Shown here one piece after another: positions 1 to 64,000 of a stretch of 64,000 nt of DNA. The number at the start of each line of letters is the position of its first letter. The first letter of the stretch is position 1. Below the pieces are notes generated by a model that did not search any database, was not told the DNA's origin, and saw only the letters and a list, made by a program, of their open reading frames with translations. The position numbers and the translations under genes are program-made. Source of the stretch: Colwellia sp. MB02u-6 (GTDB taxonomy: Bacteria > Pseudomonadota > Gammaproteobacteria > Enterobacterales > Alteromonadaceae); NCBI RefSeq assembly GCF_014077095.1, contig NZ_JACGVG010000025.1, positions 62,001 to 126,000 on the forward strand, read 5' to 3'.

Positions 1-1439
1 ATAAAACCACGTTGTTTTACGCGAGTAAGCACCCCAACAAAGGGCTGAAAAATATCGCTATTTTTCTGAACATCATCCAAATATATGCTATGAACGCTTT
101 CCATGAGAAAGTCACGTTTTATAAATTTAGCATAGCCTTCGTACTGATAACTGATTGAGCTAAAGGCAAACTTTAAGCTGATGAAGGCAAAAATAGATAA
201 GAGGGGAATAATGGCTAGATTTCTGATTAAGACTTTTTTCTTGATGCGAAAAGCTTTAGCCATACTTGTTGCAACCAGTAAAGGTAAACAGCTGGCAAAA
301 GTCACTGAAAGCAGTGCCGATAAACGACCGACAACTAAGTTTTCAGAAACAATAAAAAAATCAAACATTGAATGAGAAACGTTAAATAACTCTAAAAGGT
401 TTTGCATGGCCAAAGTACTAGTGCCAAACAATTGCGGAATACCCATCACCACTAACTTTACATAATCTTCAAAGCCGATGTAGGCACCAGAGAACCATGC
501 GGCAAACAAAACAAATAGCAACGACAATAGTTTACCGCCAACCGGTAAACTATAACTAATAGGTACGAGCACATCAGAGACTTTATCCACATTGTCAATA
601 TCAGGATATTGTGAGGCGATTAACTGTTTGGTTTTTTCAACAATGATCGGTATAACGACAAAAAAACTGCCCGTGGCGAATGCCGTGATCATAGCTTCTC
701 TTGATGCTTTTAAAATGGCACGATAACCAAAAGGGGTAATAGTGGCGAGCAGGGCAGGAAACATCACAAAGCACAGCAAAAGTGCCAGTACCAAGGCACT
801 AGCAACATAGATCATTAAGCCATCGAGTTGTGAGGCATCAAGCGTTGCTGCAGCGCGCCAACCAATACAAAAAACACCAACAGGGGCAAAACGCATGACT
901 AGGTTGCTAATATTACTGACCGACTGTTTTAAGTTGCCTAGCACGGCTAGGGTTTGGCGTTTATTTTTAATTGGCATTAAGCCAATACCAATAAAAACAC
1001 TAAAAAATACCATCGAAGGGATCACCGCATTAGCGAAGGCATTAAAAGGATTAGACGGAATAAATAGTTCAACAAGGTTAAGTTCTTGACTCACTTTTAT
1101 AGTGTTAGCACTATAAAACTCAGCAGTTTGCCAATTAGGAAATGATAATGGCGCCATTAAAATAAAGCATAACATCAGTGCTATTAGCAATATGACCAGT
1201 ATTACGCTGCTTTTAAGCGCAGACTTGGCTTTGCTAGCAGATAAACCGCCAATACCGACCATAAGTGACAAGGCAATATAAGGCAGTGCTGTCATTTGCA
1301 AGAGCATAACAAAGGCATCAGCAAGATGGTTTACCATGGCATATAAGGTTACGCCAAAGCTACCTATGATGAGCCCTATCGCCATGGCAAGCATAATTTG
1401 GCTAGATAAAGAGATTTTACTGAGCTTAACTGTGATCAT
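1..1439 (-). CDS. Dicarboxylate/amino acid:cation symporter family protein, 3' end beyond the window
   Basis: Reading the minus strand from ATG at 1439 gives an uninterrupted frame of 479 codons that runs off the left edge. The protein starts MITVKLSKISLSS and has repeated hydrophobic segments; stretches such as LPYIALSLMVGIGG, NPFNAFANAVIPSMVFF and ITAFATGSFFVVIP are typical of the DctA/GltP (SDF) family, inner-membrane Na+ or H+ coupled carriers of C4-dicarboxylates or acidic amino acids. After the transporter core the frame continues with a further membrane segment (LAIIPLLSIFAFISLKFAF) and then about 45 soluble residues ending GVLTRVKQRGF. That end resembles the start of family-3 periplasmic solute-binding domains, so this may be a symporter fused to a binding domain; this is inference because the rest is missing. 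An in-frame TAA lies just upstream of the ATG. The Shine-Dalgarno sequence is weak. Confidence 0.8.
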   Translation of the reverse strand, partial: MITVKLSKISLSSQIMLAMAIGLIIGSFGVTLYAMVNHLADAFVMLLQMTALPYIALSLMVGIGGLSASKAKSALKSSVILVILLIALMLCFILMAPLSFPNWQTAEFYSANTIKVSQELNLVELFIPSNPFNAFANAVIPSMVFFSVFIGIGLMPIKNKRQTLAVLGNLKQSVSNISNLVMRFAPVGVFCIGWRAAATLDASQLDGLMIYVASALVLALLLCFVMFPALLATITPFGYRAILKASREAMITAFATGSFFVVIPIIVEKTKQLIASQYPDIDNVDKVSDVLVPISYSLPVGGKLLSLLFVLFAAWFSGAYIGFEDYVKLVVMGIPQLFGTSTLAMQNLLELFNVSHSMFDFFIVSENLVVGRLSALLSVTFASCLPLLVATSMAKAFRIKKKVLIRNLAIIPLLSIFAFISLKFAFSSISYQYEGYAKFIKRDFLMESVHSIYLDDVQKNSDIFQPFVGVLTRVKQRGF

Positions 1440-1581
1440 ATTAGCTGATAATTATTTTGTTGCATGATTAATTTGCATAGTTAAAGGGAGTTACTGGCGC
1501 CACTTCAAGCTATAGATTTACTCTTAGGAAACTAAGCGCTAAAACTGCATATTGAGGTGGAACGGGTATGCGATACAAGAT

Positions 1582-1622
1582 ATTAAAAAGGCAAACCCTT
1601 GTTGATGTTCAAGGTTTGCCTT
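1582..1622 (-). terminator. Rho-independent terminator of metG
   Basis: An inverted repeat (arms 1588-1601 and 1610-1622, GGTTTGCC-type arms with one bulged C) is followed on the minus strand by a T-run. It lies about 55 bases past the metG stop. Confidence 0.75.
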
Positions 1623-1675
1623 CATTAGTGGTGTTAATTTAATAGCGATTAACGCCTAAAGTAGTGGTTTACCGA

Positions 1676-3796
1676 CTACTTAACACGCATGCCCGCTTGT
1701 GCGCCATCATCTGGACTAAGTATCCATAAGTCTTTACCACCGGGACCTGCGGCTAAAACCATACCTTCTGACATACCAAAGCGCATTTTACGTGGCGCTA
1801 AATTAGCCACCATCACTGTGAGCTTGCCAATTAAATCTTCAGGTTGATAGGCTGATTTTATCCCAGCAAACACTTGGCGTGTTTCACCACCTTCTTGGTC
1901 ATCTAACGATAAAGTCAAACGCAGTAATTTATCTGCTTTTTCGACGTGTTCAGCATTAATTATTTTTACAATACGTAAGTCTATTTTCGCGAAATCATCA
2001 AATTGAATTTCAGGCGAAATAGGATCATCTATTAATGGCTCACCGGTTAATTTTTTCTCAGGTGCTGCTTGTTTCTTTTCTGCTTTTTTATCTTTTTTCG
2101 GCTCAGCTGCTTCAGTTGTTACGGCTAAATTGTCTTTTGACGCATCAGTCATCGCATTAACTTTATCCATGTCAACACGTTGTAATAAGGCTTTGAACTT
2201 ATTGATTTTATGGTTGGTTAGTAGGACTTTATGGCCTGGCCAAATAAGTTCGTCATTTAAGAATGTGGCGGTACTGTCTGCTAAAACTGGTAGTACCGGC
2301 TTTAAGTAAATCATCAAAATGCGGAACATGTTAATGCCAAGCGAACAAATGTCTTGCACTTCTTGTTGTTTAGTTTCGTCTTTAACTAGCTGCCATGGTT
2401 CTTTAATGGCGATGTATTCATTAACTTTATCAGCCAGTGCCATGATTTCACGCATACCACGAGCAAAATCTCGCGACTCGTAATGTGAAGCAATACTATC
2501 ACCTGCGGCCATGACTTCGTCAGCTAAGGCTGGGTTATCAATATTTTCTGATAGCATGCCGTCAAAGCGTTTAGTAATAAAGCTGGCACAACGTGACGCA
2601 ATATTCACCACTTTACCAACTAAATCTGAATTTACTCGTTGGGCAAAATCTTCTAGGTTTAAATCTAAATCATCAATACGGTGAGTCAGTTTTGCGGCGT
2701 AATAATAACGTAGATATTCAGGGTTTAAATGATCTAAATAAGTGCGACCTTTGATAAAGGTTCCTTTTGATTTAGACATTTTTGCACCGTTAACGGTAAC
2801 AAAACCATGGGCATAAACCGAGGTTGGTTTTCTATAGCCGGCGCCTTCAAGCATGGCTGGCCAGAACAAACTATGAAAATAAATGATGTCTTTACCAATA
2901 AAGTGATATAGCTCGGCTTCTGAGTCCAGTTGCCAAAAAGCATCAAAGTCGATACCGGTTCTATCACAAAGATTTTTAAAACTGCCCATATAGCCAATAG
3001 GTGCATCTAACCAAACGTAAAAATATTTACCCGGTGCGTTGGGAATTTCAAAGCCAAAATAGGGTGCATCACGACTGATATCCCACTGTTTCAAGCCTTG
3101 TTCAAACCATTCAGCTAACTTATTGGCCATTTCTTCTTGTAGTGCGCCACTGCGAGTCCATGCTTGTAACATGTCACCAAAAGCCGGCAGGTCAAAGAAA
3201 TAATGCTCTGAGTCACGTAATACTGGTGTTGCGCCAGAAACCACTGAACGTGGGTTTAACACTTCCATAGGTGAATAAGTTTCACCACAGTTATCGCAAC
3301 TGTCACCGTTTTGATCTTCACTTTTACATTTAGGGCAAGTGCCTTTAACAAAACGATCAGGTAAGAACATGCCTTTTTCTGGATCATATAGCTGTGAAAT
3401 AACCCGCGTTTTTATATGACCATTAGCATGTAAGCGATTATAAATTTCTTCAGCAAAGGCCTTGTTTTCATCGGTGTGCGTAGAGTGATAATTATCATAG
3501 CTGATATGAAAGTCTGCAAAATCAGCCATATGTTCTTCACGAACACCAGCGATTAACTCTTCCGGTGTTATACCAAGCTCTTGTGATTTTAACATGATAG
3601 GCGTGCCGTGAGCATCGTCAGCACAAACAAAGTAAGTTTCATGACCACGCATACGCTGGAAACGAACCCAAATATCAGTCTGAATATGTTCTAATAAATG
3701 GCCTAAATGAATAGAACCATTGGCATAAGGGAGGGCACAAGTAACTAAAATTTTACGCTTCTCTGCAGATTGCACAGATGACTTTGATAACGACAT
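1676..3796 (-). CDS. metG: Methionyl-tRNA synthetase MetG
   Basis: Class I aminoacyl-tRNA synthetase that charges tRNA-Met with methionine in the cytoplasm. The 706-residue protein has the HIGH-type signature HLGH at residues 30-33, a zinc-binding knuckle with paired cysteines (CPKC ... CDNC), and the KMSKS loop (KMSKSKG). It ends with a C-terminal EMAP/Trbp111-like tRNA-binding domain (from [11 protein letters not shown] to the end), as in the dimeric E. coli enzyme of 677 residues. A lysine/alanine-rich linker ([16 protein letters not shown]) joins the core to that domain and explains the extra length. It is divergent from apbC/mrp across a 120-base gap, the same order as in E. coli. The start gives a normal N-terminus shortly before the catalytic domain. 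Confidence 0.98.
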
Positions 3797-3916
3797 ATAA
3801 AGTTTACATATTATTGGTGGTAATTATGCAGGGAATGGTACAGAATTTGTGGTTACTTTTCATTAAGAATTATCACCTTTGTGTTATAAAGGCTAGATAA
3901 AAAGTGTGTTTTAACT

Positions 3917-5008
3917 ATGTTATCAAATTTCTTTTCTAAAAATGTAGTCAGTGTTGAAAGCCAAAAGGCTATTAATGTTTTTCTTGAAGCTTACCGCTCC
4001 GATATTTTCCCTCAAGGACCCCTCATTATTGCTCAGGCTGTCACTATGGTTATAGCTAAAAAAACTATCCTGATCAAAATGTCACTACCGTTTCCATGTG
4101 ACGGTGAACTACATGATATTGCAGAACAATTGACAGAAATAGTGCAGCAACCAGTTAATTTTGATGTTGAATATCATGTTGAGCCGGTTAGAGAACACAG
4201 CATTAAAGGTATAAAAAATATCATTGCAATTGCTTCTGGTAAAGGCGGTGTGGGTAAATCAACCACCGCGGTTAATTTAGCTTATGGTTTAATTGCCGAA
4301 GGATGTAACGTCGGTATTTTAGATGCAGACATTTACGGTCCCTCGGTGCCTACCATGTTGGGTCTAAAAGGCGCAAAGCCGAGTTCAAATGACGGTAAAT
4401 TGATCACACCACTTGAGGCTAAAGGGTTAAGTGCTATGTCAATTGGCTTCTTAGTGGATGATGCCAACGCTACCGTGTGGCGAGGCCCAATGGCGAGTCG
4501 GGCTTTTTCGCAATTACTCAATGAAACTGACTGGCCTGACTTAGACTATCTGATTGTTGATATGCCTCCGGGCACGGGTGATATTCAATTAACTTTAGCG
4601 CAGCAAGTACCGGTAGCAGGCGCTGTGGTGATCACTACGCCGCAAGATATTGCCTTAGCTGATGCCATTAAAGGTATGGCGATGTTTGAGCAAGTAAAGC
4701 TGCCTGTACTCGGTATTATTGAAAATATGAGTTATCACCAGTGTGAAAACTGTGGTCATCAATCGCACTTATTTGGTGATGGTGGTGGCAAGCGCATCGC
4801 TAATGAGGCAAAAACAGAATTACTCGGACAACTCCCCCTCGACATTCGTATTCGAGAAGACGCTGATAACGGTAGTTGTGTAATAAATGAAAATAGCACT
4901 GGAGAAGTGGCGCTGCTGTATCGTAGTATAGCGCGCAAAGTTGCTGCGCAATTATACTATCAACTAGATATGCGCAGCCCAACAACCGCAAAAGTGCTAG
5001 TTGAATAA
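3917..5008 (+). CDS. apbC: Mrp/ApbC family iron-sulfur cluster carrier P-loop ATPase
   Basis: Cytoplasmic scaffold/carrier ATPase that delivers Fe-S clusters to apoproteins (Mrp/NBP35 family). The 363-residue protein has an N-terminal MIP18-like domain (about residues 1-90), then a deviant Walker A motif GKGGVGKS at 108-115. A DMPPGTGD motif and the CENC metal-binding pair near residue 280 follow. Length and order agree with E. coli Mrp (369 residues). The gene is divergent from metG, a conserved pairing. The next gene dcd follows after 139 bases that contain a long inverted repeat, so the two may not be one transcript. Confidence 0.95.
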   Translation: MLSNFFSKNVVSVESQKAINVFLEAYRSDIFPQGPLIIAQAVTMVIAKKTILIKMSLPFPCDGELHDIAEQLTEIVQQPVNFDVEYHVEPVREHSIKGIKNIIAIASGKGGVGKSTTAVNLAYGLIAEGCNVGILDADIYGPSVPTMLGLKGAKPSSNDGKLITPLEAKGLSAMSIGFLVDDANATVWRGPMASRAFSQLLNETDWPDLDYLIVDMPPGTGDIQLTLAQQVPVAGAVVITTPQDIALADAIKGMAMFEQVKLPVLGIIENMSYHQCENCGHQSHLFGDGGGKRIANEAKTELLGQLPLDIRIREDADNGSCVINENSTGEVALLYRSIARKVAAQLYYQLDMRSPTTAKVLVE

Positions 5009-5067
5009 AGTAAAACCAAGACCATTTTAAGATACAAAACGAATACCAAGTTATTTTCGTCGACATA

Positions 5068-5121
5068 ATAGCAATTAAAATTGTTCTCGCTACGCGCTGA
5101 ATTGATTAACTTAATTGCTAT
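5068..5121. repeat. 11-bp perfect inverted repeat with 32-base loop between apbC and dcd
   Basis: ATAGCAATTAA at 5068-5078 pairs with TTAATTGCTAT at 5111-5121. The loop carries a smaller CGC/GCG hairpin. No T-run follows, so it does not look like a normal terminator; it could be a structured leader of dcd or a dispersed palindromic repeat. Confidence 0.6.
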
Positions 5122-5126
5122 AACAA

Positions 5127-5147
5127 CTGAGTTTAAGAAGAATAATC
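5127..5147 (+). repeat. Direct repeat copy 1, just upstream of dcd
   Basis: The 21 bases before the dcd ATG (CTGAGTT..AGAAGAATAATC) recur with two changes at 5855-5875, just past dcd and next to the yvcK stop. This copy includes the purine-rich ribosome-binding region of dcd. Confidence 0.6.
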
Positions 5148-5741
5148 ATGAGATTAAGTGACAAAGATATAGAAGAAAGCCTTCGCAAAGGACAGATCGG
5201 GATCTCGCCAGCGCCAGATAGCAGTATGATTTCTGGGGTCAGTGTTGATATTCGCTTAGGTAATGAATTTCGCGTCTTTCAAGATCACACGGCGCCTTAT
5301 ATCGACTTAAGCGGCCCAAAAGACGAAATGCAAAAAGCGATGAATGCTGTCATGAGCGAGGAAATTTATATTCCAGATGGCGAAGCTTTTTTTCTGCATC
5401 CGGGAGAGTTAGCATTGGCTGTTACTTATGAGTCAGTAACCTTACCAGACAATATCGTTGGCTGGTTAGATGGTCGTTCATCATTGGCACGTTTAGGCCT
5501 CATGGTGCATGTTACTGCTCATCGAATTGATCCCGGTTGGTCAGGTCAAATAGTGTTAGAGTTTTATAATAGCGGCAAATTACCTTTGGCATTGCGCCCA
5601 AAAATGAAAATTGCCGCGCTTAACTTTGAAACCATGTCGTCAAGTGCCGAACGTCCTTACAACAAACGTGAGGATGCAAAATATAAAGATCAAATGGGCG
5701 CTGTTGCCAGCCGCATTAGTCAAGATGAGAGTCATAATTAG
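5148..5741 (+). CDS. dcd: dCTP deaminase Dcd
   Basis: Converts dCTP to dUTP, the main source of dUMP for thymidylate synthesis in enteric-type bacteria. At 197 residues it is close to E. coli Dcd (193). It starts [12 protein letters not shown] and holds the family core [19 protein letters not shown] followed by [15 protein letters not shown], which contains the trimer active-site residues including the catalytic glutamate of VLEFYN. The gene stands alone: hairpin DNA lies upstream and a strong terminator lies downstream. A 21-base near-identical direct repeat flanks it on both sides. Confidence 0.96.
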
Positions 5742-5768
5742 TAAAAATTTGAAAATGTTAATACTAAC

Positions 5769-5806
5769 AAAAAGCCAACGAGATCATCGTTGGCTTTTTG
5801 GTTTTA
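5769..5806 (+). terminator. Terminator of dcd, possibly bidirectional with yvcK
   Basis: A 12-bp perfect stem AAAAAGCCAACG / CGTTGGCTTTTT with a 7-base loop is followed by TTTTT-GGTTTT. It sits between convergent dcd and the YvcK-like gene, so it may serve both. Confidence 0.9.
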
Positions 5807-5854
5807 ATTATTCGCACTTAATCTTTTAAATTTTAATTCGACTTACGCTAACGG

Positions 5855-5875
5855 CTGAGTTGGAGAAGAATAATC
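5855..5875 (+). repeat. Direct repeat copy 2, next to the yvcK-like stop codon
   Basis: Matches 5127-5147 at 19 of 21 positions. The two copies flank dcd in the same orientation. Confidence 0.55.
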
Positions 5876-5876
5876 G

Positions 5877-6806
5877 TTAGCTAGCATTAACTAGGGGTTT
5901 TTGCATAGCTTCAGCGCGGTTATTTACTTTTGAAATACAAAAATTTAATGCCGCAATTAACTTATCACGGCTATGAAAGTGACTAACAGTGTCACTACAT
6001 AGCTCATGATGATAAACATCTATACGTGTTGATGTGATGCTAGCATCGTGACATATCGCGCTATCAATTGGCAGACAACCGACGTTTTCTTCAATCCAGA
6101 CTAATTTTTCATCTAATGACAACGCAGCAGCAGGGCTATTTTCAGCGACGATATTATCAATGAACACGCGATGAGCATTGGTTTGGTTTAATGCATTACT
6201 AATATCACGCACTAGTAAGGGGGGTATAACACTGGTCAAAAAACTGCCCGGTCCTAAAATAACCAAATCGGCATTTAATATGGCCTCTACACAACTGGGC
6301 AAGGTTTTAACTAACGGCGCTAACATTAAATTTTTTGGCATCTCTGACATATTATCCACTGATACTTCACCGATGCGGCAGCGGCCTTTTGAATAAAATG
6401 CCATTAAATCTGTTGGGGTTTCAGACATAGGCAATACGGGTGTTTTAACTCTTAATAACCGTCGAACAAGCTTAATAGAATCAAGCGGGCGCGAGTGTAT
6501 TTCTCCTAGACCATAAAGAATTAAGTTACCTAGGTTATGGCCACCGAGTTCATCATTACCATCGAAGCGGAAATCGAACAGTTGACTGCCGACCGATTTC
6601 TCATCAACTAACTGAGTTAGACAATTGCGTAAGTCGCCCCAAGCGATTGAACTACTGCGTTTTCTTAAACGGCCAGTAGAGCCACCATTATCGGTGGTGG
6701 TAACGATACCGGTCAGTTGATTTCCTAAAAATGACAGCGTAGAAAGTACACGCCCTAAACCGTGGCCACCGCCAATCGCAACAACATTGAGTTCTTTTAG
6801 CTGCAT
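5877..6806 (-). CDS. YvcK/CofD-like gluconeogenesis factor family protein
   Basis: The 309-residue protein opens with a Rossmann-like nucleotide-binding stretch (VVAIGGGHGLGRVL) followed by TTTDNGGSTGRLR and a GDLRNCL motif. These are hallmarks of the YvcK/YbhK branch of the CofD-like family. In Bacillus YvcK binds UDP-GlcNAc and links carbon metabolism to cell-wall synthesis; E. coli YbhK is a poorly understood homologue. A second conserved block (ADLVILGPGSFLTSVIPPLL) is typical of the family. It is cytoplasmic, with no signal peptide. It stands alone, convergent with dcd and with AT-rich DNA upstream. The family is secure; the role in this organism is inferred. Confidence 0.9.
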   Translation of the reverse strand: MQLKELNVVAIGGGHGLGRVLSTLSFLGNQLTGIVTTTDNGGSTGRLRKRSSSIAWGDLRNCLTQLVDEKSVGSQLFDFRFDGNDELGGHNLGNLILYGLGEIHSRPLDSIKLVRRLLRVKTPVLPMSETPTDLMAFYSKGRCRIGEVSVDNMSEMPKNLMLAPLVKTLPSCVEAILNADLVILGPGSFLTSVIPPLLVRDISNALNQTNAHRVFIDNIVAENSPAAALSLDEKLVWIEENVGCLPIDSAICHDASITSTRIDVYHHELCSDTVSHFHSRDKLIAALNFCISKVNNRAEAMQKPLVNAS

Positions 6807-7057
6807 ATAACTATTATTTTTTTAATTGATGATCAACCATAACGCTTTATTTACTATAAATAAAGTAACTCGCTATAGTTTATAACGCTTTTAGCGGAAA
6901 TTATCAGTAACAACAGCGCTGTTATTTTAACACCAGTAAATTATATAAAATATCGGGCTTATAAATAGTTGATAAGGCAAAATTTAGTCAACTTGTACTA
7001 TAAGTAATCAGTTAGATGAAATCTTTTAAATAAATGGCCTAATATTTAAAATAAGGG

Positions 7058-7086
7058 TTGACAGTATCTTGGTCGCTGCTTAGAAT
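7058..7086 (+). promoter_or_regulatory. Sigma-70 promoter of the tRNA-Ala/tRNA-Glu operon
   Basis: TTGACA at 7058-7063 is followed by exactly 17 bases and TAGAAT at 7081-7086. The next bases (GCGCCTCGC) form a GC-rich discriminator of the kind seen at growth-rate and stringently controlled stable-RNA promoters. Confidence 0.85.
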
Positions 7087-7170
7087 GCGCCTCGCTTTCA
7101 ACGAGTAACTTGATTACTTATTGAGAGAAGAATTAGGGTAAGTATTAGGCCACTTATTTTATTTCGATGT

Positions 7171-7246
7171 GGGGCTATAGCTCAGCTGGGAGAGCGCTTC
7201 GCTGGCAGTGAAGAGGTCTGCGGTTCGATCCCGCATAGCTCCACCA
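7171..7246 (+). tRNA. tRNA-Ala (anticodon GGC)
   Basis: A full cloverleaf of 76 nt: acceptor GGGGCTA/TAGCTCC, D arm, anticodon loop CTGGCAG with anticodon GGC, and T arm TGCGG-TTCGATC-CCGCA. The 3' CCA is encoded. First gene of the five-tRNA transcript. Confidence 0.96.
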
Positions 7247-7376
7247 ATAATATTATTCTTCATTTGTGCTGATAACGTAAATGAAAAATAGTTAAAAAGA
7301 TAATGTAGTTGGATATACCGCGAGGTTGTCGGACTACAGAAGCAAAGTAGTTTATATTTTGTTTTATCGTTTTAGT

Positions 7377-7452
7377 GTCCTTATCGTCTAGAGGCCTAGG
7401 ACACCGCCCTTTCACGGCGGTAACAGGGGTTCGAATCCCCTTAGGGATGCCA
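7377..7452 (+). tRNA. tRNA-Glu (anticodon TTC), copy 1
   Basis: 76 nt with encoded CCA. The anticodon stem-loop CCGCC-CTTTCAC-GGCGG has anticodon TTC, and the T arm is AGGGG-TTCGAAT-CCCCT. The body is nearly identical to E. coli tRNA-Glu. Confidence 0.96.
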
Positions 7453-7535
7453 CTTCTTCGGAAGACTTCTACGGAAGTAAAAAAGAAAATGAGTTCGTGT
7501 TTTATTACACAAATAAGAAATATATAATCTAAATC

Positions 7536-7559
7536 ATAAGTTCACTAGGCTAGAGCTTT
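7536..7559 (+). repeat. Spacer repeat in the tRNA array, copy 1
   Basis: 24 identical bases (ATAAGTTCACTAGG...CTTT) recur at 7747-7770. Each copy lies about 40 bases upstream of a tRNA-Glu gene, showing tandem duplication of a spacer-plus-tRNA unit. Confidence 0.8.
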
Positions 7560-7599
7560 CTACGATTTTATTATACTAAGTGTTTCGAGTTTATAATGT

Positions 7600-7675
7600 G
7601 TCCTTATCGTCTAGAGGCCTAGGACACCGCCCTTTCACGGCGGTAACAGGGGTTCGAATCCCCTTAGGGATGCCA
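7600..7675 (+). tRNA. tRNA-Glu (anticodon TTC), copy 2
   Basis: Sequence identical to copy 1 over 76 nt, including encoded CCA. It is preceded by the first copy of the 24-base spacer repeat. Confidence 0.96.
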
Positions 7676-7746
7676 CTCATTTTTAGTTAGACAAGTTTAC
7701 TGGTAAGTGTTTTTTTGACACATACTATAGAATATGTAGCGTTACT

Positions 7747-7770
7747 ATAAGTTCACTAGGCTAGAGCTTT
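7747..7770 (+). repeat. Spacer repeat in the tRNA array, copy 2
   Basis: Identical to 7536-7559. It lies upstream of tRNA-Glu copy 3. Confidence 0.8.
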
Positions 7771-7812
7771 ATACAGTAAAATTATATTTAAGTGTTCTAT
7801 TGGTATTTATGT

Positions 7813-7888
7813 GTCCCTATCGTCTAGAGGCCTAGGACACCGCCCTTTCACGGCGGTAACAGGGGTTCGAATCCCCTTAGGGATGCCA
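7813..7888 (+). tRNA. tRNA-Glu (anticodon TTC), copy 3
   Basis: Same as the other copies except for one acceptor-stem base (GTCCCTA instead of GTCCTTA). This turns a T-G wobble into a C-G pair, so the change is structurally neutral or stabilising. Confidence 0.96.
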
Positions 7889-7979
7889 CCATTAACTTAG
7901 ATTGATAAATTTTTTATAATATTTAACAATCAACTACAAAACATGAAATCGTTATCGAACGGTTATCATAATTTTTAGT

Positions 7980-8055
7980 GTCCTTATCGTCTAGAGGCCT
8001 AGGACACCGCCCTTTCACGGCGGTAACAGGGGTTCGAATCCCCTTAGGGATGCCA
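7980..8055 (+). tRNA. tRNA-Glu (anticodon TTC), copy 4
   Basis: Identical to copies 1 and 2, with encoded CCA. Its upstream spacer is unlike those before copies 2 and 3. Last gene of the array. Confidence 0.96.
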
Positions 8056-8103
8056 CTTATTATTTTACTTTTAGTCAAAATAAGCAGTGCTTAAAAGTGA
8101 AAT

Positions 8104-8131
8104 AAAAAAACCGACTCATGTCGGTTTTTTT
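8104..8131 (+). terminator. Terminator of the tRNA operon
   Basis: AAAAAAACCGAC-TCAT-GTCGGTTTTTTT, a perfect stem with a T-run, lies 49 bases after the last tRNA. Confidence 0.92.
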
Positions 8132-8749
8132 ATGCCTAAAATTTATTAACTATCGAATACCCAATATCAAGTCACTGGTACTCATGTTATGAGTTTACAT
8201 TTCCAGTGTTTATTCTCATTGAATCATGCCCATTAAAACAAGTAATTGACCAACGTGGTATAAATGCAGCAGATCTAAATGTTTTTAAACCTCTACACCT
8301 TCCTTGGTCACTCTGTCCTTCCTGTAAAAAACAATAAAATAATTTACAGGGAAAAAATAAAGACAGCAGTAGGAGAAATAAAATATCAGCTGCTCTGTTG
8401 CTCTTAAATTTTTTACGCCGCTACTCGTTCCTTCCTTATTCATTCCTGCTCGTAAAAATAAAAAAATGCAGGGCAGGGAGAAAAGAAGAAGTAAAAACGT
8501 TATTGGGATTGATTGCACATGCTTATGGTTGCTGATTAAACATAAGTACCTGCATCGACGTCAAAGGCTTTTAATGCCGTGAGCCATGTTTTAGAGGGAT
8601 GTGAGTCATTAGTGTCATGTAGCAGCAGTTACCGAGCTGGCTATGGACTGAGATGTAAGGAGCAGTTCACTCCTTGAATTTGCATAATTAACCTTATTGA
8701 ACTTTAATCAACAAGGTTAATTATTGGGTATGCGACCCAAGGGGGTAAT
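8132..8749. other. Intergenic region with palindromes and one doubtful ORF
   Basis: No secure gene is seen in these 618 bases. There is an 8-bp inverted repeat (CCTGTAAA / TTTACAGG, about 8320-8351) inside the doubtful 77-codon frame. A 12-bp perfect inverted repeat ATAATTAACCTT / AAGGTTAATTAT lies at 8684-8695 and 8713-8724, close to the 3' end of the Kef-type gene. The latter lacks a T-run but could act as a transcript-end hairpin. Confidence 0.5.
8285..8518 (-). CDS. Doubtful small hydrophobic ORF, 77 residues
   Basis: I do not recognise this protein. The frame starts MQSIPITFLLLLFSLP, has two hydrophobic stretches and ends with the charged tail RKDRVTKEGVEV. It overlaps a DNA palindrome, has no clear Shine-Dalgarno sequence and no operon partner. 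It may be a non-coding or repeat sequence with a chance frame. Listed because it fills a 600-base gap. Confidence 0.2.
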   Translation of the reverse strand: MQSIPITFLLLLFSLPCIFLFLRAGMNKEGTSSGVKNLRATEQLIFYFSYCCLYFFPVNYFIVFYRKDRVTKEGVEV

Positions 8750-10345
8750 TCACTCGTAGGCCGCATACTTATTTCTATTACGCTTGTTAATTAAACTCAA
8801 GCTTTCTTCAGCAAATCCAACACCAGCCTCGTTATAAAAGTTAAACACTTTGTCTACGCCAAAGCTTTCAAGGGTAATCAATTCATCATCATAACGGGCA
8901 ATAGCGGCGATCTTGCCCTGATAATTAGTGCGCCTTATTTGCGCGGTTATATTCTTAATGTCTTGTACAGAAGGTAGTGCTAACAGTGTGAGTTCAATCT
9001 TACTCAGATCAATTTTTTCCCAAAAGTCAGCATCTTCAGCATCACCCAGGTAGGTGTGAATACCGTTTTCATTTAACCATTTTACTTTGTCTTTATCTGT
9101 GTCTAAGCCCCAAACTTGATTGTCTATCTGAGCACTCAAGGCTCTATAAGCGCCGATACCAACACGGCCCATGCCAATAATTGCAATGGGTGCTTCGCAA
9201 GGTTGAACAAAATCATCTTCGACTAAACGATTTTTACTTTCAAAGCGCTTAAATTTTTCTTTATTATTGGCAAAGTAATCATGGGCAAAGTTATAAAGTA
9301 CATTAGTAATAATAAAGGACAATGCCACTGCTAATGACAATATCACTAGCCACTCGGAAGATAGCCAGCCTGCTTCAGTGCTAAGTGCGGCAATAATAAG
9401 ACCAAATTCACTATAATTACTTAAGGCTAACGCTGATAAAAATGCGGTTCTACCACGGAGATTAAGTTTGACTAAAATAAAGAAAAACAGTAAAAATTTA
9501 ACGGGTAGTAATAAAGTTAATACTGACGCTATAGCTAGCATCTCTAGTGTGGGTAGGGCAGTAAAGCCAATCGATAAGAAAAAACCAATCAAGAATAAAT
9601 CTTTAAAACTCAGTAATGACTTATTTATTTCACTGGCTTTGCTATGAGAAGCTAAATACATACCCGCTAAAAGCGCACCTAAGTCGCCCTTAATTTGAAC
9701 TAATTCAAATAACTCATAAGCACCGAAAGCGATAAAAAAGCCCATTAATGGAATAAGTTCGCCATGGCCTACCTGACTAATGACTTTGTTAATATAGGAT
9801 TTTAATGGTATGAAAAGCAATAACAAGCCCGCCCAAGGGCTAGGTAGTTCACCTGTGGCAACAACAAGAAATATCACCGCAATGACGTCTTGCATCACTA
9901 ATATGCCAATTGCCAGTTTACCATGGCGGGCGCGCATTTCACCGTGCTCTTGCATAAGTTTAACCACGCATACCGTACTACTAAAGCTTAATGAAAATAC
10001 GATGAGTGCTGATGTAGTGAGACTTAAGCCACTAACAAAAGGAAGAGTAATAAGCGCGATGGTTTTTAACAGTACGAGTCCAATTAATAACCATAAAACA
10101 CTGTGGCTTAGACTGCCCAACCAAACTTCTGGCTTGAGTAAGTCTTTTATATTGAGTTTCAGGCCAATGGTAAATAGCATCAAGGTGATGCCAATATCGG
10201 CTAATACGCTGACCATGCCATCGGCTTCATAGCCTAAAAAGAGTAAGATAAATCCGGCCGACAAATAGCCGATTGAGGGTGGTAGAGCCACTAATTTTGT
10301 CAATAAACCACAAATAAAAGCAAAACCGATCCAAATAAATTCCAT
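8750..10345 (-). CDS. Kef-type (CPA2) cation:proton antiporter with TrkA-N domain
   Basis: Inner-membrane K+ (or Na+)/H+ antiporter of the CPA2 family. The first ~380 residues are about a dozen hydrophobic segments (start MEFIWIGFAFICGLL, with PPSIGYLSAGFILLFLGY typical of KefB/YbaL). A cytoplasmic TrkA-N (RCK) domain follows, beginning at IAIIGMGRVGIGAYRAL with a GxGxxG nucleotide-binding motif, and an acidic residue ends the next strand (WGLDTDK). The 531-residue length fits YbaL-like proteins without the extra TrkA-C domain. It starts 6 bases after the tesA stop, so it is probably co-transcribed behind tesA. The ion is not determined by the sequence. Confidence 0.9.
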   Translation of the reverse strand: MEFIWIGFAFICGLLTKLVALPPSIGYLSAGFILLFLGYEADGMVSVLADIGITLMLFTIGLKLNIKDLLKPEVWLGSLSHSVLWLLIGLVLLKTIALITLPFVSGLSLTTSALIVFSLSFSSTVCVVKLMQEHGEMRARHGKLAIGILVMQDVIAVIFLVVATGELPSPWAGLLLLFIPLKSYINKVISQVGHGELIPLMGFFIAFGAYELFELVQIKGDLGALLAGMYLASHSKASEINKSLLSFKDLFLIGFFLSIGFTALPTLEMLAIASVLTLLLPVKFLLFFFILVKLNLRGRTAFLSALALSNYSEFGLIIAALSTEAGWLSSEWLVILSLAVALSFIITNVLYNFAHDYFANNKEKFKRFESKNRLVEDDFVQPCEAPIAIIGMGRVGIGAYRALSAQIDNQVWGLDTDKDKVKWLNENGIHTYLGDAEDADFWEKIDLSKIELTLLALPSVQDIKNITAQIRRTNYQGKIAAIARYDDELITLESFGVDKVFNFYNEAGVGFAEESLSLINKRNRNKYAAYE

Positions 10346-10351
10346 GTTAAA

Positions 10352-11026
10352 TTAAGGCTCCAGTGTCATTATTTCATTAAGTTGCTGTTCAACATAGTCA
10401 GCGATAATTGGCTGTGCTTGCGCGTTAGGGTGAATACCGTCTGCTTGCATAAGTGCTTTATCAGTGGCAACGATTTCCATAAAAAAGGGCAGTAAGGTGA
10501 TATTGCTAGTATTGGCGACATCTTCAAAAATTTGCTCAAACATTTCATTGTATCTTGGTCCATAATTTGGCGTTATTTTTATCTTAATCATTGAAACTTT
10601 TATATTTTTATCTTGCGCTAGCTTGACCATTTGTAACAAGTTATTTTTAATGACTTTCGGTGAATAACCACGTAAACCATCATTTCCACCTAGTTCAATT
10701 AGTAACAAGTCAATTTTTTCATTCGCCAAAATACCTGCTAGCCGAGATAATCCACCACTCGTCGTTTCACCACTAACACTGGCATTTATTATTGTGTAAG
10801 CTTGTTTTTGTTTGGTAAGTTTTTGATTAAGTAAGTGCACCCAGCCTTGTGTGGGTTTCATCCCATAACTTGCACTGATACTATCACCTAACAGTAAAAT
10901 ATTGCGGGTGGGTGTGATACTAATGCTGTTATCAACCGTATTGACCTGTTTGTTTTGTGCAGCAGTATTTGCTGTAGAAATAAAAAATAAGCTAATAAAT
11001 AATATAAAAAGTGGATAATTTTTCAT
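10352..11026 (-). CDS. tesA: TesA-like periplasmic acyl-CoA thioesterase I / lysophospholipase (SGNH hydrolase)
   Basis: A GDSL/SGNH esterase of 224 residues. A signal peptide ([24 protein letters not shown]) sends it to the periplasm. Block I is ILLLGDSISASYGM with the nucleophile serine. The oxyanion residues lie in SGETTSGG and GGNDGLRG, and the catalytic Asp/His are in DGIHPNAQ. E. coli TesA has thioesterase, protease I and lysophospholipase L1 activities. The gene is divergent from ybbA, as in E. coli, and the two start codons overlap by two bases (CATG palindrome at 11024-11027). The Kef-type gene follows closely. Confidence 0.94.
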   Translation of the reverse strand: MKNYPLFILFISLFFISTANTAAQNKQVNTVDNSISITPTRNILLLGDSISASYGMKPTQGWVHLLNQKLTKQKQAYTIINASVSGETTSGGLSRLAGILANEKIDLLLIELGGNDGLRGYSPKVIKNNLLQMVKLAQDKNIKVSMIKIKITPNYGPRYNEMFEQIFEDVANTSNITLLPFFMEIVATDKALMQADGIHPNAQAQPIIADYVEQQLNEIMTLEP

Positions 11027-11810
11027 GCATGTAAATTCCGAGAGTATTCTAAGCGTTAAAGACCTAACTAAATCAGTGCAAGTTGAAGATAAAACGCTAG
11101 TTTTGCTTCAACCACTTAATTTAACTGTTGCCGCGGGCGAATCAATTGCCATTGTCGGTTCGTCTGGCTCAGGTAAAACGACATTATTATCGATTTTAGC
11201 GGGTTTAGATTTACCAAGTTCCGGACAAGTGTATCTTAAAAACCAGCCCTTACACCAGTTTAATGAAGAGCAGCGTAGTCAAGTTCGTGCGCAGCATGTG
11301 GGATTTATTTTTCAACAATTTTTGTTAATTAACAGCTTAACTGCGCTTGAAAATGTGATGTTGCCAGCCGAGTTAGCCAATATGCCTGATGCGCAAGCAC
11401 GCGGCGAAGCTTTACTGGCGCAAGTAGGTTTGGCTGACAGAATGGAACATTACCCTTCTCAGCTCTCTGGCGGTGAACAACAGCGGGTAGCTATTGCACG
11501 GGCATTTATTGCTAAGCCAGATATTTTATTCGCTGATGAACCCACGGGCAATCTAGACAGTAAGACGGGCCAACATATTATTGACTTAATATTCGATTTG
11601 AATGTTAAAGAGGGTACCACCTTAGTGTTGGTGACTCACGATGCTAAATTAGCGGCAAGATGCCAGCGGCAAGTTGAAATGGACAGTGGTGCTTTAACTG
11701 AACCCTTGATTGAGACCGCATTAGCAAACACAGATGAAAATCAGGCTGATAGCCAAACCACAAGCCATGATGATCTTGAAAGCAAAACTTCAGTTTCACA
11801 AGTAGGTTAA
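11025..11810 (+). CDS. ybbA: ABC transporter ATP-binding protein YbbA
   Basis: Cytoplasmic ATPase of the MacB/LolD-like group. The 261-residue protein has Walker A GSSGSGKT, signature [15 protein letters not shown] and Walker [13 protein letters not shown], with the H-loop in [11 protein letters not shown]. The C-terminal ~35 residues are a polar tail ([13 protein letters not shown]...) that I do not expect in E. coli YbbA. It is followed after 2 bases by its permease ybbP, giving a two-gene unit. Divergence from tesA with overlapping start codons leaves almost no space for separate promoters, so each promoter must lie inside the other gene. A role in membrane lipid or lipoprotein handling is suggested only by the tesA neighbourhood. 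Confidence 0.95.
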
Positions 11811-11812
11811 CG

Positions 11813-14392
11813 ATGAGTATTGTTAAAGAAAAAGCATCAAGCATGTGGTTTACTCAATCACTACGCTTATTACATCATGAGCTTCGCCGTGGTGAACTGA
11901 CCATTATATTTATCGCTATCATGCTTGCCGTTGCGACAGTGTTTTCACTGACCGGATTTTCTGGCCAAATTAAGTATGCCATAGTGGCAAATAGCACCAA
12001 TACTATAGGCGCCGATCGTGTACTGCGTATGTCGTCAGAAGTTGACACTAGCATCATCGAGAAAAGTCAGACATTAGCACTACAATATGCCCGGAAAATT
12101 GAAACTGAGTCGATGGCGTTTGCGGGCGACAATATGTTACTCAGTGAACTCGATGCGGTATCTGATACTTACCCTTTGCGCGGTGAACTTAGAATTAAAA
12201 CCTCGCTGACGCAAATCGCGAGTGTTGTTGCCAATGCCCCTAAACTAGGCACAGTTTGGGTTGAGCCCAGTGTGTTAAGTCGCTTGAATGTTAATATTGG
12301 CGAAGTGATTGAGATAGGTGTTGCACAACTCATTATTGCCGGTATTGTTACTGATATTCCTGATCGTTCATACCGCGCCTTTATCGCCGGGCCAACAGTT
12401 ATTTTAAATATTGCCGATATGCCCAAAACTGAGCTTATTCAGCCTGGCAGTCGTATTACCTATAAGTACTTATTTGCCGGTGAAACCCAGGCTATTGAAA
12501 GCTTTGAAAAATGGATTAAACCACAAATCAATGAATCACAACGTTGGTATGATGCCAAAGCAGCACAAAATCGTTTATCAAGAATATTAGACACCGCGGA
12601 GAAGTTTCTTTCGCTAGCAAGCATGTTAGGCATTGTCTTAGCGGCTGTTGCGGTGGCTGTGGCCAGTCGTCGTTATGGTCAACGTCATCAGCCTAACGTG
12701 TCAATATTTAAAGCCCTAGGTGCATCAATTTCGCATGTTAGAAAACTTTATTGCCTGCATTGGACCTTATTGAGTTGTTTAAGTATCGCAGCAGGATTAG
12801 TGGTGGGTTATGGTTTGATGCTACTGGGTGCTAATGCTATTGCGAGTTATTTATCATTGGCTGATGCACCGCTGACTTTTGTGCCTTTTTTAACGGCGAT
12901 ATTTACCGGTTTATTATGTGCCATTGCTTTTGCTATTCACCCGATTATGACCTTAGTAAAAAGCTCACCCTTAAATGTTATTCGTGGTTTTAGCCAAGAA
13001 AAAGTCGCGCGCTTTGGCTGGTATCAGTTACCGCCTTTATTGGCGTTATTTTTATTACTGTTGGTTTTCAGTCAAGACTTAGTGATGAGCGCTGCGTTGT
13101 TATTCGGTGGTGTTGTTGTCTCTTTTATCTTGTTGTTGTTTGGCCGTGGCTTAATGAGCGCAGGCCGCAGTGTCGGCACTAAAGCGGGAAAGTCTTGGCA
13201 TTTGGCCTTAGCAAACTTAAAACGCCGAGCTAGTGAAAATAGCGTACAACTGGTCAGTTTTACTATCGCTATAATGTTGTTGTTATTGATCACAGTAATG
13301 AAAAGCTCAATATTATTAGAATGGGAGCAACAGTTTCCTGATGATACGCCCAATCATTACCTGATCAATATCACTCAAGATCAAATTCAGCCTTTAAAAA
13401 CCTTTGTTGAAGAAAAGAATATTGCCAATCAAGGCTTCTATCATATCTACCGTGGTCGTTTATCCGCTATAAACGGTGTAAAGACTGTCGATAAAGATGA
13501 TGACAGTCAAGTGAAAAACGTTGAAAAAACTGATGACACTGAAAAACAACAAGCTAAGAAAACTAAGCAGCAAGAAACTCGGCAAGGTATGGGCCGTGAA
13601 CTTGGCTTAACCTGGCGTACTGAGTTACCGGATGAAAATGAAATTATTGCTGGCCAGTGGTGGCAAGTTAGCGACGAAACACCTCAAGTGTCAATTGAAA
13701 GTAACATAGCAGAACGCTTGGCAGTTAAATTAGGTGATGAGCTAACTTTCACACTCGGCTCGGATGAATTTACCGTGCCTGTGACTAGCATTCGTCAGGT
13801 AAATTGGCAAAGTCGGCAGTTAAACTTCATTATGGTTTTTAACCAGAGTGTACTTGAGCAATTTCCGACGACATCTATTTCAGCTTGGTCAATATCAGAT
13901 GATAACCGAGACATGGTTTATCGCTTTTTGGCCAACTTTCCCACTATTACGGTAATGGACTTTGCTGCCATTATGGCGCAGCTCAATGGCATTATTGAGC
14001 AAGTGACGGTGGCAATTCAGCTGATCCTGATTTTGGTCGTACTTGCCGGTAGTTTAGTGTTAATAGCGCAAGTACAAGCCAGTATGGAAGAAAGAGAGCG
14101 CGAACTAGCGATATTGAGAACATTGGGGGCTAAAGGCAGCTTACTGCGTAATAGCGTGTTATATGAATTCGTAGCACTAGGGGCTATTGCTGGACTCATG
14201 GCAAGTGTTGGTATGGAAATAGCGGTTTATATTTTGCAAAGCCAAGTATTTAATATGTCAGGCAGTTTTCACTTTCAGTATTGGTTAGTAGGTATTGGCG
14301 CAGGCGCATTCTTTGTTGGCTTAATTGGTATGCTCAGTTGTTGGCGTTTACTAAAATTGTCGAGCGTTACCTTAATCCGGCGAACCATGTAA
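11813..14392 (+). CDS. ybbP: FtsX-like ABC transporter permease YbbP
   Basis: An inner-membrane permease of 859 residues that pairs with YbbA. It has one N-terminal membrane segment, a large periplasmic part, a first FtsX domain (about 265-390), further helices near 400-450 and 475-495, a second periplasmic part, and a C-terminal FtsX domain (about 720-850, with MEERERELAILRTLGAKG). E. coli YbbP has about 804 residues. The extra length fits a polar low-complexity insert near residues 560-595 (DKDDDSQVKNVEKTDD, then KKTKQQETRQ). Family and pairing are secure; the substrate is not known from the sequence. Confidence 0.93.
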   Translation: MSIVKEKASSMWFTQSLRLLHHELRRGELTIIFIAIMLAVATVFSLTGFSGQIKYAIVANSTNTIGADRVLRMSSEVDTSIIEKSQTLALQYARKIETESMAFAGDNMLLSELDAVSDTYPLRGELRIKTSLTQIASVVANAPKLGTVWVEPSVLSRLNVNIGEVIEIGVAQLIIAGIVTDIPDRSYRAFIAGPTVILNIADMPKTELIQPGSRITYKYLFAGETQAIESFEKWIKPQINESQRWYDAKAAQNRLSRILDTAEKFLSLASMLGIVLAAVAVAVASRRYGQRHQPNVSIFKALGASISHVRKLYCLHWTLLSCLSIAAGLVVGYGLMLLGANAIASYLSLADAPLTFVPFLTAIFTGLLCAIAFAIHPIMTLVKSSPLNVIRGFSQEKVARFGWYQLPPLLALFLLLLVFSQDLVMSAALLFGGVVVSFILLLFGRGLMSAGRSVGTKAGKSWHLALANLKRRASENSVQLVSFTIAIMLLLLITVMKSSILLEWEQQFPDDTPNHYLINITQDQIQPLKTFVEEKNIANQGFYHIYRGRLSAINGVKTVDKDDDSQVKNVEKTDDTEKQQAKKTKQQETRQGMGRELGLTWRTELPDENEIIAGQWWQVSDETPQVSIESNIAERLAVKLGDELTFTLGSDEFTVPVTSIRQVNWQSRQLNFIMVFNQSVLEQFPTTSISAWSISDDNRDMVYRFLANFPTITVMDFAAIMAQLNGIIEQVTVAIQLILILVVLAGSLVLIAQVQASMEERERELAILRTLGAKGSLLRNSVLYEFVALGAIAGLMASVGMEIAVYILQSQVFNMSGSFHFQYWLVGIGAGAFFVGLIGMLSCWRLLKLSSVTLIRRTM

Positions 14393-14503
14393 CTTTCTCG
14401 ACTGATAAAAACTATATCGCTTTTAATACTAGCGGCCATGCTATGAAATCGCGTATAGTTTTAATAGCTTATACTATATTAGATAACCAACTGGGTTTAA
14501 AAA

Positions 14504-15547
14504 ATGGCTTTACAAGGCAAGTCCGAAGGCGCGGTGAAATTTTTATTGGTTACCGCGGCATTATTTGTTGTGCTAGCGGGGATAAAAACCGCAGCGACAT
14601 TACTAGTACCGTTTTTATTATCAGCGTTTATTGCCATTATTTGTAACCCATTAGTGGTGATGGCGGCGCGCTATAAAATTCCCAAACCGATAGCGGTTAT
14701 CTTTGTTATTGGTATCTTTGTTTCTATTGCGCTGTCATTGGCCGGGCTTGTGGGTAACTCGTTAAACGAGTTATCCCAACTTATTCCCGTTTATCGCGCG
14801 CAACTTCAAGAACAGTTTATTTGGTTAACCCAACAACTTAATGACTACAACATTACCATATCGTCAGAATTACTCATTGAATACTTTGATCCCGCTGCAG
14901 CCATGGGCTTAGCAGCTAATATGCTCAGCGGTTTGGGCAGCGTTATGGCTAATTTATTTTTAATCATAATTACGGTTATTTTTATGTTGTTTGAAGCGTC
15001 ATCGGTACCGCGTAAATTACATTTAGCGCTTGACGATCCGCAAGCTCGCTTAAAGCAAATTGACCGATTTTTATCCTCAGTAAATAATTATATTGCGATT
15101 AAAACCTTGGTGAGTATTGCTACCGGCATTTGTGTTTCATTAATGTTGTGGGTGTTTGGTTTAGACTTTTTCTTACTGTGGGGAGTGTTGGCCTTTTTAC
15201 TGAACTATATTCCCAATATTGGCTCAATTATCGCAGCCGTACCGGCAATGTCGCTAGCTGTTTTGCAATTAGGCCCAGCGGCAGCAGGTTTTATTGGTTT
15301 AGGCTATTTAACTATAAACACGGTAATGGGTAATGTGGTTGAACCGCGTTATTTGGGTCGAGGCCTTGGGCTATCAACCCTAGTGGTATTTATTTCATTA
15401 ATATTTTGGGGCTGGTTATTAGGCACAGTGGGCATGCTATTGTCAGTACCTTTGACCATGATCATTAAAATAGCCTTAGAAAACTCTGCAGAAGGCAGTT
15501 GGTTTGCGGTGTTACTATCGGGTGATGAAGAGTTGGAAGAGACTTAA
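14504..15547 (+). CDS. AI-2E family transporter (PerM/YhhT-like)
   Basis: An inner-membrane protein of 347 residues with about eight hydrophobic segments. The N-terminal pair (KFLLVTAALFVVLAGIK ... LLVPFLLSAFIAIICNPLVV) and the C-terminal block (ALLNYIPNIGSIIAAVPA-like FLLNYIPNIGSII, then VEPRYLGRGLGLSTLVVF) are diagnostic of the AI-2E/PerM family. Members include TqsA (autoinducer-2 export) and Na+/H+-antiporter-like proteins, so the name does not prove AI-2 transport. It lies 111 bases after ybbP, with its own AT-rich promoter region, and ends at a terminator. Confidence 0.88.
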   Translation: MALQGKSEGAVKFLLVTAALFVVLAGIKTAATLLVPFLLSAFIAIICNPLVVMAARYKIPKPIAVIFVIGIFVSIALSLAGLVGNSLNELSQLIPVYRAQLQEQFIWLTQQLNDYNITISSELLIEYFDPAAAMGLAANMLSGLGSVMANLFLIIITVIFMLFEASSVPRKLHLALDDPQARLKQIDRFLSSVNNYIAIKTLVSIATGICVSLMLWVFGLDFFLLWGVLAFLLNYIPNIGSIIAAVPAMSLAVLQLGPAAAGFIGLGYLTINTVMGNVVEPRYLGRGLGLSTLVVFISLIFWGWLLGTVGMLLSVPLTMIIKIALENSAEGSWFAVLLSGDEELEET

Positions 15548-15553
15548 GCAAGT

Positions 15554-15583
15554 AAAAGGTGGCGATAAGCTACCTTTTCTAGT
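15554..15583 (+). terminator. Terminator after the AI-2E-family gene
   Basis: AAAAGGTGGC-GATAA-GCTACCTTTT with one G-T pair, 6 bases after the stop codon; the 3' arm supplies the T-run. Confidence 0.75.
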
Positions 15584-15854
15584 TTATAGCACTTTAAAAG
15601 CTTAACGTTAAATCCTAACTTATTGGCTCATAACGTTCTAAAATTATAGGATTTTTAGCTTACCATATGATTCTTAAATAGCTCTGTAGCTAATTATTAG
15701 TCCATTATTAGTCAATTAATAACAGCCATACAAAAAAGCTCACAATTGATGGCGAATATTAAAAATCAACAAGATAACAATCACAGCCCCAAGCTATCGG
15801 CAATGCTTTAGCAAGTGGCTATAGCATTGAAGGGGCCAAGTGCCCATGTTTAAA
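15584..15854. other. Intergenic region with a compound hairpin near the DUF2947 gene end
   Basis: No gene is seen. CAATGCT at 15801-15807 pairs with AGCATTG at 15823-15829, with outer GCCCC/GGGGC arms. This may be the transcript end of the minus-strand DUF2947 gene. Confidence 0.4.
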
Positions 15855-16331
15855 TTAACTGGGTTTTTGACCAACCTTAAAATAACCGGTTGAAAGAAAT
15901 TGCACCGTTTCATTGCGCTTTTTACCAATTAAGATTGCTCCGTCATCCATAAACAGAAAATTCTTCCAGCAACGTTGAAATACTGCCCAAGTGGTTTCAA
16001 TAACGTTATCTCGTGAACTACAATAATAAACCACGGTATTATTATCCCATTTTAGGTGCGCTAAAATGATCTCGGGTAATAAACATGCTTCACTATCCCA
16101 AATATTTTCCCATTTACCGTTATCAAGCCAAGATGCCGCATTTTCTGGCCAGTCACCTTTTTTAAAAAAGTCTGGGTGATCAACTTGTTTACTGATGGCG
16201 CCATCCCAAAGTACTTTGGCACGAGTACTGATCATAGGTTTAATTTTTGTTTTGTCGCTATCGCTAATAGGTAAGCTTTTATGCTTAAAGATCCAAGCGT
16301 TTTTTAATTCGTCAATTGAGGTGTAATTCAT
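15855..16331 (-). CDS. DUF2947 family protein
   Basis: A soluble 158-residue protein with no signal peptide or membrane segment. It is rich in tryptophan and charged residues (WIFKHKSLPIS near the start, then KVLWDGAISKQVDHPDFFKKGDW). I recognise the pattern from DUF2947 proteins of Vibrio and Alteromonadales; no function is known to me. The gene is isolated, with 645 gene-free bases upstream and a possible hairpin terminator downstream. Family assignment comes from memory of the N-terminal signature only. Confidence 0.7.
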   Translation of the reverse strand: MNYTSIDELKNAWIFKHKSLPISDSDKTKIKPMISTRAKVLWDGAISKQVDHPDFFKKGDWPENAASWLDNGKWENIWDSEACLLPEIILAHLKWDNNTVVYYCSSRDNVIETTWAVFQRCWKNFLFMDDGAILIGKKRNETVQFLSTGYFKVGQKPS

Positions 16332-16977
16332 AAAGATTATATTTGTAGCTTCAATTTTAGTAGAACAAGAACAACTAGTATCTCATTAATTTGCTTAAAA
16401 TTGCAGGTTATAAAATGAAAAAATACAGTTAAAGTTACTGATTAGAGCGATTCGCTGGTTTTGTATTAGTTCACATGGGCCATTTGTCTATTAACGTTTT
16501 AGCTATACTCACCAGTATTGCTAAATTTATAATGGCTGTTTATTTAACAATATATCAACCGTGGTGATGGTTTTTATTCTGATGCATTACTTTACGTGAC
16601 TATGCAGATAGTTCAGGACTGAAATCGAGGGTATATATAAACACACAGTATAGGCAAAGATGGTCATTAATAGGCTAGAAGCAAGCTTTAAGCTTGGCAA
16701 AAAAATTTTAGTACAGCAATGATTGCTGAAAATAATAGGCAATCGACAAGACTAGTTTTAAAAAAATTAGAACAGCTATCCAAAATCTTTTACAGGGTCG
16801 AGTCAGGCTTCTCACTCTACGCGAATGACAGGGCATTGAAATTGTAATAAATTACAGGTGACTTTTTTCGAACCATTAGTTGCATAGGGCCTTTTAACAG
16901 ATTTTGTTATAGGGCCCTAAATATACTGATTATTAGCAGCTTGTTGAGCTTTATCGTTTGTTAGACTTAAAGTAATA
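16332..16977. other. Gene-free region with one nested hairpin
   Basis: No supported ORF in 646 bases. A nested inverted repeat (TAGGGCC 16885-16891 / GGCCCTA 16913-16919, inner TAACA/TGTTA) lies 59 bases beyond the LRR-kinase stop. It has no T-run on the minus strand but may mark that gene's transcript end. Confidence 0.5.
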
Positions 16978-18216
16978 TTAATGAATTTTCTGCTGGATAA
17001 TTTTAAATTGTGGGCTGTTTTGTTCTTGTTCATGACAAATACTTAATAAATCTTCAATCAAACAAGAAAGTGCACGACGTTCAATTTGCTGGATTAATGC
17101 TTGCTGCTCGCCAGTGAGCATGTGGTACATAGTCGCGGCGCCAAAATCGCCAAAAATAATATTAGCGTTTTCATCAAACAAGGTATTATGCGCGTATAAA
17201 TCACCATGAGATACTTGATTTGCATGCAAATGTTCAAACACGTCTTCCATTTGCAACACTATTTTATCAATTTGACTAACACTTAAGGTAAAGCCTTCTG
17301 GAAAAGTATCACGGGTACAGCTTTTAAAGCTTGGCGGTAAACCCAAATTTTTAAAATTAGCCGGTATTAAGTTCATGATTAAGGCTAAATAGTCTTCCTC
17401 ATTGACTTGTGCTAAAGAACGGACAAGGTTTTGATGATCGCCGACTTTTAAACAGGCCTGTAATTCGTCTTCTGGGTAGCCATCACTGGTTACTTTGCCT
17501 TTAAAAACTTTCACCGCAACATTATCTGGGAATACTGATGGACTATCAGTCCAAGTGGCACTTGAAATAACGCCTGAAGCACCTTGTCCCAGTACCTTTT
17601 TTAAGGTAAAACTTGCTGAGGACAGTGATGGAACTGATGCAATCTTGAGGTTAGCAAAGCTAAAAGGATTACCGGAAAAGGCCAGCCATGCAAGTTTAGG
17701 TAATCTCAGTAATTGCTCGGGACATTCAGTTAAATTATTCGCTGATATACGCACTAACTCAAGGTTACTTGACTGCGCTAGTGTTAAGGGTAGTTTGGTT
17801 AACCTATTGCCTGCTAATGCTAGTTTTTGTAATTTTGGCCGTTCGCCCAAAGCGTCAGGCAAGGTTTCAAGGCAGTTGTCGGTCAAGATTAACCAACGTA
17901 AATTCTTTGGTAAGGAGTTAGCAGGCACCTGCTCAATTTGATTTGATTTAAAACCAACCATTTCTAGGTTTTCACAGCGCCCAAGCACTTCAGGTAATAC
18001 TTGGAAGCGATTGTTTGAAGCAAAAATTATTTGAAGTTTTGTTAGCTTAATTAACGCCTTGGGTAGCGAGGTTAATTGATTGTCAGATAAATCTAGAATT
18101 TCCAAGCTATCTGCTAATGACAGAATTTCTAATGGGAATGAGCTTAAGTTTTCAGATAACTTTAAACGCTTAATACCCCTGAGTTTGCCAGATTTTAACT
18201 GAGATAGCGTATGCAT
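16978..18216 (-). CDS. Leucine-rich repeat protein fused to a protein kinase domain
   Basis: A 412-residue cytoplasmic protein. Residues about 15-190 form seven or so leucine-rich repeats (LEILDLSDNQLTSLPKAL, LQKLALAGNRLTKLPLTL and similar). Residues about 203-370 are a eukaryotic-like protein kinase: glycine-rich loop LGQGASGV (209-216), ATP-anchoring lysine K236 in VAVK, catalytic loop HGDLYAHN with D339 and N344, and DFG with D357. All core catalytic residues are present, with HGD replacing HRD. The kinase C-lobe is short, ending about 50 residues after DFG. Such LRR-kinases occur in Shewanella and Vibrio relatives; substrates are unknown to me. The gene is isolated and has a palindrome upstream. 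Confidence 0.88.
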   Translation of the reverse strand: MHTLSQLKSGKLRGIKRLKLSENLSSFPLEILSLADSLEILDLSDNQLTSLPKALIKLTKLQIIFASNNRFQVLPEVLGRCENLEMVGFKSNQIEQVPANSLPKNLRWLILTDNCLETLPDALGERPKLQKLALAGNRLTKLPLTLAQSSNLELVRISANNLTECPEQLLRLPKLAWLAFSGNPFSFANLKIASVPSLSSASFTLKKVLGQGASGVISSATWTDSPSVFPDNVAVKVFKGKVTSDGYPEDELQACLKVGDHQNLVRSLAQVNEEDYLALIMNLIPANFKNLGLPPSFKSCTRDTFPEGFTLSVSQIDKIVLQMEDVFEHLHANQVSHGDLYAHNTLFDENANIIFGDFGAATMYHMLTGEQQALIQQIERRALSCLIEDLLSICHEQEQNSPQFKIIQQKIH

Positions 18217-18261
18217 TTATTAATCCATTGTTAGTGTTATTTTTAGTAAATGAAAACTTAG

Positions 18262-18285
18262 GATGTCATAAAGTGGTATGACATC
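18262..18285. promoter_or_regulatory. Palindrome upstream of the LRR-kinase gene, possible operator
   Basis: GATGTCAT at 18262-18269 and ATGACATC at 18278-18285 form a perfect 8-bp inverted repeat, 46 bases upstream of the kinase start. It could be a dimeric regulator site; no regulator can be named. Confidence 0.4.
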
Positions 18286-18739
18286 GCTAAGACATAAAAA
18301 AACCTAAGCAGCTTATTTAAAGGCTTTTCAGGCTTATCGAGGGTTAATTAACCTCATACATTGTTGGTTACTAGCGTTAAGCCAGTGACACCTTGTGTCT
18401 TGTACGTAAGTATTTACCACAACCTAGTCTAATATAGATGATCTTAAAGGAAACCCTTAGACTTATCAATATCAATGAGGAAGTATCACAGCGGCTATAA
18501 AGCAAATGAAATCAGATGATTGGAACGCAGCAATTAACATTTAAAGCACAAAAACTATTTGTGAACCTTAAGCTTACAATTGATGCAGAGTCATTTATTA
18601 TTAAAAATGAATAGAAGATAAAGCCTAGTTTGAAAAGTCAGATAATATTAAGCTTACATTTGTAGATTTAGATTTAGATAGTGATAGAAAAGAGTGGCTT
18701 AATGACGATAGTTCACTGCGTGCTAGTAATCAGATGATA
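18286..18739. other. Degenerate DNA upstream of the IS3 fossil
   Basis: No intact ORF. Short frames broken by stops are seen on the plus strand, possibly older parts of the same decayed insertion sequence, but I cannot match them. Confidence 0.35.
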
Positions 18740-18930
18740 TTTTGTTTGTGGAAGCAACGGCTACATTGGAAAAGTTACCAAACGCGCTCAGAGGCACAGC
18801 AAGACATATGGAATTACATAACGATGTGGTACAACAGCTATTGACTTCATTTGTACTTGGATTACCACAGTCCAAATTATTTTGAGTTAATTAACGTAGA
18901 ATTTAAAATGGTTCCTTGACTATGGTATCT
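18740..18930 (+). pseudogene. Remnant of an IS3-family transposase (OrfB C-terminus)
   Basis: In one plus-strand frame the translation reads LWKQRLHWKSYQTRSEAQQD, IWNYITMWYNSY, a stop, then LHLYLDYHSPNYFE. This matches the conserved end of IS3-type integrase cores (K-E-x-x-H/W-...-Y-x-T-R-E-E-A ... YIExFYNxxRxHSxLxYxSPxxFE). An in-frame TGA interrupts it, and no start or catalytic N-terminal part is intact. It is therefore a decayed insertion-sequence fossil in the gap between the LRR-kinase and the GGDEF-EAL gene. Confidence 0.7.
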
Positions 18931-19284
18931 GAATTTAGTTGACCATGCCATTATGTTTGTGTACGTTATGTTTCAAATAGCCGAAAACTGACAGTTACGG
19001 CTTAGTTTGAAAGGGTTACTACTGGCACATTCGAGACATTAAACTGTGGAGTAAAATACTATTTTAGATTAGGTTTTTACCAAAATTTTTGCTTAAAGAT
19101 CTTGTCATGTTTTTTGTTACGGCAATTTGATTAGTTAGCGATTTGTTCTTATCTTAAATAAACACCGTCATGTATTATTATTAAAAAACACCAAGATTAT
19201 GAAAGACATACAGTTATTGTTGATTTTGAAAGGTGAAATACTCACCAACTTTTAAAGGTGTTCAATTAGAGAAGGATACTAGGG
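18931..19284. other. Gene-free leader of the GGDEF-EAL gene
   Basis: 354 AT-rich bases with no ORF. A purine-rich ribosome-binding site (GAAGGATAC, about 19272-19280) precedes the ATG at 19285. Confidence 0.4.
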
Positions 19285-21657
19285 ATGGATACTAGCAGCT
19301 TTACCGCTTTACTCTACAATGCAGCGCTCTTAATTTCTTTAGGCGTTATTTACGATGCTCTGAATCTAGAATCTATCAAGAATAAAACCGTACGTGATTT
19401 AATATCCGGATTACTTGTCGGTATACTCGGTCTGGCAGTTATGAATACTTCATGGGAGTTGTCTCCTGGACTGTTCTTTGACACACGCTGGGTCCTTATC
19501 AGCCTTTGTGGTTTATTTTTTGGATTGGTACCAACCCTGATTGCCGCTGCTATGATGGTAAGCTTAAGGCTTTATATTGGTGGGGCAGGAGCGTTAGTAG
19601 GCTCCTTAGTTGTCATTATTCCTGGTTGCTTGGGTTATTTGTTAGCCTATACTTTGAAACAAAAAAAACTGACGCTTGATTGGTTAAAGTTATACGCATT
19701 CGGTATGCTGATTCAAATAGCAGTACTGTTTTGTATGCTTCTATTGCCCGAGCATGTGCGTTATCAAGTCATAAACGCGATTATGGCGCCCTTAATCTTC
19801 ATTTTCCCCGTTTGTACTATGTTAGTGGGCTTGGTACTAATGCGCCAACAAGATCGCCGTAAATCCGCACAGGACCTGATTGAAAGTCAAAAACTGTTAA
19901 ACCGCGAGCAAAGTATGTTGAGAGGCTTGATTGATTCATTACCTGATTTAATATCCTTTAAAGATGCTAAAGGACGTTACCTAGGCTGTAATCAGGTTTT
20001 TGAGAGGTACGTTGGTCTGACAGAGCAAGAGCTTAAGGGGAAAGTGGATCAAGAGCTCACGGGAGGTTTTAAAACCACAGTTAATGCAGGTCTTAATGAG
20101 CAAGAAATTATTGCTAGTGGAAAATTATATAGTCAAGATGAGTGGGTTGTTTATCCTGACGGAGCCAAGGTATTTCATGAAACTATCAAGAAAACCTTTG
20201 ATGGTTTAGATGGTACTCGTTACGGTTTAATGAGTGTTAGCAGAGATATTACAGAACGTAAAAGTTATGAAGAGCAAATTAAACAACTTGCTTTTTACGA
20301 TCCGCTAACTGGGCTTCCTAACCGTAGAATGTTGCAAGACAGATTGCAAATCATGATGGCAGCTAATTCTCGTGACGAACGATTTAGCGGACTTTTTTTT
20401 ATCGATCTTGATCACTTTAAAATCCTTAATGATACCCAAGGCCATAATATGGGCGATCAGTTACTCATTGCTGTTGCCGCTAGAATGAAAGAGACTCTTC
20501 GAGAGGGAGACCTTGTGGCTCGATTAGGGGGAGATGAGTTTGTTGCCATCATTGACAACCTTGGTGATGATGACGTGACTGCAAGTCATCTTGCCGATAG
20601 AATGGCTCAAAAAATACGACTGTCTATTTGTAAACCTTATAAATTATCTACCAAAGAAAATTTAGCCGGCAAAAATGAAATGATTTTTTACTGCACGCCC
20701 AGTATCGGCATCAGTATATTCAAATCAAATTTAACCTGTCAGGATGAGGTTCTAAAGCAAGCTGACGTTGCTATGTACCAGGCAAAAGCGGCAGGTAGAA
20801 ACACCATTCGTTTTTTCGATCCTGCCATGCAGATTGCATTAGAAAAAAACACTGCTATTCTAGCTGACCTTCGCCAAGCAATAGATAATGATGAGCTTGA
20901 ATTGCATTATCAAATTCAGATAGATGAAATTAAAGGCATTCAAGGTGCGGAAGTTTTGTTACGCTGGTTTCACCCAATACGAGGAATGGTTTCGCCACTT
21001 GACTTTATTTCTTTGGCAGAGGGGAGCGGCTTAATCATTCCAATAGGGTGTTGGGTTTTGAAGACTGCTTGTCAGCAACTTAAAGTATGGGAAAATACCC
21101 CTAACCGAGAGCATTGGCAGATATCGGTCAATGTTAGTGCCTTACAATTTCAACAAGACGATTTTGTGAACGTTGTAAAAGATATCATCTCTTCAAAGAA
21201 CATAAATCCGCGCTGTTTAAAACTGGAATTAACCGAAAGCATGGTGTTGGAGAATGTTGATATTATCATTGACAAAATGCGACAACTTAATCAACTCGGC
21301 ATTGAGTTTTCTTTGGATGATTTTGGCACAGGATACTCTTCTCTTTCATGTCTGAAACTATTACCACTGAAGCAATTAAAAATAGATCAATCTTTTGTTC
21401 GTGATATCACAACAGATCCTAATGATGCTGCAATCATACAAACAATTATTAACCTAGCTAGTAGCCTAAACTATGATGTAATAGCCGAAGGTGTTGAAAC
21501 CGATGAGCAGCGCCAGTTTTTGTTTAATAATGGGTGTAGTCAGTACCAAGGTTTCTTGTTTAGTCGTCCAGTGCCTATTACAGAGTTTGAGGAATTAGTT
21601 TGTTCCAATCCATTTAATTTTTCTCCAACTCTATACTATGAGGCGATAAAGCAGTAA
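19285..21657 (+). CDS. Membrane sensor diguanylate cyclase/phosphodiesterase (5TMR-LYT, PAS, GGDEF, EAL)
   Basis: A 790-residue inner-membrane c-di-GMP enzyme. Residues about 1-190 are six hydrophobic segments resembling the 5TM receptor domain of LytS-type sensors (GLFFGLVPTLIAAAMMVSLRL). Residues about 205-325 are a PAS domain (LIDSLPDLISFKDAKGRYLG). A GGDEF domain follows (RLGGDEF near 415) with an upstream RxxD inhibitory site (REGD). The C-terminal EAL domain begins near 530. Its signature is EVL rather than EAL, but VNVSA, LELTES, DDFGTGYSS, LKIDQSFV and AEGVE are all present, so it looks catalytically complete. The gene stands alone between an IS fossil and a repeat patch. Confidence 0.93.
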   Translation: MDTSSFTALLYNAALLISLGVIYDALNLESIKNKTVRDLISGLLVGILGLAVMNTSWELSPGLFFDTRWVLISLCGLFFGLVPTLIAAAMMVSLRLYIGGAGALVGSLVVIIPGCLGYLLAYTLKQKKLTLDWLKLYAFGMLIQIAVLFCMLLLPEHVRYQVINAIMAPLIFIFPVCTMLVGLVLMRQQDRRKSAQDLIESQKLLNREQSMLRGLIDSLPDLISFKDAKGRYLGCNQVFERYVGLTEQELKGKVDQELTGGFKTTVNAGLNEQEIIASGKLYSQDEWVVYPDGAKVFHETIKKTFDGLDGTRYGLMSVSRDITERKSYEEQIKQLAFYDPLTGLPNRRMLQDRLQIMMAANSRDERFSGLFFIDLDHFKILNDTQGHNMGDQLLIAVAARMKETLREGDLVARLGGDEFVAIIDNLGDDDVTASHLADRMAQKIRLSICKPYKLSTKENLAGKNEMIFYCTPSIGISIFKSNLTCQDEVLKQADVAMYQAKAAGRNTIRFFDPAMQIALEKNTAILADLRQAIDNDELELHYQIQIDEIKGIQGAEVLLRWFHPIRGMVSPLDFISLAEGSGLIIPIGCWVLKTACQQLKVWENTPNREHWQISVNVSALQFQQDDFVNVVKDIISSKNINPRCLKLELTESMVLENVDIIIDKMRQLNQLGIEFSLDDFGTGYSSLSCLKLLPLKQLKIDQSFVRDITTDPNDAAIIQTIINLASSLNYDVIAEGVETDEQRQFLFNNGCSQYQGFLFSRPVPITEFEELVCSNPFNFSPTLYYEAIKQ

Positions 21658-21679
21658 AGATGACCAATAAACGCCGAAT

Positions 21680-21835
21680 GAAATTAATAAGACACCCATA
21701 AATTAACAAAAGAAATTAATAAGACACCCATAAATTAACAAGACACCCATGATAACGAGCAGCCTAAAAATTAACAAGACACCCATGATAAGACACCCAA
21801 AATTAACAAGACACCCATGATAACGAGCAGCCCAA
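21680..21835 (+). repeat. Cluster of short direct repeats with core GACACCCA
   Basis: GACACCCA occurs six times (21691, 21723, 21742, 21778, 21792, 21810), mostly preceded by AATTAAYAA. Two copies extend to CACCCATGATAACGAGCAGCC. An inverted copy (TGGGTGTG) lies at 21861-21868. The core also matches the inverted repeats around the transposase gene at 22.7-23.7 kb. Confidence 0.85.
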
Positions 21836-22078
21836 AAAATAGTTTTGCGATTTATTACGATGGGTGTGATCTTCCCTCGCTTTAACGGACATCAAAATCT
21901 AACTATAGATGAGGTGTTCTATGCCCAAGTACAACAATCCAAGGCGAATGTTGACCAAGTCAATTCACACAAAAAAGGTATCTGGTTTACACTATTCATG
22001 CAAGATTAATGACTTTTTTATTTATCGATTTATTGACAATAAGCTTTGTAAAACTAATCGAACTACTAGAGTATTCCA
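21836..22078. other. Intergenic region after the repeat cluster
   Basis: No secure gene. A 35-codon frame starting at ATG 21920 (MPKYNNPRRM) faintly resembles the N-terminus of IS3-type OrfA proteins. A possible -35 element TTGACA lies at 22033-22038, upstream of the lipoprotein gene, but no good -10 follows. Confidence 0.35.
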
Positions 22079-22438
22079 ATGAAAATTAAATCCTTATTTT
22101 TTTTAGTATTCCCAATATTAATAGCGTGTGATGGTGGCAGTAGTAGTGAGATTAGTATCGAAGTGGTTATCTCAAATGGAAAACTACAATGCCAAGATAA
22201 TGCCATCCCTATTAGCACGACTAAAGGTTATCTAACTGATTCTGGGATATCAGTTAAGTCCGAAAAATGCGGAATTCATAAAGGGATTGATTTTCCCGCT
22301 GTTTGCTCTGGGGAAACAGGGCAGGTCCATATTTTCACTATTAATAAAAAAGATTTAAATGAGGCTGAAAATCTTGGATTTATTGAAAGCTCAACTTTCG
22401 AAGAAGGTTTTGAATTAGTAGAGTGTGACAGTTTATAA
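22079..22438 (+). CDS. Small putative lipoprotein of unknown function
   Basis: A 119-residue protein with a lipoprotein signal peptide: MKIKSLFFLVFPILIAC, cysteine at residue 17 in lipobox LIAC, followed by the flexible acidic DGGSSSE. The +2 residue is Asp, which in E. coli Lol sorting would keep it in the inner membrane. The mature part has five further cysteines (about residues 39, 64, 71, 88 in the body and one near the C-terminus, VECDS), so disulfides are possible. I do not recognise the family. It lies in an accessory region between repeats and a transposase gene, so it may be recently acquired. Confidence 0.6.
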   Translation: MKIKSLFFLVFPILIACDGGSSSEISIEVVISNGKLQCQDNAIPISTTKGYLTDSGISVKSEKCGIHKGIDFPAVCSGETGQVHIFTINKKDLNEAENLGFIESSTFEEGFELVECDSL

Positions 22439-22640
22439 AAATTACAATTAAAAGCGGTGTCAAATCATCCTGAGTTACAATAAGTTGCACGGTAAAAATG
22501 TGAAGTTGATTCAATCAATAATGCTCTTCTAAAAATAGCTTATAAATTGGACTATAATAATTAATTGGATTGCTAACTGATAAAGATTATACGCTCTTCA
22601 ATAAACTTTGACTGAAAAAAACTTATAAAAACTTATCAGG
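22439..22640. other. AT-rich gene-free stretch upstream of the transposase element
   Basis: No ORF or clear signal; TTATAAAAACTTAT-like near-palindromes lie at its right end. Confidence 0.3.
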
Positions 22641-22652
22641 CCACCCATAATA
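22641..22652 (+). repeat. Inverted repeat left of the transposase gene
   Basis: CCACCCATAATA, the exact reverse complement of TATTATGGGTGG at 23887-23898 on the other side of the gene. It shares its core with the repeat cluster at 21.7 kb. Confidence 0.65.
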
Positions 22653-22679
22653 GCATGGTTATATTTCCATCACTAAGCT

Positions 22680-22705
22680 AGACTTAATTTACCTTGATTA
22701 AGTCT
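22680..22705 (+). promoter_or_regulatory. Hairpin directly upstream of the transposase start
   Basis: AGACTTAAT 22680-22688 pairs with ATTAAGTCT 22697-22705, with an 8-base loop. It ends 10 bases before the preferred ATG. In IS200-type elements such leader hairpins keep transposase expression low; the same role here is inference. Confidence 0.5.
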
Positions 22706-22715
22706 GGTGATTATT

Positions 22716-23696
22716 ATGCCTAAGCCTCGCTCACAACAAATTAGTTTATTAGATACGCCCTTTTATCACATTTGCAGTCGCACAGTACGAAAAGCATTTT
22801 TGTGTGGGGTAGATAAGGAAACAGGCGCTAGTTATGAGCATAGACGGACATGGATTGAAAAACGTATTTTTCAATTAGCGCAGGTATTTGCTATCGATAT
22901 CTGTGCATATGCTGTAATGCATAATCACTTACATATCGTATTACATGTTGCTAGTGAGCAAGCGAAAAAGTGGTCAACTGCAGAGGTACTTCAGCGTTGG
23001 CACCAGCTATTCAACGGCACATTATTAACACAAAAATATCAAAATAAACAACCGCTTGATAAATTTCAACTGGCCATGGTTGAAAGCACTGCTGATATTT
23101 ATAAAAAACGTTTAATTGATATCAGTTGGTTTATGCGCTCGCTTAACGAACCCATAGCCCGACAAGCTAACCGAGAGGATAAGTGTACAGGGCACTTCTG
23201 GGAAGGGCGATTTAAATCTCAAGCACTGCTTGATGAGGGCGCTTTACTGTCGTGCATGGCTTATGTTGATTTAAACCCCGTACGCGCAGGTATTGCCGCT
23301 ACGCCAGAGCAATCAGATTTCACTAGTATTCAGTTACGGATAAAAGCCGCGATAAAAGGTGAGCAACCTGCGTCGTTAATGCCATTTACGGGCAATGAAC
23401 ATCAACATAAAACAACAGGTATTCGCTTTAGCCTCGCCGACTACTTATCACTTGTTGATGAAACTGGCCGTGTTCTTCGCGAAGATAAGCGTGGAGCCAT
23501 TAACCCCAAAACAGCGAATATACTTGTTAGGTTACACATAAGTAATGAAAGTTGGTTAAAACTCACCTCAGATTTTGAAGGTATATTTACGGGAGCAGTC
23601 GGTACAGCAGAGCATTTGTGTGAATTTAGTGAACATGTTGGCTTACAACGAACACATGGGTTAGCAAATGCTCAAGCCTGTTTGAATAGCGCTTAA
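22716..23696 (+). CDS. REP-associated tyrosine transposase-type protein (Y1_Tnp/IS200-like HUH family)
   Basis: A single-strand DNA transposase-like protein of 326 residues (start ATG 22716; an in-frame GTG at 22707 would add three). It has the HUH-type motif in MHNHLHIVLH (residues 68-77) and the RAYT hallmark GHFWEGRFKS ... CMAYVDLNPVRAG, which usually carries the motif tyrosine. The C-terminal ~130 residues (from ADYLSLVDETGR on) are an extra domain seen in longer members. RAYTs are generally single-copy genes associated with dispersed palindromes. Here inverted repeats flank the gene at 22641-22652 and 23887-23898, and a repeat cluster with the same core lies 0.8 kb upstream. Whether it moves DNA cannot be told from the sequence. 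Confidence 0.88.
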   Translation: MPKPRSQQISLLDTPFYHICSRTVRKAFLCGVDKETGASYEHRRTWIEKRIFQLAQVFAIDICAYAVMHNHLHIVLHVASEQAKKWSTAEVLQRWHQLFNGTLLTQKYQNKQPLDKFQLAMVESTADIYKKRLIDISWFMRSLNEPIARQANREDKCTGHFWEGRFKSQALLDEGALLSCMAYVDLNPVRAGIAATPEQSDFTSIQLRIKAAIKGEQPASLMPFTGNEHQHKTTGIRFSLADYLSLVDETGRVLREDKRGAINPKTANILVRLHISNESWLKLTSDFEGIFTGAVGTAEHLCEFSEHVGLQRTHGLANAQACLNSA

Positions 23697-23698
23697 TA

Positions 23699-23886
23699 TT
23701 CCTTATTAATTAGTTGACATTTATGATTACTTTAGGGTAATAAAATAAACTCGAATAAAATTCAATGCGTTGACGCAGATGAGTAGTAACGAGCAAACTT
23801 GGTAGTCATTTATTTTATAAAAGGGTATTTTAATCATTTTTTTAATCTTTGAGCGCAACAACTAATCAGCTATTATTTGCTGTCGT
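23699..23886. other. Gene-free stretch right of the transposase gene
   Basis: No ORF. A small ATTAC/GTAAT hairpin near 23724-23742 may end the transposase transcript. Confidence 0.3.
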
Positions 23887-23898
23887 TATTATGGGTGG
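23887..23898 (-). repeat. Inverted repeat right of the transposase gene
   Basis: TATTATGGGTGG. On the minus strand it extends as CACCCATAATAACGACAGC, close to CACCCATGATAACGAGCAGC in the upstream repeat cluster. Confidence 0.65.
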
Positions 23899-24060
23899 CA
23901 TAGTTTAATTGATCGATAGAAAATCTAATCCGAAACCTTGTTTGGCGTTTGTTAGCTAAGGTATTCTTTGTGGCATAAGTGAACAGCTATAGTTCGTTAA
24001 TATATAGCCATTATAATTACTACAATTTGAAGATAAATTTACTTTTTATAAATTATTTAA

Positions 24061-24124
24061 AGGCAATCTGGAAGTAACCGCAGCAGACGACTCGTGTGAC
24101 GAAGTGTGGCTGTTTGGATTGCCT
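24061..24124 (+). other. 64-base element closed by an 8-bp perfect inverted repeat
   Basis: AGGCAATC 24061-24068 pairs with GATTGCCT 24117-24124. Inside, ACTCGT-GTG-ACGAAGT gives a second, imperfect hairpin. The stretch is richer in GC than its surroundings, suggesting a structured RNA or small repeat. No promoter or family is recognised. Confidence 0.35.
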
Positions 24125-24293
24125 CCACCACAATGTATTTATCCCCCAAAGACTTCTTATAATCAGACTTATTTAGTTTAAAAGTCCGTCCGTAGTAAAT
24201 TGGTCATTCGTTGAAGGGAATTTCTTTAGATACCATCTACAAATCAATAAGAGATAGTTATTTAGATTAGCTGTAACATTTTTTTATGGAACA

Positions 24294-24325
24294 AAAAAGG
24301 GATAACATTTCTGTTATCCCTTTTT
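24294..24325 (-). terminator. Terminator of tRNA-Val
   Basis: A 14-bp perfect stem (AAAAAGGGATAACA / TGTTATCCCTTTTT, loop 4) lies just beyond the tRNA 3' end on the minus strand, followed by a T-run. Confidence 0.88.
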
Positions 24326-24333
24326 CTGTAATT

Positions 24334-24410
24334 TGGTGCTCGCTACTGGACTCGAACCAGTGACACCTTGCATGTCATGCAAGTACTCTAACCAACTGAG
24401 CTAAGCGAGC
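24334..24410 (-). tRNA. tRNA-Val (anticodon GAC)
   Basis: A 77-nt cloverleaf on the minus strand: acceptor GCTCGCT/AGCGAGC, anticodon arm CTTGC-ATGACAT-GCAAG with anticodon GAC, and T arm ACTGG-TTCGAGT-CCAGT. CCA is encoded. It is a single gene with its own terminator. Confidence 0.95.
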
Positions 24411-24632
24411 GTTATTTCTAAGTAAATTGTTGAGTGACTCAACGAAGCGCTATGTTAGCGATCTGTTTTAGCAAGTGCAAGCAGTTTTATCTAAAATATG
24501 ATGCGATTGCTGATTAATTCAGCACTGGGTGTTGTGCTTGCTTATTTAAGCAACAAATAGCTCAATAAAAGTTACCAGCTATTTTAAATAGTCTAAAGGT
24601 AAGGCTTTAGAGTACAGCGTTAAAACGTTCGA

Positions 24633-26009
24633 TTAACTTTCCAAGACGGCGTGTTGATCAAAGCGCTTTTGCACTATTTTTAAGCGCCAAGCCAGTAATA
24701 CGGCCGCTACTGTTAAGCCAGAAATAAAGCCTATCCAAAAACCATAAGGACCTGATGCTGGTGCTATCCAATCGGTTAAGCCCAGTATTGAACCAAAAGA
24801 CAAACCGACAACCCAGTAGGAAAAGAAGGTGATATACAAAATAGACGTTGTGTCTTTATAGCCACGAAGTGCACCCGCTGAAATAACTTGTATAGCATCG
24901 GAGAACTGAAATAAAGCGGCTAAAAGCATTAAGCTGGCAGCCAGTTCAAGTACTTTGGTATCTGCGGTGTAGATAGTGGCAATTTGTGTGCTGAACAATA
25001 AGGTAATGGCTGCGGTTACTACCGCAATAACCAGTCCTAAAATAACTGAATATCGGCAGAGTTCCTTAGCTTTTTCAAAGTTTTTATTACCCACTTCAAA
25101 ACCCACTTTTATGGTCACTGCCATCGCTAAACTTAATGGCACCATAAAAACCAAACCAGAAAAGTTAATAGCAATTTGGTGGCTGGCAACAACATTAGCG
25201 CCAAAGGGCACAAGTATTATGGCTACGGCGGCAAATAAGCTTACTTCAAAAAGTAATGAAAATGCTATGGGTGTGCCTAAAGCTAATATAATTTTAATTT
25301 CTGACCATTGTGGCCAATAGAATTTGCTAAACAATGGCGCATGTTTTAGATGTTTTGAAAAATAAGCATAGGCAAGCATGCCAAGGAACATTACCCAGTA
25401 AACAATAGCTGTGGCAATACCACAACCAGCACCACCTAGTGCAGGCATACCAAACTCACCATAAATAAAAATATAGTTGGCGGGTATGTTAATCAACAAG
25501 CCTAATATGCTAATGATCATGGTTGGGCGAGTAAAAGACAAACCTTCTGAATAATTACGCAAAACCAAATACAGACAATAGCCTGGGCCGCCCCAAACAA
25601 TGTAACCTAAATAGTCAAACATTAGATGTTTGAGTTTAGGCTCCATCGAAATAGAGTCGATTAACATAGGGGTGGCAATGTAGTAGAGAATAATGATGAT
25701 TATTGAGAAAAAAACCGCTATCCAAGCGGTTTGATAACTGGCTTTTGCCACTTGGTCAAACTGTTTGGCACCCGATAATTGCGAAACAATACTGGCCAAT
25801 GCCATCACAAGACCTGATATGGCTAAAATTAAGGGCAACCAGACACTGCTAGCTACGGCTACGGCGGCCATATCAGTGGCACTAACACGACCAGCCATAA
25901 CAGTATCGGCAAAACCCATTAAATTTTGGATCAATTGAGCGATTAAAATTGGGTAAGCCAATTTCATTAAATTTTTACTATTGGAAAAAAAACGATTAAT
26001 GTTCATCAA
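24633..26009 (-). CDS. norM: MATE family multidrug efflux transporter (NorM/MdtK-like)
   Basis: An inner-membrane Na+- or H+-driven drug exporter. The 458-residue protein has twelve hydrophobic segments. The N-terminus LMKLAYPILIAQLIQNLMGFADTVMAGRVS is characteristic of NorM/MdtK, and the two halves repeat this pattern (second half from IKIILALGTPIAFSLLFE). E. coli MdtK has 457 residues. It is divergent from the riboflavin synthase gene across 65 bases, the same neighbour as in E. coli. Substrates cannot be read from the sequence. Confidence 0.93.
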   Translation of the reverse strand: MMNINRFFSNSKNLMKLAYPILIAQLIQNLMGFADTVMAGRVSATDMAAVAVASSVWLPLILAISGLVMALASIVSQLSGAKQFDQVAKASYQTAWIAVFFSIIIIILYYIATPMLIDSISMEPKLKHLMFDYLGYIVWGGPGYCLYLVLRNYSEGLSFTRPTMIISILGLLINIPANYIFIYGEFGMPALGGAGCGIATAIVYWVMFLGMLAYAYFSKHLKHAPLFSKFYWPQWSEIKIILALGTPIAFSLLFEVSLFAAVAIILVPFGANVVASHQIAINFSGLVFMVPLSLAMAVTIKVGFEVGNKNFEKAKELCRYSVILGLVIAVVTAAITLLFSTQIATIYTADTKVLELAASLMLLAALFQFSDAIQVISAGALRGYKDTTSILYITFFSYWVVGLSFGSILGLTDWIAPASGPYGFWIGFISGLTVAAVLLAWRLKIVQKRFDQHAVLES

Positions 26010-26074
26010 AGCAATTATATCATTAGGTTATTCTTGCTAAGATAGCAAAAAGTAGAATATTTGTTGGATGATAT

Positions 26075-26692
26075 ATGTTTACAGGTATAGTGCAATCACA
26101 AGCTGATGTAATTGCGATAATGCGTAAAAATAATGCGATAAGATTAAAAATCTCGTTAGATTCTAGGCTAATAGCTAATCTTGAAATTGGTGCGAGTGTG
26201 GCGATAAATGGTGTTTGTTTGACGGCTGTTGAGTTTGGCCATCTAAGTGATCATAGTAGCTTTATAAGTTTTGATGTTATTGATGAAACGTTACGGGTGT
26301 CTAACCTTGCTGATATTAAATTGGGTACACAAGTTAATGTTGAGCGCTCGTTAAAGATTGGTGATGAAATCGGTGGTCATATGCTCAGTGGCCATGTTCA
26401 TACTCAAGCTGTTTTGGCTAATCGTATCGATAGTCAGGACAACTGCACGTTAAGTTTTATCTTAGCGCCTGAATACCAAAAATATGTATTTTCCAAAGGT
26501 TTTATCAGTATTAATGGCATTAGTTTAACGCTAGGTGCTGAAGTAGGAGAGTTATTTTCGGTCTACCTGATACCTGAAACTTTAGCGCGCACCAATTTAC
26601 AGAATGCGGTGATTGGCGATAAAGTGAATATTGAACTCGATCAACAAACCATGACGATTGTTGAAACCATTGAACGTATGAAACTAAGCTAA
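26075..26692 (+). CDS. ribE: Riboflavin synthase, alpha subunit
   Basis: Dismutates two 6,7-dimethyl-8-ribityllumazine molecules to riboflavin. At 205 residues it has the universal start MFTGIV and two tandem lumazine-binding domains (about 1-97 and 98-200). The second holds the substrate block GDEIGGHMLSGHVH, and KGFISINGISLTL matches the family's C-terminal half. It lies alone, divergent from norM as in E. coli, not in a rib operon. No FMN riboswitch is visible in the 65-base gap. Confidence 0.96.
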   Translation: MFTGIVQSQADVIAIMRKNNAIRLKISLDSRLIANLEIGASVAINGVCLTAVEFGHLSDHSSFISFDVIDETLRVSNLADIKLGTQVNVERSLKIGDEIGGHMLSGHVHTQAVLANRIDSQDNCTLSFILAPEYQKYVFSKGFISINGISLTLGAEVGELFSVYLIPETLARTNLQNAVIGDKVNIELDQQTMTIVETIERMKLS

Positions 26693-26770
26693 CATTAGTT
26701 TTGACGCGAGTATTTTTATACCCGAATGTGACTTGCTAGTACTTAACTAAAGTGCAGTTAATCGTTGTCG

Positions 26771-26812
26771 AGTAAATACCTAACAATGTTGCTTGATTGT
26801 TAGGTATTTACT
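26771..26812. terminator. Bidirectional terminator between ribE and the CPXCG gene
   Basis: A 16-bp perfect inverted repeat (AGTAAATACCTAACAA / TTGTTAGGTATTTACT) with a 10-base loop sits between the convergent genes. Confidence 0.75.
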
Positions 26813-26848
26813 TAAGAGGACAATAGTGATTTTTAATAAAACGACTGT

Positions 26849-27055
26849 TTAAAAAAACTGTTCATTATCACTACCAACACCTAGTAAAATTTTTTGATGA
26901 TACTCGTCAATATGTAAATTCAAGTGCATTTCCATGCAACAAGCGGGGCATTCATCATAATAATCTTGGTCACCTGCACTAGCGTCTAAGGCCAAATGTA
27001 TAGGGTGGCCGCAATGTGGGCATTCAATGCGTTGTTCTTTAATCTTATGGGGCAT
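26849..27055 (-). CDS. CPXCG-motif cysteine-rich protein
   Basis: A 68-residue cytoplasmic protein with two paired cysteine motifs, CPHCGHP (residues 12-18) and CPACCME (36-42). It probably binds one zinc. This matches the small conserved CPXCG family of gammaproteobacteria, function unknown to me. The acidic C-terminus (GVGSDNEQFF) is ordinary. It is oriented with fdxA upstream (192-base gap), so co-transcription is possible but not shown. Confidence 0.85.
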   Translation of the reverse strand: MPHKIKEQRIECPHCGHPIHLALDASAGDQDYYDECPACCMEMHLNLHIDEYHQKILLGVGSDNEQFF

Positions 27056-27247
27056 GATTGCTCCTAGATTTTAAGCTTGAGGAATGGTAGGTTTTAGTAT
27101 GAATCTTTTTAGCTAAAATGCTAGTTTTTCTAGGCTAAATATCGCCTAAAAAACTTGCCACTGAAGGGCAAAGCATTGTTTGGGTAAAGCCCTTAGTGAG
27201 TGGAGGTAAAACGCGTTGTAAAACTGTTGGCAATTTCATGCGCTTAA

Positions 27248-27580
27248 TTAATCAACTTCAGTGATTAGATGATTAATTTTATTAGGTACACCATCCCATT
27301 GCTCTGCATCAACAGGTGCAGGAATAATTTCGGTGATCACGGGCCATATTTTTGCCAGTTCAGCGTTTAGTTCAATAAAGTCTTTTTGATCTTCTGGCAC
27401 ATCATTTTCTTGATAAATCGCGCCAACGGGACATTCAACAGGGCACAAGTCGCAATCAATACATGAGTCAGGGTTAATGACTAAAAAATTGGGTCCTTGA
27501 TGAAAGGCATCAACAGGACAAACTGCGACACAATCAGTGTATTTACATTGAATACAATTATCAGTAACTACAAACGCCAT
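27248..27580 (-). CDS. fdxA: Ferredoxin FdxA (7Fe type)
   Basis: A small cytoplasmic electron carrier of 110 residues. Cysteines at 9, 12, 17, 21 and 40, 43, 46, 50 form two cluster-binding motifs. The C9/C17/C50 arrangement and the C-terminal extension (from [19 protein letters not shown]) are those of FdxA proteins with one [3Fe-4S] and one [4Fe-4S] cluster. The CP pairs at C21-P22 and C50-P51 are intact. Its redox partner is not evident here; the next upstream gene, a divergent FAD oxidoreductase, is only a neighbour. Confidence 0.94.
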
Positions 27581-27763
27581 TTTATTCCACTTATTTTATC
27601 TTATTGAGCTATCAAATCGACTAGCATTACTACTATGAAAGGTCAGATCATACCTAGCTTATAAACAAATTCAATTATTGTTTTAGCTTTGTATTTGGTA
27701 TCGCTAGTACTATCAGGTAAAATAGCGCCAATTTTCACCCTAGTCTCGCTTTGGATACACGAT

Positions 27764-29407
27764 ATGTTGCGTTTAACTAACGTCAAATTACCACTAAATC
27801 ATCAACCGGAAGAATTAGAGCAAGTTATTCTTGCAACATTAAAAATCACCGCTGAGCAGCTTACCAGTTTTTCAATCTTTAAACGTGGCTATGATGCACG
27901 TAAGAAGAGTAAGATCATTTTGATGTATACCTTAGATGTAGAAACAACACAAAATGAACAGCTTATTGCTGAGCATGTCAATGATCAAAATATTAAAGTT
28001 AGCCCTGATACAAGTTATAAGTTTGTTGGTCAAGCACCCGAAGATTTAATCGAGCGTCCAGTGGTTATTGGTATGGGACCTTGTGGTTTATTCGCGGGCT
28101 TACTCTTAGCGCAAATGGGCTTTAAACCCATTATTTTAGAGCGCGGTCAAGAAGTACGCCAGCGTACTAAAGACACTTTTGGTTTTTGGCGGAAAAAAAT
28201 TCTTAATACTGAGTCCAATGTGCAATTTGGTGAAGGTGGTGCTGGTACATTTTCTGACGGCAAACTCTGGAGCCAAGTCAAAGACCCGAAGCATTATAGC
28301 CGCAAAGTATTACATGAGTTTGTTGATGCCGGCGCGCCAAGTGAAATTCTATACGTCAGTAAACCACACATTGGTACCTTTAAATTAGTCACTATGGTGG
28401 AACAAATGCGGGCAGAAATTCACCGACTTGGCGGCGAAGTTCGTTTTGGACAACGTGTAGATGATATTCATTTTGCTGAAATGCAAGATGACAACGACAA
28501 TAGGCAGGTTACCGGTTTAACTCTATCGACAGGTGAGGTAATAAACACTAAACACATTGCTTTGGCTATCGGTCATAGCGCACGTGATACTTTTACTATG
28601 TTGCATGAAAAAGGTGTCTTTATAAAAGCCAAGCCATTTTCTGTTGGCTTTAGAATTGAGCATGAACAATCAGTCATTGACGATGCTCGTTTTGGCGACA
28701 ATGCGGGCAACCCCATTTTAGGTGCGGCGGATTACAAGCTTGTTCATCATTGTAAAAATGGCCGTTCAGTTTATAGTTTTTGTATGTGCCCTGGTGGCAC
28801 AGTAGTTGCCGCCGCGTCAGAAGCAGGGCGTTTAGTCACTAATGGTATGAGCCAATATTCACGCCATGAACGTAATGCTAATAGTGCTATTGTCGTCGGT
28901 ATTTCACCAGAAGATTATGACGAAAATGGTAGCAAAGACAACGTACTTGCGGGCATTGAGTTTCAGCGTCGGTTAGAAGAAGCGGCCTTTAAACTGGGTG
29001 GTGAAAACTATGATGCACCGGTACAGCTAGTGGGTGATTTTCTTGCGGGACGAAAAAGTGGCGAACATGGTGTTGTAGCGCCATCTTATAAGCCTGGTGT
29101 TAAATACTGCGATTTAAGTGAAATTTTACCTGACTACGCTGTTGAAGCTATTCGTGAAGCATTACCAGCATTTGAACGCAAAATTAAAGGTTTTTCGATG
29201 GCTGAAGCAACATTAACTGCTGTTGAAACCCGCACTTCTTCACCGATTAGTATAACCCGTGATAAAGATAGCTATGAGAGTTTAAATACAAAAGGGTTAT
29301 ATCCGGCGGGTGAAGGTGCAGGCTATGCAGGGGGTATTTTGTCTGCGGGTATTGATGGTATTAAAGTCGCCGAAGCCATGGCGCTTTCGATGCTGAAGCA
29401 TTATTAA
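27764..29407 (+). CDS. NAD(P)/FAD-dependent oxidoreductase (COG2509-type)
   Basis: A soluble flavoprotein of 547 residues from ATG 27764. The open frame extends 25 codons further up to 27689, but homologues as I know them begin MLRL.NVKLPL, so the downstream ATG is preferred. After an ~90-residue N-terminal domain comes the FAD-binding GxGxxG in VVIGMGPCGLFAGLLLAQMG, then FGEGGAGTFSDGKL, a hallmark of this dehydrogenase family. GLYPAGEGAGYAGGILSAG near the end completes the FAD site. The substrate is unknown. The gene is alone, with hairpins after its end. Confidence 0.88.
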   Translation: MLRLTNVKLPLNHQPEELEQVILATLKITAEQLTSFSIFKRGYDARKKSKIILMYTLDVETTQNEQLIAEHVNDQNIKVSPDTSYKFVGQAPEDLIERPVVIGMGPCGLFAGLLLAQMGFKPIILERGQEVRQRTKDTFGFWRKKILNTESNVQFGEGGAGTFSDGKLWSQVKDPKHYSRKVLHEFVDAGAPSEILYVSKPHIGTFKLVTMVEQMRAEIHRLGGEVRFGQRVDDIHFAEMQDDNDNRQVTGLTLSTGEVINTKHIALAIGHSARDTFTMLHEKGVFIKAKPFSVGFRIEHEQSVIDDARFGDNAGNPILGAADYKLVHHCKNGRSVYSFCMCPGGTVVAAASEAGRLVTNGMSQYSRHERNANSAIVVGISPEDYDENGSKDNVLAGIEFQRRLEEAAFKLGGENYDAPVQLVGDFLAGRKSGEHGVVAPSYKPGVKYCDLSEILPDYAVEAIREALPAFERKIKGFSMAEATLTAVETRTSSPISITRDKDSYESLNTKGLYPAGEGAGYAGGILSAGIDGIKVAEAMALSMLKHY

Positions 29408-29480
29408 TAAAATGTTAAGTGAGTTGTCATTGTTTAACTCATTAAAGTGAATAATGTTCCCTGATGAGTCAGTTAGGTTT

Positions 29481-29518
29481 AACTAAAGCCTTTAGTTAAG
29501 CCTACAGCCTCGGCTTAA
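29481..29518. terminator. Paired hairpins between convergent FAD-oxidoreductase and START genes
   Basis: AACTAAA-GCC-TTTAGTT (29481-29497) is followed at once by TTAAGCC/GGCTTAA (29496-29502, 29512-29518). Position suggests transcription end signals; no long T-run is present. Confidence 0.45.
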
Positions 29519-29566
29519 TATCTCATGTTACAGTTTGGTTGTACGGCGTTCACAAGCGCTTTACGG

Positions 29567-30232
29567 TTAGTGTATTTCTTGGATATCATCGTTAACTTTT
29601 TGTTGCCATTTACTTTGGGGTAATTGGCTTTGAATATTGTATAGTGTGGTCCAAATGCTATTCAGTGTGATGGGTGTAGTTAGCCATAGTGGAATATTAC
29701 CTTTAGGATTAACCATAAACTGGTAAGTTATTGCTATGCGATCAGCGCTCATAGGTACTATTGTCCAATGAGCGCTAAGTAGGTTCATACGTATCACATC
29801 TTGGTTTTTTTCTATGGCGTTACTAGCGTCTTTAACCGCAATCTCAATCGATAGATCCTCGTTTTGCCAATAACGAGAGTGGGTCACTATTTCACGTGCT
29901 GAGATTGGCCATAAGCCTTTAAATCGAGTAATAAATACACTTTCTGTACTTGAACTTTTGCTAATGCATTTAACAAACTCTACATTGTCTAGCCAATGTG
30001 GAACCTGATTAAAATCTTCAATAAAATAGATAAACCCCGCTAAACTTGAACTAACCTTAGCCTGTGCCTTAATTTCAATCACATCGTCATATTGACTAGC
30101 ACGATAAAAAACACTTAATTCACTATTTTGCTTCCAGATGTTCCATGACGATAAATCATTTGCTGGAACATTATTGCTTAACAGCAGCAAGAAAGTTAGC
30201 AGACAGTAACTTAAGCGCTTTAAATGAGTCAT
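29567..30232 (-). CDS. START domain protein with signal peptide
   Basis: The frame is open from 30322, but ATG 30232 (MTHLKRLSYCLLTFLLLLSNNVPAND) gives a clean signal peptide and is preferred, for a 221-residue product. The mature part fits the START/SRPBCC lipid-binding fold seen in Pseudomonas and Shewanella proteins: FIEDFNQVPHWLDNVEFVK, then a central FKGLWPISAREIV block, and YQFMVNPKGNIPLWL near the end. Probable location is the periplasm; the ligand is unknown. It lies 110 bases downstream of a GGDEF-EAL gene in the same orientation and may be read from it. Confidence 0.78.
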   Translation of the reverse strand: MTHLKRLSYCLLTFLLLLSNNVPANDLSSWNIWKQNSELSVFYRASQYDDVIEIKAQAKVSSSLAGFIYFIEDFNQVPHWLDNVEFVKCISKSSSTESVFITRFKGLWPISAREIVTHSRYWQNEDLSIEIAVKDASNAIEKNQDVIRMNLLSAHWTIVPMSADRIAITYQFMVNPKGNIPLWLTTPITLNSIWTTLYNIQSQLPQSKWQQKVNDDIQEIH

Positions 30233-30341
30233 TGAGAAAAGTATAACGCTGAGATTAAAAGCTTGACACAAATACCTATTCCCTATCATAAAATATCGCT
30301 GGTATAAACTGTGTTTGTGCAATAAGGTAATTAAGACGACA

Positions 30342-32273
30342 CTAGTTCATCGGTTTAATTATTTTTGATGGATTGGGTTGCCATACACCGGCACCCTTGT
30401 GTGCAAGATGATTTGTGCCTTGATGTAATACTTTATTGCCAACAATCGTTGAATTTTCAGGATGACTAATTAAAAATCCTTGGATGTATTTAACCCCTAA
30501 CGACTTTAATAATTCTAGTTGTATAATATCTTCTATACCTTCAGCAACTAGTTTTAAATCAAGTTGATAGGCCATGTCGATGATTGATTTTAGTATTTTC
30601 TTGTATTTAATACTACTAGTGGCTTCATTAACAAACATTTTATCAATTTTTAAAATATCGACAGGTAATGTTGCCAATATTGCTAATGAACTAAAACCTG
30701 TACCAAAATCATCAATAGCAATAAAAACACCTTCTTGGCGAAGTTTCTCTAATTCTGTGATAATTTCATCTGATATATCAAGGAAGCAAGACTCGGTAAT
30801 TTCAAGCATTAATGATGAAGGTGGTAATCCAGTTTTTATCAGTGTATCCATAACCCACTGATAAAGTGAACGATGCTTAAGTTGAATAACAGAAACATTA
30901 ACAGAAATTTTGGTTTTTTTCATTCCAGCGTTATACCAAGCAAACATTTGACGACAGGCTTCATTTAATATCCAATCACCTAGTGGTAATATTTGATTAG
31001 ACTCTTCTGCGATTGGAATAAACTCTGTGGGTGAAATAACCCCTTCCACGGGGTGCTGCCATCGAACAAGTGCTTCAAAATAACTGATCACACAACCTTC
31101 AACATGAATAATAGGTTGGAAGCTTAAAAAGAAGCTGTGGTTATATAAGGCTTGTCTCATCTCTTCTAATAAATAATGATAGCGCCTTAATTGGCTACCC
31201 ATTTCAGGAGAGTAAATTCTATAAACCCCACGTCCATCTTTCTTAGCGCGATACATTGCCACATCAGCTAATTGTACTAATGTATTAGGTTTGCTGGCAC
31301 TTTCAGGATACATAGCAATACCGATGCTAGCACTAATTTTAATCGTTTTATTACCTAAAGTGAATTCACGTTCTAGTTCTGATAAGACAAATTTTGCAAT
31401 ATTAATAGCAAACTCTGAATTTTTTATATCAAAAAGAAAAATAGTAAACTCATCACCACCAAGTCTAGCTAAGTTTTTTTCAATAAAGTTACTTGATTGG
31501 CTGAAATTTAGTTTATTACTGCGAACAAGTGAGTTTAGTCGCTCAGCAACTTGAATTAGTACTTCATCACCGAATGAATGGCCAAACGAGTCATTAACTT
31601 GTTTGAAGCCATCAAGGTCAATAAATAATAGCCCACTTTTTATTTCTTCACTCTGTGTTAACTGCTTTTCAATGTGCTCCAAGAAAGTGTGGCGATTAGT
31701 TAACTTTGTTAATGTGTCACAAAATGCACTTTGCTCAGCATCTATTTTATATTGTTTTGCACATCGTGCTATATCTTCTAACGCATAGTTTAGATTAGCT
31801 ACTACAGAATATTCTGGTTTGTATGAATGCTTTTCACCGAAGGTGTTTGCTATGCCATCAGTAATAGCAAAAATATCTTCTAATTTACTTTTTTGATAAT
31901 TCAAAATTAAAAAAACAGCGATAAAACCAATCAAAAGTAGCGCTAAGGAAGGATAGAGTACGGCTAATATAATATTAAATAAAATGAAATTTAATGGTGT
32001 TACTAACCAGTTATCATGCTTTTTTGCTATTTTAACAACCAGTTTCTGATCATTATCTCTGGCTAAGTTATCAATGAATAAAATATGGCTTAAATAGCCA
32101 TCAACATCAGTTAATTGTTGTTGAGGTAATTCATAAGTAATAGCGGGGTGGCCGTGATGAAAAGTAGTTATTTCTCTAGATAAAGTTGAAACAAAAAATA
32201 TATAAACAATGATGAAAAATAATATAATCAAAAGTGTGGTTGTTTGCCAATATTTAGCGGTAAGTTTATTCAT
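30342..32273 (-). CDS. Membrane GGDEF-EAL protein
   Basis: A 643-residue inner-membrane c-di-GMP enzyme. A membrane segment at about 13-30 and one or two at about 95-125 flank a short periplasmic loop (about 31-92). The GGDEF motif is at 272-276 (ARLGGDEF). The RxxD inhibitory site is absent (IEKN at that place), unlike the protein at 19.3 kb. The EAL domain has a standard EAL (YFEALVRWQHP), VNVS, LEITES, DDFGTGFSS, LKIDKMFV and AEGIE, so phosphodiesterase residues are complete. No sensory domain other than the small periplasmic loop is recognised. Confidence 0.92.
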   Translation of the reverse strand: MNKLTAKYWQTTTLLIILFFIIVYIFFVSTLSREITTFHHGHPAITYELPQQQLTDVDGYLSHILFIDNLARDNDQKLVVKIAKKHDNWLVTPLNFILFNIILAVLYPSLALLLIGFIAVFLILNYQKSKLEDIFAITDGIANTFGEKHSYKPEYSVVANLNYALEDIARCAKQYKIDAEQSAFCDTLTKLTNRHTFLEHIEKQLTQSEEIKSGLLFIDLDGFKQVNDSFGHSFGDEVLIQVAERLNSLVRSNKLNFSQSSNFIEKNLARLGGDEFTIFLFDIKNSEFAINIAKFVLSELEREFTLGNKTIKISASIGIAMYPESASKPNTLVQLADVAMYRAKKDGRGVYRIYSPEMGSQLRRYHYLLEEMRQALYNHSFFLSFQPIIHVEGCVISYFEALVRWQHPVEGVISPTEFIPIAEESNQILPLGDWILNEACRQMFAWYNAGMKKTKISVNVSVIQLKHRSLYQWVMDTLIKTGLPPSSLMLEITESCFLDISDEIITELEKLRQEGVFIAIDDFGTGFSSLAILATLPVDILKIDKMFVNEATSSIKYKKILKSIIDMAYQLDLKLVAEGIEDIIQLELLKSLGVKYIQGFLISHPENSTIVGNKVLHQGTNHLAHKGAGVWQPNPSKIIKPMN

Positions 32274-32634
32274 ATTTTAATATTCCGTTATCAGAAATCC
32301 GCTAATAACAGTCATATTGCCTTTACAATATTTTGACTAATCTTAACATTAAGTTTCATTTTATTTTTATTTTTTTTTACATCTTATTAATGTTTTTATA
32401 CATATGAGTAACTTTATTGAGTCGGTATCATGTCCACACATGTTTATTTTATCAAGCCGTTACGCATTTTTAACTATAAAATTATCGACGGGTAGCGTGA
32501 GACTTTGAAAGAGACAATATCCTAATCAGTATAACTAATTCATACAATATAAGTAACATATTAATAATAAAACTGAGTAACATAAATTTACTTTTTATGC
32601 TCAATGATAGCGTCAACACTGTACTTAAAATTTA
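32274..32634. other. AT-rich intergenic region before the thrS leader
   Basis: 361 bases between divergent genes with no ORF. It must hold the promoters of thrS and of the GGDEF-EAL gene, but no consensus promoter stands out. Confidence 0.4.
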
Positions 32635-32657
32635 TTTTCGGTTACCCTACGGCGAAA
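32635..32657 (+). promoter_or_regulatory. Upper hairpin of the thrS leader
   Basis: TTTCG and CGAAA arms (within 32635-32657), with AT-rich flanks that can extend the pairing, lie 28 bases before the anticodon-arm mimic. It could correspond to the second tRNA-like domain of the E. coli thrS operator, which mimics the acceptor arm. Confidence 0.35.
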
Positions 32658-32684
32658 TTTTATTGCCAAAATAATTTAATTCAA

Positions 32685-32705
32685 GTGACACTTCGTATGT
32701 GCCAC
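32685..32705 (+). promoter_or_regulatory. thrS translational operator: tRNA-Thr anticodon-arm mimic
   Basis: GTGACAC (32685-32691) pairs with GTGCCAC (32699-32705), one A-C mismatch, around the 7-base loop TTCGTAT. CGT sits in the anticodon place of the loop (32694-32696), i.e. a threonine anticodon, at -32 to -30 from the start codon. E. coli ThrRS represses its own mRNA by binding such a stem-loop just upstream of the Shine-Dalgarno sequence. The match in loop size, anticodon and position makes the same control likely here. Confidence 0.75.
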
Positions 32706-32725
32706 CACTGAACAAAGGAAAATAT

Positions 32726-34636
32726 ATGCCTGTTATTACGCTTCCCGATGGTAGTCAACGCACTTTTGAACAAGCTACCTCTGTTATGGCGGTTGCCTTA
32801 GATATCGGTCCTGGTTTAGCAAAAGCTACCATTGCTGGTCGCATTAACGGTGAGTTAGTCGATGCTTGTGAATTAATTAAAGAAGATGCAGCGCTACAAC
32901 TTATCACCAGTAAAGATACTGAAGGTCTTGAGATCATTCGTCACTCGTGTGCTCATTTATTAGGTCATGCTATTAAGCAGCTATATCCGAACGTTAAAAT
33001 GGCGATTGGTCCAACGATTGATAATGGTTTTTATTATGATATTGACCTTGAAGAGTCAATTACGGAAGACGATTTAGTTAAACTTGAAAAACGCATGACT
33101 GAATTAGCCCGTACCGGTTATGAAGTGATTAAAAAAACAGGCTCATGGCAAGACGCTTACGATGCGTTTACCGAGCGTGGTGAAAGTTACAAATTACAAA
33201 TTCTTGATGAAAATATCGAGAAAACAGATACACCTGCTTTATATCATCATCAAGAATATGTCGATATGTGCCGTGGTCCTCATGTACCAAGCATGCGCCA
33301 TTGTCATCATTTTAAATTAATGAAAGTAGCTGGCGCTTATTGGCGTGGTAATTCAGACAATAAAATGTTGCAACGTATTTACGGCACGGCATGGGCTGAT
33401 AAAAAACAACTTAAAGCTTATATTGTTCGTTTAGCAGAAGCTGAAAAACGTGATCACCGTAAAATTGGTAAAACATTAGATTTATTTCATTGGCAAGAAG
33501 AAGCGCCAGGCATGGTTTTCTGGCATAACGATGGTTGGACTATTTACACTGAGTTAGAAAAATTTATTCGTGAAAAGTTGCGCGAATACGATTACGACGA
33601 AGTTAAAGCACCGATGATGATGGACCGAAGTCTTTGGGAAAAATCAGGTCATTGGGATAAATATGCCGATGGCATGTTTACCACTGAGTCTGAAAAGCGT
33701 GAATACGCAATAAAACCGATGAACTGCCCAGGGCACGTACAGATATTCAACCAAGGGTTAAAATCATACCGTGACTTACCTTTGCGTATTGCTGAGTTTG
33801 GCTGTTGTCATCGCAATGAACCTTCGGGTTCTTTACATGGTTTGATGCGGGTACGTGGTTTTACTCAAGATGACGCGCATATTTTCTGCATGGAATCGCA
33901 AGTGCAAGCCGAAGTCACCAAATGTATTGAAATGGTTTATGACGTATATGGCTCATTTGGTTTTGAAGATATCATCGTTAAATTATCAACTCGACCTGAA
34001 AGTCGCATTGGTAGTGATGAAATTTGGGATAAAGCGGAAGCCGGTTTGGCAAAAGCATTAACCGATAGCGACATCGCTTTTGAGTATTTACCCGGTGAAG
34101 GGGCTTTTTACGGCCCTAAAATTGAATTTACCTTAATGGATTGTTTGGGACGTGCTTGGCAATGTGGTACTGTGCAACTCGATTTTGCACTGCCAGAGCG
34201 TTTAGGCGCAACTTATGTCGGTGAAAACAACGAAAGATACATCCCGGTCATGATTCATCGTGCCATTTTAGGTTCACTTGAACGTTTTATTGGTATTTTG
34301 ATCGAAGAGTATTCTGGAAAATTTCCAACTTGGTTATCGCCAATTCAAGCAACTCTGATGAATATTACTGATAAACAAGGTCAATATTGTGAAAAAGTTG
34401 TAAAAAAACTAAAAGAAAGTGGATTTAGAGCAAAACTAGACTTGAGAAATGAGAAGATAGGCTTTAAAATCCGCGAGCATACTTTAAAGCGTGTTCCGTA
34501 TTTGTTAGTCGTCGGTGATAAAGAAATGGAAACTGGCGAAATTGCAGTACGAACGCGAAGTGGTGAAGATTTAGGAACAATGTCGGTTGACGACTTTATT
34601 GCTAAATTATCTGATGAAGTGAAAACTCGTCGCTAA
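32726..34636 (+). CDS. thrS: Threonyl-tRNA synthetase ThrS
   Basis: Class II synthetase that charges tRNA-Thr. The start ATG 32726 is chosen over 32699: it gives the E. coli-like [12 protein letters not shown] and is preceded by AAGGA at 6 bases. The 636-residue protein has an N-terminal TGS domain (about 1-61) and an editing domain with [10 protein letters not shown] and the HRGPH-like [10 protein letters not shown]. The catalytic core has motif 2 [22 protein letters not shown], zinc ligands in MNCPGH, and a C-terminal anticodon-binding domain. It is the first gene of a conserved block with infC, rpmI and rplT. The upstream leader carries the tRNA-like operator. Confidence 0.98.
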
Positions 34637-34725
34637 ACACTTTGTAAAATGAACACGTACATTATTATTTTATCCAAGTAAGCTAATACTAGCGCTCACT
34701 TGGTAACAACGTTCTTTGGAGGAAC

Positions 34726-35280
34726 ATGGCTATTAAAGGTGGACAACGTGGCGGGCAAAAAGAGCCAGCGCATCGTTTAAATGAGTTAATCACAGGTATT
34801 CTAGGCAATGAAGTTCGTTTAATTAAATATGACGGCGAACCAGGTGGCATAGTTTCATTCGATGAAGCTATGGACCAAGCGGAGGACGCAGGTGTAGATC
34901 TTGTAGAAATCAGCCCAACAGCAAAACCTCCTGTTTGTCGAGTTATGGATTACGGTAAGTTTATCTATGAGAAGGCTAAAGAGCAGAAAGAGCAACGTAA
35001 AAACCAGAAACAAATACAGGTTAAGGAAATTAAATTCCGACCTGGTACAGATGAAGGCGATTATCAGGTAAAGCTACGCAACCTGAAACGCTTTTTAGAA
35101 GGCGGCGACAAGGTCAAGGTAACATTACGTTTCCGTGGCCGTGAAATGGCCCACCAAGAGCTTGGTCTTGAAATTTTAACTCGTGTTAAAAACGATTTAG
35201 AAGAATTGACCGTAGTTGAGTTTTTCCCTCGTAGAGCGGAAGGGCGTCAAATGGTGATGGTTCTAGCCCCTAAAAAATAG
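34726..35280 (+). CDS. infC: Translation initiation factor IF-3
   Basis: Binds the 30S subunit, blocks 50S joining and checks start-codon choice. It has an N-domain (about 10-80), a lysine-rich linker ([18 protein letters not shown]) and a C-domain ([17 protein letters not shown] ... [17 protein letters not shown]). The start deserves care. ATG 34726 lies only 3 bases after GGAGG (34718-34722), which is tight. The third codon, ATT at 34732, is 9 bases from the same GGAGG and begins ATT-AAA-GGT-GGA, like the AUU-started E. coli infC (MKGGKR...). An AUU start would give autoregulation by IF-3 itself. A CCAAGT/ACTTGG hairpin lies in the 89-base gap after thrS. Confidence 0.95.
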
Positions 35281-35459
35281 ATAATACCCGGTTTGCAAGT
35301 AGCTCAATGTTTTTTGAAATATTGAGCTCACCGCTATTATCTTTAAGCTGGTAAACAAGGCCTACAAGTAGAGTTCGACATCTTAGCGTAACCGCTAAGC
35401 ACTGAGTAATTCTCGCCTAGTTTACTTTATATTTGGCATAACAATGCGGAGTTATTAAC
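35281..35459 (+). promoter_or_regulatory. Leader between infC and rpmI, possible L20 translational operator
   Basis: 179 bases without a gene hold a hairpin (GCTCAAT ... ATTGAGC, about 35301-35326). In E. coli L20 represses rpmI-rplT by binding structures in this same interval. Here the position fits, but I could not identify the L20 binding motif. Confidence 0.4.
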
Positions 35460-35654
35460 ATGCCTAAAATGAAAACCAATAAAGGTGCTGCAAAGCGCTT
35501 TAAACAGACAGCCACAGGCTATAAATTTAAACAAGCCGGTCTTCGTCATATTTTGACTAAACGCCGTACTAAAGTTAAACGTCATCTTCGTGCGAAATGC
35601 ATGATTTCGGCAGCTGACATTAAGTCAGTTAAAAAACTTTTACGTCACGGTTAA
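35460..35654 (+). CDS. rpmI: 50S ribosomal protein L35
   Basis: A basic 64-residue protein beginning [15 protein letters not shown], with [13 protein letters not shown] near the end; both are L35 signatures. Length is that of E. coli L35 (65). A GCGGAG ribosome-binding site precedes the start, and rplT follows after 15 bases. Confidence 0.98.
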
Positions 35655-35669
35655 TAGGAGAGATAGAAA

Positions 35670-36026
35670 ATGGCAAGAGTAAAACGTGGTGTACAAGCGC
35701 GTGCACGTCACAAGAAGGTTCTAAAGCAAGCTAAAGGTTACTACGGTGCTCGTAGTCGCGTTTATCGTGTTGCTTACCAAGCTGTAACTAAAGCTGGCCA
35801 ATACGCATACCGTGACCGTCGTCAACGTAAGCGTCAATTCCGTCAACTTTGGATTGCTCGTATTAACGCAGCAGCTCGTCAAAATGGTTTATCTTACAGC
35901 CGTTTCATTAATGGTCTTAAAAAGGCTTCTATTGAAATCGATCGTAAGATCCTAGCTGACATTGCAGTATACGACAAAGCAGCTTTCACATTCTTAGTTG
36001 AAAAAGCGCAAGCTTCTTTAGTATAG
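35670..36026 (+). CDS. rplT: 50S ribosomal protein L20
   Basis: A basic 118-residue protein ([35 protein letters not shown]) identical in length to E. coli L20. It binds 23S rRNA early in 50S assembly and can act as a translational repressor of its own operon. GGAG precedes the start. A strong terminator follows, so pheST-ihfA is not read through from here. Confidence 0.98.
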
Positions 36027-36044
36027 TTTGAGATATTAGCTCTG

Positions 36045-36079
36045 AGAAAAGGACGCCCTAGGCGTCCTTTTCTTTTTTT
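36045..36079 (+). terminator. Terminator of the thrS-infC-rpmI-rplT block
   Basis: AGAAAAGGACGCC-CTA-GGCGTCCTTTTCT, 13-bp perfect stem with a T-run, 19 bases after rplT. Confidence 0.95.
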
Positions 36080-36241
36080 AATCTTTAAAAAATTGACTGA
36101 AAAGTCAAGAAAGTTGAATCGTTAATTAAGCAAATTAAGCGAGTTGAGTACAATATCAAACTGAGCAATAAACTAGCCCAATGGGTATAAGTTTGTTTAA
36201 TTAAAAGTTCATGTTCAATTATAGGAAGTAAAGGTCTTATT

Positions 36242-37345
36242 ATGAGTCTTGCTGATCAAATTTTAGCGGTAAATAATGATTTACCTATTCGTACTGATGT
36301 TGCCGTTCATAGCGGTAAAGTTCGTTCTGTTTATTGGTTAACTGAAATCGATAGTCGTCGCTTAATTCAAGAAAAAAATTATGATGTTGCCCAAGATACC
36401 CCATTAGCGATTATGGTGATCAGTGATCGCATCTCAGCGTTTGATTGTATTTGGCGCGGCGAAGGTGGTATGAAAGGTGTTCCTGGTAAAGGCGCAGCAT
36501 TAAATGCCATTTCTAATCATTGGTTTAAGTTATTTAAAGAGCAAGGGTTAGCTGATAGCCACATTCTTGACATACCGCACCCGTTTGTTTGGATTGTGCA
36601 AAAAGCTAAGCCTGTGATGATTGAAGCCATATGTCGACAATATATTACCGGTTCAATGTGGCGATCGTATGCTAAAGGCGAACGCGAATTCTGTGGTATA
36701 AAGCTAACCGATGGCCTTGAAAAAGACAGTAAATTGCCAGTATTGCTACAAACACCATCAACTAAAGGTGTTTTACAAGGTATACCTGATGTGCCTGCAG
36801 TAGATGATGTCAATATAACTCGACAAAATATTGAAGATAATTTCGCTGACTTTAATTTTAAATCAGTAGGCGATATCGCTCTGTATGAAAAGTTATTAAC
36901 TGAAGGTTTTGATGTTATTTCAGCTGAGTTAGCGAAACTTGATCAAATTTTTGTCGATACTAAGTTCGAGTTTGGCTATGTTAAAGACCGTAACGGCGAC
37001 GACAAGCTTATTTATATGGATGAAGTAGGCACACCTGATTCATCACGTATTTGGGACGGCGAGCAGTATCGCGCAGGTGAAATTGTGGAAAACTCTAAAG
37101 AGGGCTTTCGTCAATTATTACTTAAGCACTTCCCAGACCCTGATATTCTTCTGAATAAAGACCGCATGACTGAACGTGAAGCACTTGCCCGTGACAATGA
37201 GTTACCTGCAGAGGTATTAATGGCAGTTTCAGCAACCTATATTGCGATCGCTGAAAAAATAACCAATAAAAAGATAGTGTTATCGACTAATCCTAAACAA
37301 GAAATTATTGATATTTTACGTAATGAATATCAACTAATTGATTAA
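36242..37345 (+). CDS. purC: Phosphoribosylaminoimidazole-succinocarboxamide synthase PurC (long form)
   Basis: Joins CAIR and aspartate to give SAICAR in purine synthesis. The 367-residue protein is the long form known from Vibrio and Shewanella relatives, unlike the ~237-residue E. coli type. Core motifs are SGKVRSVYW near the start, [38 protein letters not shown] and [18 protein letters not shown] precedes the ATG. It has its own terminator and no visible PUR-box. It sits between rplT and glnK, interrupting the usual ribosomal-protein/pheST neighbourhood. Confidence 0.95.
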
Positions 37346-37370
37346 CGTTTAGTTTTAGCTTTACATAGCC

Positions 37371-37402
37371 TCGCAATAGCCTCGCAATAGCGGGGCTTTT
37401 TT
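37371..37402 (+). terminator. Terminator of purC
   Basis: AGCCTCGC-AATA-GCGGGGCT followed by TTTTTT. An 11-base direct duplication (CTCGCAATAGC type) overlaps its left arm. Confidence 0.8.
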
Positions 37403-37660
37403 ATGCTCAGGACGAGCGGTATGCTGCGATTACATGACTGTTGCTAGCCATCTTGGTAATTGCTCAGGCATCAGACTCATGACTTAACTTCTTTTAAGAG
37501 CATAGCTTCATAGCATCAGCACATTGATGTGCAAAATAGCGATAATGAGTATTGATATTTTTCGCCTTTGCTAATGTGAAGATTGAACCATTCACCTTTA
37601 AATAATATTTAATCCACTAGATATATTTAATTGTTCGTTTTTGATGCAAAAAGAAAAGCT
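37403..37660. other. Gene-free stretch upstream of the glnK control region
   Basis: Part of a 506-base intergenic region. No ORF or clear element is seen in this part; the control sites lie further right. Confidence 0.4.
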
Positions 37661-37692
37661 TGCACCAAAATCGACCCTTTACCTTTCTTTCT

Positions 37693-37709
37693 TGCACTTT
37701 TCTGGTGCG
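37693..37709 (+). promoter_or_regulatory. NtrC-type enhancer site upstream of glnK
   Basis: TGCAC-N7-GTGCG matches the NtrC consensus TGCACC-N5-GGTGCA in both half-sites (TGCACTTTTCTGGTGCG). A second, weaker candidate beginning TGCACCAAAAT lies at 37661-37677. The sites are about 65-110 bases upstream of the sigma-54 promoter, the normal place for enhancers. Confidence 0.75.
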
Positions 37710-37772
37710 GATCAATTGTCTTTATCTTACTTTAACATCCTAATTACTTGTATTTAAAGTGCTTTTTATTTT

Positions 37773-37788
37773 GGGTACAAATGGTGCT
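37773..37788 (+). promoter_or_regulatory. Sigma-54 (-24/-12) promoter of glnK-amtB
   Basis: GGGTACAAATGGTGCT fits TGGCAC-N5-TTGCW: GG and GC are exactly 10 bases apart, with C/A/C and T retained except three changes. It lies 64 bases before glnK, downstream of an NtrC-like site. Confidence 0.8.
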
Positions 37789-37821
37789 TAGTATTACTCA
37801 AATAATAAGATTCAAACTTAA

Positions 37822-38190
<369 letters not shown>

Positions 38191-38268
38191 TCAAGCTTTA
38201 TCGAGCAATAAAAATAAAATTGGCTGCTCAGTATAAAGCCTAAAAAAATTTAAATAGTGGATGTAAAA

Positions 38269-39561
38269 ATGAATAAAATAATTATCACACTTTTCGCTTT
38301 AACTTTTTCTCTACCAAGTTTTGCTCAAGAAGCAAGCCTTAATGGTGCCAATACCGCGTGGATATTAACAGCCACAGCACTGGTATTATTGATGACCTTA
38401 CCGGGGCTAGCTTTATTTTATGGCGGCTTGGTGCGTCGAAAAAATATTCTATCAATTTTGATGCAATGTTTTGCTATTGCGGGTGTTTCATCCATTTTAT
38501 GGTTTATTGTCGGCTACAGTTTAGCCTTTGGCGAAGGTAATGCATGGATTGGCGACTTTAGTAAAGTGCTTATGGTTGGCATGACCAAAGAAACCCTTGC
38601 AGGGGATATTCCTGAAAGCCTATTTATGCTGTTTCAAATGACTTTTGCGGTGATCACACCGGCGCTAATTATTGGTGCTTACGCTGAAAGAATGAAGTTT
38701 TCTGCGGTATTGCTGTTTTCAGGCTTATGGTTGTTAGTGGTTTATGCACCAATTACTCATTGGGTATGGGGTGGGGGCTGGCTAGCACAAATGGGCGTTT
38801 ACGATTTTGCTGGTGGTATTGTTGTTCATATTACTGCTGGTGTTGCCGCACTTGTGGCAGCGTTAGTGTTAGGGCCTCGTCACGGTTTCCCAAAAACGCC
38901 AATGTTGCCTCATAACCTAACAATGACAGTGACAGGCGCTGGTATGTTGTGGGTTGGTTGGTTTGGTTTTAATGGTGGAAGTGCTCTAGCGGCGAATGGT
39001 GATGCAGCAATGGCCATGTTAGTCACTCATTTGTCTGCTTCAGCTGGCGCGCTTACTTGGGCGGCTATCGAGTGGAAAAAGTTTGGTAAAGCCAGTGTGC
39101 TTGGCGCCGTAACCGGTATGGTTGCAGGCTTAGGTACGATTACACCCGCATCAGGTTTTGTTGGGCCAGGAGGTGCTTTAATTATTGGTGTTTCAGCGGG
39201 TGTTGTTTGCTTTTATTGTACGGTTTACATTAAACAAAAATTGAAAATTGATGACTCATTAGATGTGTTTCCTGTACATGGTATTGGCGGTATTTTAGGT
39301 ACATTACTTGCGGGTATTTTTGCCTCAACTGAGCTAGGAGCCTTTAGTGGTTTTGGTTACGCTGAAGGTATTAGTACCATGATAGGACAGGTAACCGTGC
39401 AGCTGATTGGTATTGGTGCGACTATTATTTATACCGCGATTGTCTCTTACCTATTATTTAAACTAGTGGCGTTAATGACCAAGGGATTACGTGTGTCGAA
39501 AGAGCAAGAAATCACCGGGTTAGATATAACTGAACATGACGAGGTGGGTTATAACCTTTAA
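38269..39561 (+). CDS. amtB: Ammonium transporter AmtB
   Basis: An inner-membrane ammonium channel of 430 residues from ATG 38269. The start at 38257 is possible but would spoil the signal peptide MNKIIITLFALTFSLPSFAQ. Eleven hydrophobic segments follow. The family motif DFAGGIVVHITAGVAALVAA holds the first pore histidine, and VFPVHGIGGILGTLLAGIF holds the second. It is downstream of glnK by 78 bases, so both are expected under nitrogen control from the sigma-54 promoter. A terminator follows. Confidence 0.95.
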   Translation: MNKIIITLFALTFSLPSFAQEASLNGANTAWILTATALVLLMTLPGLALFYGGLVRRKNILSILMQCFAIAGVSSILWFIVGYSLAFGEGNAWIGDFSKVLMVGMTKETLAGDIPESLFMLFQMTFAVITPALIIGAYAERMKFSAVLLFSGLWLLVVYAPITHWVWGGGWLAQMGVYDFAGGIVVHITAGVAALVAALVLGPRHGFPKTPMLPHNLTMTVTGAGMLWVGWFGFNGGSALAANGDAAMAMLVTHLSASAGALTWAAIEWKKFGKASVLGAVTGMVAGLGTITPASGFVGPGGALIIGVSAGVVCFYCTVYIKQKLKIDDSLDVFPVHGIGGILGTLLAGIFASTELGAFSGFGYAEGISTMIGQVTVQLIGIGATIIYTAIVSYLLFKLVALMTKGLRVSKEQEITGLDITEHDEVGYNL

Positions 39562-39584
39562 GCACTAACTATTTAATCTGTCAT

Positions 39585-39612
39585 AGGAAAAGGCTGTAAC
39601 AAGCCTTTTCCT
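39585..39612 (+). terminator. Terminator of glnK-amtB
   Basis: An 11-bp perfect stem AGGAAAAGGCT / AGCCTTTTCCT with a 6-base loop, 24 bases after amtB. Confidence 0.75.
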
Positions 39613-39836
39613 AATATCCCCACCTAGTTTATCTTTAATTCCAAACGCCATTATGGTTAAAATCAGTTACTTTTATAAAAGTAAAAGTTAAATAGCACTT
39701 TTTTCTTGAAAAACGTAGATTTACCCTACTTTATCGACGATTTTTTGTGTAAAATTAGCCATCATTTTATTAATCGAAAAAGTCTAGCTAAAGGCCAATA
39801 TTAGGCCGATGTTAATGCCCGATATTTTTATACTAA

Positions 39837-40856
<1,020 letters not shown>

Positions 40857-40868
40857 GAAAGCCATATA

Positions 40869-43280
40869 ATGAAATTTAGTGAATCTTGGTTACGTGAGTG
40901 GGTAAACCCTGCTATATCTTCAGATGAATTAGCACATCAAATTACCATGGCTGGCCTTGAAGTGGACGCCGTAGAACCTGTTGCAGGTGAGTTTAGTGGC
41001 GTGTTGATTGGTGAAGTGGTTGAATGTGGCCCGCATCCTGATGCTGATAAACTACAAGTAACAAAAATCAATTTAGGACCTGATTACAATAATGGCGAGC
41101 TCGCTGATGTTGTTTGTGGTGCCAAAAACTGTCGTTTAGGCTTAAAAGTTGCGGTTGCCACCGTGGGTGCTGTTTTACCGGGCAACTTTAAAATTAAAAA
41201 AGCAAAACTGCGTGGCGTAGCATCAAACGGTATGCTGTGTAGTGAGTCAGAAATAGGTTTATCTGAAAGTGCTGACGGCATCATGGAGCTAGCAAGTGAC
41301 GCACCGATCGGTATGTGCGTGCGCGAATACCTTGATCTTAACGATGTAACCATAGATGTTGACTTAACCGCAAACCGTGGTGATTGTCTTGGCTTAAAAG
41401 GGCTAGCACGCGAAGTAGGCGTATTAAATAGCTTAAGCGTTACTGAGCCAAACATTACAGCCGTTAAGCCAACTATTGACGATACCCTTGCCATTACTTT
41501 ATCAGCTGAAAAAGCTTGCCCGCGCTATTTAGGGCGAGTAATTAAAAATATTAACATTAAGGCTCAAACGCCTTTATGGATAGTAGAAAAACTTCGTCGT
41601 TGTGGCACACGTTCAATTGACCCTGTGGTTGACGTAACTAACTATGTCTTATTAGAGCAAGGCCATCCGATGCATGCTTTTGACTTATCAGCAATCGAGG
41701 GTGGTATAAACGTACGTTACGCCAATGAAGGCGAGAAGTTGACCCTGTTAGATGGTAATGAAGTCAGCCTATCACCACAAACACTCGTCATTGCAGACCA
41801 AGAAAAAGCACTCGCTATGGCGGGTATTTTTGGTGGTTTAGCTTCAGGTGTTACGAGTGACTCAATAGATATTTTTCTAGAAAGTGCCTTCTTTGCACCT
41901 TTAGCTATTTTAGGCAAAGCCCGTCAATACGGTTTACATACTGACGCGTCACATCGTTATGAACGTGGTATTGACCCTGAACTACAACGCGATGCTATGG
42001 AACGTGCTACCAAGCTTTTACTTGACATTGTCGGTGGTGAAGCAGGTCCAATCGTTGAAACGGCATCAAAAGAACATATTCCTGCCGAACGAACAGTGAT
42101 ACTTCGTCGGACAAAACTTGATAGTCGTATTGGTCATCACATTGATGATACCAAGGTTAGCGAAATATTAACGCGCCTAGGCTTTACTGTCGCAGAAAAG
42201 GGGACAGGTCAAGATAAAGTTTGGACGGTTGTTGTACCGGCATATCGTTTTGATATCAGCATTGAAGTTGACTTAATTGAAGAAGTAGCCCGCATTTTTG
42301 GTTACAACAATATTCCAAATGTTTCGCCAAAAGCAACCTTAGCAATGCGCGAGCAAAAAGAAGCCAAGTTACCTTTAAGCAAATTACGTCATGTTTTAGT
42401 TAACCGTGGTTATCAAGAAGCGATTACTTATAGTTTTGTTGATCCAAAAGTACAAGCGCAGCTTCATCCTAGTCAGGCGACCATGACTTTACCACATCCT
42501 ATTTCATCTGAAATGTCAGAAATGCGGGTGAGTTTATGGACAGGATTATTGCAATCAGTTGTCTATAATCAAAATCGTCAACAAAACCGAGTGCGTTTAT
42601 TTGAAACAGGTTTACGTTTTATTCCGGATGAAAGTGTTGAGAATGGTGTGCGCCAAGAGAATATGATCGCCGGTGTACTAAGTGGTCAACGCAGCGAAGA
42701 ACATTGGGATATTGAAAAAGCAGCAACAGATTTTTATGATATTAAATCTGACGTTGAAGCGTTACTTGGCTTAACCAGCGATGAAAGTGCATTTGTATTT
42801 TCAAAGTCTGAAGTAGACGCTTTACATCCAGGACAAACTGCTGCTATTCACAAAAATGGTGTGCTGGTTGGGCATGTTGGAGCCTTACATCCTGAATTAG
42901 AACGGAAATTAGGCCTTAACGGTCGGACATTAGTTTTTGAACTTTTATTGTCTGAAATTTGCACACAGAATATACCGCAATCACGCGACATATCTCGCTT
43001 TCCGGCCAATAGACGTGATATTTCTGTAGTGATTGAAGAACAAGTTAGTGCAAATAAGGTACTACAACTTATTGAAAAGGTTGGCGGAAATTATTTAGTT
43101 GATCTAAACTTGTTCGATGTATACCGAGGTAATGGTATTGACTCTGGTTTTAAGAGCTTAGCAATAGCAATGATATTGCAAGACAATAATAAAACCTTAG
43201 AAGAAAAGGATATCACTGACGTGGTTAACCTTGTGGTTGACACCTTGAAAACTGAACTAAATGCATCTCTGAGGGATTGA
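40869..43280 (+). CDS. pheT: Phenylalanyl-tRNA synthetase beta subunit
   Basis: An 803-residue partner of PheS. Domain order: N-terminal EMAP-like tRNA-binding domain (about 39-150), B3/B4 editing domain (about 210-385), B5 domain (about 400-475), class II-like core, and C-terminal ferredoxin-fold anticodon-binding domain (from [16 protein letters not shown]). E. coli PheT has 795 residues. It is followed after 3 bases by ihfA, the standard order. Confidence 0.98.
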
Positions 43281-43283
43281 ATC

Positions 43284-43577
43284 ATGGCGCTAACAAAAGC
43301 AGAAGTAGCAGAAAATTTATTTGAAAAAGTTGGGCTGAGTAAGCGCGACGCAAAAGATATGGTTGAAGTTTTTTTTGAAGAAGTTCGTGAAACACTCGAA
43401 GCAGGCGAGCAAGTAAAATTGTCTGGTTTTGGGAACTTTGACCTTAGAGTTAAAAATGAACGTCCTGGACGTAACCCTAAAACGGGTGAAGATATTCCAA
43501 TTTTAGCACGTAAAGTGGTGACGTTCCGCCCAGGTCAAAAACTTAAAAGTCGTGTTGAAAACGGTAACGGCGAATAA
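43284..43577 (+). CDS. ihfA: Integration host factor alpha subunit
   Basis: A 97-residue DNA-bending protein of the HU/IHF family that works as a heterodimer with Ihf[25 protein letters not shown] is the IhfA N-terminus. The beta-arm has [12 protein letters not shown] with the intercalating proline (NPKTG). It lies directly after pheT. IHF could assist the sigma-54 promoter of glnK in the same window, but no IHF site was pinned down. Confidence 0.97.
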
Positions 43578-43620
43578 GTTAGCAAGTCAGTTTGCATTAG
43601 TATCGAATAAAATGTTGTAT

Positions 43621-43650
43621 AAAAAAGGTTGCTTTGGCAACCTTTTTTAT
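43621..43650 (+). terminator. Terminator of pheST-ihfA
   Basis: AAAAAAGGTTGC-TTTG-GCAACCTTTTTT, perfect stem with a T-run, 43 bases after ihfA. It may also serve the convergent DUF2937 gene. Confidence 0.93.
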
Positions 43651-43684
43651 TGTCAAAAAAATAGCGATTCTTTCAAATAGGACT

Positions 43685-44203
43685 TTAAATAAGTGTATTT
43701 TTCTTGGTTTTAAAAGTACGTTTAATAGTAAGTAGCATTAACTCTTTCAATAATAATGCACCAATTGCCAGCGTTGCACCGGTAGCAATAGCATTTAACT
43801 CAAGTGGAATAGCCATAGAAAAATGCTCAGCAGTACCACGAGCAATTTCTTGATCTAAATGCCAAATGAAGTGATAAACGCCACGGAGGTAATCTGTTTG
43901 GGTAATTTGCGTTAAATGACTTGTTAGATATTCAACACGAACGGACAAACGCTCAATGAGCTCACCTGTGCTGATAATAGACGCTTCAGCATCGTCTTTG
44001 TAACGTGTGATCATGGTGATTAGATTGCCATCAAAGTGTTGCTGAGCGATGTTCTCAAATTGGTTTAATTGCGAGCTAGCTTCAGCTAATTGACCAGCGA
44101 GTCGCTGTTGATATTGCTGCATAAACTCAGGCAGTTGCACACCTAATATAAAAGTAAGCGTGAAAAAACAACGATCAATAACATTGTTAATTAAGGCAAA
44201 CAT
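43685..44203 (-). CDS. DUF2937 family membrane protein
   Basis: A 172-residue protein with an N-terminal hydrophobic stretch (CFFTLTFILGVQLPEFMQQYQQRL) and a C-terminal one (AIATGATLAIGALLLKELMLL), separated by about 95 helical, charged residues likely outside the membrane. The LGVQLPxFxQQYxQRL block is what I recall of DUF2937. Function is unknown to me. It is a monocistronic gene convergent with ihfA and divergent from the Atm1-type exporter. Confidence 0.78.
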   Translation of the reverse strand: MFALINNVIDRCFFTLTFILGVQLPEFMQQYQQRLAGQLAEASSQLNQFENIAQQHFDGNLITMITRYKDDAEASIISTGELIERLSVRVEYLTSHLTQITQTDYLRGVYHFIWHLDQEIARGTAEHFSMAIPLELNAIATGATLAIGALLLKELMLLTIKRTFKTKKNTLI

Positions 44204-44387
44204 AATGGCTAGTTACCCTGTTAGTATAATAGTCTCACGTTAGCACAACTACTGACAAAGTTCATCGGCAATAAAATGTTAATTCAAAAGTCAGGTTTTT
44301 CAGATATTCGTACAGAATCGATGTTAATATACTGACCATCAAAACAGTTGCTTTTGACTGAAATTCAATTGGAAACTACTAGCGATT

Positions 44388-46175
44388 ATGCGCAGATCCT
44401 CTCATCAACCAGATAATGAAGTTACCACCTTTAATTGGCGTGTTGTTAAACTTTTACTACCCTATTTATTTGAATTCAAAGCCCGTATCTTTTTAGCCTT
44501 AGCCTGCTTAGTGCTAACAAAAGTTGCCAGCGTTTATTTGCCTTTTATTCTTAAAGATATTGTTGATATTTTAGATAATCAAGAAGAAAATCGGGTTTAT
44601 TTAGTCCCCTTTGCGCTAGTGGGTGCTTATGGATTGGTAAGACTAACTACAGTTATATTTGCAGAAATTCGCGATACTTTATTTGGCAGAGTAACTGAAC
44701 GGGCGATCCGCAGAATTGGCTTAAAGGTTTTTCAGCATCTACATAAGTTAGATTTAGACTTTCATTTAAATCGCCAAACCGGTGGATTATCGCGTGATAT
44801 TGACCGTGGTACCTCGGGTATTAATTTTTTAATGCGCTTTATGGTTTTTAATATTATCCCCACCTTAATTGAAATTATCATGGTGGTGGGTATTTTGTTT
44901 TTCAATTATGGCATTTGGTTTGCGCTAATTACTCTATCTTCTATTATGTTCTATGTGGTGTATTCTGTTTATGCAACAGATTGGCGCACACGTTTTATAC
45001 GCGAAGCCAACAAGGCAGACTCATCAAGTAACACTCGAGCTATCGACAGTTTACTTAATTATGAAACGGTAAAATACTTTACTAATGAAGACTTTGAAGC
45101 AAAAGCATACGACAGCCAATTAGCGACTTGGGAACAGGCAAAAATGAAGAATCGCTTATCTTTATTTGCCTTAAACGGTGGCCAAGCCCTTATTATCTCT
45201 TTTTCGATGACCGCTATGTTGGCCTTAGCAGCATATGAAGTTACTTATGGAAAAATGACCTTAGGTGATTTTGTGCTGATTAACGCCTTCATGATGCAAC
45301 TATTTATTCCGTTAAACTTTTTAGGCTTTGTTTATCGCGAAATTAGAGGCTCATTAGCCAATATTGAGCACATGTTTGACCTGATGCTAAAGAAACCCAA
45401 AGTAGAAGATAATGACGATGCGGACACTTTGACCTTATCGGATGCGGAAATTAAATTTACCGGTGTATCGTTTGCCTATGATGTAAAAAGACCCATCATT
45501 AAAAATATATCGTTTACTATCAAGTCAGGACAAAAAGTGGCAGTAGTGGGTGAAAGTGGATCAGGAAAATCTACCTTAGTGAAGTTACTGTTTAGGTTTT
45601 ACGATTGTGACAGTGGAAAAATAACTATTGATGGACAAAATATACGTCAAGTAACTCAGCACTCGCTGAGAAAAAATATTGGTATTGTGCCACAAGATAC
45701 CGTGTTATTTAACGATACACTTTTTGCTAATGTTAATTATGGTGCACCTGAAGCCAATGAAGAAATGGTCAATAAGGCTTTTAAGCTGGCGCATTTATCT
45801 GACTTTGTCAGCAGATTACCCGATGGCGCAAAATCTATGGTAGGAGAGCGCGGCTTAAAGCTCTCAGGTGGTGAAAAACAACGTGTTGCTATTGCCCGTA
45901 CTATTTTGAAAAACCCTCGTATTTTGGTGTTTGACGAAGCAACTTCCTCACTTGATAGTCAGTCAGAACAAGCAATACTCAGCGCCATTAAAGAAGTTGC
46001 CGAACATAGAACCAGTTTAGTGATCGCCCATAGACTATCCACGATAGTGGACGCTGATAATATTATCGTTATGCAACAAGGTGAGATTGTTGAGCAGGGT
46101 ACACATCAAGGTTTATTGGTTAAAAAAGGCTATTACCACAAAATGTGGCAACTGCAACAAAGTGATAACAGCTAA
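44388..46175 (+). CDS. Atm1/HMT1-type ABC exporter (fused permease-ATPase)
   Basis: An inner-membrane half-transporter of 595 residues. Six membrane helices (about 20-325) are followed by the ATPase with Walker A GESGSGKST, signature LSGGEKQRVAIAR, Walker B ILVFDEATSSLD and H-loop AHRLSTI. The stretches HLHKLDLDFHLNRQTGGLSRDIDRGTSGINFL and NYETVKYFTNE are characteristic of the Atm1 group. That group exports glutathione-linked or sulfur compounds in mitochondria and protects bacteria against heavy metals. The substrate here is inferred only from the family. Confidence 0.9.
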   Translation: MRRSSHQPDNEVTTFNWRVVKLLLPYLFEFKARIFLALACLVLTKVASVYLPFILKDIVDILDNQEENRVYLVPFALVGAYGLVRLTTVIFAEIRDTLFGRVTERAIRRIGLKVFQHLHKLDLDFHLNRQTGGLSRDIDRGTSGINFLMRFMVFNIIPTLIEIIMVVGILFFNYGIWFALITLSSIMFYVVYSVYATDWRTRFIREANKADSSSNTRAIDSLLNYETVKYFTNEDFEAKAYDSQLATWEQAKMKNRLSLFALNGGQALIISFSMTAMLALAAYEVTYGKMTLGDFVLINAFMMQLFIPLNFLGFVYREIRGSLANIEHMFDLMLKKPKVEDNDDADTLTLSDAEIKFTGVSFAYDVKRPIIKNISFTIKSGQKVAVVGESGSGKSTLVKLLFRFYDCDSGKITIDGQNIRQVTQHSLRKNIGIVPQDTVLFNDTLFANVNYGAPEANEEMVNKAFKLAHLSDFVSRLPDGAKSMVGERGLKLSGGEKQRVAIARTILKNPRILVFDEATSSLDSQSEQAILSAIKEVAEHRTSLVIAHRLSTIVDADNIIVMQQGEIVEQGTHQGLLVKKGYYHKMWQLQQSDNS

Positions 46176-46188
46176 TAGCCTAGCGGTA

Positions 46189-46236
46189 GTTGAGCACTAA
46201 TAATAGCCGGTTGTTGAGCACTAGTAATAGCCGGTT
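46189..46236 (+). repeat. Two tandem 24-base repeats
   Basis: GTTGAGCACTA.TAATAGCCGG-type units at 46189-46212 and 46213-46236 differ at one base. They lie between the ABC exporter and DUF1415 genes; the TAATAGCC piece also occurs just before, at 46174-46180. Confidence 0.75.
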
Positions 46237-46299
46237 AGTAAGCCAATACCAGTAAGCGAACACCCATATGTAAATAAGTAGAACATTGAGAAAGTTGTT

Positions 46300-46848
46300 A
46301 TGAGCACAATAGATGAAGTTGACCAAACCAAACAATGGCTAGAGCAAGTGATTATTGGGCTAAATTTTTGTCCATTCGCCAAAAAAGAGTTTGTTAATCA
46401 AACTATTCATTATTTTATTAGCGATAAAGAACAGCTAAAGTCAGCGCTAGTTGAATTTTTATCGCAATGTCACTACTTACATGACAATCCTGAAATAGAA
46501 ACGAGTTTATTAATCTATAATCAAGGTTTTAGAGACTTTAATCGCTTTTTAGACTTGGTTGATTATGCCAATGACATTATTGTTGATCATAGTTTTGAAG
46601 GTATATTCCAAGTGGCTACCTTTCACCCTGAATATTGCTTTGCTGAGGCTGATTATGACGATGCGGGCAATTTCACCAATCGTTCTCCCTATCCTACCTT
46701 ACATTTAATTCGTGAACACAGCATGGAAAAAGTACTGAGTATCTATAAAAACCCTGAGAGTATTCCAGATAATAATATCGCTTTAGCCAAGAAGAAAGGC
46801 GCTCACTATTTTAAAACCTTGTTAATGAGTATTAAAAACAATTCTTAG
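46300..46848 (+). CDS. DUF1415 family protein
   Basis: A soluble 182-residue protein. It has the block VIIGLNFCPFAKKEF near the N-terminus and FQVATFHPEYCFAEADYDDAGNFTNRSPYPTLHLIRE in the middle, which I recognise as DUF1415. Conserved Cys, His and Asp residues in these blocks suggest an enzyme or metal site, but no activity is known to me. Its gene follows the exporter after 124 bases that include a tandem repeat. Confidence 0.82.
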   Translation: MSTIDEVDQTKQWLEQVIIGLNFCPFAKKEFVNQTIHYFISDKEQLKSALVEFLSQCHYLHDNPEIETSLLIYNQGFRDFNRFLDLVDYANDIIVDHSFEGIFQVATFHPEYCFAEADYDDAGNFTNRSPYPTLHLIREHSMEKVLSIYKNPESIPDNNIALAKKKGAHYFKTLLMSIKNNS

Positions 46849-47082
46849 ACCTTTTTAACGTTAAACACTGTTATTAGCAAGTTAGTGTCAAGGCATTCTA
46901 TCTCCTGTAAATTGGTGTTGATGCATTCAAGTCAACGGGCTTACCCTATAACCTTGGTAAACTGGATAGGCTGAATGTTAATAACTTTTCTCTGCTTATT
47001 CACAGGTAGTGGTGAATTACGATATACTAATGGCAATTAAGACAAGCGTCAGTGATACGCTTACTCATTAGGTAATATTTTT

Positions 47083-47871
47083 GTGGAAAAACTTCCGGTT
47101 GAAAACGTTGGTGGTAGTGTCGAAGAAGCTGTAAAAGGTGAATATAACCTTGATGTAGCGACTATATTGAAAGAAGGCTGGCAAATAACCTTAAAATCGC
47201 GCATGGCGATTAATTTGGGGCTGTTTACCTGTTTGATGATTGGCATGTTGGTTTCAATGCTAGTGAGCAGCCAGTTGGGTGGCATTGAAGTGGCCATTCA
47301 AGATCAAAGATCAGCGACTTTACTTAATATTATCGTTACTTTAGTGGTTTATCCTTTTATCGTTGGTGTTGAAATGATGGGTATTTTCCACTCAGTTGGC
47401 TTAAAAACACGACCAAAATTAGTCTTTGGCTTTTTAAAGCGTGGCAGCTGGGTTGCTGTTAGTGCCTTATTAAGCTCAACCTTGGTTACCATCGGCTTAA
47501 CATTATTTTACTTGCCTGGCATATTTTTGGCGGTAGCCTTGTCACTCGCGTTGCCTTTGGTGGTAGAAAAAAAAATGTCACCTATAAAAGCAATTTCAAT
47601 AAGTATTCAAGCTATGCGTTTTCAATGGTTCAAAATTTTCGCTATTTATCTAATATTGGCTTTAGCTGTACTTATATCAGCTTTACCTGTTGTAATGGCG
47701 GGTGAATCTGAACTTAGCTTTATCGCTATCGCATTTTTTCTATTTTGTTTAGCTTATATAGTGCCTTTATTTTATAACGTAAAGGGAATTTTATACCGAG
47801 AAATATTTGGTTTACAGATGGAAATAGCCGCTGATCAAACCAAGACAATAAATGACACCTTTTCAGCCTGA
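47083..47871 (+). CDS. Uncharacterised integral membrane protein
   Basis: A 262-residue protein with about six hydrophobic segments (for example LGLFTCLMIGMLVSMLVSS, VALSLALPLVVEKKMSPIKAI). The block LALPLVVEKKMSPIKAISISIQAM resembles the membrane core of YciC/DUF975-type proteins, but I cannot assign it firmly. The start is GTG at 47083, with AGGTAA about 9 bases upstream. It precedes the Bax-like gene by 56 bases in the same direction. No enzymatic motif is visible. Confidence 0.7.
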   Translation: MEKLPVENVGGSVEEAVKGEYNLDVATILKEGWQITLKSRMAINLGLFTCLMIGMLVSMLVSSQLGGIEVAIQDQRSATLLNIIVTLVVYPFIVGVEMMGIFHSVGLKTRPKLVFGFLKRGSWVAVSALLSSTLVTIGLTLFYLPGIFLAVALSLALPLVVEKKMSPIKAISISIQAMRFQWFKIFAIYLILALAVLISALPVVMAGESELSFIAIAFFLFCLAYIVPLFYNVKGILYREIFGLQMEIAADQTKTINDTFSA

Positions 47872-47927
47872 TTTACCGTGTTTTTCACTATATGAGACTA
47901 AAGATGACGGTGTAAGGAGCTATTAGC

Positions 47928-48779
47928 TTGACGATATTTAATAAGCAAAATTTTTTAGGGTTTATTTTTTTAGTTTTGCTGAGTGCGGGGTTAATCGCAC
48001 CATTTACCTTCCTACCTTTGCCCCAAAGTATGCCGACTGAAGAACCGGTGCTGGTAGCACCGAAAACGGTTAAGAAGGTCATTAAGATAGTTGAGCAACC
48101 GTTACACAAGGTCACTTTACCCGACTTCGCTAAAATTCGTGATGTAAAAGAGAAAAAACGTCGTTTTTTTGCTTTTATTAAACCTACAGTACAAGCTGAA
48201 AATAAAAAAATATTGATTTTGCGTGCTGAAGTGGCACGCTTAATTGCGCAGTTAACCTTAGAACAGCCCTTTAGTGCGGAAGAACATACTTTAGTAAGCA
48301 GTTTGAGCAAAAAATATAAAGTCAGTAACAAGTTTTCTCTATTACGACAACTATATGAATTACAGCTTAAAATTGACATCATTCCACTAGCACTTGTTTT
48401 AGTGCAAGCGGCCAATGAATCTGCTTGGGGAACCTCTCGCTTTGCTCGAATAGGTTTAAACTTTTTTGGTGTATGGTGTTATAGGAAAGGTTGCGGTATG
48501 GTGCCAGGTAGCCGTAATAACGGCGCTAAGCATGAAGTTGCCGCTTATAGCTCTATTAGTTTAGGTGTCGCACGTTATTTGCACAATATTAATACCAACG
48601 GTGCTTATACGGTATTTAGATCGATTAGAGGCCAATTACGCGATCAAAAACAGCCACTAGCGCCAGAAATTCTTGCAACGGGATTAATTCGTTATTCTGA
48701 ACGTGGCATAGATTATGTATTGGAATTAACTGATATGATCCGCCATAATCAACATTACTTCGCGCTATATAATAAATAA
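47928..48779 (+). CDS. Bax-like glucosaminidase domain protein
   Basis: A 283-residue exported protein whose start is TTG 47928, supported by AAGGAG 8 bases upstream. An N-terminal membrane anchor or signal (FLGFIFLVLLSAGLIAPF) is followed by a basic/proline linker, then the glucosaminidase domain: VLVQAANESAWGTSRFARIGLNFFGVWCY contains the catalytic glutamate (NESAWGTSRFA). The CYRKGCG cysteine pair and GVARYLHNINTN are typical of E. coli Bax. It probably trims peptidoglycan in the periplasm. Confidence 0.88.
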   Translation: MTIFNKQNFLGFIFLVLLSAGLIAPFTFLPLPQSMPTEEPVLVAPKTVKKVIKIVEQPLHKVTLPDFAKIRDVKEKKRRFFAFIKPTVQAENKKILILRAEVARLIAQLTLEQPFSAEEHTLVSSLSKKYKVSNKFSLLRQLYELQLKIDIIPLALVLVQAANESAWGTSRFARIGLNFFGVWCYRKGCGMVPGSRNNGAKHEVAAYSSISLGVARYLHNINTNGAYTVFRSIRGQLRDQKQPLAPEILATGLIRYSERGIDYVLELTDMIRHNQHYFALYNK

Positions 48780-49141
48780 GCACTATGTAAATGTACTATT
48801 CTCAATTTATGTATAAAAATAGATTATATAAATAAATTCCAATGTTATGTCGGTTAAAAAATTTGCACTTTAATTGCCTTGAAAAAATATTACTTCCTCA
48901 TTTTTTTGTCAGCAAAAGTAATAACCGATAACATAATAATAGCCTTATTATGTTATTACAGGTAACCGTTTTGCATTTTACCTTAAAGATATTATCGTCA
49001 TATACTTTTGCTAAAGGCTGTTAAAACTTCAGTAATAGTGTTTTTTAGTTTGAAAAAAGGGGCGATTTTACATCAGAGATCTTGGTAAAAAACCCCTGAT
49101 AAATTTCTGCGCATAATTTAGTTTAAGTGATTAAACAAGAA
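48780..49141. other. Gene-free AT-rich stretch
   Basis: About 360 bases between the convergent Bax-like gene and uspE. No ORF or clear element is seen apart from the hairpin at its right end. Confidence 0.4.
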
Positions 49142-49172
49142 AAGTTGAACTAGGTGTTTAATGGCCCAATTC
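49142..49172 (-). terminator. Possible terminator of uspE
   Basis: AAGTTGAA and TTCAACTT arms are separated by about 15 bases, and the minus strand continues TTTCTTGTTT. It lies about 30 bases past the uspE stop. Confidence 0.5.
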
Positions 49173-49200
49173 AACTTTATATTAGTGATGTTAGCTGATA

Positions 49201-50133
49201 TTAATTAACATCAAGTGGTGAAATGTAACCATCGGGTTTTAATGCTAATACATCACAATTAAGCCTATCAATAACATGCTCTGCGGTGTTACCAATTAGC
49301 GCAGCCGATAAACCTGTGCGGCCAATAGTACCAAGTATGACTAATTCGGCATCTAATTCAGCGGCTATGCTTTGAATGATATCTTCCGGTAAACCTTCTT
49401 TAATATGGGTGTTTTCGGGTGCAATATTAAAGGCAGTTGCATGTGCTAACATCGCTTTTTGATGATGTTTTAACATCGAGTGATTATAATCGCTGGCATT
49501 AAACTCTGGGATTTCTATGGCGATATTAACTGGCGTACCCGGGAACGAGTTAACTAGGTGTAAATTAGCTTTCATGACTTGGGTCAGCTGTTTAGCTTCT
49601 GCTGTGATTTTGTTATTAAGTGCTTTATGTTCTTCCTCTGCACTACCAATGTTTAACGCCGCAAGAATATTACCGTTATCAGGCCACAAATGCTCTTTCA
49701 CAAGTAAAACAGGGCAAGGACATTTACGTAGAATATGCCAATCGGTAGGAGTAAATATCACAGATTTGAATTTGTCGTGTTGATGAGTACCTTTAATGAC
49801 AATGTCATAACCATTATCGAGTACTTGAGCAATAATTTGCTCAAAGGGACGGTTATGCCATATAACCCGACAATCGATAGAAATTCCGCTTAAATCAAGC
49901 TCAACCAGTAAAGACTCTAGCCATTGAGTGCGATCATTAATAACCGATTGGCGCATGGCTTCACGCTCATCACTTGACAGCATGGTGGTCATTTCATAAG
50001 AAAAGTCATAGATGGTCAAAAATGCCGTAATGCTAGCGCCAGTTTTACGCGCTAATTCTATTGCCCGGTTTACTGCTTTTTGCTCTTCTGTTGTTGGGTC
50101 AACAATCGCGAGTATTTTTTGATATTTTTCCAT
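49201..50133 (-). CDS. uspE: Universal stress protein UspE
   Basis: A tandem universal stress protein of 310 residues with two Usp domains (about 1-150 and 155-300). The second ends with the nucleotide-binding-like ILGTIGRTGLSAALIGNTAEHVI. ATG 50133 (MEKYQKILAIVDPT) with AGGA 7 bases upstream is preferred over the TTG at 50151. E. coli UspE (316 residues) acts in DNA-damage resistance, motility and aggregation. It lies downstream of fnr in the same orientation, as in E. coli, after a hairpin. Confidence 0.94.
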   Translation of the reverse strand: MEKYQKILAIVDPTTEEQKAVNRAIELARKTGASITAFLTIYDFSYEMTTMLSSDEREAMRQSVINDRTQWLESLLVELDLSGISIDCRVIWHNRPFEQIIAQVLDNGYDIVIKGTHQHDKFKSVIFTPTDWHILRKCPCPVLLVKEHLWPDNGNILAALNIGSAEEEHKALNNKITAEAKQLTQVMKANLHLVNSFPGTPVNIAIEIPEFNASDYNHSMLKHHQKAMLAHATAFNIAPENTHIKEGLPEDIIQSIAAELDAELVILGTIGRTGLSAALIGNTAEHVIDRLNCDVLALKPDGYISPLDVN

Positions 50134-50236
50134 AGCTAATTCCTTTATCAATTGCCTACTAGTCTTATAACAATAGTCTACTTTGAAGCCATAATAGTTG
50201 TCTTAAATCACATTATTATGCTGTCAGCGATAAATA

Positions 50237-50266
50237 ATATTTCACGCTAACCATAGCGTGAAATAT
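50237..50266 (-). terminator. Hairpin between fnr and uspE
   Basis: A 12-bp perfect stem ATATTTCACGCT / AGCGTGAAATAT with a 6-base loop, followed on the minus strand by TATTTAT. It probably attenuates or ends the fnr transcript. Confidence 0.65.
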
Positions 50267-50306
50267 CTTAATAAGGCAATGTAAAAAAACCGGTGTTAGC
50301 ATTACA

Positions 50307-51026
50307 TTACAGTGCGGCACATTCGTTTAATTTGTCGAAACTTAGAATAGTAATGAGTTTGCCATCAACTGCAATTAAACCATTTCTATGAAAACGGTTA
50401 AGCAAACGGCTGATGGTCTCAACGGTTAAACCAATATAGTTACCAATATCACTGCGGGTCATAGATAAACGAAACTCAGATGGAGATAAACCACGGGCAT
50501 GGTAACGAATGCTTAAGGTACTGATAAATGTTGCTAGTCGTTGCTCAGCATTTTTACGGTTCAGTAATGTTAGCATTTCTTGATCTTCACGGATCTCAGT
50601 ACTCATCAGACGCAAAATTTGTTTTTTTAATTTTGGCATGTTGTTCGATAAATTATCGAGCGTGTTGTAAGGAATTTCACAAACCATTGAAGTCTCTAAC
50701 GCTTTAGCAAAACTTGGATGTTGAGCATTGGCAATAGCATCAAAGCCAAGCAAATCACCCGCTAAATGAAAGCCAGTAATTTGTTCTTCACCATGTTTAT
50801 TAATAGTGTAGGTTTTAAATGTGCCCGAACGGATAGCGTAAAGGGCATGCATGGGTTGACCGTCGTTAAATATTTGCTCACCTTTATGGATCGGCAGCTT
50901 ACGGTCGATAATATTATCTAACGATTCTAACTCTTTATCATTGAGGGAAAAGGGTAAACATAATTCACTAATACTACAGTTTTGGCAGTGAATATGCTGA
51001 TGAATAGTGCATGATTTATAACTCAT
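50307..51026 (-). CDS. fnr: Oxygen-sensing transcription regulator FNR (EtrA)
   Basis: A global anaerobic regulator of 239 residues. The N-terminal cluster ligands lie in [11 protein letters not shown], matching C20/C23/C29 of E. coli FNR, and the fourth ligand is in SMVCEIPY. The effector domain contains [14 protein letters not shown] and [16 protein letters not shown]. The C-terminal helix-turn-helix has [18 protein letters not shown], with the E-S-R recognition residues that read TTGAT half-sites. It is next to the cbb3 genes it probably controls; the FNR box before ccoN supports this. No FNR box was found in front of fnr itself. Confidence 0.97.
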
Positions 51027-51079
51027 AATATCCTTTAAAATTTTTCATGAAGATTCCATGACTTTTTCCATGATTTTTT

Positions 51080-51117
51080 ATATATATAATGTCTACATCA
51101 GGTACGTTATATATATA
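51080..51117. repeat. AT-rich inverted repeat between the SafE-like gene and fnr
   Basis: TATATATATAATGT and ACGTTATATATATA arms (one mismatch) flank an 11-base loop and span the stop codon of the SafE-like gene. It could be a transcript end or an operator for fnr. Confidence 0.5.
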
Positions 51118-51769
51118 AAATGAGTATAGTATAGATTCCGTATGAAATCACTAAGCTGGCCGCCACCTTTCTAAATAGTGTATGACTCAATAATGATTTA
51201 ATACTTATGGTGCCCAGTGATACTGAAAGTAAGGCAGGTAAGGTGCCTAGTCCAAAGAAAAACATGATTAAGGCACCATCAAGGGGATCGGCACTAGCCA
51301 ATGCCCAAGTTAGTGTAGAATATACCAAACCACAAGGTAACCAGCCCCATAGTGCACCTAAAGCGAAAGCACTTTGCACGTTTTTAATGGGAATAAATTT
51401 TTTAGTGTGTGGGGCAATGTAGCGCCAAATATTTCTGCCTAAATGTTCGACGCGGCTTAACCCCATAAACCACTGGCCTAAATACAAACCTAATAAGATA
51501 AGAAAAATACCCGCAATAGTTTTTAACAGCGAAACAGGTAGGCCAATATTTTTGGTAGCCATTGAGCTGGTGAATGCGACAAGAGCGCCAATAAGACTAT
51601 AAGAGGCGATACGGCCAAAGTTATAGGCCAATATAATCGCGTATTTTTTATGACGAGAGGTATCAGAAATAGCCGTCGTGAGCATGGTGCTGATACCACC
51701 ACACATCACTATACAATGGCCTGAGCCTAATAATCCGATGACAAACGCGGAGAAAAAATCAAGGCTCAT
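51107..51769 (-). CDS. SafE/TauE-like membrane protein of the cbb3 assembly operon
   Basis: A 220-residue inner-membrane protein with about six helices. It begins SAFVIGLLGSGHCIVMCGG and has ALGALWGWLPCGLVYSTLTWA; the paired CxxC-like and LPCGLVY motifs are typical of the UreH-like branch found at the end of ccoGHIS operons. Such proteins are suspected to help copper handling in cytochrome oxidase assembly. The gene overlaps ccoS by 4 bases, so the two are translationally coupled. Confidence 0.88.
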   Translation of the reverse strand: MSLDFFSAFVIGLLGSGHCIVMCGGISTMLTTAISDTSRHKKYAIILAYNFGRIASYSLIGALVAFTSSMATKNIGLPVSLLKTIAGIFLILLGLYLGQWFMGLSRVEHLGRNIWRYIAPHTKKFIPIKNVQSAFALGALWGWLPCGLVYSTLTWALASADPLDGALIMFFFGLGTLPALLSVSLGTISIKSLLSHTLFRKVAASLVISYGIYTILILYI

Positions 51770-52020
51770 CGACTATTCTTTTTGACCTGTGCGTCTGTCT
51801 GCTCCTGTGACGTATTTTTTTTGTCTATCTGTGTTGTTATTGGCGAAGCATTATTACTTTGATGAATACTTTTTTTATCATGATCATCTTCAAATAAAAT
51901 ACTCAAGCCTTGCTTTTCTAAATCATCAAATTGCTCAGTTTTTACCGCCCAAAAAAAGAGGTAAATACCAATGGCGGTAAGTAACACAGCAATGGGAATT
52001 AATACGTATATCACACTCAT
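51766..52020 (-). CDS. ccoS: Cbb3 oxidase maturation protein CcoS
   Basis: A small single-span membrane protein of 84 residues. MSVIYVLIPIAVLLTAIGIYLFFWAVKTEQFDDLEKQG is the classic CcoS pattern: a helix followed by W..K..QFDDLE. The C-terminal tail is polar. In Rhodobacter CcoS is needed to insert haem or copper into CcoN. It overlaps ccoI and the SafE-like gene by 4 bases each. Confidence 0.95.
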   Translation of the reverse strand: MSVIYVLIPIAVLLTAIGIYLFFWAVKTEQFDDLEKQGLSILFEDDHDKKSIHQSNNASPITTQIDKKNTSQEQTDAQVKKNSR

Positions 52021-54416
52021 TTTTTTAATAACCTTAAAGAATTACTTACCACTAGTATTGAACTGGCCGACATGCCAATTACTGCCATATATGGCGCTAT
52101 ATAGCCCATAACTGCTAGTGGCAAGACAATGGCATTATAACTAAAAGCCCAAAGGTAATTTTGCTTTATAATTCGCGCAGTATTTAACGATACCTGTCGC
52201 AGTGTTTGCACACCTTTGAGCTTATTGTTCAGTAATATCACATCCGCACCGCTTTTAGCAATATCAGTACCACTGCCCATGGCAATAGACAAATGCGCTG
52301 CGCCTAATACTGGGGTATCGTTTACGCCATCACCTATCATAGCTACAGCATGTGAGGCTTGCTGTAGTTTAATAGCGTTGACTTTGTCTTGTGCAGACAA
52401 ATCTGCTTGTACACTATTAAGTTGCAGCTTTGCTTGTAGTTTATTACAGCCTTGTTGATGATCACCCGATAACATGACAGTTTTAATGTTTTCATGATGT
52501 AAAAAATTAATTAATGCTTTAGCATCTTCGCGCAGACCATCATGTAAATAAAATTCAGCAACTAAGTTATCATCTTGCATTAAAACACACTGCGCACTGT
52601 GCGCATTGTTGTCACTATTACTGAGTAGCCATGAGTTTTTACCAATTCTGTAATGCTGGCTATTAACCACACCAGAAATACCGGCACCTGGCGCAACCAC
52701 CACTTGAGTTGTTGTTTGGCTAAAATCACGAAACTGGCTAAAGGCTTTTGCTAGGGGGTGAGCCGAGTGTGCCTCTAGGGCCGCTGCAATAGCCAACACT
52801 TGTTGCTGACCATCTGGAGCGTTTTTATCTGCAAATACGCCATAAATTTTTACTTCTGTAATGGTAAATTCACCCGTCGTTAAGGTACCAGTTTTATCAA
52901 AAGCCATCACCTCAATTTCCGGCATAGTTTCTAGCACATGTGCTGATTTAATCATGATCCCTTCACGGTTCAGGCGAGTGGTTGCACAAGTTAATGCCGT
53001 AGGTGTTGCTAATGACAAAGCACAGGGGCAAGTGACCACTAAAACAGATAAGGTGATCCAAAATGCTTCTGCTGGTTGATGTTGAGACCAATATATTGCG
53101 GTAACAATGGCAACAACTAGGATAATAGCAACAAAATATTGGGCTATTTTATCTGACAGTTGTGCCAATTTAGGTTTATGGCTTTGGGCGCTTTCACTTA
53201 AGCGAATTAACTGACTTAAAAATGATTCTTGGTTACTGTGATTAACTTTTGCGGTTAGGTTACCATCACCGTTTATGGTACCGGCATAAAGATTATCTAA
53301 CGTTGTTTTATGCAATGGCAGTTGCTCACCAGAGAGCATGGCTTCATTGATCTGGCTAGTGCCAGTTATTATTTCACAATCTGCAGGTATAGTTTCACCG
53401 GGTTTTATTAAAATAATATCATCCGCTTTTAAATGTGTTGCTGAAATAAAACGTTCAATACCCTGTTCAATTTTAGTTGCGGTCATTGGCATTAATTTTA
53501 ATAAATTTGCCGAGATGTCAGCAGCGCGGCTACGGGCCCTAAATTCTAGAAATTTACCAATGAGTAACAAAAAGGTAAACATGGAAACAGACTCGAAATA
53601 CACTTCACCTTGTTGGGTAAATGTAGCCCAAACGCTAGCAAGAAAAGCCAGGCTAATGGCAATAGAGACAGGTACGTCCATTGATAGTTGTCGCGCTTTC
53701 AAGGCAAAAAAAGCACTTTTATAAAACGGAAAGGCGCCATAGCTAACAATGGGTAGGGTTAAGAAAAGGCTGGCCCAGCGCAAATACTGTACATTGTACT
53801 CAGTCATATCGGCAAAAGCACCAAAGTATAAACCAAACGCGATCATCATGACTTGCATCATTAAAATGCCTGAAATGCCTAAGCGTTTAATAAAGTTTTT
53901 GGCTTGTTTTTTATTGGCTTTTTCAGCTGTACTGGCTTTAAAGGGTAGGGCGTGATAACCAATTTTATCAATTAAACTCAGTATCTCACTGAGTTTTACT
54001 TGATTTTCTTGCCACTGGACTGTCGCTCTTTGTGTCGTGGCGTTAACATTAATTTTATTAATACCATCGATTTTCTTGATTTGCATTTCTATTAACCAAG
54101 CACATGCTGAGCAACTTATACCTTCAATGGTTAATATAGTTTCTTTAAAACCATCATGATAATAAGCAAACTCATTTTGTAAGCTTTCATCATCAAGAAT
54201 TTTATTGCGTTGCAGTTGTTCAGGTATTAATACTTCGCCTTTGTGTGCTGGCGCACTGCGAAAACGGTAGTAGTCAGTTAAATGGTTGTCGACAATAGTT
54301 TGTGCTACAGCTTGGCAACCTATGCAGCACATAGGTTGGATAATATTTTCAATACTCGTGGTTAAATTAATGCCATTGGGTACGGACTCACCGCAATGAA
54401 AACAGTCTAGGTTCAT
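52017..54416 (-). CDS. ccoI: Copper-translocating P-type ATPase CcoI/FixI
   Basis: An inner-membrane P1B-type ATPase of 799 residues that exports copper for cbb3 oxidase assembly. Domains in order: an N-terminal cysteine-rich zinc-finger-like part (CFHCGE ... CCIGCQ), an HMA domain with CSACAW, membrane helices, and the CPC motif in VVTCPCALSLATP. Phosphorylation site DKTGTLT and hinge GDGVND follow. It overlaps ccoS by 4 bases, and fixH lies 13 bases upstream. Confidence 0.95.
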   Translation of the reverse strand: MNLDCFHCGESVPNGINLTTSIENIIQPMCCIGCQAVAQTIVDNHLTDYYRFRSAPAHKGEVLIPEQLQRNKILDDESLQNEFAYYHDGFKETILTIEGISCSACAWLIEMQIKKIDGINKINVNATTQRATVQWQENQVKLSEILSLIDKIGYHALPFKASTAEKANKKQAKNFIKRLGISGILMMQVMMIAFGLYFGAFADMTEYNVQYLRWASLFLTLPIVSYGAFPFYKSAFFALKARQLSMDVPVSIAISLAFLASVWATFTQQGEVYFESVSMFTFLLLIGKFLEFRARSRAADISANLLKLMPMTATKIEQGIERFISATHLKADDIILIKPGETIPADCEIITGTSQINEAMLSGEQLPLHKTTLDNLYAGTINGDGNLTAKVNHSNQESFLSQLIRLSESAQSHKPKLAQLSDKIAQYFVAIILVVAIVTAIYWSQHQPAEAFWITLSVLVVTCPCALSLATPTALTCATTRLNREGIMIKSAHVLETMPEIEVMAFDKTGTLTTGEFTITEVKIYGVFADKNAPDGQQQVLAIAAALEAHSAHPLAKAFSQFRDFSQTTTQVVVAPGAGISGVVNSQHYRIGKNSWLLSNSDNNAHSAQCVLMQDDNLVAEFYLHDGLREDAKALINFLHHENIKTVMLSGDHQQGCNKLQAKLQLNSVQADLSAQDKVNAIKLQQASHAVAMIGDGVNDTPVLGAAHLSIAMGSGTDIAKSGADVILLNNKLKGVQTLRQVSLNTARIIKQNYLWAFSYNAIVLPLAVMGYIAPYMAVIGMSASSILVVSNSLRLLKK

Positions 54417-54429
54417 TAAGCTTGGCTCA

Positions 54430-54930
54430 TTAATTTGCTTGGGCTGTGTCCGGTGTTATCGCAATAAAATCGGATTGAGGTAGAGTGATCACAGCTTGAA
54501 TTTTCCAGTGATTTTCAAACGGAGTGATGGTTAGCTGCCATTTACCGGCCACATTTTTATCAGCTTCAAAAATGTGGGTAAAGTTACCATTACCATCAGG
54601 CGTTAATACTAAAGAGAAATCCCTATCCGCTAGGGTTGGGTGATAAAAATTGACATTAAGTAAGGGGAATTCTTTTTCGATACCCGTTGGACGAATAATG
54701 AGTTGGTCGTCAACAAGTTTTAAACCAAAGCTCATGCCAAGTTTTTGCGCTTGTTTAATTTTACCCAATTCAAGGTTAATTGCTTTACCTTTTTTATAAT
54801 AATCTCCAACAACCAAAGTGTCGGGATTAGTATTGGCAATAATGAAGGTGGCAATGCCGGCAACTACTACGGTAAAAGGCAATATAAATACAAACCATGC
54901 CCAAGGTTCTCGGTACCAAGATGTTTTCAT
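54430..54930 (-). CDS. fixH: FixH/CcoH family cbb3 assembly protein
   Basis: A 166-residue protein with one N-terminal membrane helix (WAWFVFILPFTVVVAGIATFIIAN) and a periplasmic domain. The motifs WYREPWAWFVF and DTLVVGDYYKKGKAIN are diagnostic of FixH/CcoH. It is needed for stable assembly of the oxidase. First gene of the assembly operon fixH-ccoI-ccoS-safE. The usual ccoG between ccoP and fixH is absent here. Confidence 0.94.
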   Translation of the reverse strand: MKTSWYREPWAWFVFILPFTVVVAGIATFIIANTNPDTLVVGDYYKKGKAINLELGKIKQAQKLGMSFGLKLVDDQLIIRPTGIEKEFPLLNVNFYHPTLADRDFSLVLTPDGNGNFTHIFEADKNVAGKWQLTITPFENHWKIQAVITLPQSDFIAITPDTAQAN

Positions 54931-55034
54931 GAAAATTTCTTCTTTGCTGAGAGAATGAATATTATACGACTATTTATAAGTGGTAACTATTAAAAAAGCG
55001 CTAATTTAGTGAAGTTTAATGTTTTTTAAATAAA

Positions 55035-55066
55035 AAAGCCTTAGTACGTTACAGTTCCAAGGCTTT
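55035..55066 (-). terminator. Terminator after ccoNOQP
   Basis: AAAGCCTT / AAGGCTTT with a 16-base loop and a T-run on the minus strand, 25 bases past the ccoP stop. It separates the structural genes from the assembly genes. Confidence 0.7.
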
Positions 55067-55090
55067 GTATTTAATCGTTATTCTAACTTT

Positions 55091-56074
55091 TTATTCTTGC
55101 GACAAGCTATAGATATAAGCACTAATGACATGAATTTTTTGTTCACCTAGGATTTTATCCCAAGCCGGCATTACGCCAGCACGACCATTAGCAATTGACA
55201 TTTCAACCGCACGCGGCGAACCACCATATAACCAAATATTATCTGTTAAGTTAGGCGCACCTAATGCAATACCCATTGCATCACTGCCTTTGCCTTCGCT
55301 ACCGTGACAAGCCGCACACATGGCAAATTTAACTTTACCGGCTTCAGCTGCTTTTGTGTCAACTTCACGACCACTTAAACTTAAGACATATGCGGTAACT
55401 TCTTTAACACCTTGTTCGCCACCTAATGCTGCACTCCAAGCTATCATGCCATTTGCCTTACGGCCGTGGATGAGCGTGGCTTTGATCATTTCAGGTGAGC
55501 CACCGTATAGCCAATCTTTATCAGCTAGATTAGGAAAACCAGTAGCACCACGTGCATCAGAACCATGACACTGAGAGCAGTTTTGTAAATACAAGCGTTG
55601 TCCGACTTTACGAGCAGACGTTGCTTCATCATCATTAGCGGTTGCTAAGTCAATAATTTTACGCTCTGCGTAGGCATCAAAAATAGGGCCATATTTTTCG
55701 GTTGCAGCAATAACTTCTCGGTCGTACTGTACCAGCAAGCCCGCTGCTTTCGCATTAGCAATGCTTGCCTTTGATTCTGATAAATTTAAAATGCCTTGGT
55801 TAGAACTCTTCCAACCTAATAGGCCTTGAAAATTACCTAAACCTGGATAAAGTAGTAAATAGCCAAAACCCCAGATAATGGTTAATAAGAAGAAGGTACT
55901 CCACCATTTCGGTAATGGGTTGTTCAATTCTTCAATACCGTCAAAGACATGACCCGTAGGCTCACCTTCTTCAACGCCTGCAAAGTTCTTTAAGCAATAG
56001 TTCAATAGTAGATAACAACCCACTAATGTACCCAAGGTAAGAACAGTAATCCAAATACTCCAGAAGCTAGACAT
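55091..56074 (-). CDS. ccoP: Cbb3 cytochrome c oxidase subunit III CcoP
   Basis: A membrane-anchored dihaem cytochrome c of 327 residues. Two N-terminal helices (FWSIWITVLTLGTLVGCYLLL and WWSTFFLLTIIWGFGYLL) are followed by two periplasmic cytochrome domains with haem motifs CSQCH and CAACH, each with downstream axial Met candidates (NGMIAW, AGVMPAW). It passes electrons from soluble cytochromes to CcoO/CcoN. It overlaps ccoQ by 8 bases. Confidence 0.97.
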   Translation of the reverse strand: MSSFWSIWITVLTLGTLVGCYLLLNYCLKNFAGVEEGEPTGHVFDGIEELNNPLPKWWSTFFLLTIIWGFGYLLLYPGLGNFQGLLGWKSSNQGILNLSESKASIANAKAAGLLVQYDREVIAATEKYGPIFDAYAERKIIDLATANDDEATSARKVGQRLYLQNCSQCHGSDARGATGFPNLADKDWLYGGSPEMIKATLIHGRKANGMIAWSAALGGEQGVKEVTAYVLSLSGREVDTKAAEAGKVKFAMCAACHGSEGKGSDAMGIALGAPNLTDNIWLYGGSPRAVEMSIANGRAGVMPAWDKILGEQKIHVISAYIYSLSQE

Positions 56075-56279
56075 TGTTATTAGTCTCCTGTTTATTATTT
56101 TTTTCAGAGTGCTTTAATTCAGTTTCAGTTTCAGTATCTTCTTCAAAAATTGAATTTGCCGCTTCATCAAACGCTGACTTGCGTTTTTTTGAATACGACC
56201 AAACCACAATGACAATAAATAATGCCAATATTAATAGGGCAACTAGCCCTCTAAGTGTGCCGTAGTCTATAGTTATCAT
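56067..56279 (-). CDS. ccoQ: Cbb3 oxidase subunit CcoQ
   Basis: A 70-residue single-span protein: helix [26 protein letters not shown], then an acidic cytoplasmic tail ([11 protein letters not shown]). It stabilises the oxidase complex in other bacteria. It overlaps ccoO by 4 bases (ATGA type) and ccoP by 8. Confidence 0.93.
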
Positions 56280-56920
56280 TTCAGCGCATGACCTAGAGAT
56301 TGTAAATATGCAATTAGTGCCGTCATCTCTGTTTTACCTGCAACTGCATTTTTTGCATTAGCAAGCTCAGTTTCAGAGTAAAGTGGAATAGCATTACCTT
56401 GCTCATCTTTATGGCTACGATTACGGGTTAAGAAATTAAATGTTGATAATTTCTTTTCCGTTAATTCGCCATCAAGCTTAGTTTCAGCTAACCATTTAAA
56501 TGAAGGCATATTTGACTCAGGTACCACTGAACGAGGGTCAAGTAAATGCGCAAGATGCCAATCGTCGCTGTAACGACCACCAACACGGGCTAAATCAGGG
56601 CCTGTTCGCTTAGAGCCCCATAAAAATGGATGTTCCCATACGCCTTCACCGGCAACAGAGTAGTGACCGTAACGCTCAGTTTCAGCACGGAAAGGGCGGA
56701 TCATTTGGCTGTGACAAACGTTACAGCCTTCGCGAATATATATATCACGACCTTCCATCTCTAAAGCGGTATAAGGTCTTAGGTTATCAACCGGTGTTGT
56801 GGTAGCTTTTTGAAAGAACAACGGCGTAACTTCAACTAAACCACCAATGCTGATTGCAAGAAGAGTAAAAATAGCAAACAGACCAACATTTTTTTCAAAT
56901 TTTTCATGTTTATTTTTCAT
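56276..56920 (-). CDS. ccoO: Cbb3 oxidase subunit II CcoO
   Basis: A membrane-anchored monohaem cytochrome c of 214 residues. One N-terminal helix ([24 protein letters not shown]) is followed by the haem motif CNVCH in [15 protein letters not shown], a CcoO signature. The axial Met candidate is in PESNMPSF. It lies 10 bases after ccoN. Confidence 0.97.
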
Positions 56921-56930
56921 TGTCGGCTCC

Positions 56931-58352
56931 CTAACTTATTTCAATTGGCTTAAGACTATTGTCTTTAGCATAGATTGTTTTGTACATGTTATAAGCCATC
57001 AGTAAGAAACCAGCAACAACCAATACACCACCAACAAAACGCATAAAGTAGAACGGTTTAGAGGCAACTAAACTTTCAACAAAGCTGTAAGTTAACGTAC
57101 CGTCAGTGTTAACAGCTCTCCACATTAACCCTTGCATGACACCCGAAATCCACATCGCTACTATGTACAAAACGATACCTGATGTGTGTAACCAGAAATG
57201 CATATTGATCAACCTAGTGCTGTACATGCGACCTTGATTAAATAACACAGGAATTAAATGGTACATAGCGCCAATTGTCACCATAGCAACCCAACCTAAT
57301 GCACCTGAATGTACATGACCTATAGTCCAATCTGTGTAATGAGATAATGCATTCACTGATTTAATTGCCATCATAGGGCCTTCAAAGGTAGACATACCGT
57401 AAAAGGATAATGAAACAATTAAGAAGCGCAAAATAGGGTCGTAGCGAAGTTTATGCCACGCACCAGAAAGCGTCATAATACCGTTAATCATACCACCCCA
57501 AGAAGGTAAGAATAATACGATTGACATTACCATACCCACTGACTGAGCCCAGTCAGGTAGTGCAGTGTAATGTAAATGATGAGGACCAGCCCAAATGTAC
57601 AATGAAATTAATGCCCAAAAATGAACAATTGACAAACGGTAAGAATAAACTGGACGTTCAGCTTGTTTTGGTACGAAGTAATACATCATACCCAAGAAAC
57701 CTGCAGTCAGTAAGAAGCCTACGGCATTGTGTCCATACCACCACTGCATCATAGCATCGATAGCGCCAGAATATATTGAGTAGGACTTAAACATCGACAC
57801 CGGAATAACCATGCTATTTCCGATGTGTAATACCGCTACAGTGAGGATAAAACCACCAAAAAACCAGTTTGCAACATAGATGTGAGATGTCTTACGTTTG
57901 ACTAAGGTGCCGAAAAATACAATGGCGTAACTAATCCAAACCACAGCAATTAAAATGTCAATCGGCCATTCTAATTCTGCATACTCCTTACTTGAAGTGT
58001 AACCCATAGGCAAAGTGATAATGGCAAGCACGATAACAGCTTGCCAGCCCCAAAAGGTAAAGGCGACTAATTTTCCACCAAACAAAACTGATTTACAGGT
58101 GCGCTGAACAACATAATATGAAGTAGCGAAAAGTGCGCTGGTGCCAAAAGCAAAAATTACCACATTGGTATGCAGCGGACGAAGACGAGAATAGGTTAAC
58201 CAAGGTGTTTCAAAATTTAGTGCAGGCCAAATCAATTGCGCAGCAATAAGTACACCTAATGAAGTACCAAAGATCCCCCAAATAACTGTCATTACGGTGA
58301 ATTGACGCACCACATTGAAGTTATATGACGGATGTTCAAGCGTTGTTGTCAT
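56931..58352 (-). CDS. ccoN: Cbb3 oxidase catalytic subunit I CcoN
   Basis: The haem-copper oxidase subunit of the high-affinity cbb3 type: 473 residues with twelve helices. Metal-ligand histidines lie in [13 protein letters not shown] (haem b), [10 protein letters not shown] (CuB, with the active-site Tyr on a different helix in this family), [14 protein letters not shown] (CuB pair), and [13 protein letters not shown] and [10 protein letters not shown] (haem ligands). It allows respiration at low oxygen. It is the first gene of ccoNOQP, behind a perfect FNR box. Confidence 0.98.
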
Positions 58353-58482
58353 TTTAATTGTTCCGTTACTAAGTTAAATTTTGCAATTTTCTGTAAAAAA
58401 TAAACTTTTTCATGAAAAATGCTGAGAAGCTATGTTATTTGTAATTTTACCTTTCGCCTATGCTATAAATCAACCGTAAATC

Positions 58483-58496
58483 TTGATTTAAATCAA
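58483..58496. promoter_or_regulatory. Perfect FNR box upstream of ccoN
   Basis: TTGAT-TTAA-ATCAA is an exact match to the FNR consensus (TTGAT-N4-ATCAA), 131 bases upstream of the ccoN start. A -10-like TATAGC lies about 25 bases downstream on the minus strand, as expected for activation from near -41.5. The fnr gene is in the same cluster. Confidence 0.88.
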
Positions 58497-58984
58497 CAAA
58501 AAAATCCTGTTGCTGCAATATCGTCCAATAAGTCAATAAGCAAGTGCTGATTAACTTATTTACTCGTTTTTTTGCTAGAAAAAAAAGACCATTTAAAGCG
58601 GGCTAATTTAGCGGAAACAGTGAATCCATTTGTGGTTGATATTTACACAATTAAATTGAAGGTAAATGATAATGACTCAATAATATTTGGCAGATACGTT
58701 ATGCAAACATCGAAGAGCTAACTATATGATACGCTTTTCAAACTATTTAACACTAGATACTGTGTTTAATTTAAGAAATGCTTGGCTGAAAATTCTCTGT
58801 TTAAAACTAAAAAAATCACCAGTCAACTGTAATAATAGTTCAGTTCATGTTGTCATTTTTTCTTTGACCCTACTTTAATTACTAAGTATTACGGGGCTAA
58901 TCTTGTGTAAGATCATAGCAAAAGTGAACTCTTCGGTTTTTGTTTGAAATTTGCTGTGACGCATTAAATAAAGCCAATAAAAAA
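58497..58984. other. Intergenic region between divergent ccoN and a lipoprotein gene
   Basis: About 490 bases with no convincing gene. A 63-codon frame (58687-58878) has no ribosome-binding site or recognisable sequence and is taken as chance. Confidence 0.5.
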
Positions 58985-58998
58985 GTGATAAATATCAC
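58985..58998. promoter_or_regulatory. CRP/FNR-family site upstream of the lipoprotein gene
   Basis: GTGAT-AAAT-ATCAC is a perfect palindrome, compatible with the CRP core GTGA-N6-TCAC and close to the FNR form TTGAT-N4-ATCAA. It is 50 bases before the start codon at 59048. Confidence 0.55.
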
Positions 58999-59047
58999 CA
59001 AGGTTTGTGTATCATGACTGACAAATATCTTTCTTTTATAGCACGTC

Positions 59048-59623
59048 ATGAATATTTCCAAAAAATTAGCGCAAGGCATTTTATTAATATGGTCAGCCAT
59101 TCTATTAACCGCTTGTAGTCCCCAAGATAAGGTTAACCTAGCGGCGGGTGTTAAGAGTGTACGCACTGCACAGTGCATTGCTCAGCAAAGCCAATGTCAA
59201 TTCGACTTAGCTGGAGGGCAAGTTCAAGTCTTATTTAATGTTGATAGAATAGTTGCTGAGCAGGCATTTAATATGGTGCTGAATTATCAAGGTACACAAG
59301 CACTGACCAGCGTTAGTGGTTATCTTGAAGGGGTTAACATGTATATGGGCAAAATACCTTTGTTTATTGATGAGGACTTTCCTAACAATAGATTGAATAA
59401 CAAAACATCAGATAATTTAAAACCAGAGCCAATCGATATAACCCAGCTAAAGCTAGATAGTGAATTTGATAATGAAGCAGCGAGTAAACAAGTGTTTAAA
59501 TCAGACATACTTGTTGGCAGTTGTTCCGCAGAGGAAATGACATGGCGTATATGGTTAACCTTCACCACCGTTGAACAAAAAACCTATACAAAAATGTTAA
59601 CTGTGGCGAGTTACCGAAGCTAA
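59048..59623 (+). CDS. Putative lipoprotein of unknown function
   Basis: A 191-residue protein with a lipoprotein signal (LIWSAILLTAC, Cys23 in lipobox LTAC, then SPQ, which suggests outer-membrane sorting). The mature part is beta-rich with cysteines in AQCIAQQSQCQFDL and one in GSCSAEEMTWRIWL. The latter block reads like a conserved end of a small periplasmic domain, but I do not recognise the family. It is divergent from ccoNOQP and carries a CRP/FNR-like palindrome upstream, so a link to respiration or copper is conceivable. Confidence 0.7.
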   Translation: MNISKKLAQGILLIWSAILLTACSPQDKVNLAAGVKSVRTAQCIAQQSQCQFDLAGGQVQVLFNVDRIVAEQAFNMVLNYQGTQALTSVSGYLEGVNMYMGKIPLFIDEDFPNNRLNNKTSDNLKPEPIDITQLKLDSEFDNEAASKQVFKSDILVGSCSAEEMTWRIWLTFTTVEQKTYTKMLTVASYRS

Positions 59624-59843
59624 AAGCTCTAAAATCATATGAGTTTTATTTAGTGGGTGATCTTGTTGTACGCAGATTTTTTTACCAGGTCAAATCACCG
59701 GTGCTAATAACATAATAAAATTAGTCTATGCCACTAGAAATTATCATTAGCTAGTCATACGCTTTAAACATTCGCCTGTGAATTCATACCCTAATCATAA
59801 GTTTTGTATTACTGTTAAGTGCAAAGGCTTCGTTTAACTTATA

Positions 59844-60464
59844 TCAGCTAATGGCTAGCCAAAGAGCAACTAATATCATTAAACTGCCTGATATTCTATT
59901 AAGTAGTTGTACATTGTTTCTTTGGGTTAATAGCTTACCAATAGTTTTTCCACCCGTGGCGTATAGGGTCATACAAACAAATTCTGATATTAATATTACC
60001 GCAACTAAAATGCTTAATTGTGGTGCCAATGGCAGGGTTTGGCTAATAAAAGGTGGTAATAGCGAAATCATAAATGCCCAACCTTTTGGATTAGCAATGG
60101 CAGTAAAAAATCCTTGTTGAAATAAGCTGCGCTTTTTAATGATTTGCTGGTGTTGATTTGAATTGGTCAAAAGTTTGCCTTTAGCCCGGCACATATTAAT
60201 ACCAACATATAATAAATATAATGCCCCAATTATTTTAAACGCTTGAAATAATCCTGGGAACTTATTCATTATTGTCGCAACACCTAATACAGAGGCAATA
60301 GCTACAGTAGCAACACCCAGTAACTCCCCATACATCATCCATAATGTTTTTCTCACTCCGATGGTAATTCCTAAGCTCATGGCTAATGTCATACACATAC
60401 CTGGCGTTAAGCTAACAATAAAAAATGTTGGGATAAATAAGCTGAGCAGGGTGATGTCAATCAA
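59844..60464 (-). CDS. LysE/RhtB family amino-acid exporter
   Basis: An inner-membrane exporter with about six helices: LLSLFIPTFFIVSLTPGMCMTLAMSLGI is the family's first-helix signature with the TPGP-like TPGM, and FFTAIANPKGWAFMISLLPPFI the conserved NPK block. The frame is open to ATG 60524, but that adds a basic, non-homologous leader (MKLRYYRRHIYLSFF). TTG 60464 (IDITLLSLF...), with GGAAG about 7 bases upstream, fits the family's normal start and 206-residue length. The exact start remains uncertain; the amino acid exported is unknown. Confidence 0.82.
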   Translation of the reverse strand: MIDITLLSLFIPTFFIVSLTPGMCMTLAMSLGITIGVRKTLWMMYGELLGVATVAIASVLGVATIMNKFPGLFQAFKIIGALYLLYVGINMCRAKGKLLTNSNQHQQIIKKRSLFQQGFFTAIANPKGWAFMISLLPPFISQTLPLAPQLSILVAVILISEFVCMTLYATGGKTIGKLLTQRNNVQLLNRISGSLMILVALWLAIS

Positions 60465-60632
60465 GGTGAAACTTCCAGTAAAAAAGGATAAGTAAATATG
60501 TCGACGATAATAACGTAACTTCACTGATTAAAGAAAATTTATATCCAATATTTTTATTAAACCTTAAGGATTTCTTAAGAAAAATCAAATAAGATTAGGG
60601 CCTTAAAACTAGACCAATGAATTTTACTGTTT

Positions 60633-61136
60633 ATGCCAAAAAATTTACCAAAATCATGTAATACCTTTGCTGTATTGGCGTTATTACTCTCCTTGTTGCT
60701 GGTTAAACATACTCAGGCGATGTCGATACCAGAAACTAAGTTGCAGCAAACCTTAGCCGAACACCGAGGACAAGTAGTCTATCTTGATTTCTGGGCTTCT
60801 TGGTGCGGGCCATGTCGTAAGTCATTTCCTTGGATGAACGAAATGCAGCAAAAATATCGTGATCAGGGTTTTGTCATCATTAGTGTCAATCTTGATGCAG
60901 ATAAAACATTAGCAACAGAATTTTTGTTAGAAACCCCGGCAAATTTCTTAGTTATCTATGACCCCAAAGGTGACATCGCACAAAAATTTGATATTCAAGG
61001 TATGCCAAGTAGCTTATTAATTGACAAGCAGGGTAACGTGCAGCAGGCACATACAGGTTTTTTTACTAAAAAAGTAAAGCTTTATGAAACACAATTAACG
61101 GCGTTATTAGCCGTTAAATATAGAGTAGGTTTATGA
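60633..61136 (+). CDS. TlpA-like periplasmic thioredoxin
   Basis: A 167-residue thiol-disulfide oxidoreductase. The signal peptide (NTFAVLALLLSLLLVKHTQAM) is followed by a thioredoxin fold with active site WCGPC (C58-C61) in YLDFWASWCGPCRKSF and the cis-proline region QGMPSSLLID. This is the TlpA/ResA group, which keeps specific periplasmic cysteines reduced. It is first in a four-gene cluster and overlaps the DUF4266 gene by 4 bases (ATGA). The cysteines in the tail of that protein are the obvious candidate substrate (inference). Confidence 0.9.
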   Translation: MPKNLPKSCNTFAVLALLLSLLLVKHTQAMSIPETKLQQTLAEHRGQVVYLDFWASWCGPCRKSFPWMNEMQQKYRDQGFVIISVNLDADKTLATEFLLETPANFLVIYDPKGDIAQKFDIQGMPSSLLIDKQGNVQQAHTGFFTKKVKLYETQLTALLAVKYRVGL

Positions 61137-61402
61137 AAACATTTCAAATCAAAAAAAATTACTTTAATGCAGGTTTACCTTCGCAAATAATTAAGTGTTC
61201 TTTATTGTCAGCGGCAATCTTTTTAGCCAGTGGCTGTTCATCATTAGGTGTACAACCATGGGAGCGTGATTTATTAGCAAAAGAAGAGATGGCGTTAACC
61301 TCTTCACCTATAGATTCTGCACTTGATGATCATATCTATTTCAGCAAAGAAGCATCAAGTGGTGGTAAAGGTTTTGGTGGTGGAGGTTGCGGATGCAATT
61401 AA
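61133..61402 (+). CDS. DUF4266 lipoprotein with Gly/Cys-rich C-terminus
   Basis: An 89-residue lipoprotein. The lipobox LASGC places the acylated cysteine at residue 35. The short mature part has SLGVQPWERDLLAKEEMAL, the DUF4266 signature as I know it, then a flexible end SSGGKGFGGGGCGCN whose last four residues are CGCN. The two terminal cysteines could bind a metal, form a disulfide, or be modified. The codons of this tail include GGAGG (61382-61386), the Shine-Dalgarno sequence of the next gene, so tail sequence and translation of DUF3570 are coupled. Confidence 0.88.
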   Translation: MKTFQIKKNYFNAGLPSQIIKCSLLSAAIFLASGCSSLGVQPWERDLLAKEEMALTSSPIDSALDDHIYFSKEASSGGKGFGGGGCGCN

Positions 61403-62769
61403 CTCACAAAAAGGCGCCAATAAACATTAAGGCCGCATTGACTATTGCTACCTCGGCGCTGTTAGGCACATTACCTGTTATTGCCAATGCAGCAGACGAC
61501 ACAATGACGCCTGCAAAAGCACAGCAAGAATCGTCTTGGGATTTTGAGAGTGCATTTTTATATTATAGTGAAAGCGATCGCGTTTCAGCCGCCGAAGCGG
61601 TTATAAGCGCTCAAAAAACTCTTGAAAATGAAGCAGTATTGAATCTAAAGTTAACCATAGATTCACTCACCGGTGCTTCAGCTACTGGCGCAGCGGCACA
61701 GCCGAATGTGCAAACATTTACCCGACCTTCAGGCAAGGGAAGTTATCAAACGCAAGCGGGCAAAACCCCGTTAGACGACACATTTAAAGATACTCGCGTG
61801 CAGCTAAATGCCCAGTGGACTCAGCCGTTAGCAGAAAAATATACCGGTAGTGCAGGTGTTCATATTTCAAAAGAATATGATTATTTATCACTGGGTGTTA
61901 ATGGCAACCTTGCCTATGACTTTAACAATAAAAACTCAACATTTTCAGTAGGGTTAAGTTACTTTCAAGACACTTTTGAACCAGAAGGTGGTATTCCATT
62001 AGCTTTCGCATCAATGCCATTAGCTTATGATAATGATGACGACGAATATAGCATTGACGAAGGGGGTGAAGATGAGACAGTAAATAGCGCTGGTAAAACC
62101 GCTTTTAATGCTACGCGCAGAACAGACAGTGACAACAAAACGACTGCAGATATCATGTTTGGTTTTACGCAAGTTATCAATCGTCGCATGATCACCCAGT
62201 TTAATTACTCTTACTCAAAAGTTGATGGTTATTTAAACGACCCTTTTAAAATGTTAAGTTTGGTCAATAGCGAAGGCATTGCGCAAGACTATCTTTACGA
62301 AAACCGGCCTAACAGTCGCGTTAAGCAAAGTGTATTTGCACAAACTAAATACCACTTTGAACAAAACGTTATTGATATCTCTTATCGTTATATGTGGGAT
62401 GACTGGGCAATAGACTCTCATACTATTGACTCAAGGTTGAGAATACCTTTGTCTGGTCAAAGTTATATCGAGCCTCATATTAGATTTTATCAACAAAGTG
62501 CTGCTGACTTTTACCAACCATTTTTAGCACAATCGAATGCCATTCCAGGGTTTGCTAGTGCAGATTATCGGATTGGAGAAATGAGTGCATACACCTTAGG
62601 GGTGAAGTACGGTATGAAGCTTAGCGACGGTAATGATTTGTCGTTTAGGCTAGAGTATTATCGACAAGACCCTAAAAACTCAGGTTACCAAGCACCGGGT
62701 GCGCTAGCAGAAGTTGAATTATATGAAAGTGTAGAAGCGATTATCGCTCAAGTTAGCTATTCATTTTAA
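61393..62769 (+). CDS. DUF3570 outer-membrane beta-barrel protein with ApbE-type flavinylation motif
   Basis: A 458-residue exported protein. ATG 61393, with GGAGG 6 bases upstream, is preferred over TTG 61387. It overlaps the DUF4266 gene by 10 bases. A signal peptide ends near VIANAADD. The rest is rich in alternating strands and ends in VSYSF, a C-terminal Phe typical of outer-membrane barrels. Near the mature N-terminus lies DSLTGAS (residues 90-96; DNA 61660-61680). This matches D-x-x-[ST]-G-A-[ST], the site where ApbE attaches FMN, as in NqrC (DALSGAT-like). With an apbE gene directly downstream, covalent FMN on Ser96 is a strong hypothesis. Function is otherwise unknown. Confidence 0.88.
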   Translation: MQLTHKKAPINIKAALTIATSALLGTLPVIANAADDTMTPAKAQQESSWDFESAFLYYSESDRVSAAEAVISAQKTLENEAVLNLKLTIDSLTGASATGAAAQPNVQTFTRPSGKGSYQTQAGKTPLDDTFKDTRVQLNAQWTQPLAEKYTGSAGVHISKEYDYLSLGVNGNLAYDFNNKNSTFSVGLSYFQDTFEPEGGIPLAFASMPLAYDNDDDEYSIDEGGEDETVNSAGKTAFNATRRTDSDNKTTADIMFGFTQVINRRMITQFNYSYSKVDGYLNDPFKMLSLVNSEGIAQDYLYENRPNSRVKQSVFAQTKYHFEQNVIDISYRYMWDDWAIDSHTIDSRLRIPLSGQSYIEPHIRFYQQSAADFYQPFLAQSNAIPGFASADYRIGEMSAYTLGVKYGMKLSDGNDLSFRLEYYRQDPKNSGYQAPGALAEVELYESVEAIIAQVSYSF

Positions 62770-62841
62770 TCTCGCTTAACTTAACTTAAATACGCAGGGA
62801 CGTGTTGAAAAATAAAGTGGCAGTAAAAAATTGGACAACAC

Positions 62842-63744
62842 TTGAAGAAAAATCCGATTAGACAGCTTGAAATAACAGCAACTGATGACGGTTATTGTCT
62901 GCGTTTTTATGCCATGGCCAGTCCTTGTGAAGTACTAGTGGCTAGCAAGGACAACCAGCTTGCATTGACCTTAGGTGAGCTTATTGCTGATGAAGTATGG
63001 CGCATTGAAGATAAATATTCACGTTATCAAGCCACCAGTGTTTGTACCGCTATAAATAATAGTGGCGGTCAGGCGCTAGCTATCGATCAAGAAACCTATT
63101 TGTTATTAAACTTTGCCGATACTTGCTATCAACTTAGCGATGGTGTTTTTGACATAACATCAGGGGTATTACGGCAAGTTTGGCAATTTGATGGTAGCGA
63201 CAATATACCTCGAGGTATAGATGTACAAAAAAGCTTAGAAAACATCGGTTGGCATAAAGTTGTTTTTGATGAACATCAAATAATTATGCCAAACCATATG
63301 GAAATCGACTTTGGCGGCATCGGTAAAGAATACGCAGTAGATAGAGCGATGATCATTGCCAACGAATTTACTCAATTACCGCTACTGGTTAATTTAGGTG
63401 GAGATTTAGCCGCTAATAAACCCCGTAAAAACAATGTGCCATGGCAAGTAGGCATTGAACACCCAGGTTTTATTGAACGCAAGCCTATGGTGGTGAGTTT
63501 GTTAAAAGGCGCATTAGCCACTAGCGGTGACGCAAAGCGCTTTTTATTCAAAGATAACGTTCGTTATAGCCATATTTTAAATGCAAAAACCGGTTGGCCA
63601 GTTGTACAGGCACCACGCTCTATTACAGTAGTTGCACCACAATGTATTCAAGCCGGAATATTAGCCACATTAGCTTTAATGCAGGGGCCGCAGGCGGAAG
63701 GTTTTTTGACTGAGCAAGAGATTAAGTTTTGGGCTATTCGTTAA
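62842..63744 (+). CDS. apbE: ApbE family FAD:protein FMN transferase
   Basis: A 300-residue enzyme that transfers FMN from FAD to Ser/Thr in a D-x-x-[ST]-G-A-[ST] motif. Family features: MASPCEVLV near the N-terminus, EDKYSRYQATSVCTAIN, SDGVFDITSGVLRQVW, DFGGIGKEYAVDRA, LVNLGGDLAA, and the metal-site block ALATSGDAKRFL ... YSHILNAKTGWPV. No ATG is available before the conserved region: an in-frame TAA lies at 62824, so TTG 62842 is the likely start. No signal peptide or lipobox is visible, unusual for ApbE proteins that act in the periplasm. It is 72 bases after DUF3570 and last of the cluster. Confidence 0.92.
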   Translation: MKKNPIRQLEITATDDGYCLRFYAMASPCEVLVASKDNQLALTLGELIADEVWRIEDKYSRYQATSVCTAINNSGGQALAIDQETYLLLNFADTCYQLSDGVFDITSGVLRQVWQFDGSDNIPRGIDVQKSLENIGWHKVVFDEHQIIMPNHMEIDFGGIGKEYAVDRAMIIANEFTQLPLLVNLGGDLAANKPRKNNVPWQVGIEHPGFIERKPMVVSLLKGALATSGDAKRFLFKDNVRYSHILNAKTGWPVVQAPRSITVVAPQCIQAGILATLALMQGPQAEGFLTEQEIKFWAIR

Positions 63745-64000
63745 CGTCCCTATTACTACGTATAGTGCGTAAATTTATTGTTCCTATAGCCGTGTTTAAA
63801 ATAGCGGCGTTTGAGCAGCATTTACGTCACGTTAATACCTTGGTCTGGTAAATAATCACCAGTAAAATAACCGCTGAGTAACTAAAATCTGTAGTTTGAT
63901 ATTTAATGAGTAATGCAACAAGTACATTGTATTAATTAGGTATTTCTAGCGTTTTGTGAGGAATACCGTTAGTCTGATAGGTGATTTAAATTCACCATTA
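63745..64000. other. Right-edge region without a gene
   Basis: 256 bases with no supported ORF. A GGTGA/TCACC inverted repeat lies at 63980-63996 close to the edge. Confidence 0.4.

Follow-up and report, generated by a model that had tools for sequence, protein, structure and literature searches.

The window, i.e. the whole stretch of 64,000 nucleotides from a marine Colwellia that was analysed, harbors a group of four genes for a thioredoxin, a DUF4266, a DUF3570 and an ApbE protein (60633-63744). Both the ORFs and the Pfam matches confirmed this group, along with the close spacing that had been described in an earlier note: an ATGA overlap (61133-61136), a 10-base overlap (61393-61402) and a gap of 72 bases (62770-62841). 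All four ORFs lie on the + strand (Table 1). The DUF3570 gene was taken to start with the ATG at 61393; its ORF opens at TTG 61387.

Table 1. Features of the Colwellia cluster (window positions)
Feature	Position	Strand	Basis
Candidate PmrA/QseB-type response-regulator operator, CTTAAG-N5-CTTAAG (direct repeat)	60563..60579	+	Recurrence in relatives
Exported TlpA/ResA-like thioredoxin; CGPC at 60804-60815	60633..61136	+	ORF, Pfam; signal peptide by eye
DUF4266 small lipoprotein; lipobox Cys codon 61235-61237, CGCN codons 61388-61399	61133..61402	+	Pfam 2.9e-23
DUF3570 outer-membrane beta-barrel, predicted FMN carrier	61393..62769	+	Pfam 2.9e-157, AlphaFold2 model
Flavinylation motif D-S-L-T-G-A-S; predicted acceptor Ser63 (mature chain), codon 61678-61680	61660..61680	+	Conservation
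Signal-less ApbE-family FMN transferase, KE/AG class	62842..63744	+	Pfam 7e-61
Glu163 codon in cluster ApbE	63328..63330	+	KE/AG class residue
Gly272 codon in cluster ApbE	63655..63657	+	KE/AG class residue

The gene combination itself is not new. It has been in print since Meheust et al. (2021, eLife, PMC8238504), who counted 316 clusters with ApbE, DUF3570, thioredoxin and DUF4266 but without DsbD, demonstrated experimentally that the DUF3570 protein of Chlorobium (C. luteolum) is flavinylated by its ApbE, and already published a DsbD/thioredoxin/DUF4266 model for such clusters. The Colwellia cluster looks like this known device, whose working is poorly understood and by which a cofactor derived from vitamin B2 is fixed onto a barrel protein of the outer membrane. 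The role of the cluster is probably the transfer of electrons across the cell envelope or out of it. The suggestion of the earlier note, a flavin-carrying envelope redox device, agrees with the published reading of the cluster type, covalent FMN in Colwellia being a prediction. Its statement that no function was established has to be revised in view of the flavinylation in Chlorobium, and is right in that the function beyond this step is uncertain.

The Colwellia cluster shares with the published ones the four families, a C-terminal CXC in DUF4266, an [S/T]GA[S/T] motif in DUF3570 and the lack of a linked DsbD, the latter as in the DsbD-unlinked form of the published 'DsbD systems' (PMC8238504). 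It differs by one such motif instead of two, by an ApbE without signal peptide and by its thioredoxin, which matches Redoxin/AhpC-TSA (Redoxin 5e-22, also AhpC-TSA and Thioredoxin_8) rather than the published PF13899; the latter was absent among its Pfam matches at E<=1. Our computational analysis adds the obligate pairing of DUF3570 and DUF4266, the barrel topology, the ApbE class, the GCGCN tail of DUF4266 and a candidate operator. In the sections of Meheust et al. on which we draw, barrel topology, ApbE class and operator are not described.

Co-occurrence of the four families

In 78 of 79 named relatives, DUF4266 and DUF3570 were no more than 3 kb apart; the start of the one exceptional locus is 21 bases away from a contig end. 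ApbE was found within 3 kb of DUF3570 in 70/79 (truly missing nearby in five) and thioredoxin in 59/79, four of the 20 loci without a cluster thioredoxin lying near a contig end. Among 398 sampled Pseudomonadota genomes, DUF3570 and DUF4266 were confined to the identical 29 genomes, with one additional sub-threshold match of DUF4266. According to the earlier note, a restriction of the association to this genome would have spoken against it; the families do co-occur elsewhere. This co-occurrence is not due to chance, and DUF4266 is an obligate partner of DUF3570, the two forming an inseparable pair. The proposed thioredoxin donor is not obligatory, because it is missing from the cluster in the 20 loci mentioned. 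Plasmid records gave five weak matches.

The DUF3570 barrel and its flavinylation motif

The mature part of DUF3570 (window 61492-62766) was modelled with AlphaFold2 (pLDDT 91.7, pTM 0.86). Its even number of barrel strands (16 by hand count of DSSP elements), a signal peptide recognized by eye and the C-terminal Phe predict an outer-membrane barrel. All seven connections on the periplasmic side are turns (2-5 residues each); on the extracellular side, lengths of 19-51 residues were counted for five of the eight loops. Of 22 class I proteins, 19 likewise end with Phe. No match was obtained with DUF3570 as query against the PDB sequences. By structure search, many solved barrels could be aligned with almost the entire model (residues 12-425, for example); these are generic barrels, and a functional relative is not claimed.

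Strand 3 ends, on the side predicted to be extracellular, with the motif D57-S-L-T-G-A-S63, which fits the flavinylation consensus D-x-x-[S/T]-G-A-[S/T], the last residue of which is the acceptor (PMC12052999). D57, G61 and S63 were invariant in 55/55 aligned DUF3570 sequences, while position 60 was Thr in 53 and Ser in two; the consensus was present in 76 of 79 named loci. A second site was not found in the Colwellia protein, the next GA being part of TGAA, and this single motif, compared to the two reported (PMC8238504), counts against the model proposed below. Highly conserved positions were more frequent on the extracellular side (49 among 271 residues) than on the other side (15 among 138). 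For the strand halves alone, the bias gave p 0.015 by permutation and p 0.07 with random strand orientation. The extracellular loops as a group were not more conserved than the remainder (mean entropy 1.39).

A candidate operator upstream of the cluster

The direct repeat CTTAAG-N5-CTTAAG is located 70 bp before the thioredoxin ATG; nowhere else in the window does it occur at <=1 mismatch. This match alone is not significant, as shuffled sequences contained 1.06 matches on average, and two were reached in 33 of 100 shuffles. In the relatives, the core CTTAA-N6-CTTAA was scored from -130 to +10 of the cluster. It occurred with 0 mismatches at 27/106 loci and with <=1 at 55/106, versus 1.4% of background windows; the loci are mutually related and their counts therefore not independent. 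Four of the 110 loci had been dropped, whose start was too near the locus end or which lacked a defined first gene. In the 4.0-Mb genome, CTTAAGNNNNNSTTAAG was found at six places and the reversed-pattern control at none; an eptA-like gene of this genome has such a candidate PmrA/QseB-type operator as well. Two-component-system genes (group c4, a single-linkage superfamily, counted only <=2.5 kb downstream on the same strand) follow the cluster in 21/110 loci. At L045 and L046 the downstream gene is a kinase only, and the next gene downstream of the Colwellia cluster is not a regulator.

The cluster ApbE

Although the cluster protein is clearly an ApbE (206.5 bits versus a Pfam gathering score of 25.6), its placement in the extracytoplasmic space by the earlier note had to be abandoned. 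Neither a signal peptide nor a lipobox was found within its 300 amino acids from the TTG start, upstream of which the open frame extends by only ~5 codons (305 aa). Hydropathy and inspection by eye served to judge signal peptides; by hydropathy, none was evident in 68 of 70 ApbEs of named relatives (two doubtful) and in 21/21 more distant cluster ApbEs. At L016 and L023, translation of apbE from its earliest possible start gives a hydrophobic extension, in sequence overlapping the 3′ end of the DUF3570 gene. Judged by sequence, the cluster ApbE seems to be cytosolic.

The conserved triad of ApbE has been given in a review as Asp-Ser-His (V. cholerae Asp285-Ser241-His257). In the cluster ApbE, Ser228 and His244 are retained and Gly272 replaces the Asp, so that the triad is incomplete; the equivalence was deduced from equal spacing (28 residues after and 16 before the His). 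All 70 ApbEs of named relatives have this Gly, and all 70 a counterpart of Glu163 elsewhere in the active site. Because Gly stands at the reported active-site Asp, activity of the cluster ApbE is not assured. The other ApbE of the genome (C35:390160), with an apparent lipoprotein signal and beside nqr-like genes (identified by eye), has Gly and Asp at the two KE/AG positions. Compared to this protein and to canonical structures (PDB 1vrm, 6nxi, 7esa), the cluster enzyme belongs to the same ApbE/T-fold family and shares the active-site Ser and His, but is signal-less and has KEY instead of KGY besides the Asp to Gly exchange.

These properties raise the possibility of a periplasmic FMN attachment by the NQR-linked lipoprotein ApbE, the cluster ApbE being inactive or acting on another cytosolic protein. 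Its missing signal peptide and triad Asp would fit, and so would the lipoprotein signal of the second ApbE, the signal-bearing ApbEs near the Hymenobacter DUF3570 and class II loci (see below), and KE/AG ApbEs that adjoin small EF-hand proteins with an [S/T]GAS motif in genomes free of DUF3570. We nevertheless consider this alternative doubtful. The cluster apbE normally adjoins DUF3570, and in the high-scoring KE/AG group DUF3570 is present in 17 of 22 genomes. The identical two KE/AG residues recur in five DsbD-linked cluster ApbEs with lower scores, and the triad Ser and His are kept. Furthermore, a likewise signal-less ApbE is active in the cytosol of Klebsiella, and a motif of seven residues suffices for flavinylation (PMC12052999); an unfolded ApbE substrate is therefore plausible. 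The Klebsiella substrate is a soluble fumarate reductase, unlike the exported outer-membrane barrel proposed here.

Deviating DUF3570 loci

Nine DUF3570 loci (L131, L132, L136, L138-L143) constitute class II. Their barrels end with Phe or Tyr (9/9), and at 16 of 45 tabulated DUF3570 positions none of the nine matches, partly owing to gaps. The full flavinylation motif was present in three of nine and its Gly missing from six, whereas Asp57 and Ser63 were kept in 9/9, for which reason a loss of the motif is no longer maintained in strict form. The view that these loci lack ApbE was withdrawn, as five of the seven class II genomes with fetched regions (L234-L238; G342 and G366 left out) have an ApbE on the same strand at a distance of 6-18 kb upstream; none was found in the fetched regions L239 (contig end) and L240. 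These upstream ApbEs have apparent signal peptides, and the one that was aligned (L208) has canonical residues. Apparent signal peptides were likewise seen in the ApbEs next to Hymenobacter DUF3570. The two Hymenobacter DUF3570s examined lack [S/T]GA[S/T] despite adjoining ApbE genes, and the weight of Hymenobacter as support was reduced.

One may ask whether the cluster instead encodes a device for handling thiols or metal, in which DUF4266 would use its CGC to bind a metal, for instance Cu(I) or Fe, while DUF3570 would be a barrel for transport or assembly and FMN an accessory. In keeping with this are the obligatory pairing of DUF4266 and DUF3570 without obligatory ApbE and thioredoxin, the motif defects in class II and Hymenobacter, and the candidate operator common to the eptA-like gene, which fits a response to envelope or metal stress. 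Such a device is unlikely in the light of the motif Asp and acceptor Ser preserved in every class II barrel, of the consensus in nearly all named loci, and of the thioredoxin with its occasional DsbD linkage, a combination that argues for thiol redox chemistry.

DUF4266, thioredoxin and DsbD

DUF4266 ends with GCGCN-COOH in 108 of 109 loci and with GCGCY in one; the strict lipobox pattern is present in 88/109. When the protein was modelled alone, residues 52-72 of 72 had a pLDDT <50, and this tail, predicted to be disordered, is likely a thiol arm. The only DsbD_TM match of the genome lies on another contig (C35:30568) and not with the cluster. That surface FMN reoxidises DUF4266 and thioredoxin as part of an envelope disulfide-forming or oxidant-sensing system is very improbable, for although the direction of electron flow is not fixed by the sequences and DsbD is mostly unlinked (<=3 kb from DUF3570 in 9/110 loci), CGPC thioredoxins of the TlpA/ResA type are usually reductants and the transmembrane partner, where linked, is DsbD, a donor.

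Proposed mechanism

Gene linkage, motif, barrel model, ApbE class and candidate operator are computed evidence. Taken as a whole, they are best explained by an outer-membrane flavoprotein electron-transfer unit, a reading to which we give an even chance. The cytosolic ApbE would take FAD and put FMN on Ser63 (mature numbering) of the unfolded DUF3570 precursor, presumably before Sec export. BAM would then fold DUF3570 into the 16-strand barrel, and FMN would sit where strand 3 ends on the extracellular side. Electrons may run from the cytosolic thioredoxin pool to DsbD, which is unlinked, and from there to the exported thioredoxin with its CGPC. The next station would be DUF4266, anchored by its lipid: its C-terminal Cys-Gly-Cys would take up the electrons, and its flexible tail, rich in glycine, would serve as arm, bind the barrel and pass them to FMN. 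The flavin could reduce an acceptor, possibly ferric iron, either in the mouth of the barrel or outside the cell. Iron data from Caulobacter were discarded as support, as they concern DUF2271 and not DUF3570.

High-Mr thioredoxin reductase works with thioredoxin by means of a flexible C-terminal Cys pair near the flavin. DUF4266 resembles this tail as an analogy of working only; it is a separate lipoprotein chain with a CGC motif, and no homology is claimed. Against the model stands that FMN at the outer end would lie far from the periplasm, with no relay inside the barrel apparent. The Gly at the triad Asp of the cluster ApbE, the loci without ApbE or thioredoxin, the two Hymenobacter proteins, the unmatched class II positions and extracellular loops no more conserved than the remainder likewise speak against it. 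The most specific version, a single FMN at the extracellular mouth that is reached by the periplasmic thiol lipoprotein tail threaded through the lumen and is loaded before Sec by a cytosolic ApbE with a relocated carboxylate, is rather doubtful.

In this version, DUF3570 and DUF4266 would form a flavin-based outer-membrane electron conduit. The cluster raises the questions at which site flavinylation takes place, whether Sec and BAM would let a covalently bound flavin through, and whether electrons from thiols can be led towards the surface of the cell with no haem involved. The predicted outer FMN, the signal-less ApbE with its altered triad and the obligate thiol lipoprotein make the role of DUF3570 testable at the bench, and the candidate operator points to conditions worth trying.

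Organization and conservation of the cluster

The earlier note had described a thioredoxin, a DUF4266 lipoprotein, a DUF3570 barrel and ApbE encoded by overlapping or nearly touching genes. This four-gene set and its spacing (ATGA overlap, 10-base overlap, 72-base gap) were reproduced from the ORFs in the window (G000:C25:62001-126000 of the 4.01 Mb genome, for which Colwellia provided the best named relatives), and Pfam agreed with all four family assignments. The exported thioredoxin harbors a WCGPC site. The ORF 3' of the cluster appears to be unrelated to it. About 2 kb off the cluster, ORFs resembling a cbb3-type cytochrome oxidase operon were recognized by eye.

Features of the cluster, its surroundings and comparison loci
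Feature	Sequence	Position	Strand	Remark
cbb3-type oxidase operon-like ORFs	window	55091-58352	-	opposite to cluster
CTTAAG-N5-CTTAAG	window	60563-60579		upstream of cluster; candidate operator by sequence
Thioredoxin	window	60633-61136	+	
DUF4266	window	61133-61402	+	
DUF3570	window	61393-62769	+	
ApbE	window	62842-63744	+	TTG start
Next ORF	window	begins ~64048		
Response regulator	C38 (same genome)	394296		unlinked
DUF3570	L253 (Hymenobacter plasmid)	4372-5636		annotated as two neighbouring genes
ApbE	L251 (Hymenobacter plasmid)	3248-4344		matches split over two overlapping ORFs
DUF3570-matching ORF	L123	5890-8628		912 aa, ~2x usual length; motif DTWSGAT
EF-hand-pair protein	L212 (Pseudomonadota)	4140-4541		
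EF-hand-pair protein	L213 (Pseudomonadota)	5688-6023		

Within 3 kb of DUF3570, 79 loci of named relatives encoded DUF4266 in 78 cases, ApbE in 70, thioredoxin in 59 and DsbD in four. Nine of these loci lacked ApbE; four of them (L013, L024, L055, L080) end within 473 bases, and in L038, L039, L040, L044 and L068 the gene was missing nearby. The 20 loci lacking thioredoxin include L040, L071, L074 and L076, which start close to a contig end. Out of 398 sampled Pseudomonadota genomes, 29 contained DUF3570, and DUF4266 exceeded the cut-off in the same 29. The 31 loci from the other 28 genomes, with one locus (L129) cut on the ApbE side, comprised DUF4266 (31), thioredoxin (29), ApbE (21) and DsbD (5). 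DUF4266-DUF3570 is therefore the minimal unit.

Within the literature collection searched, DUF3570 and DUF4266 were named only by Meheust et al. 2021 (PMC8238504); section 5 of the 2024 follow-up (PMC11334425) and term searches of it did not disclose the word DUF3570. According to the relevant passages of PMC8238504, the ApbE of C. luteolum flavinylates DUF3570 of the same organism at [S/T]GA[S/T] sites, 285 flavinylation clusters contain DsbD (227 of them with DUF3570), 316 DsbD-free clusters combine ApbE, DUF3570, thioredoxin and DUF4266, and 25 clusters include the iron transporter VIT1. A route from DsbD through a thioredoxin-like protein to flavin is proposed there, the function being given as uncertain. 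Thus, the flavin-carrying envelope redox device suggested in the earlier note is essentially the published hypothesis, and the cluster is real, conserved and of a kind already published. For the barrel topology, the ApbE class, the obligate thiol lipoprotein and the operator, these searches revealed no description in the texts compared; the four features make the function testable.

The gene order thioredoxin-DUF4266-DUF3570-ApbE, with a signal-less ApbE of the Glu/Gly or KE/AG class (see below), is present in a Vibrio plasmid record (L252). Two Hymenobacter plasmids (Bacteroidota) contain thioredoxin, ApbE and DUF3570, and DUF4266 with a GCGCN end was found in one of them (L253). The motif [S/T]GA[S/T] was not found in DUF3570 of either plasmid.

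The DUF3570 barrel and its lipoprotein partner

Inspection by eye places a signal at the N-terminus of the cluster's DUF3570, whose last residue is Phe. Its model, based on a 55-row alignment, reached a pLDDT of 91.7 and showed 16 barrel strands by count. The N- and C-termini were placed in the periplasm, the common arrangement among the barrels matched by the model, so the loops after odd-numbered strands would be extracellular. Five of these eight loops comprise 19-51 residues, and all seven connections on the opposite side only 2-5. The motif D57-S-L-T-G-A-S63 (mature chain) closes strand 3 (49-64), an odd-numbered strand, and is therefore predicted at the extracellular end of the barrel. 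D57, G61 and S63 were identical in all 55 sequences; the motif, with its last residue as the FMN acceptor, is described in section 8 of PMC12052999. Highly conserved positions were denser extracellularly (49 of 271 residues vs 15 of 138 on the other side), and the bias between strand halves gave a permutation p of 0.015. A control with random strand orientation gave p 0.07, and the extracellular loops as a group were no more conserved than the rest of the alignment. The skew in the aligned sequences is thus only suggestive.

DUF4266 was judged by eye to be a lipoprotein with a glycine-rich end, GGGGCGCN. Its C-terminus was GCGCN in 108 of 109 sequences and GCGCY in the remaining one, and 88 of the 109 matched a strict lipobox pattern. 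The tail belongs to the most conserved aligned parts, yet its pLDDT was below 50 when modelled alone. This conserved disorder, together with the obligate pairing, suggests that the tail folds on the DUF3570 barrel. The C-terminal tail of thioredoxin reductase offers an analogy, and no more than that.

Active site and location of ApbE

All 70 ApbEs of the named relatives contain Glu in KEYAVD and Gly in AGxLAT, where the NQR-linked ApbE of the same genome has Gly and Asp. Glu and Gly likewise occurred in all 21 distant cluster ApbEs and, in a search of the phylum, in all 22 high-scoring ApbEs (L179-L200); the next eight fetched had Gly and Asp, the score gap between the groups being 8e-46 to 2e-31. 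Five DsbD-linked cluster ApbEs (L124, L127, L133, L134, L137) revealed Glu and Gly at lower scores, so the class is wider than the 22. By spacing, the conserved Asp285, Ser241 and His257 of V. cholerae ApbE, as given in a review, correspond to Gly272, Ser228 and His244 of the cluster enzyme. PMC4767422 describes Asp283 of E. coli ApbE as a ligand of metal site 1 in the apo form, though not in the complex with ADP, and Glu169 as a ligand of metal site 2; carboxylates of the site are thus metal ligands. Glu163 may make up for the missing Asp.

The open frame of the cluster ApbE (305 aa) leaves no space for a signal peptide. By hydropathy, no evident signal peptide was detected on the 21 distant ApbEs or, save two doubtful extensions, on the 70 named ones. 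Apparent signal peptides were found on ApbEs adjoining the Hymenobacter DUF3570s without [S/T]GA[S/T], and on those upstream of class II loci (L234-L237). The Chlorobium enzyme was cloned by a strategy called 'similar' to one that took off a signal peptide (PMC8238504), an indication that this enzyme is exported. In that case, the DUF3570 family would be served from both sides of the inner membrane, an arrangement that would agree with an unfolded chain being modified.

Five genomes encode a high-scoring ApbE of this class without DUF3570. Four of them (L212, L213, L215, L216) also encode a small protein with paired EF-hands that bears PQ[AV]-x-[S/T]GAS in its N-terminal part; its gene adjoins apbE in three genomes, and one genome has it as long repeat versions. 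A query from one genome matched the other three at 1e-33 to 6e-24 and 11 of the 398 genomes in all, the next match after the four being 6e-11. The protein is a candidate new ApbE substrate, possibly cytosolic; the main text of PMC11334425 does not mention EF-hands.

Class II superclusters

At nine loci (L131, L132, L136, L138-L143), DUF4266-DUF3570, with thioredoxin, is embedded in a larger gene set; L234-L240 are regions fetched for seven of these nine genomes. Clustering identified as recurrent an HZS_alpha/PD40-type lipoprotein (9/9), a TPR protein (7/9) and, in 8/9 each, an SH3/OMP protein, an OMP_b-brl protein and one further protein without assignment, the Pfam names being taken from the single locus L141. 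The first protein of that locus shows two CxxCH motifs when inspected by eye. In six of the seven fetched regions, two additional CxxCH proteins and a twin-arginine protein, likewise judged by eye, are encoded by divergent genes, and ApbE was present in five. The CxxCH proteins of the superclusters include HZS_alpha-like and Laminin_G_3 types. In class II, Gly61 is replaced by Ser or Asn in 6/9, and no sequence matches at 16 of 45 tabulated positions. The residues shared by both classes are R102, E128, D130, P273, R276, R299, D303, W305, R331, Q335 and F340, with conservation in 19 or more of the 22 class I proteins and in all nine of class II. No description of the superclusters was found in the literature passages compared.

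A candidate operator

The core of the candidate operator lies at a similar place in relatives, perfectly in 27 and with at most one mismatch in 55 of 106 mutually related loci, whose counts are not independent (background 1.4%). The Salmonella PmrA site consists of YTTAAK direct repeats, as stated in PMC10927774. An OmpR-type response regulator and kinase lie 3' of the cluster, within 2.5 kb on the same strand, in 21 of 110 loci, two of them with the kinase only. The best counterpart in this genome (pieces 69 and 81% identical) gave PmrA and QseB as best models, with scores under their cut-offs. Six operator-type sites exist in this genome, and another of the six lies ahead of a gene for lipid A phosphoethanolamine transferase; genes of this type are known PmrA targets. 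As PmrB senses ferric iron, iron is a guess worth testing.
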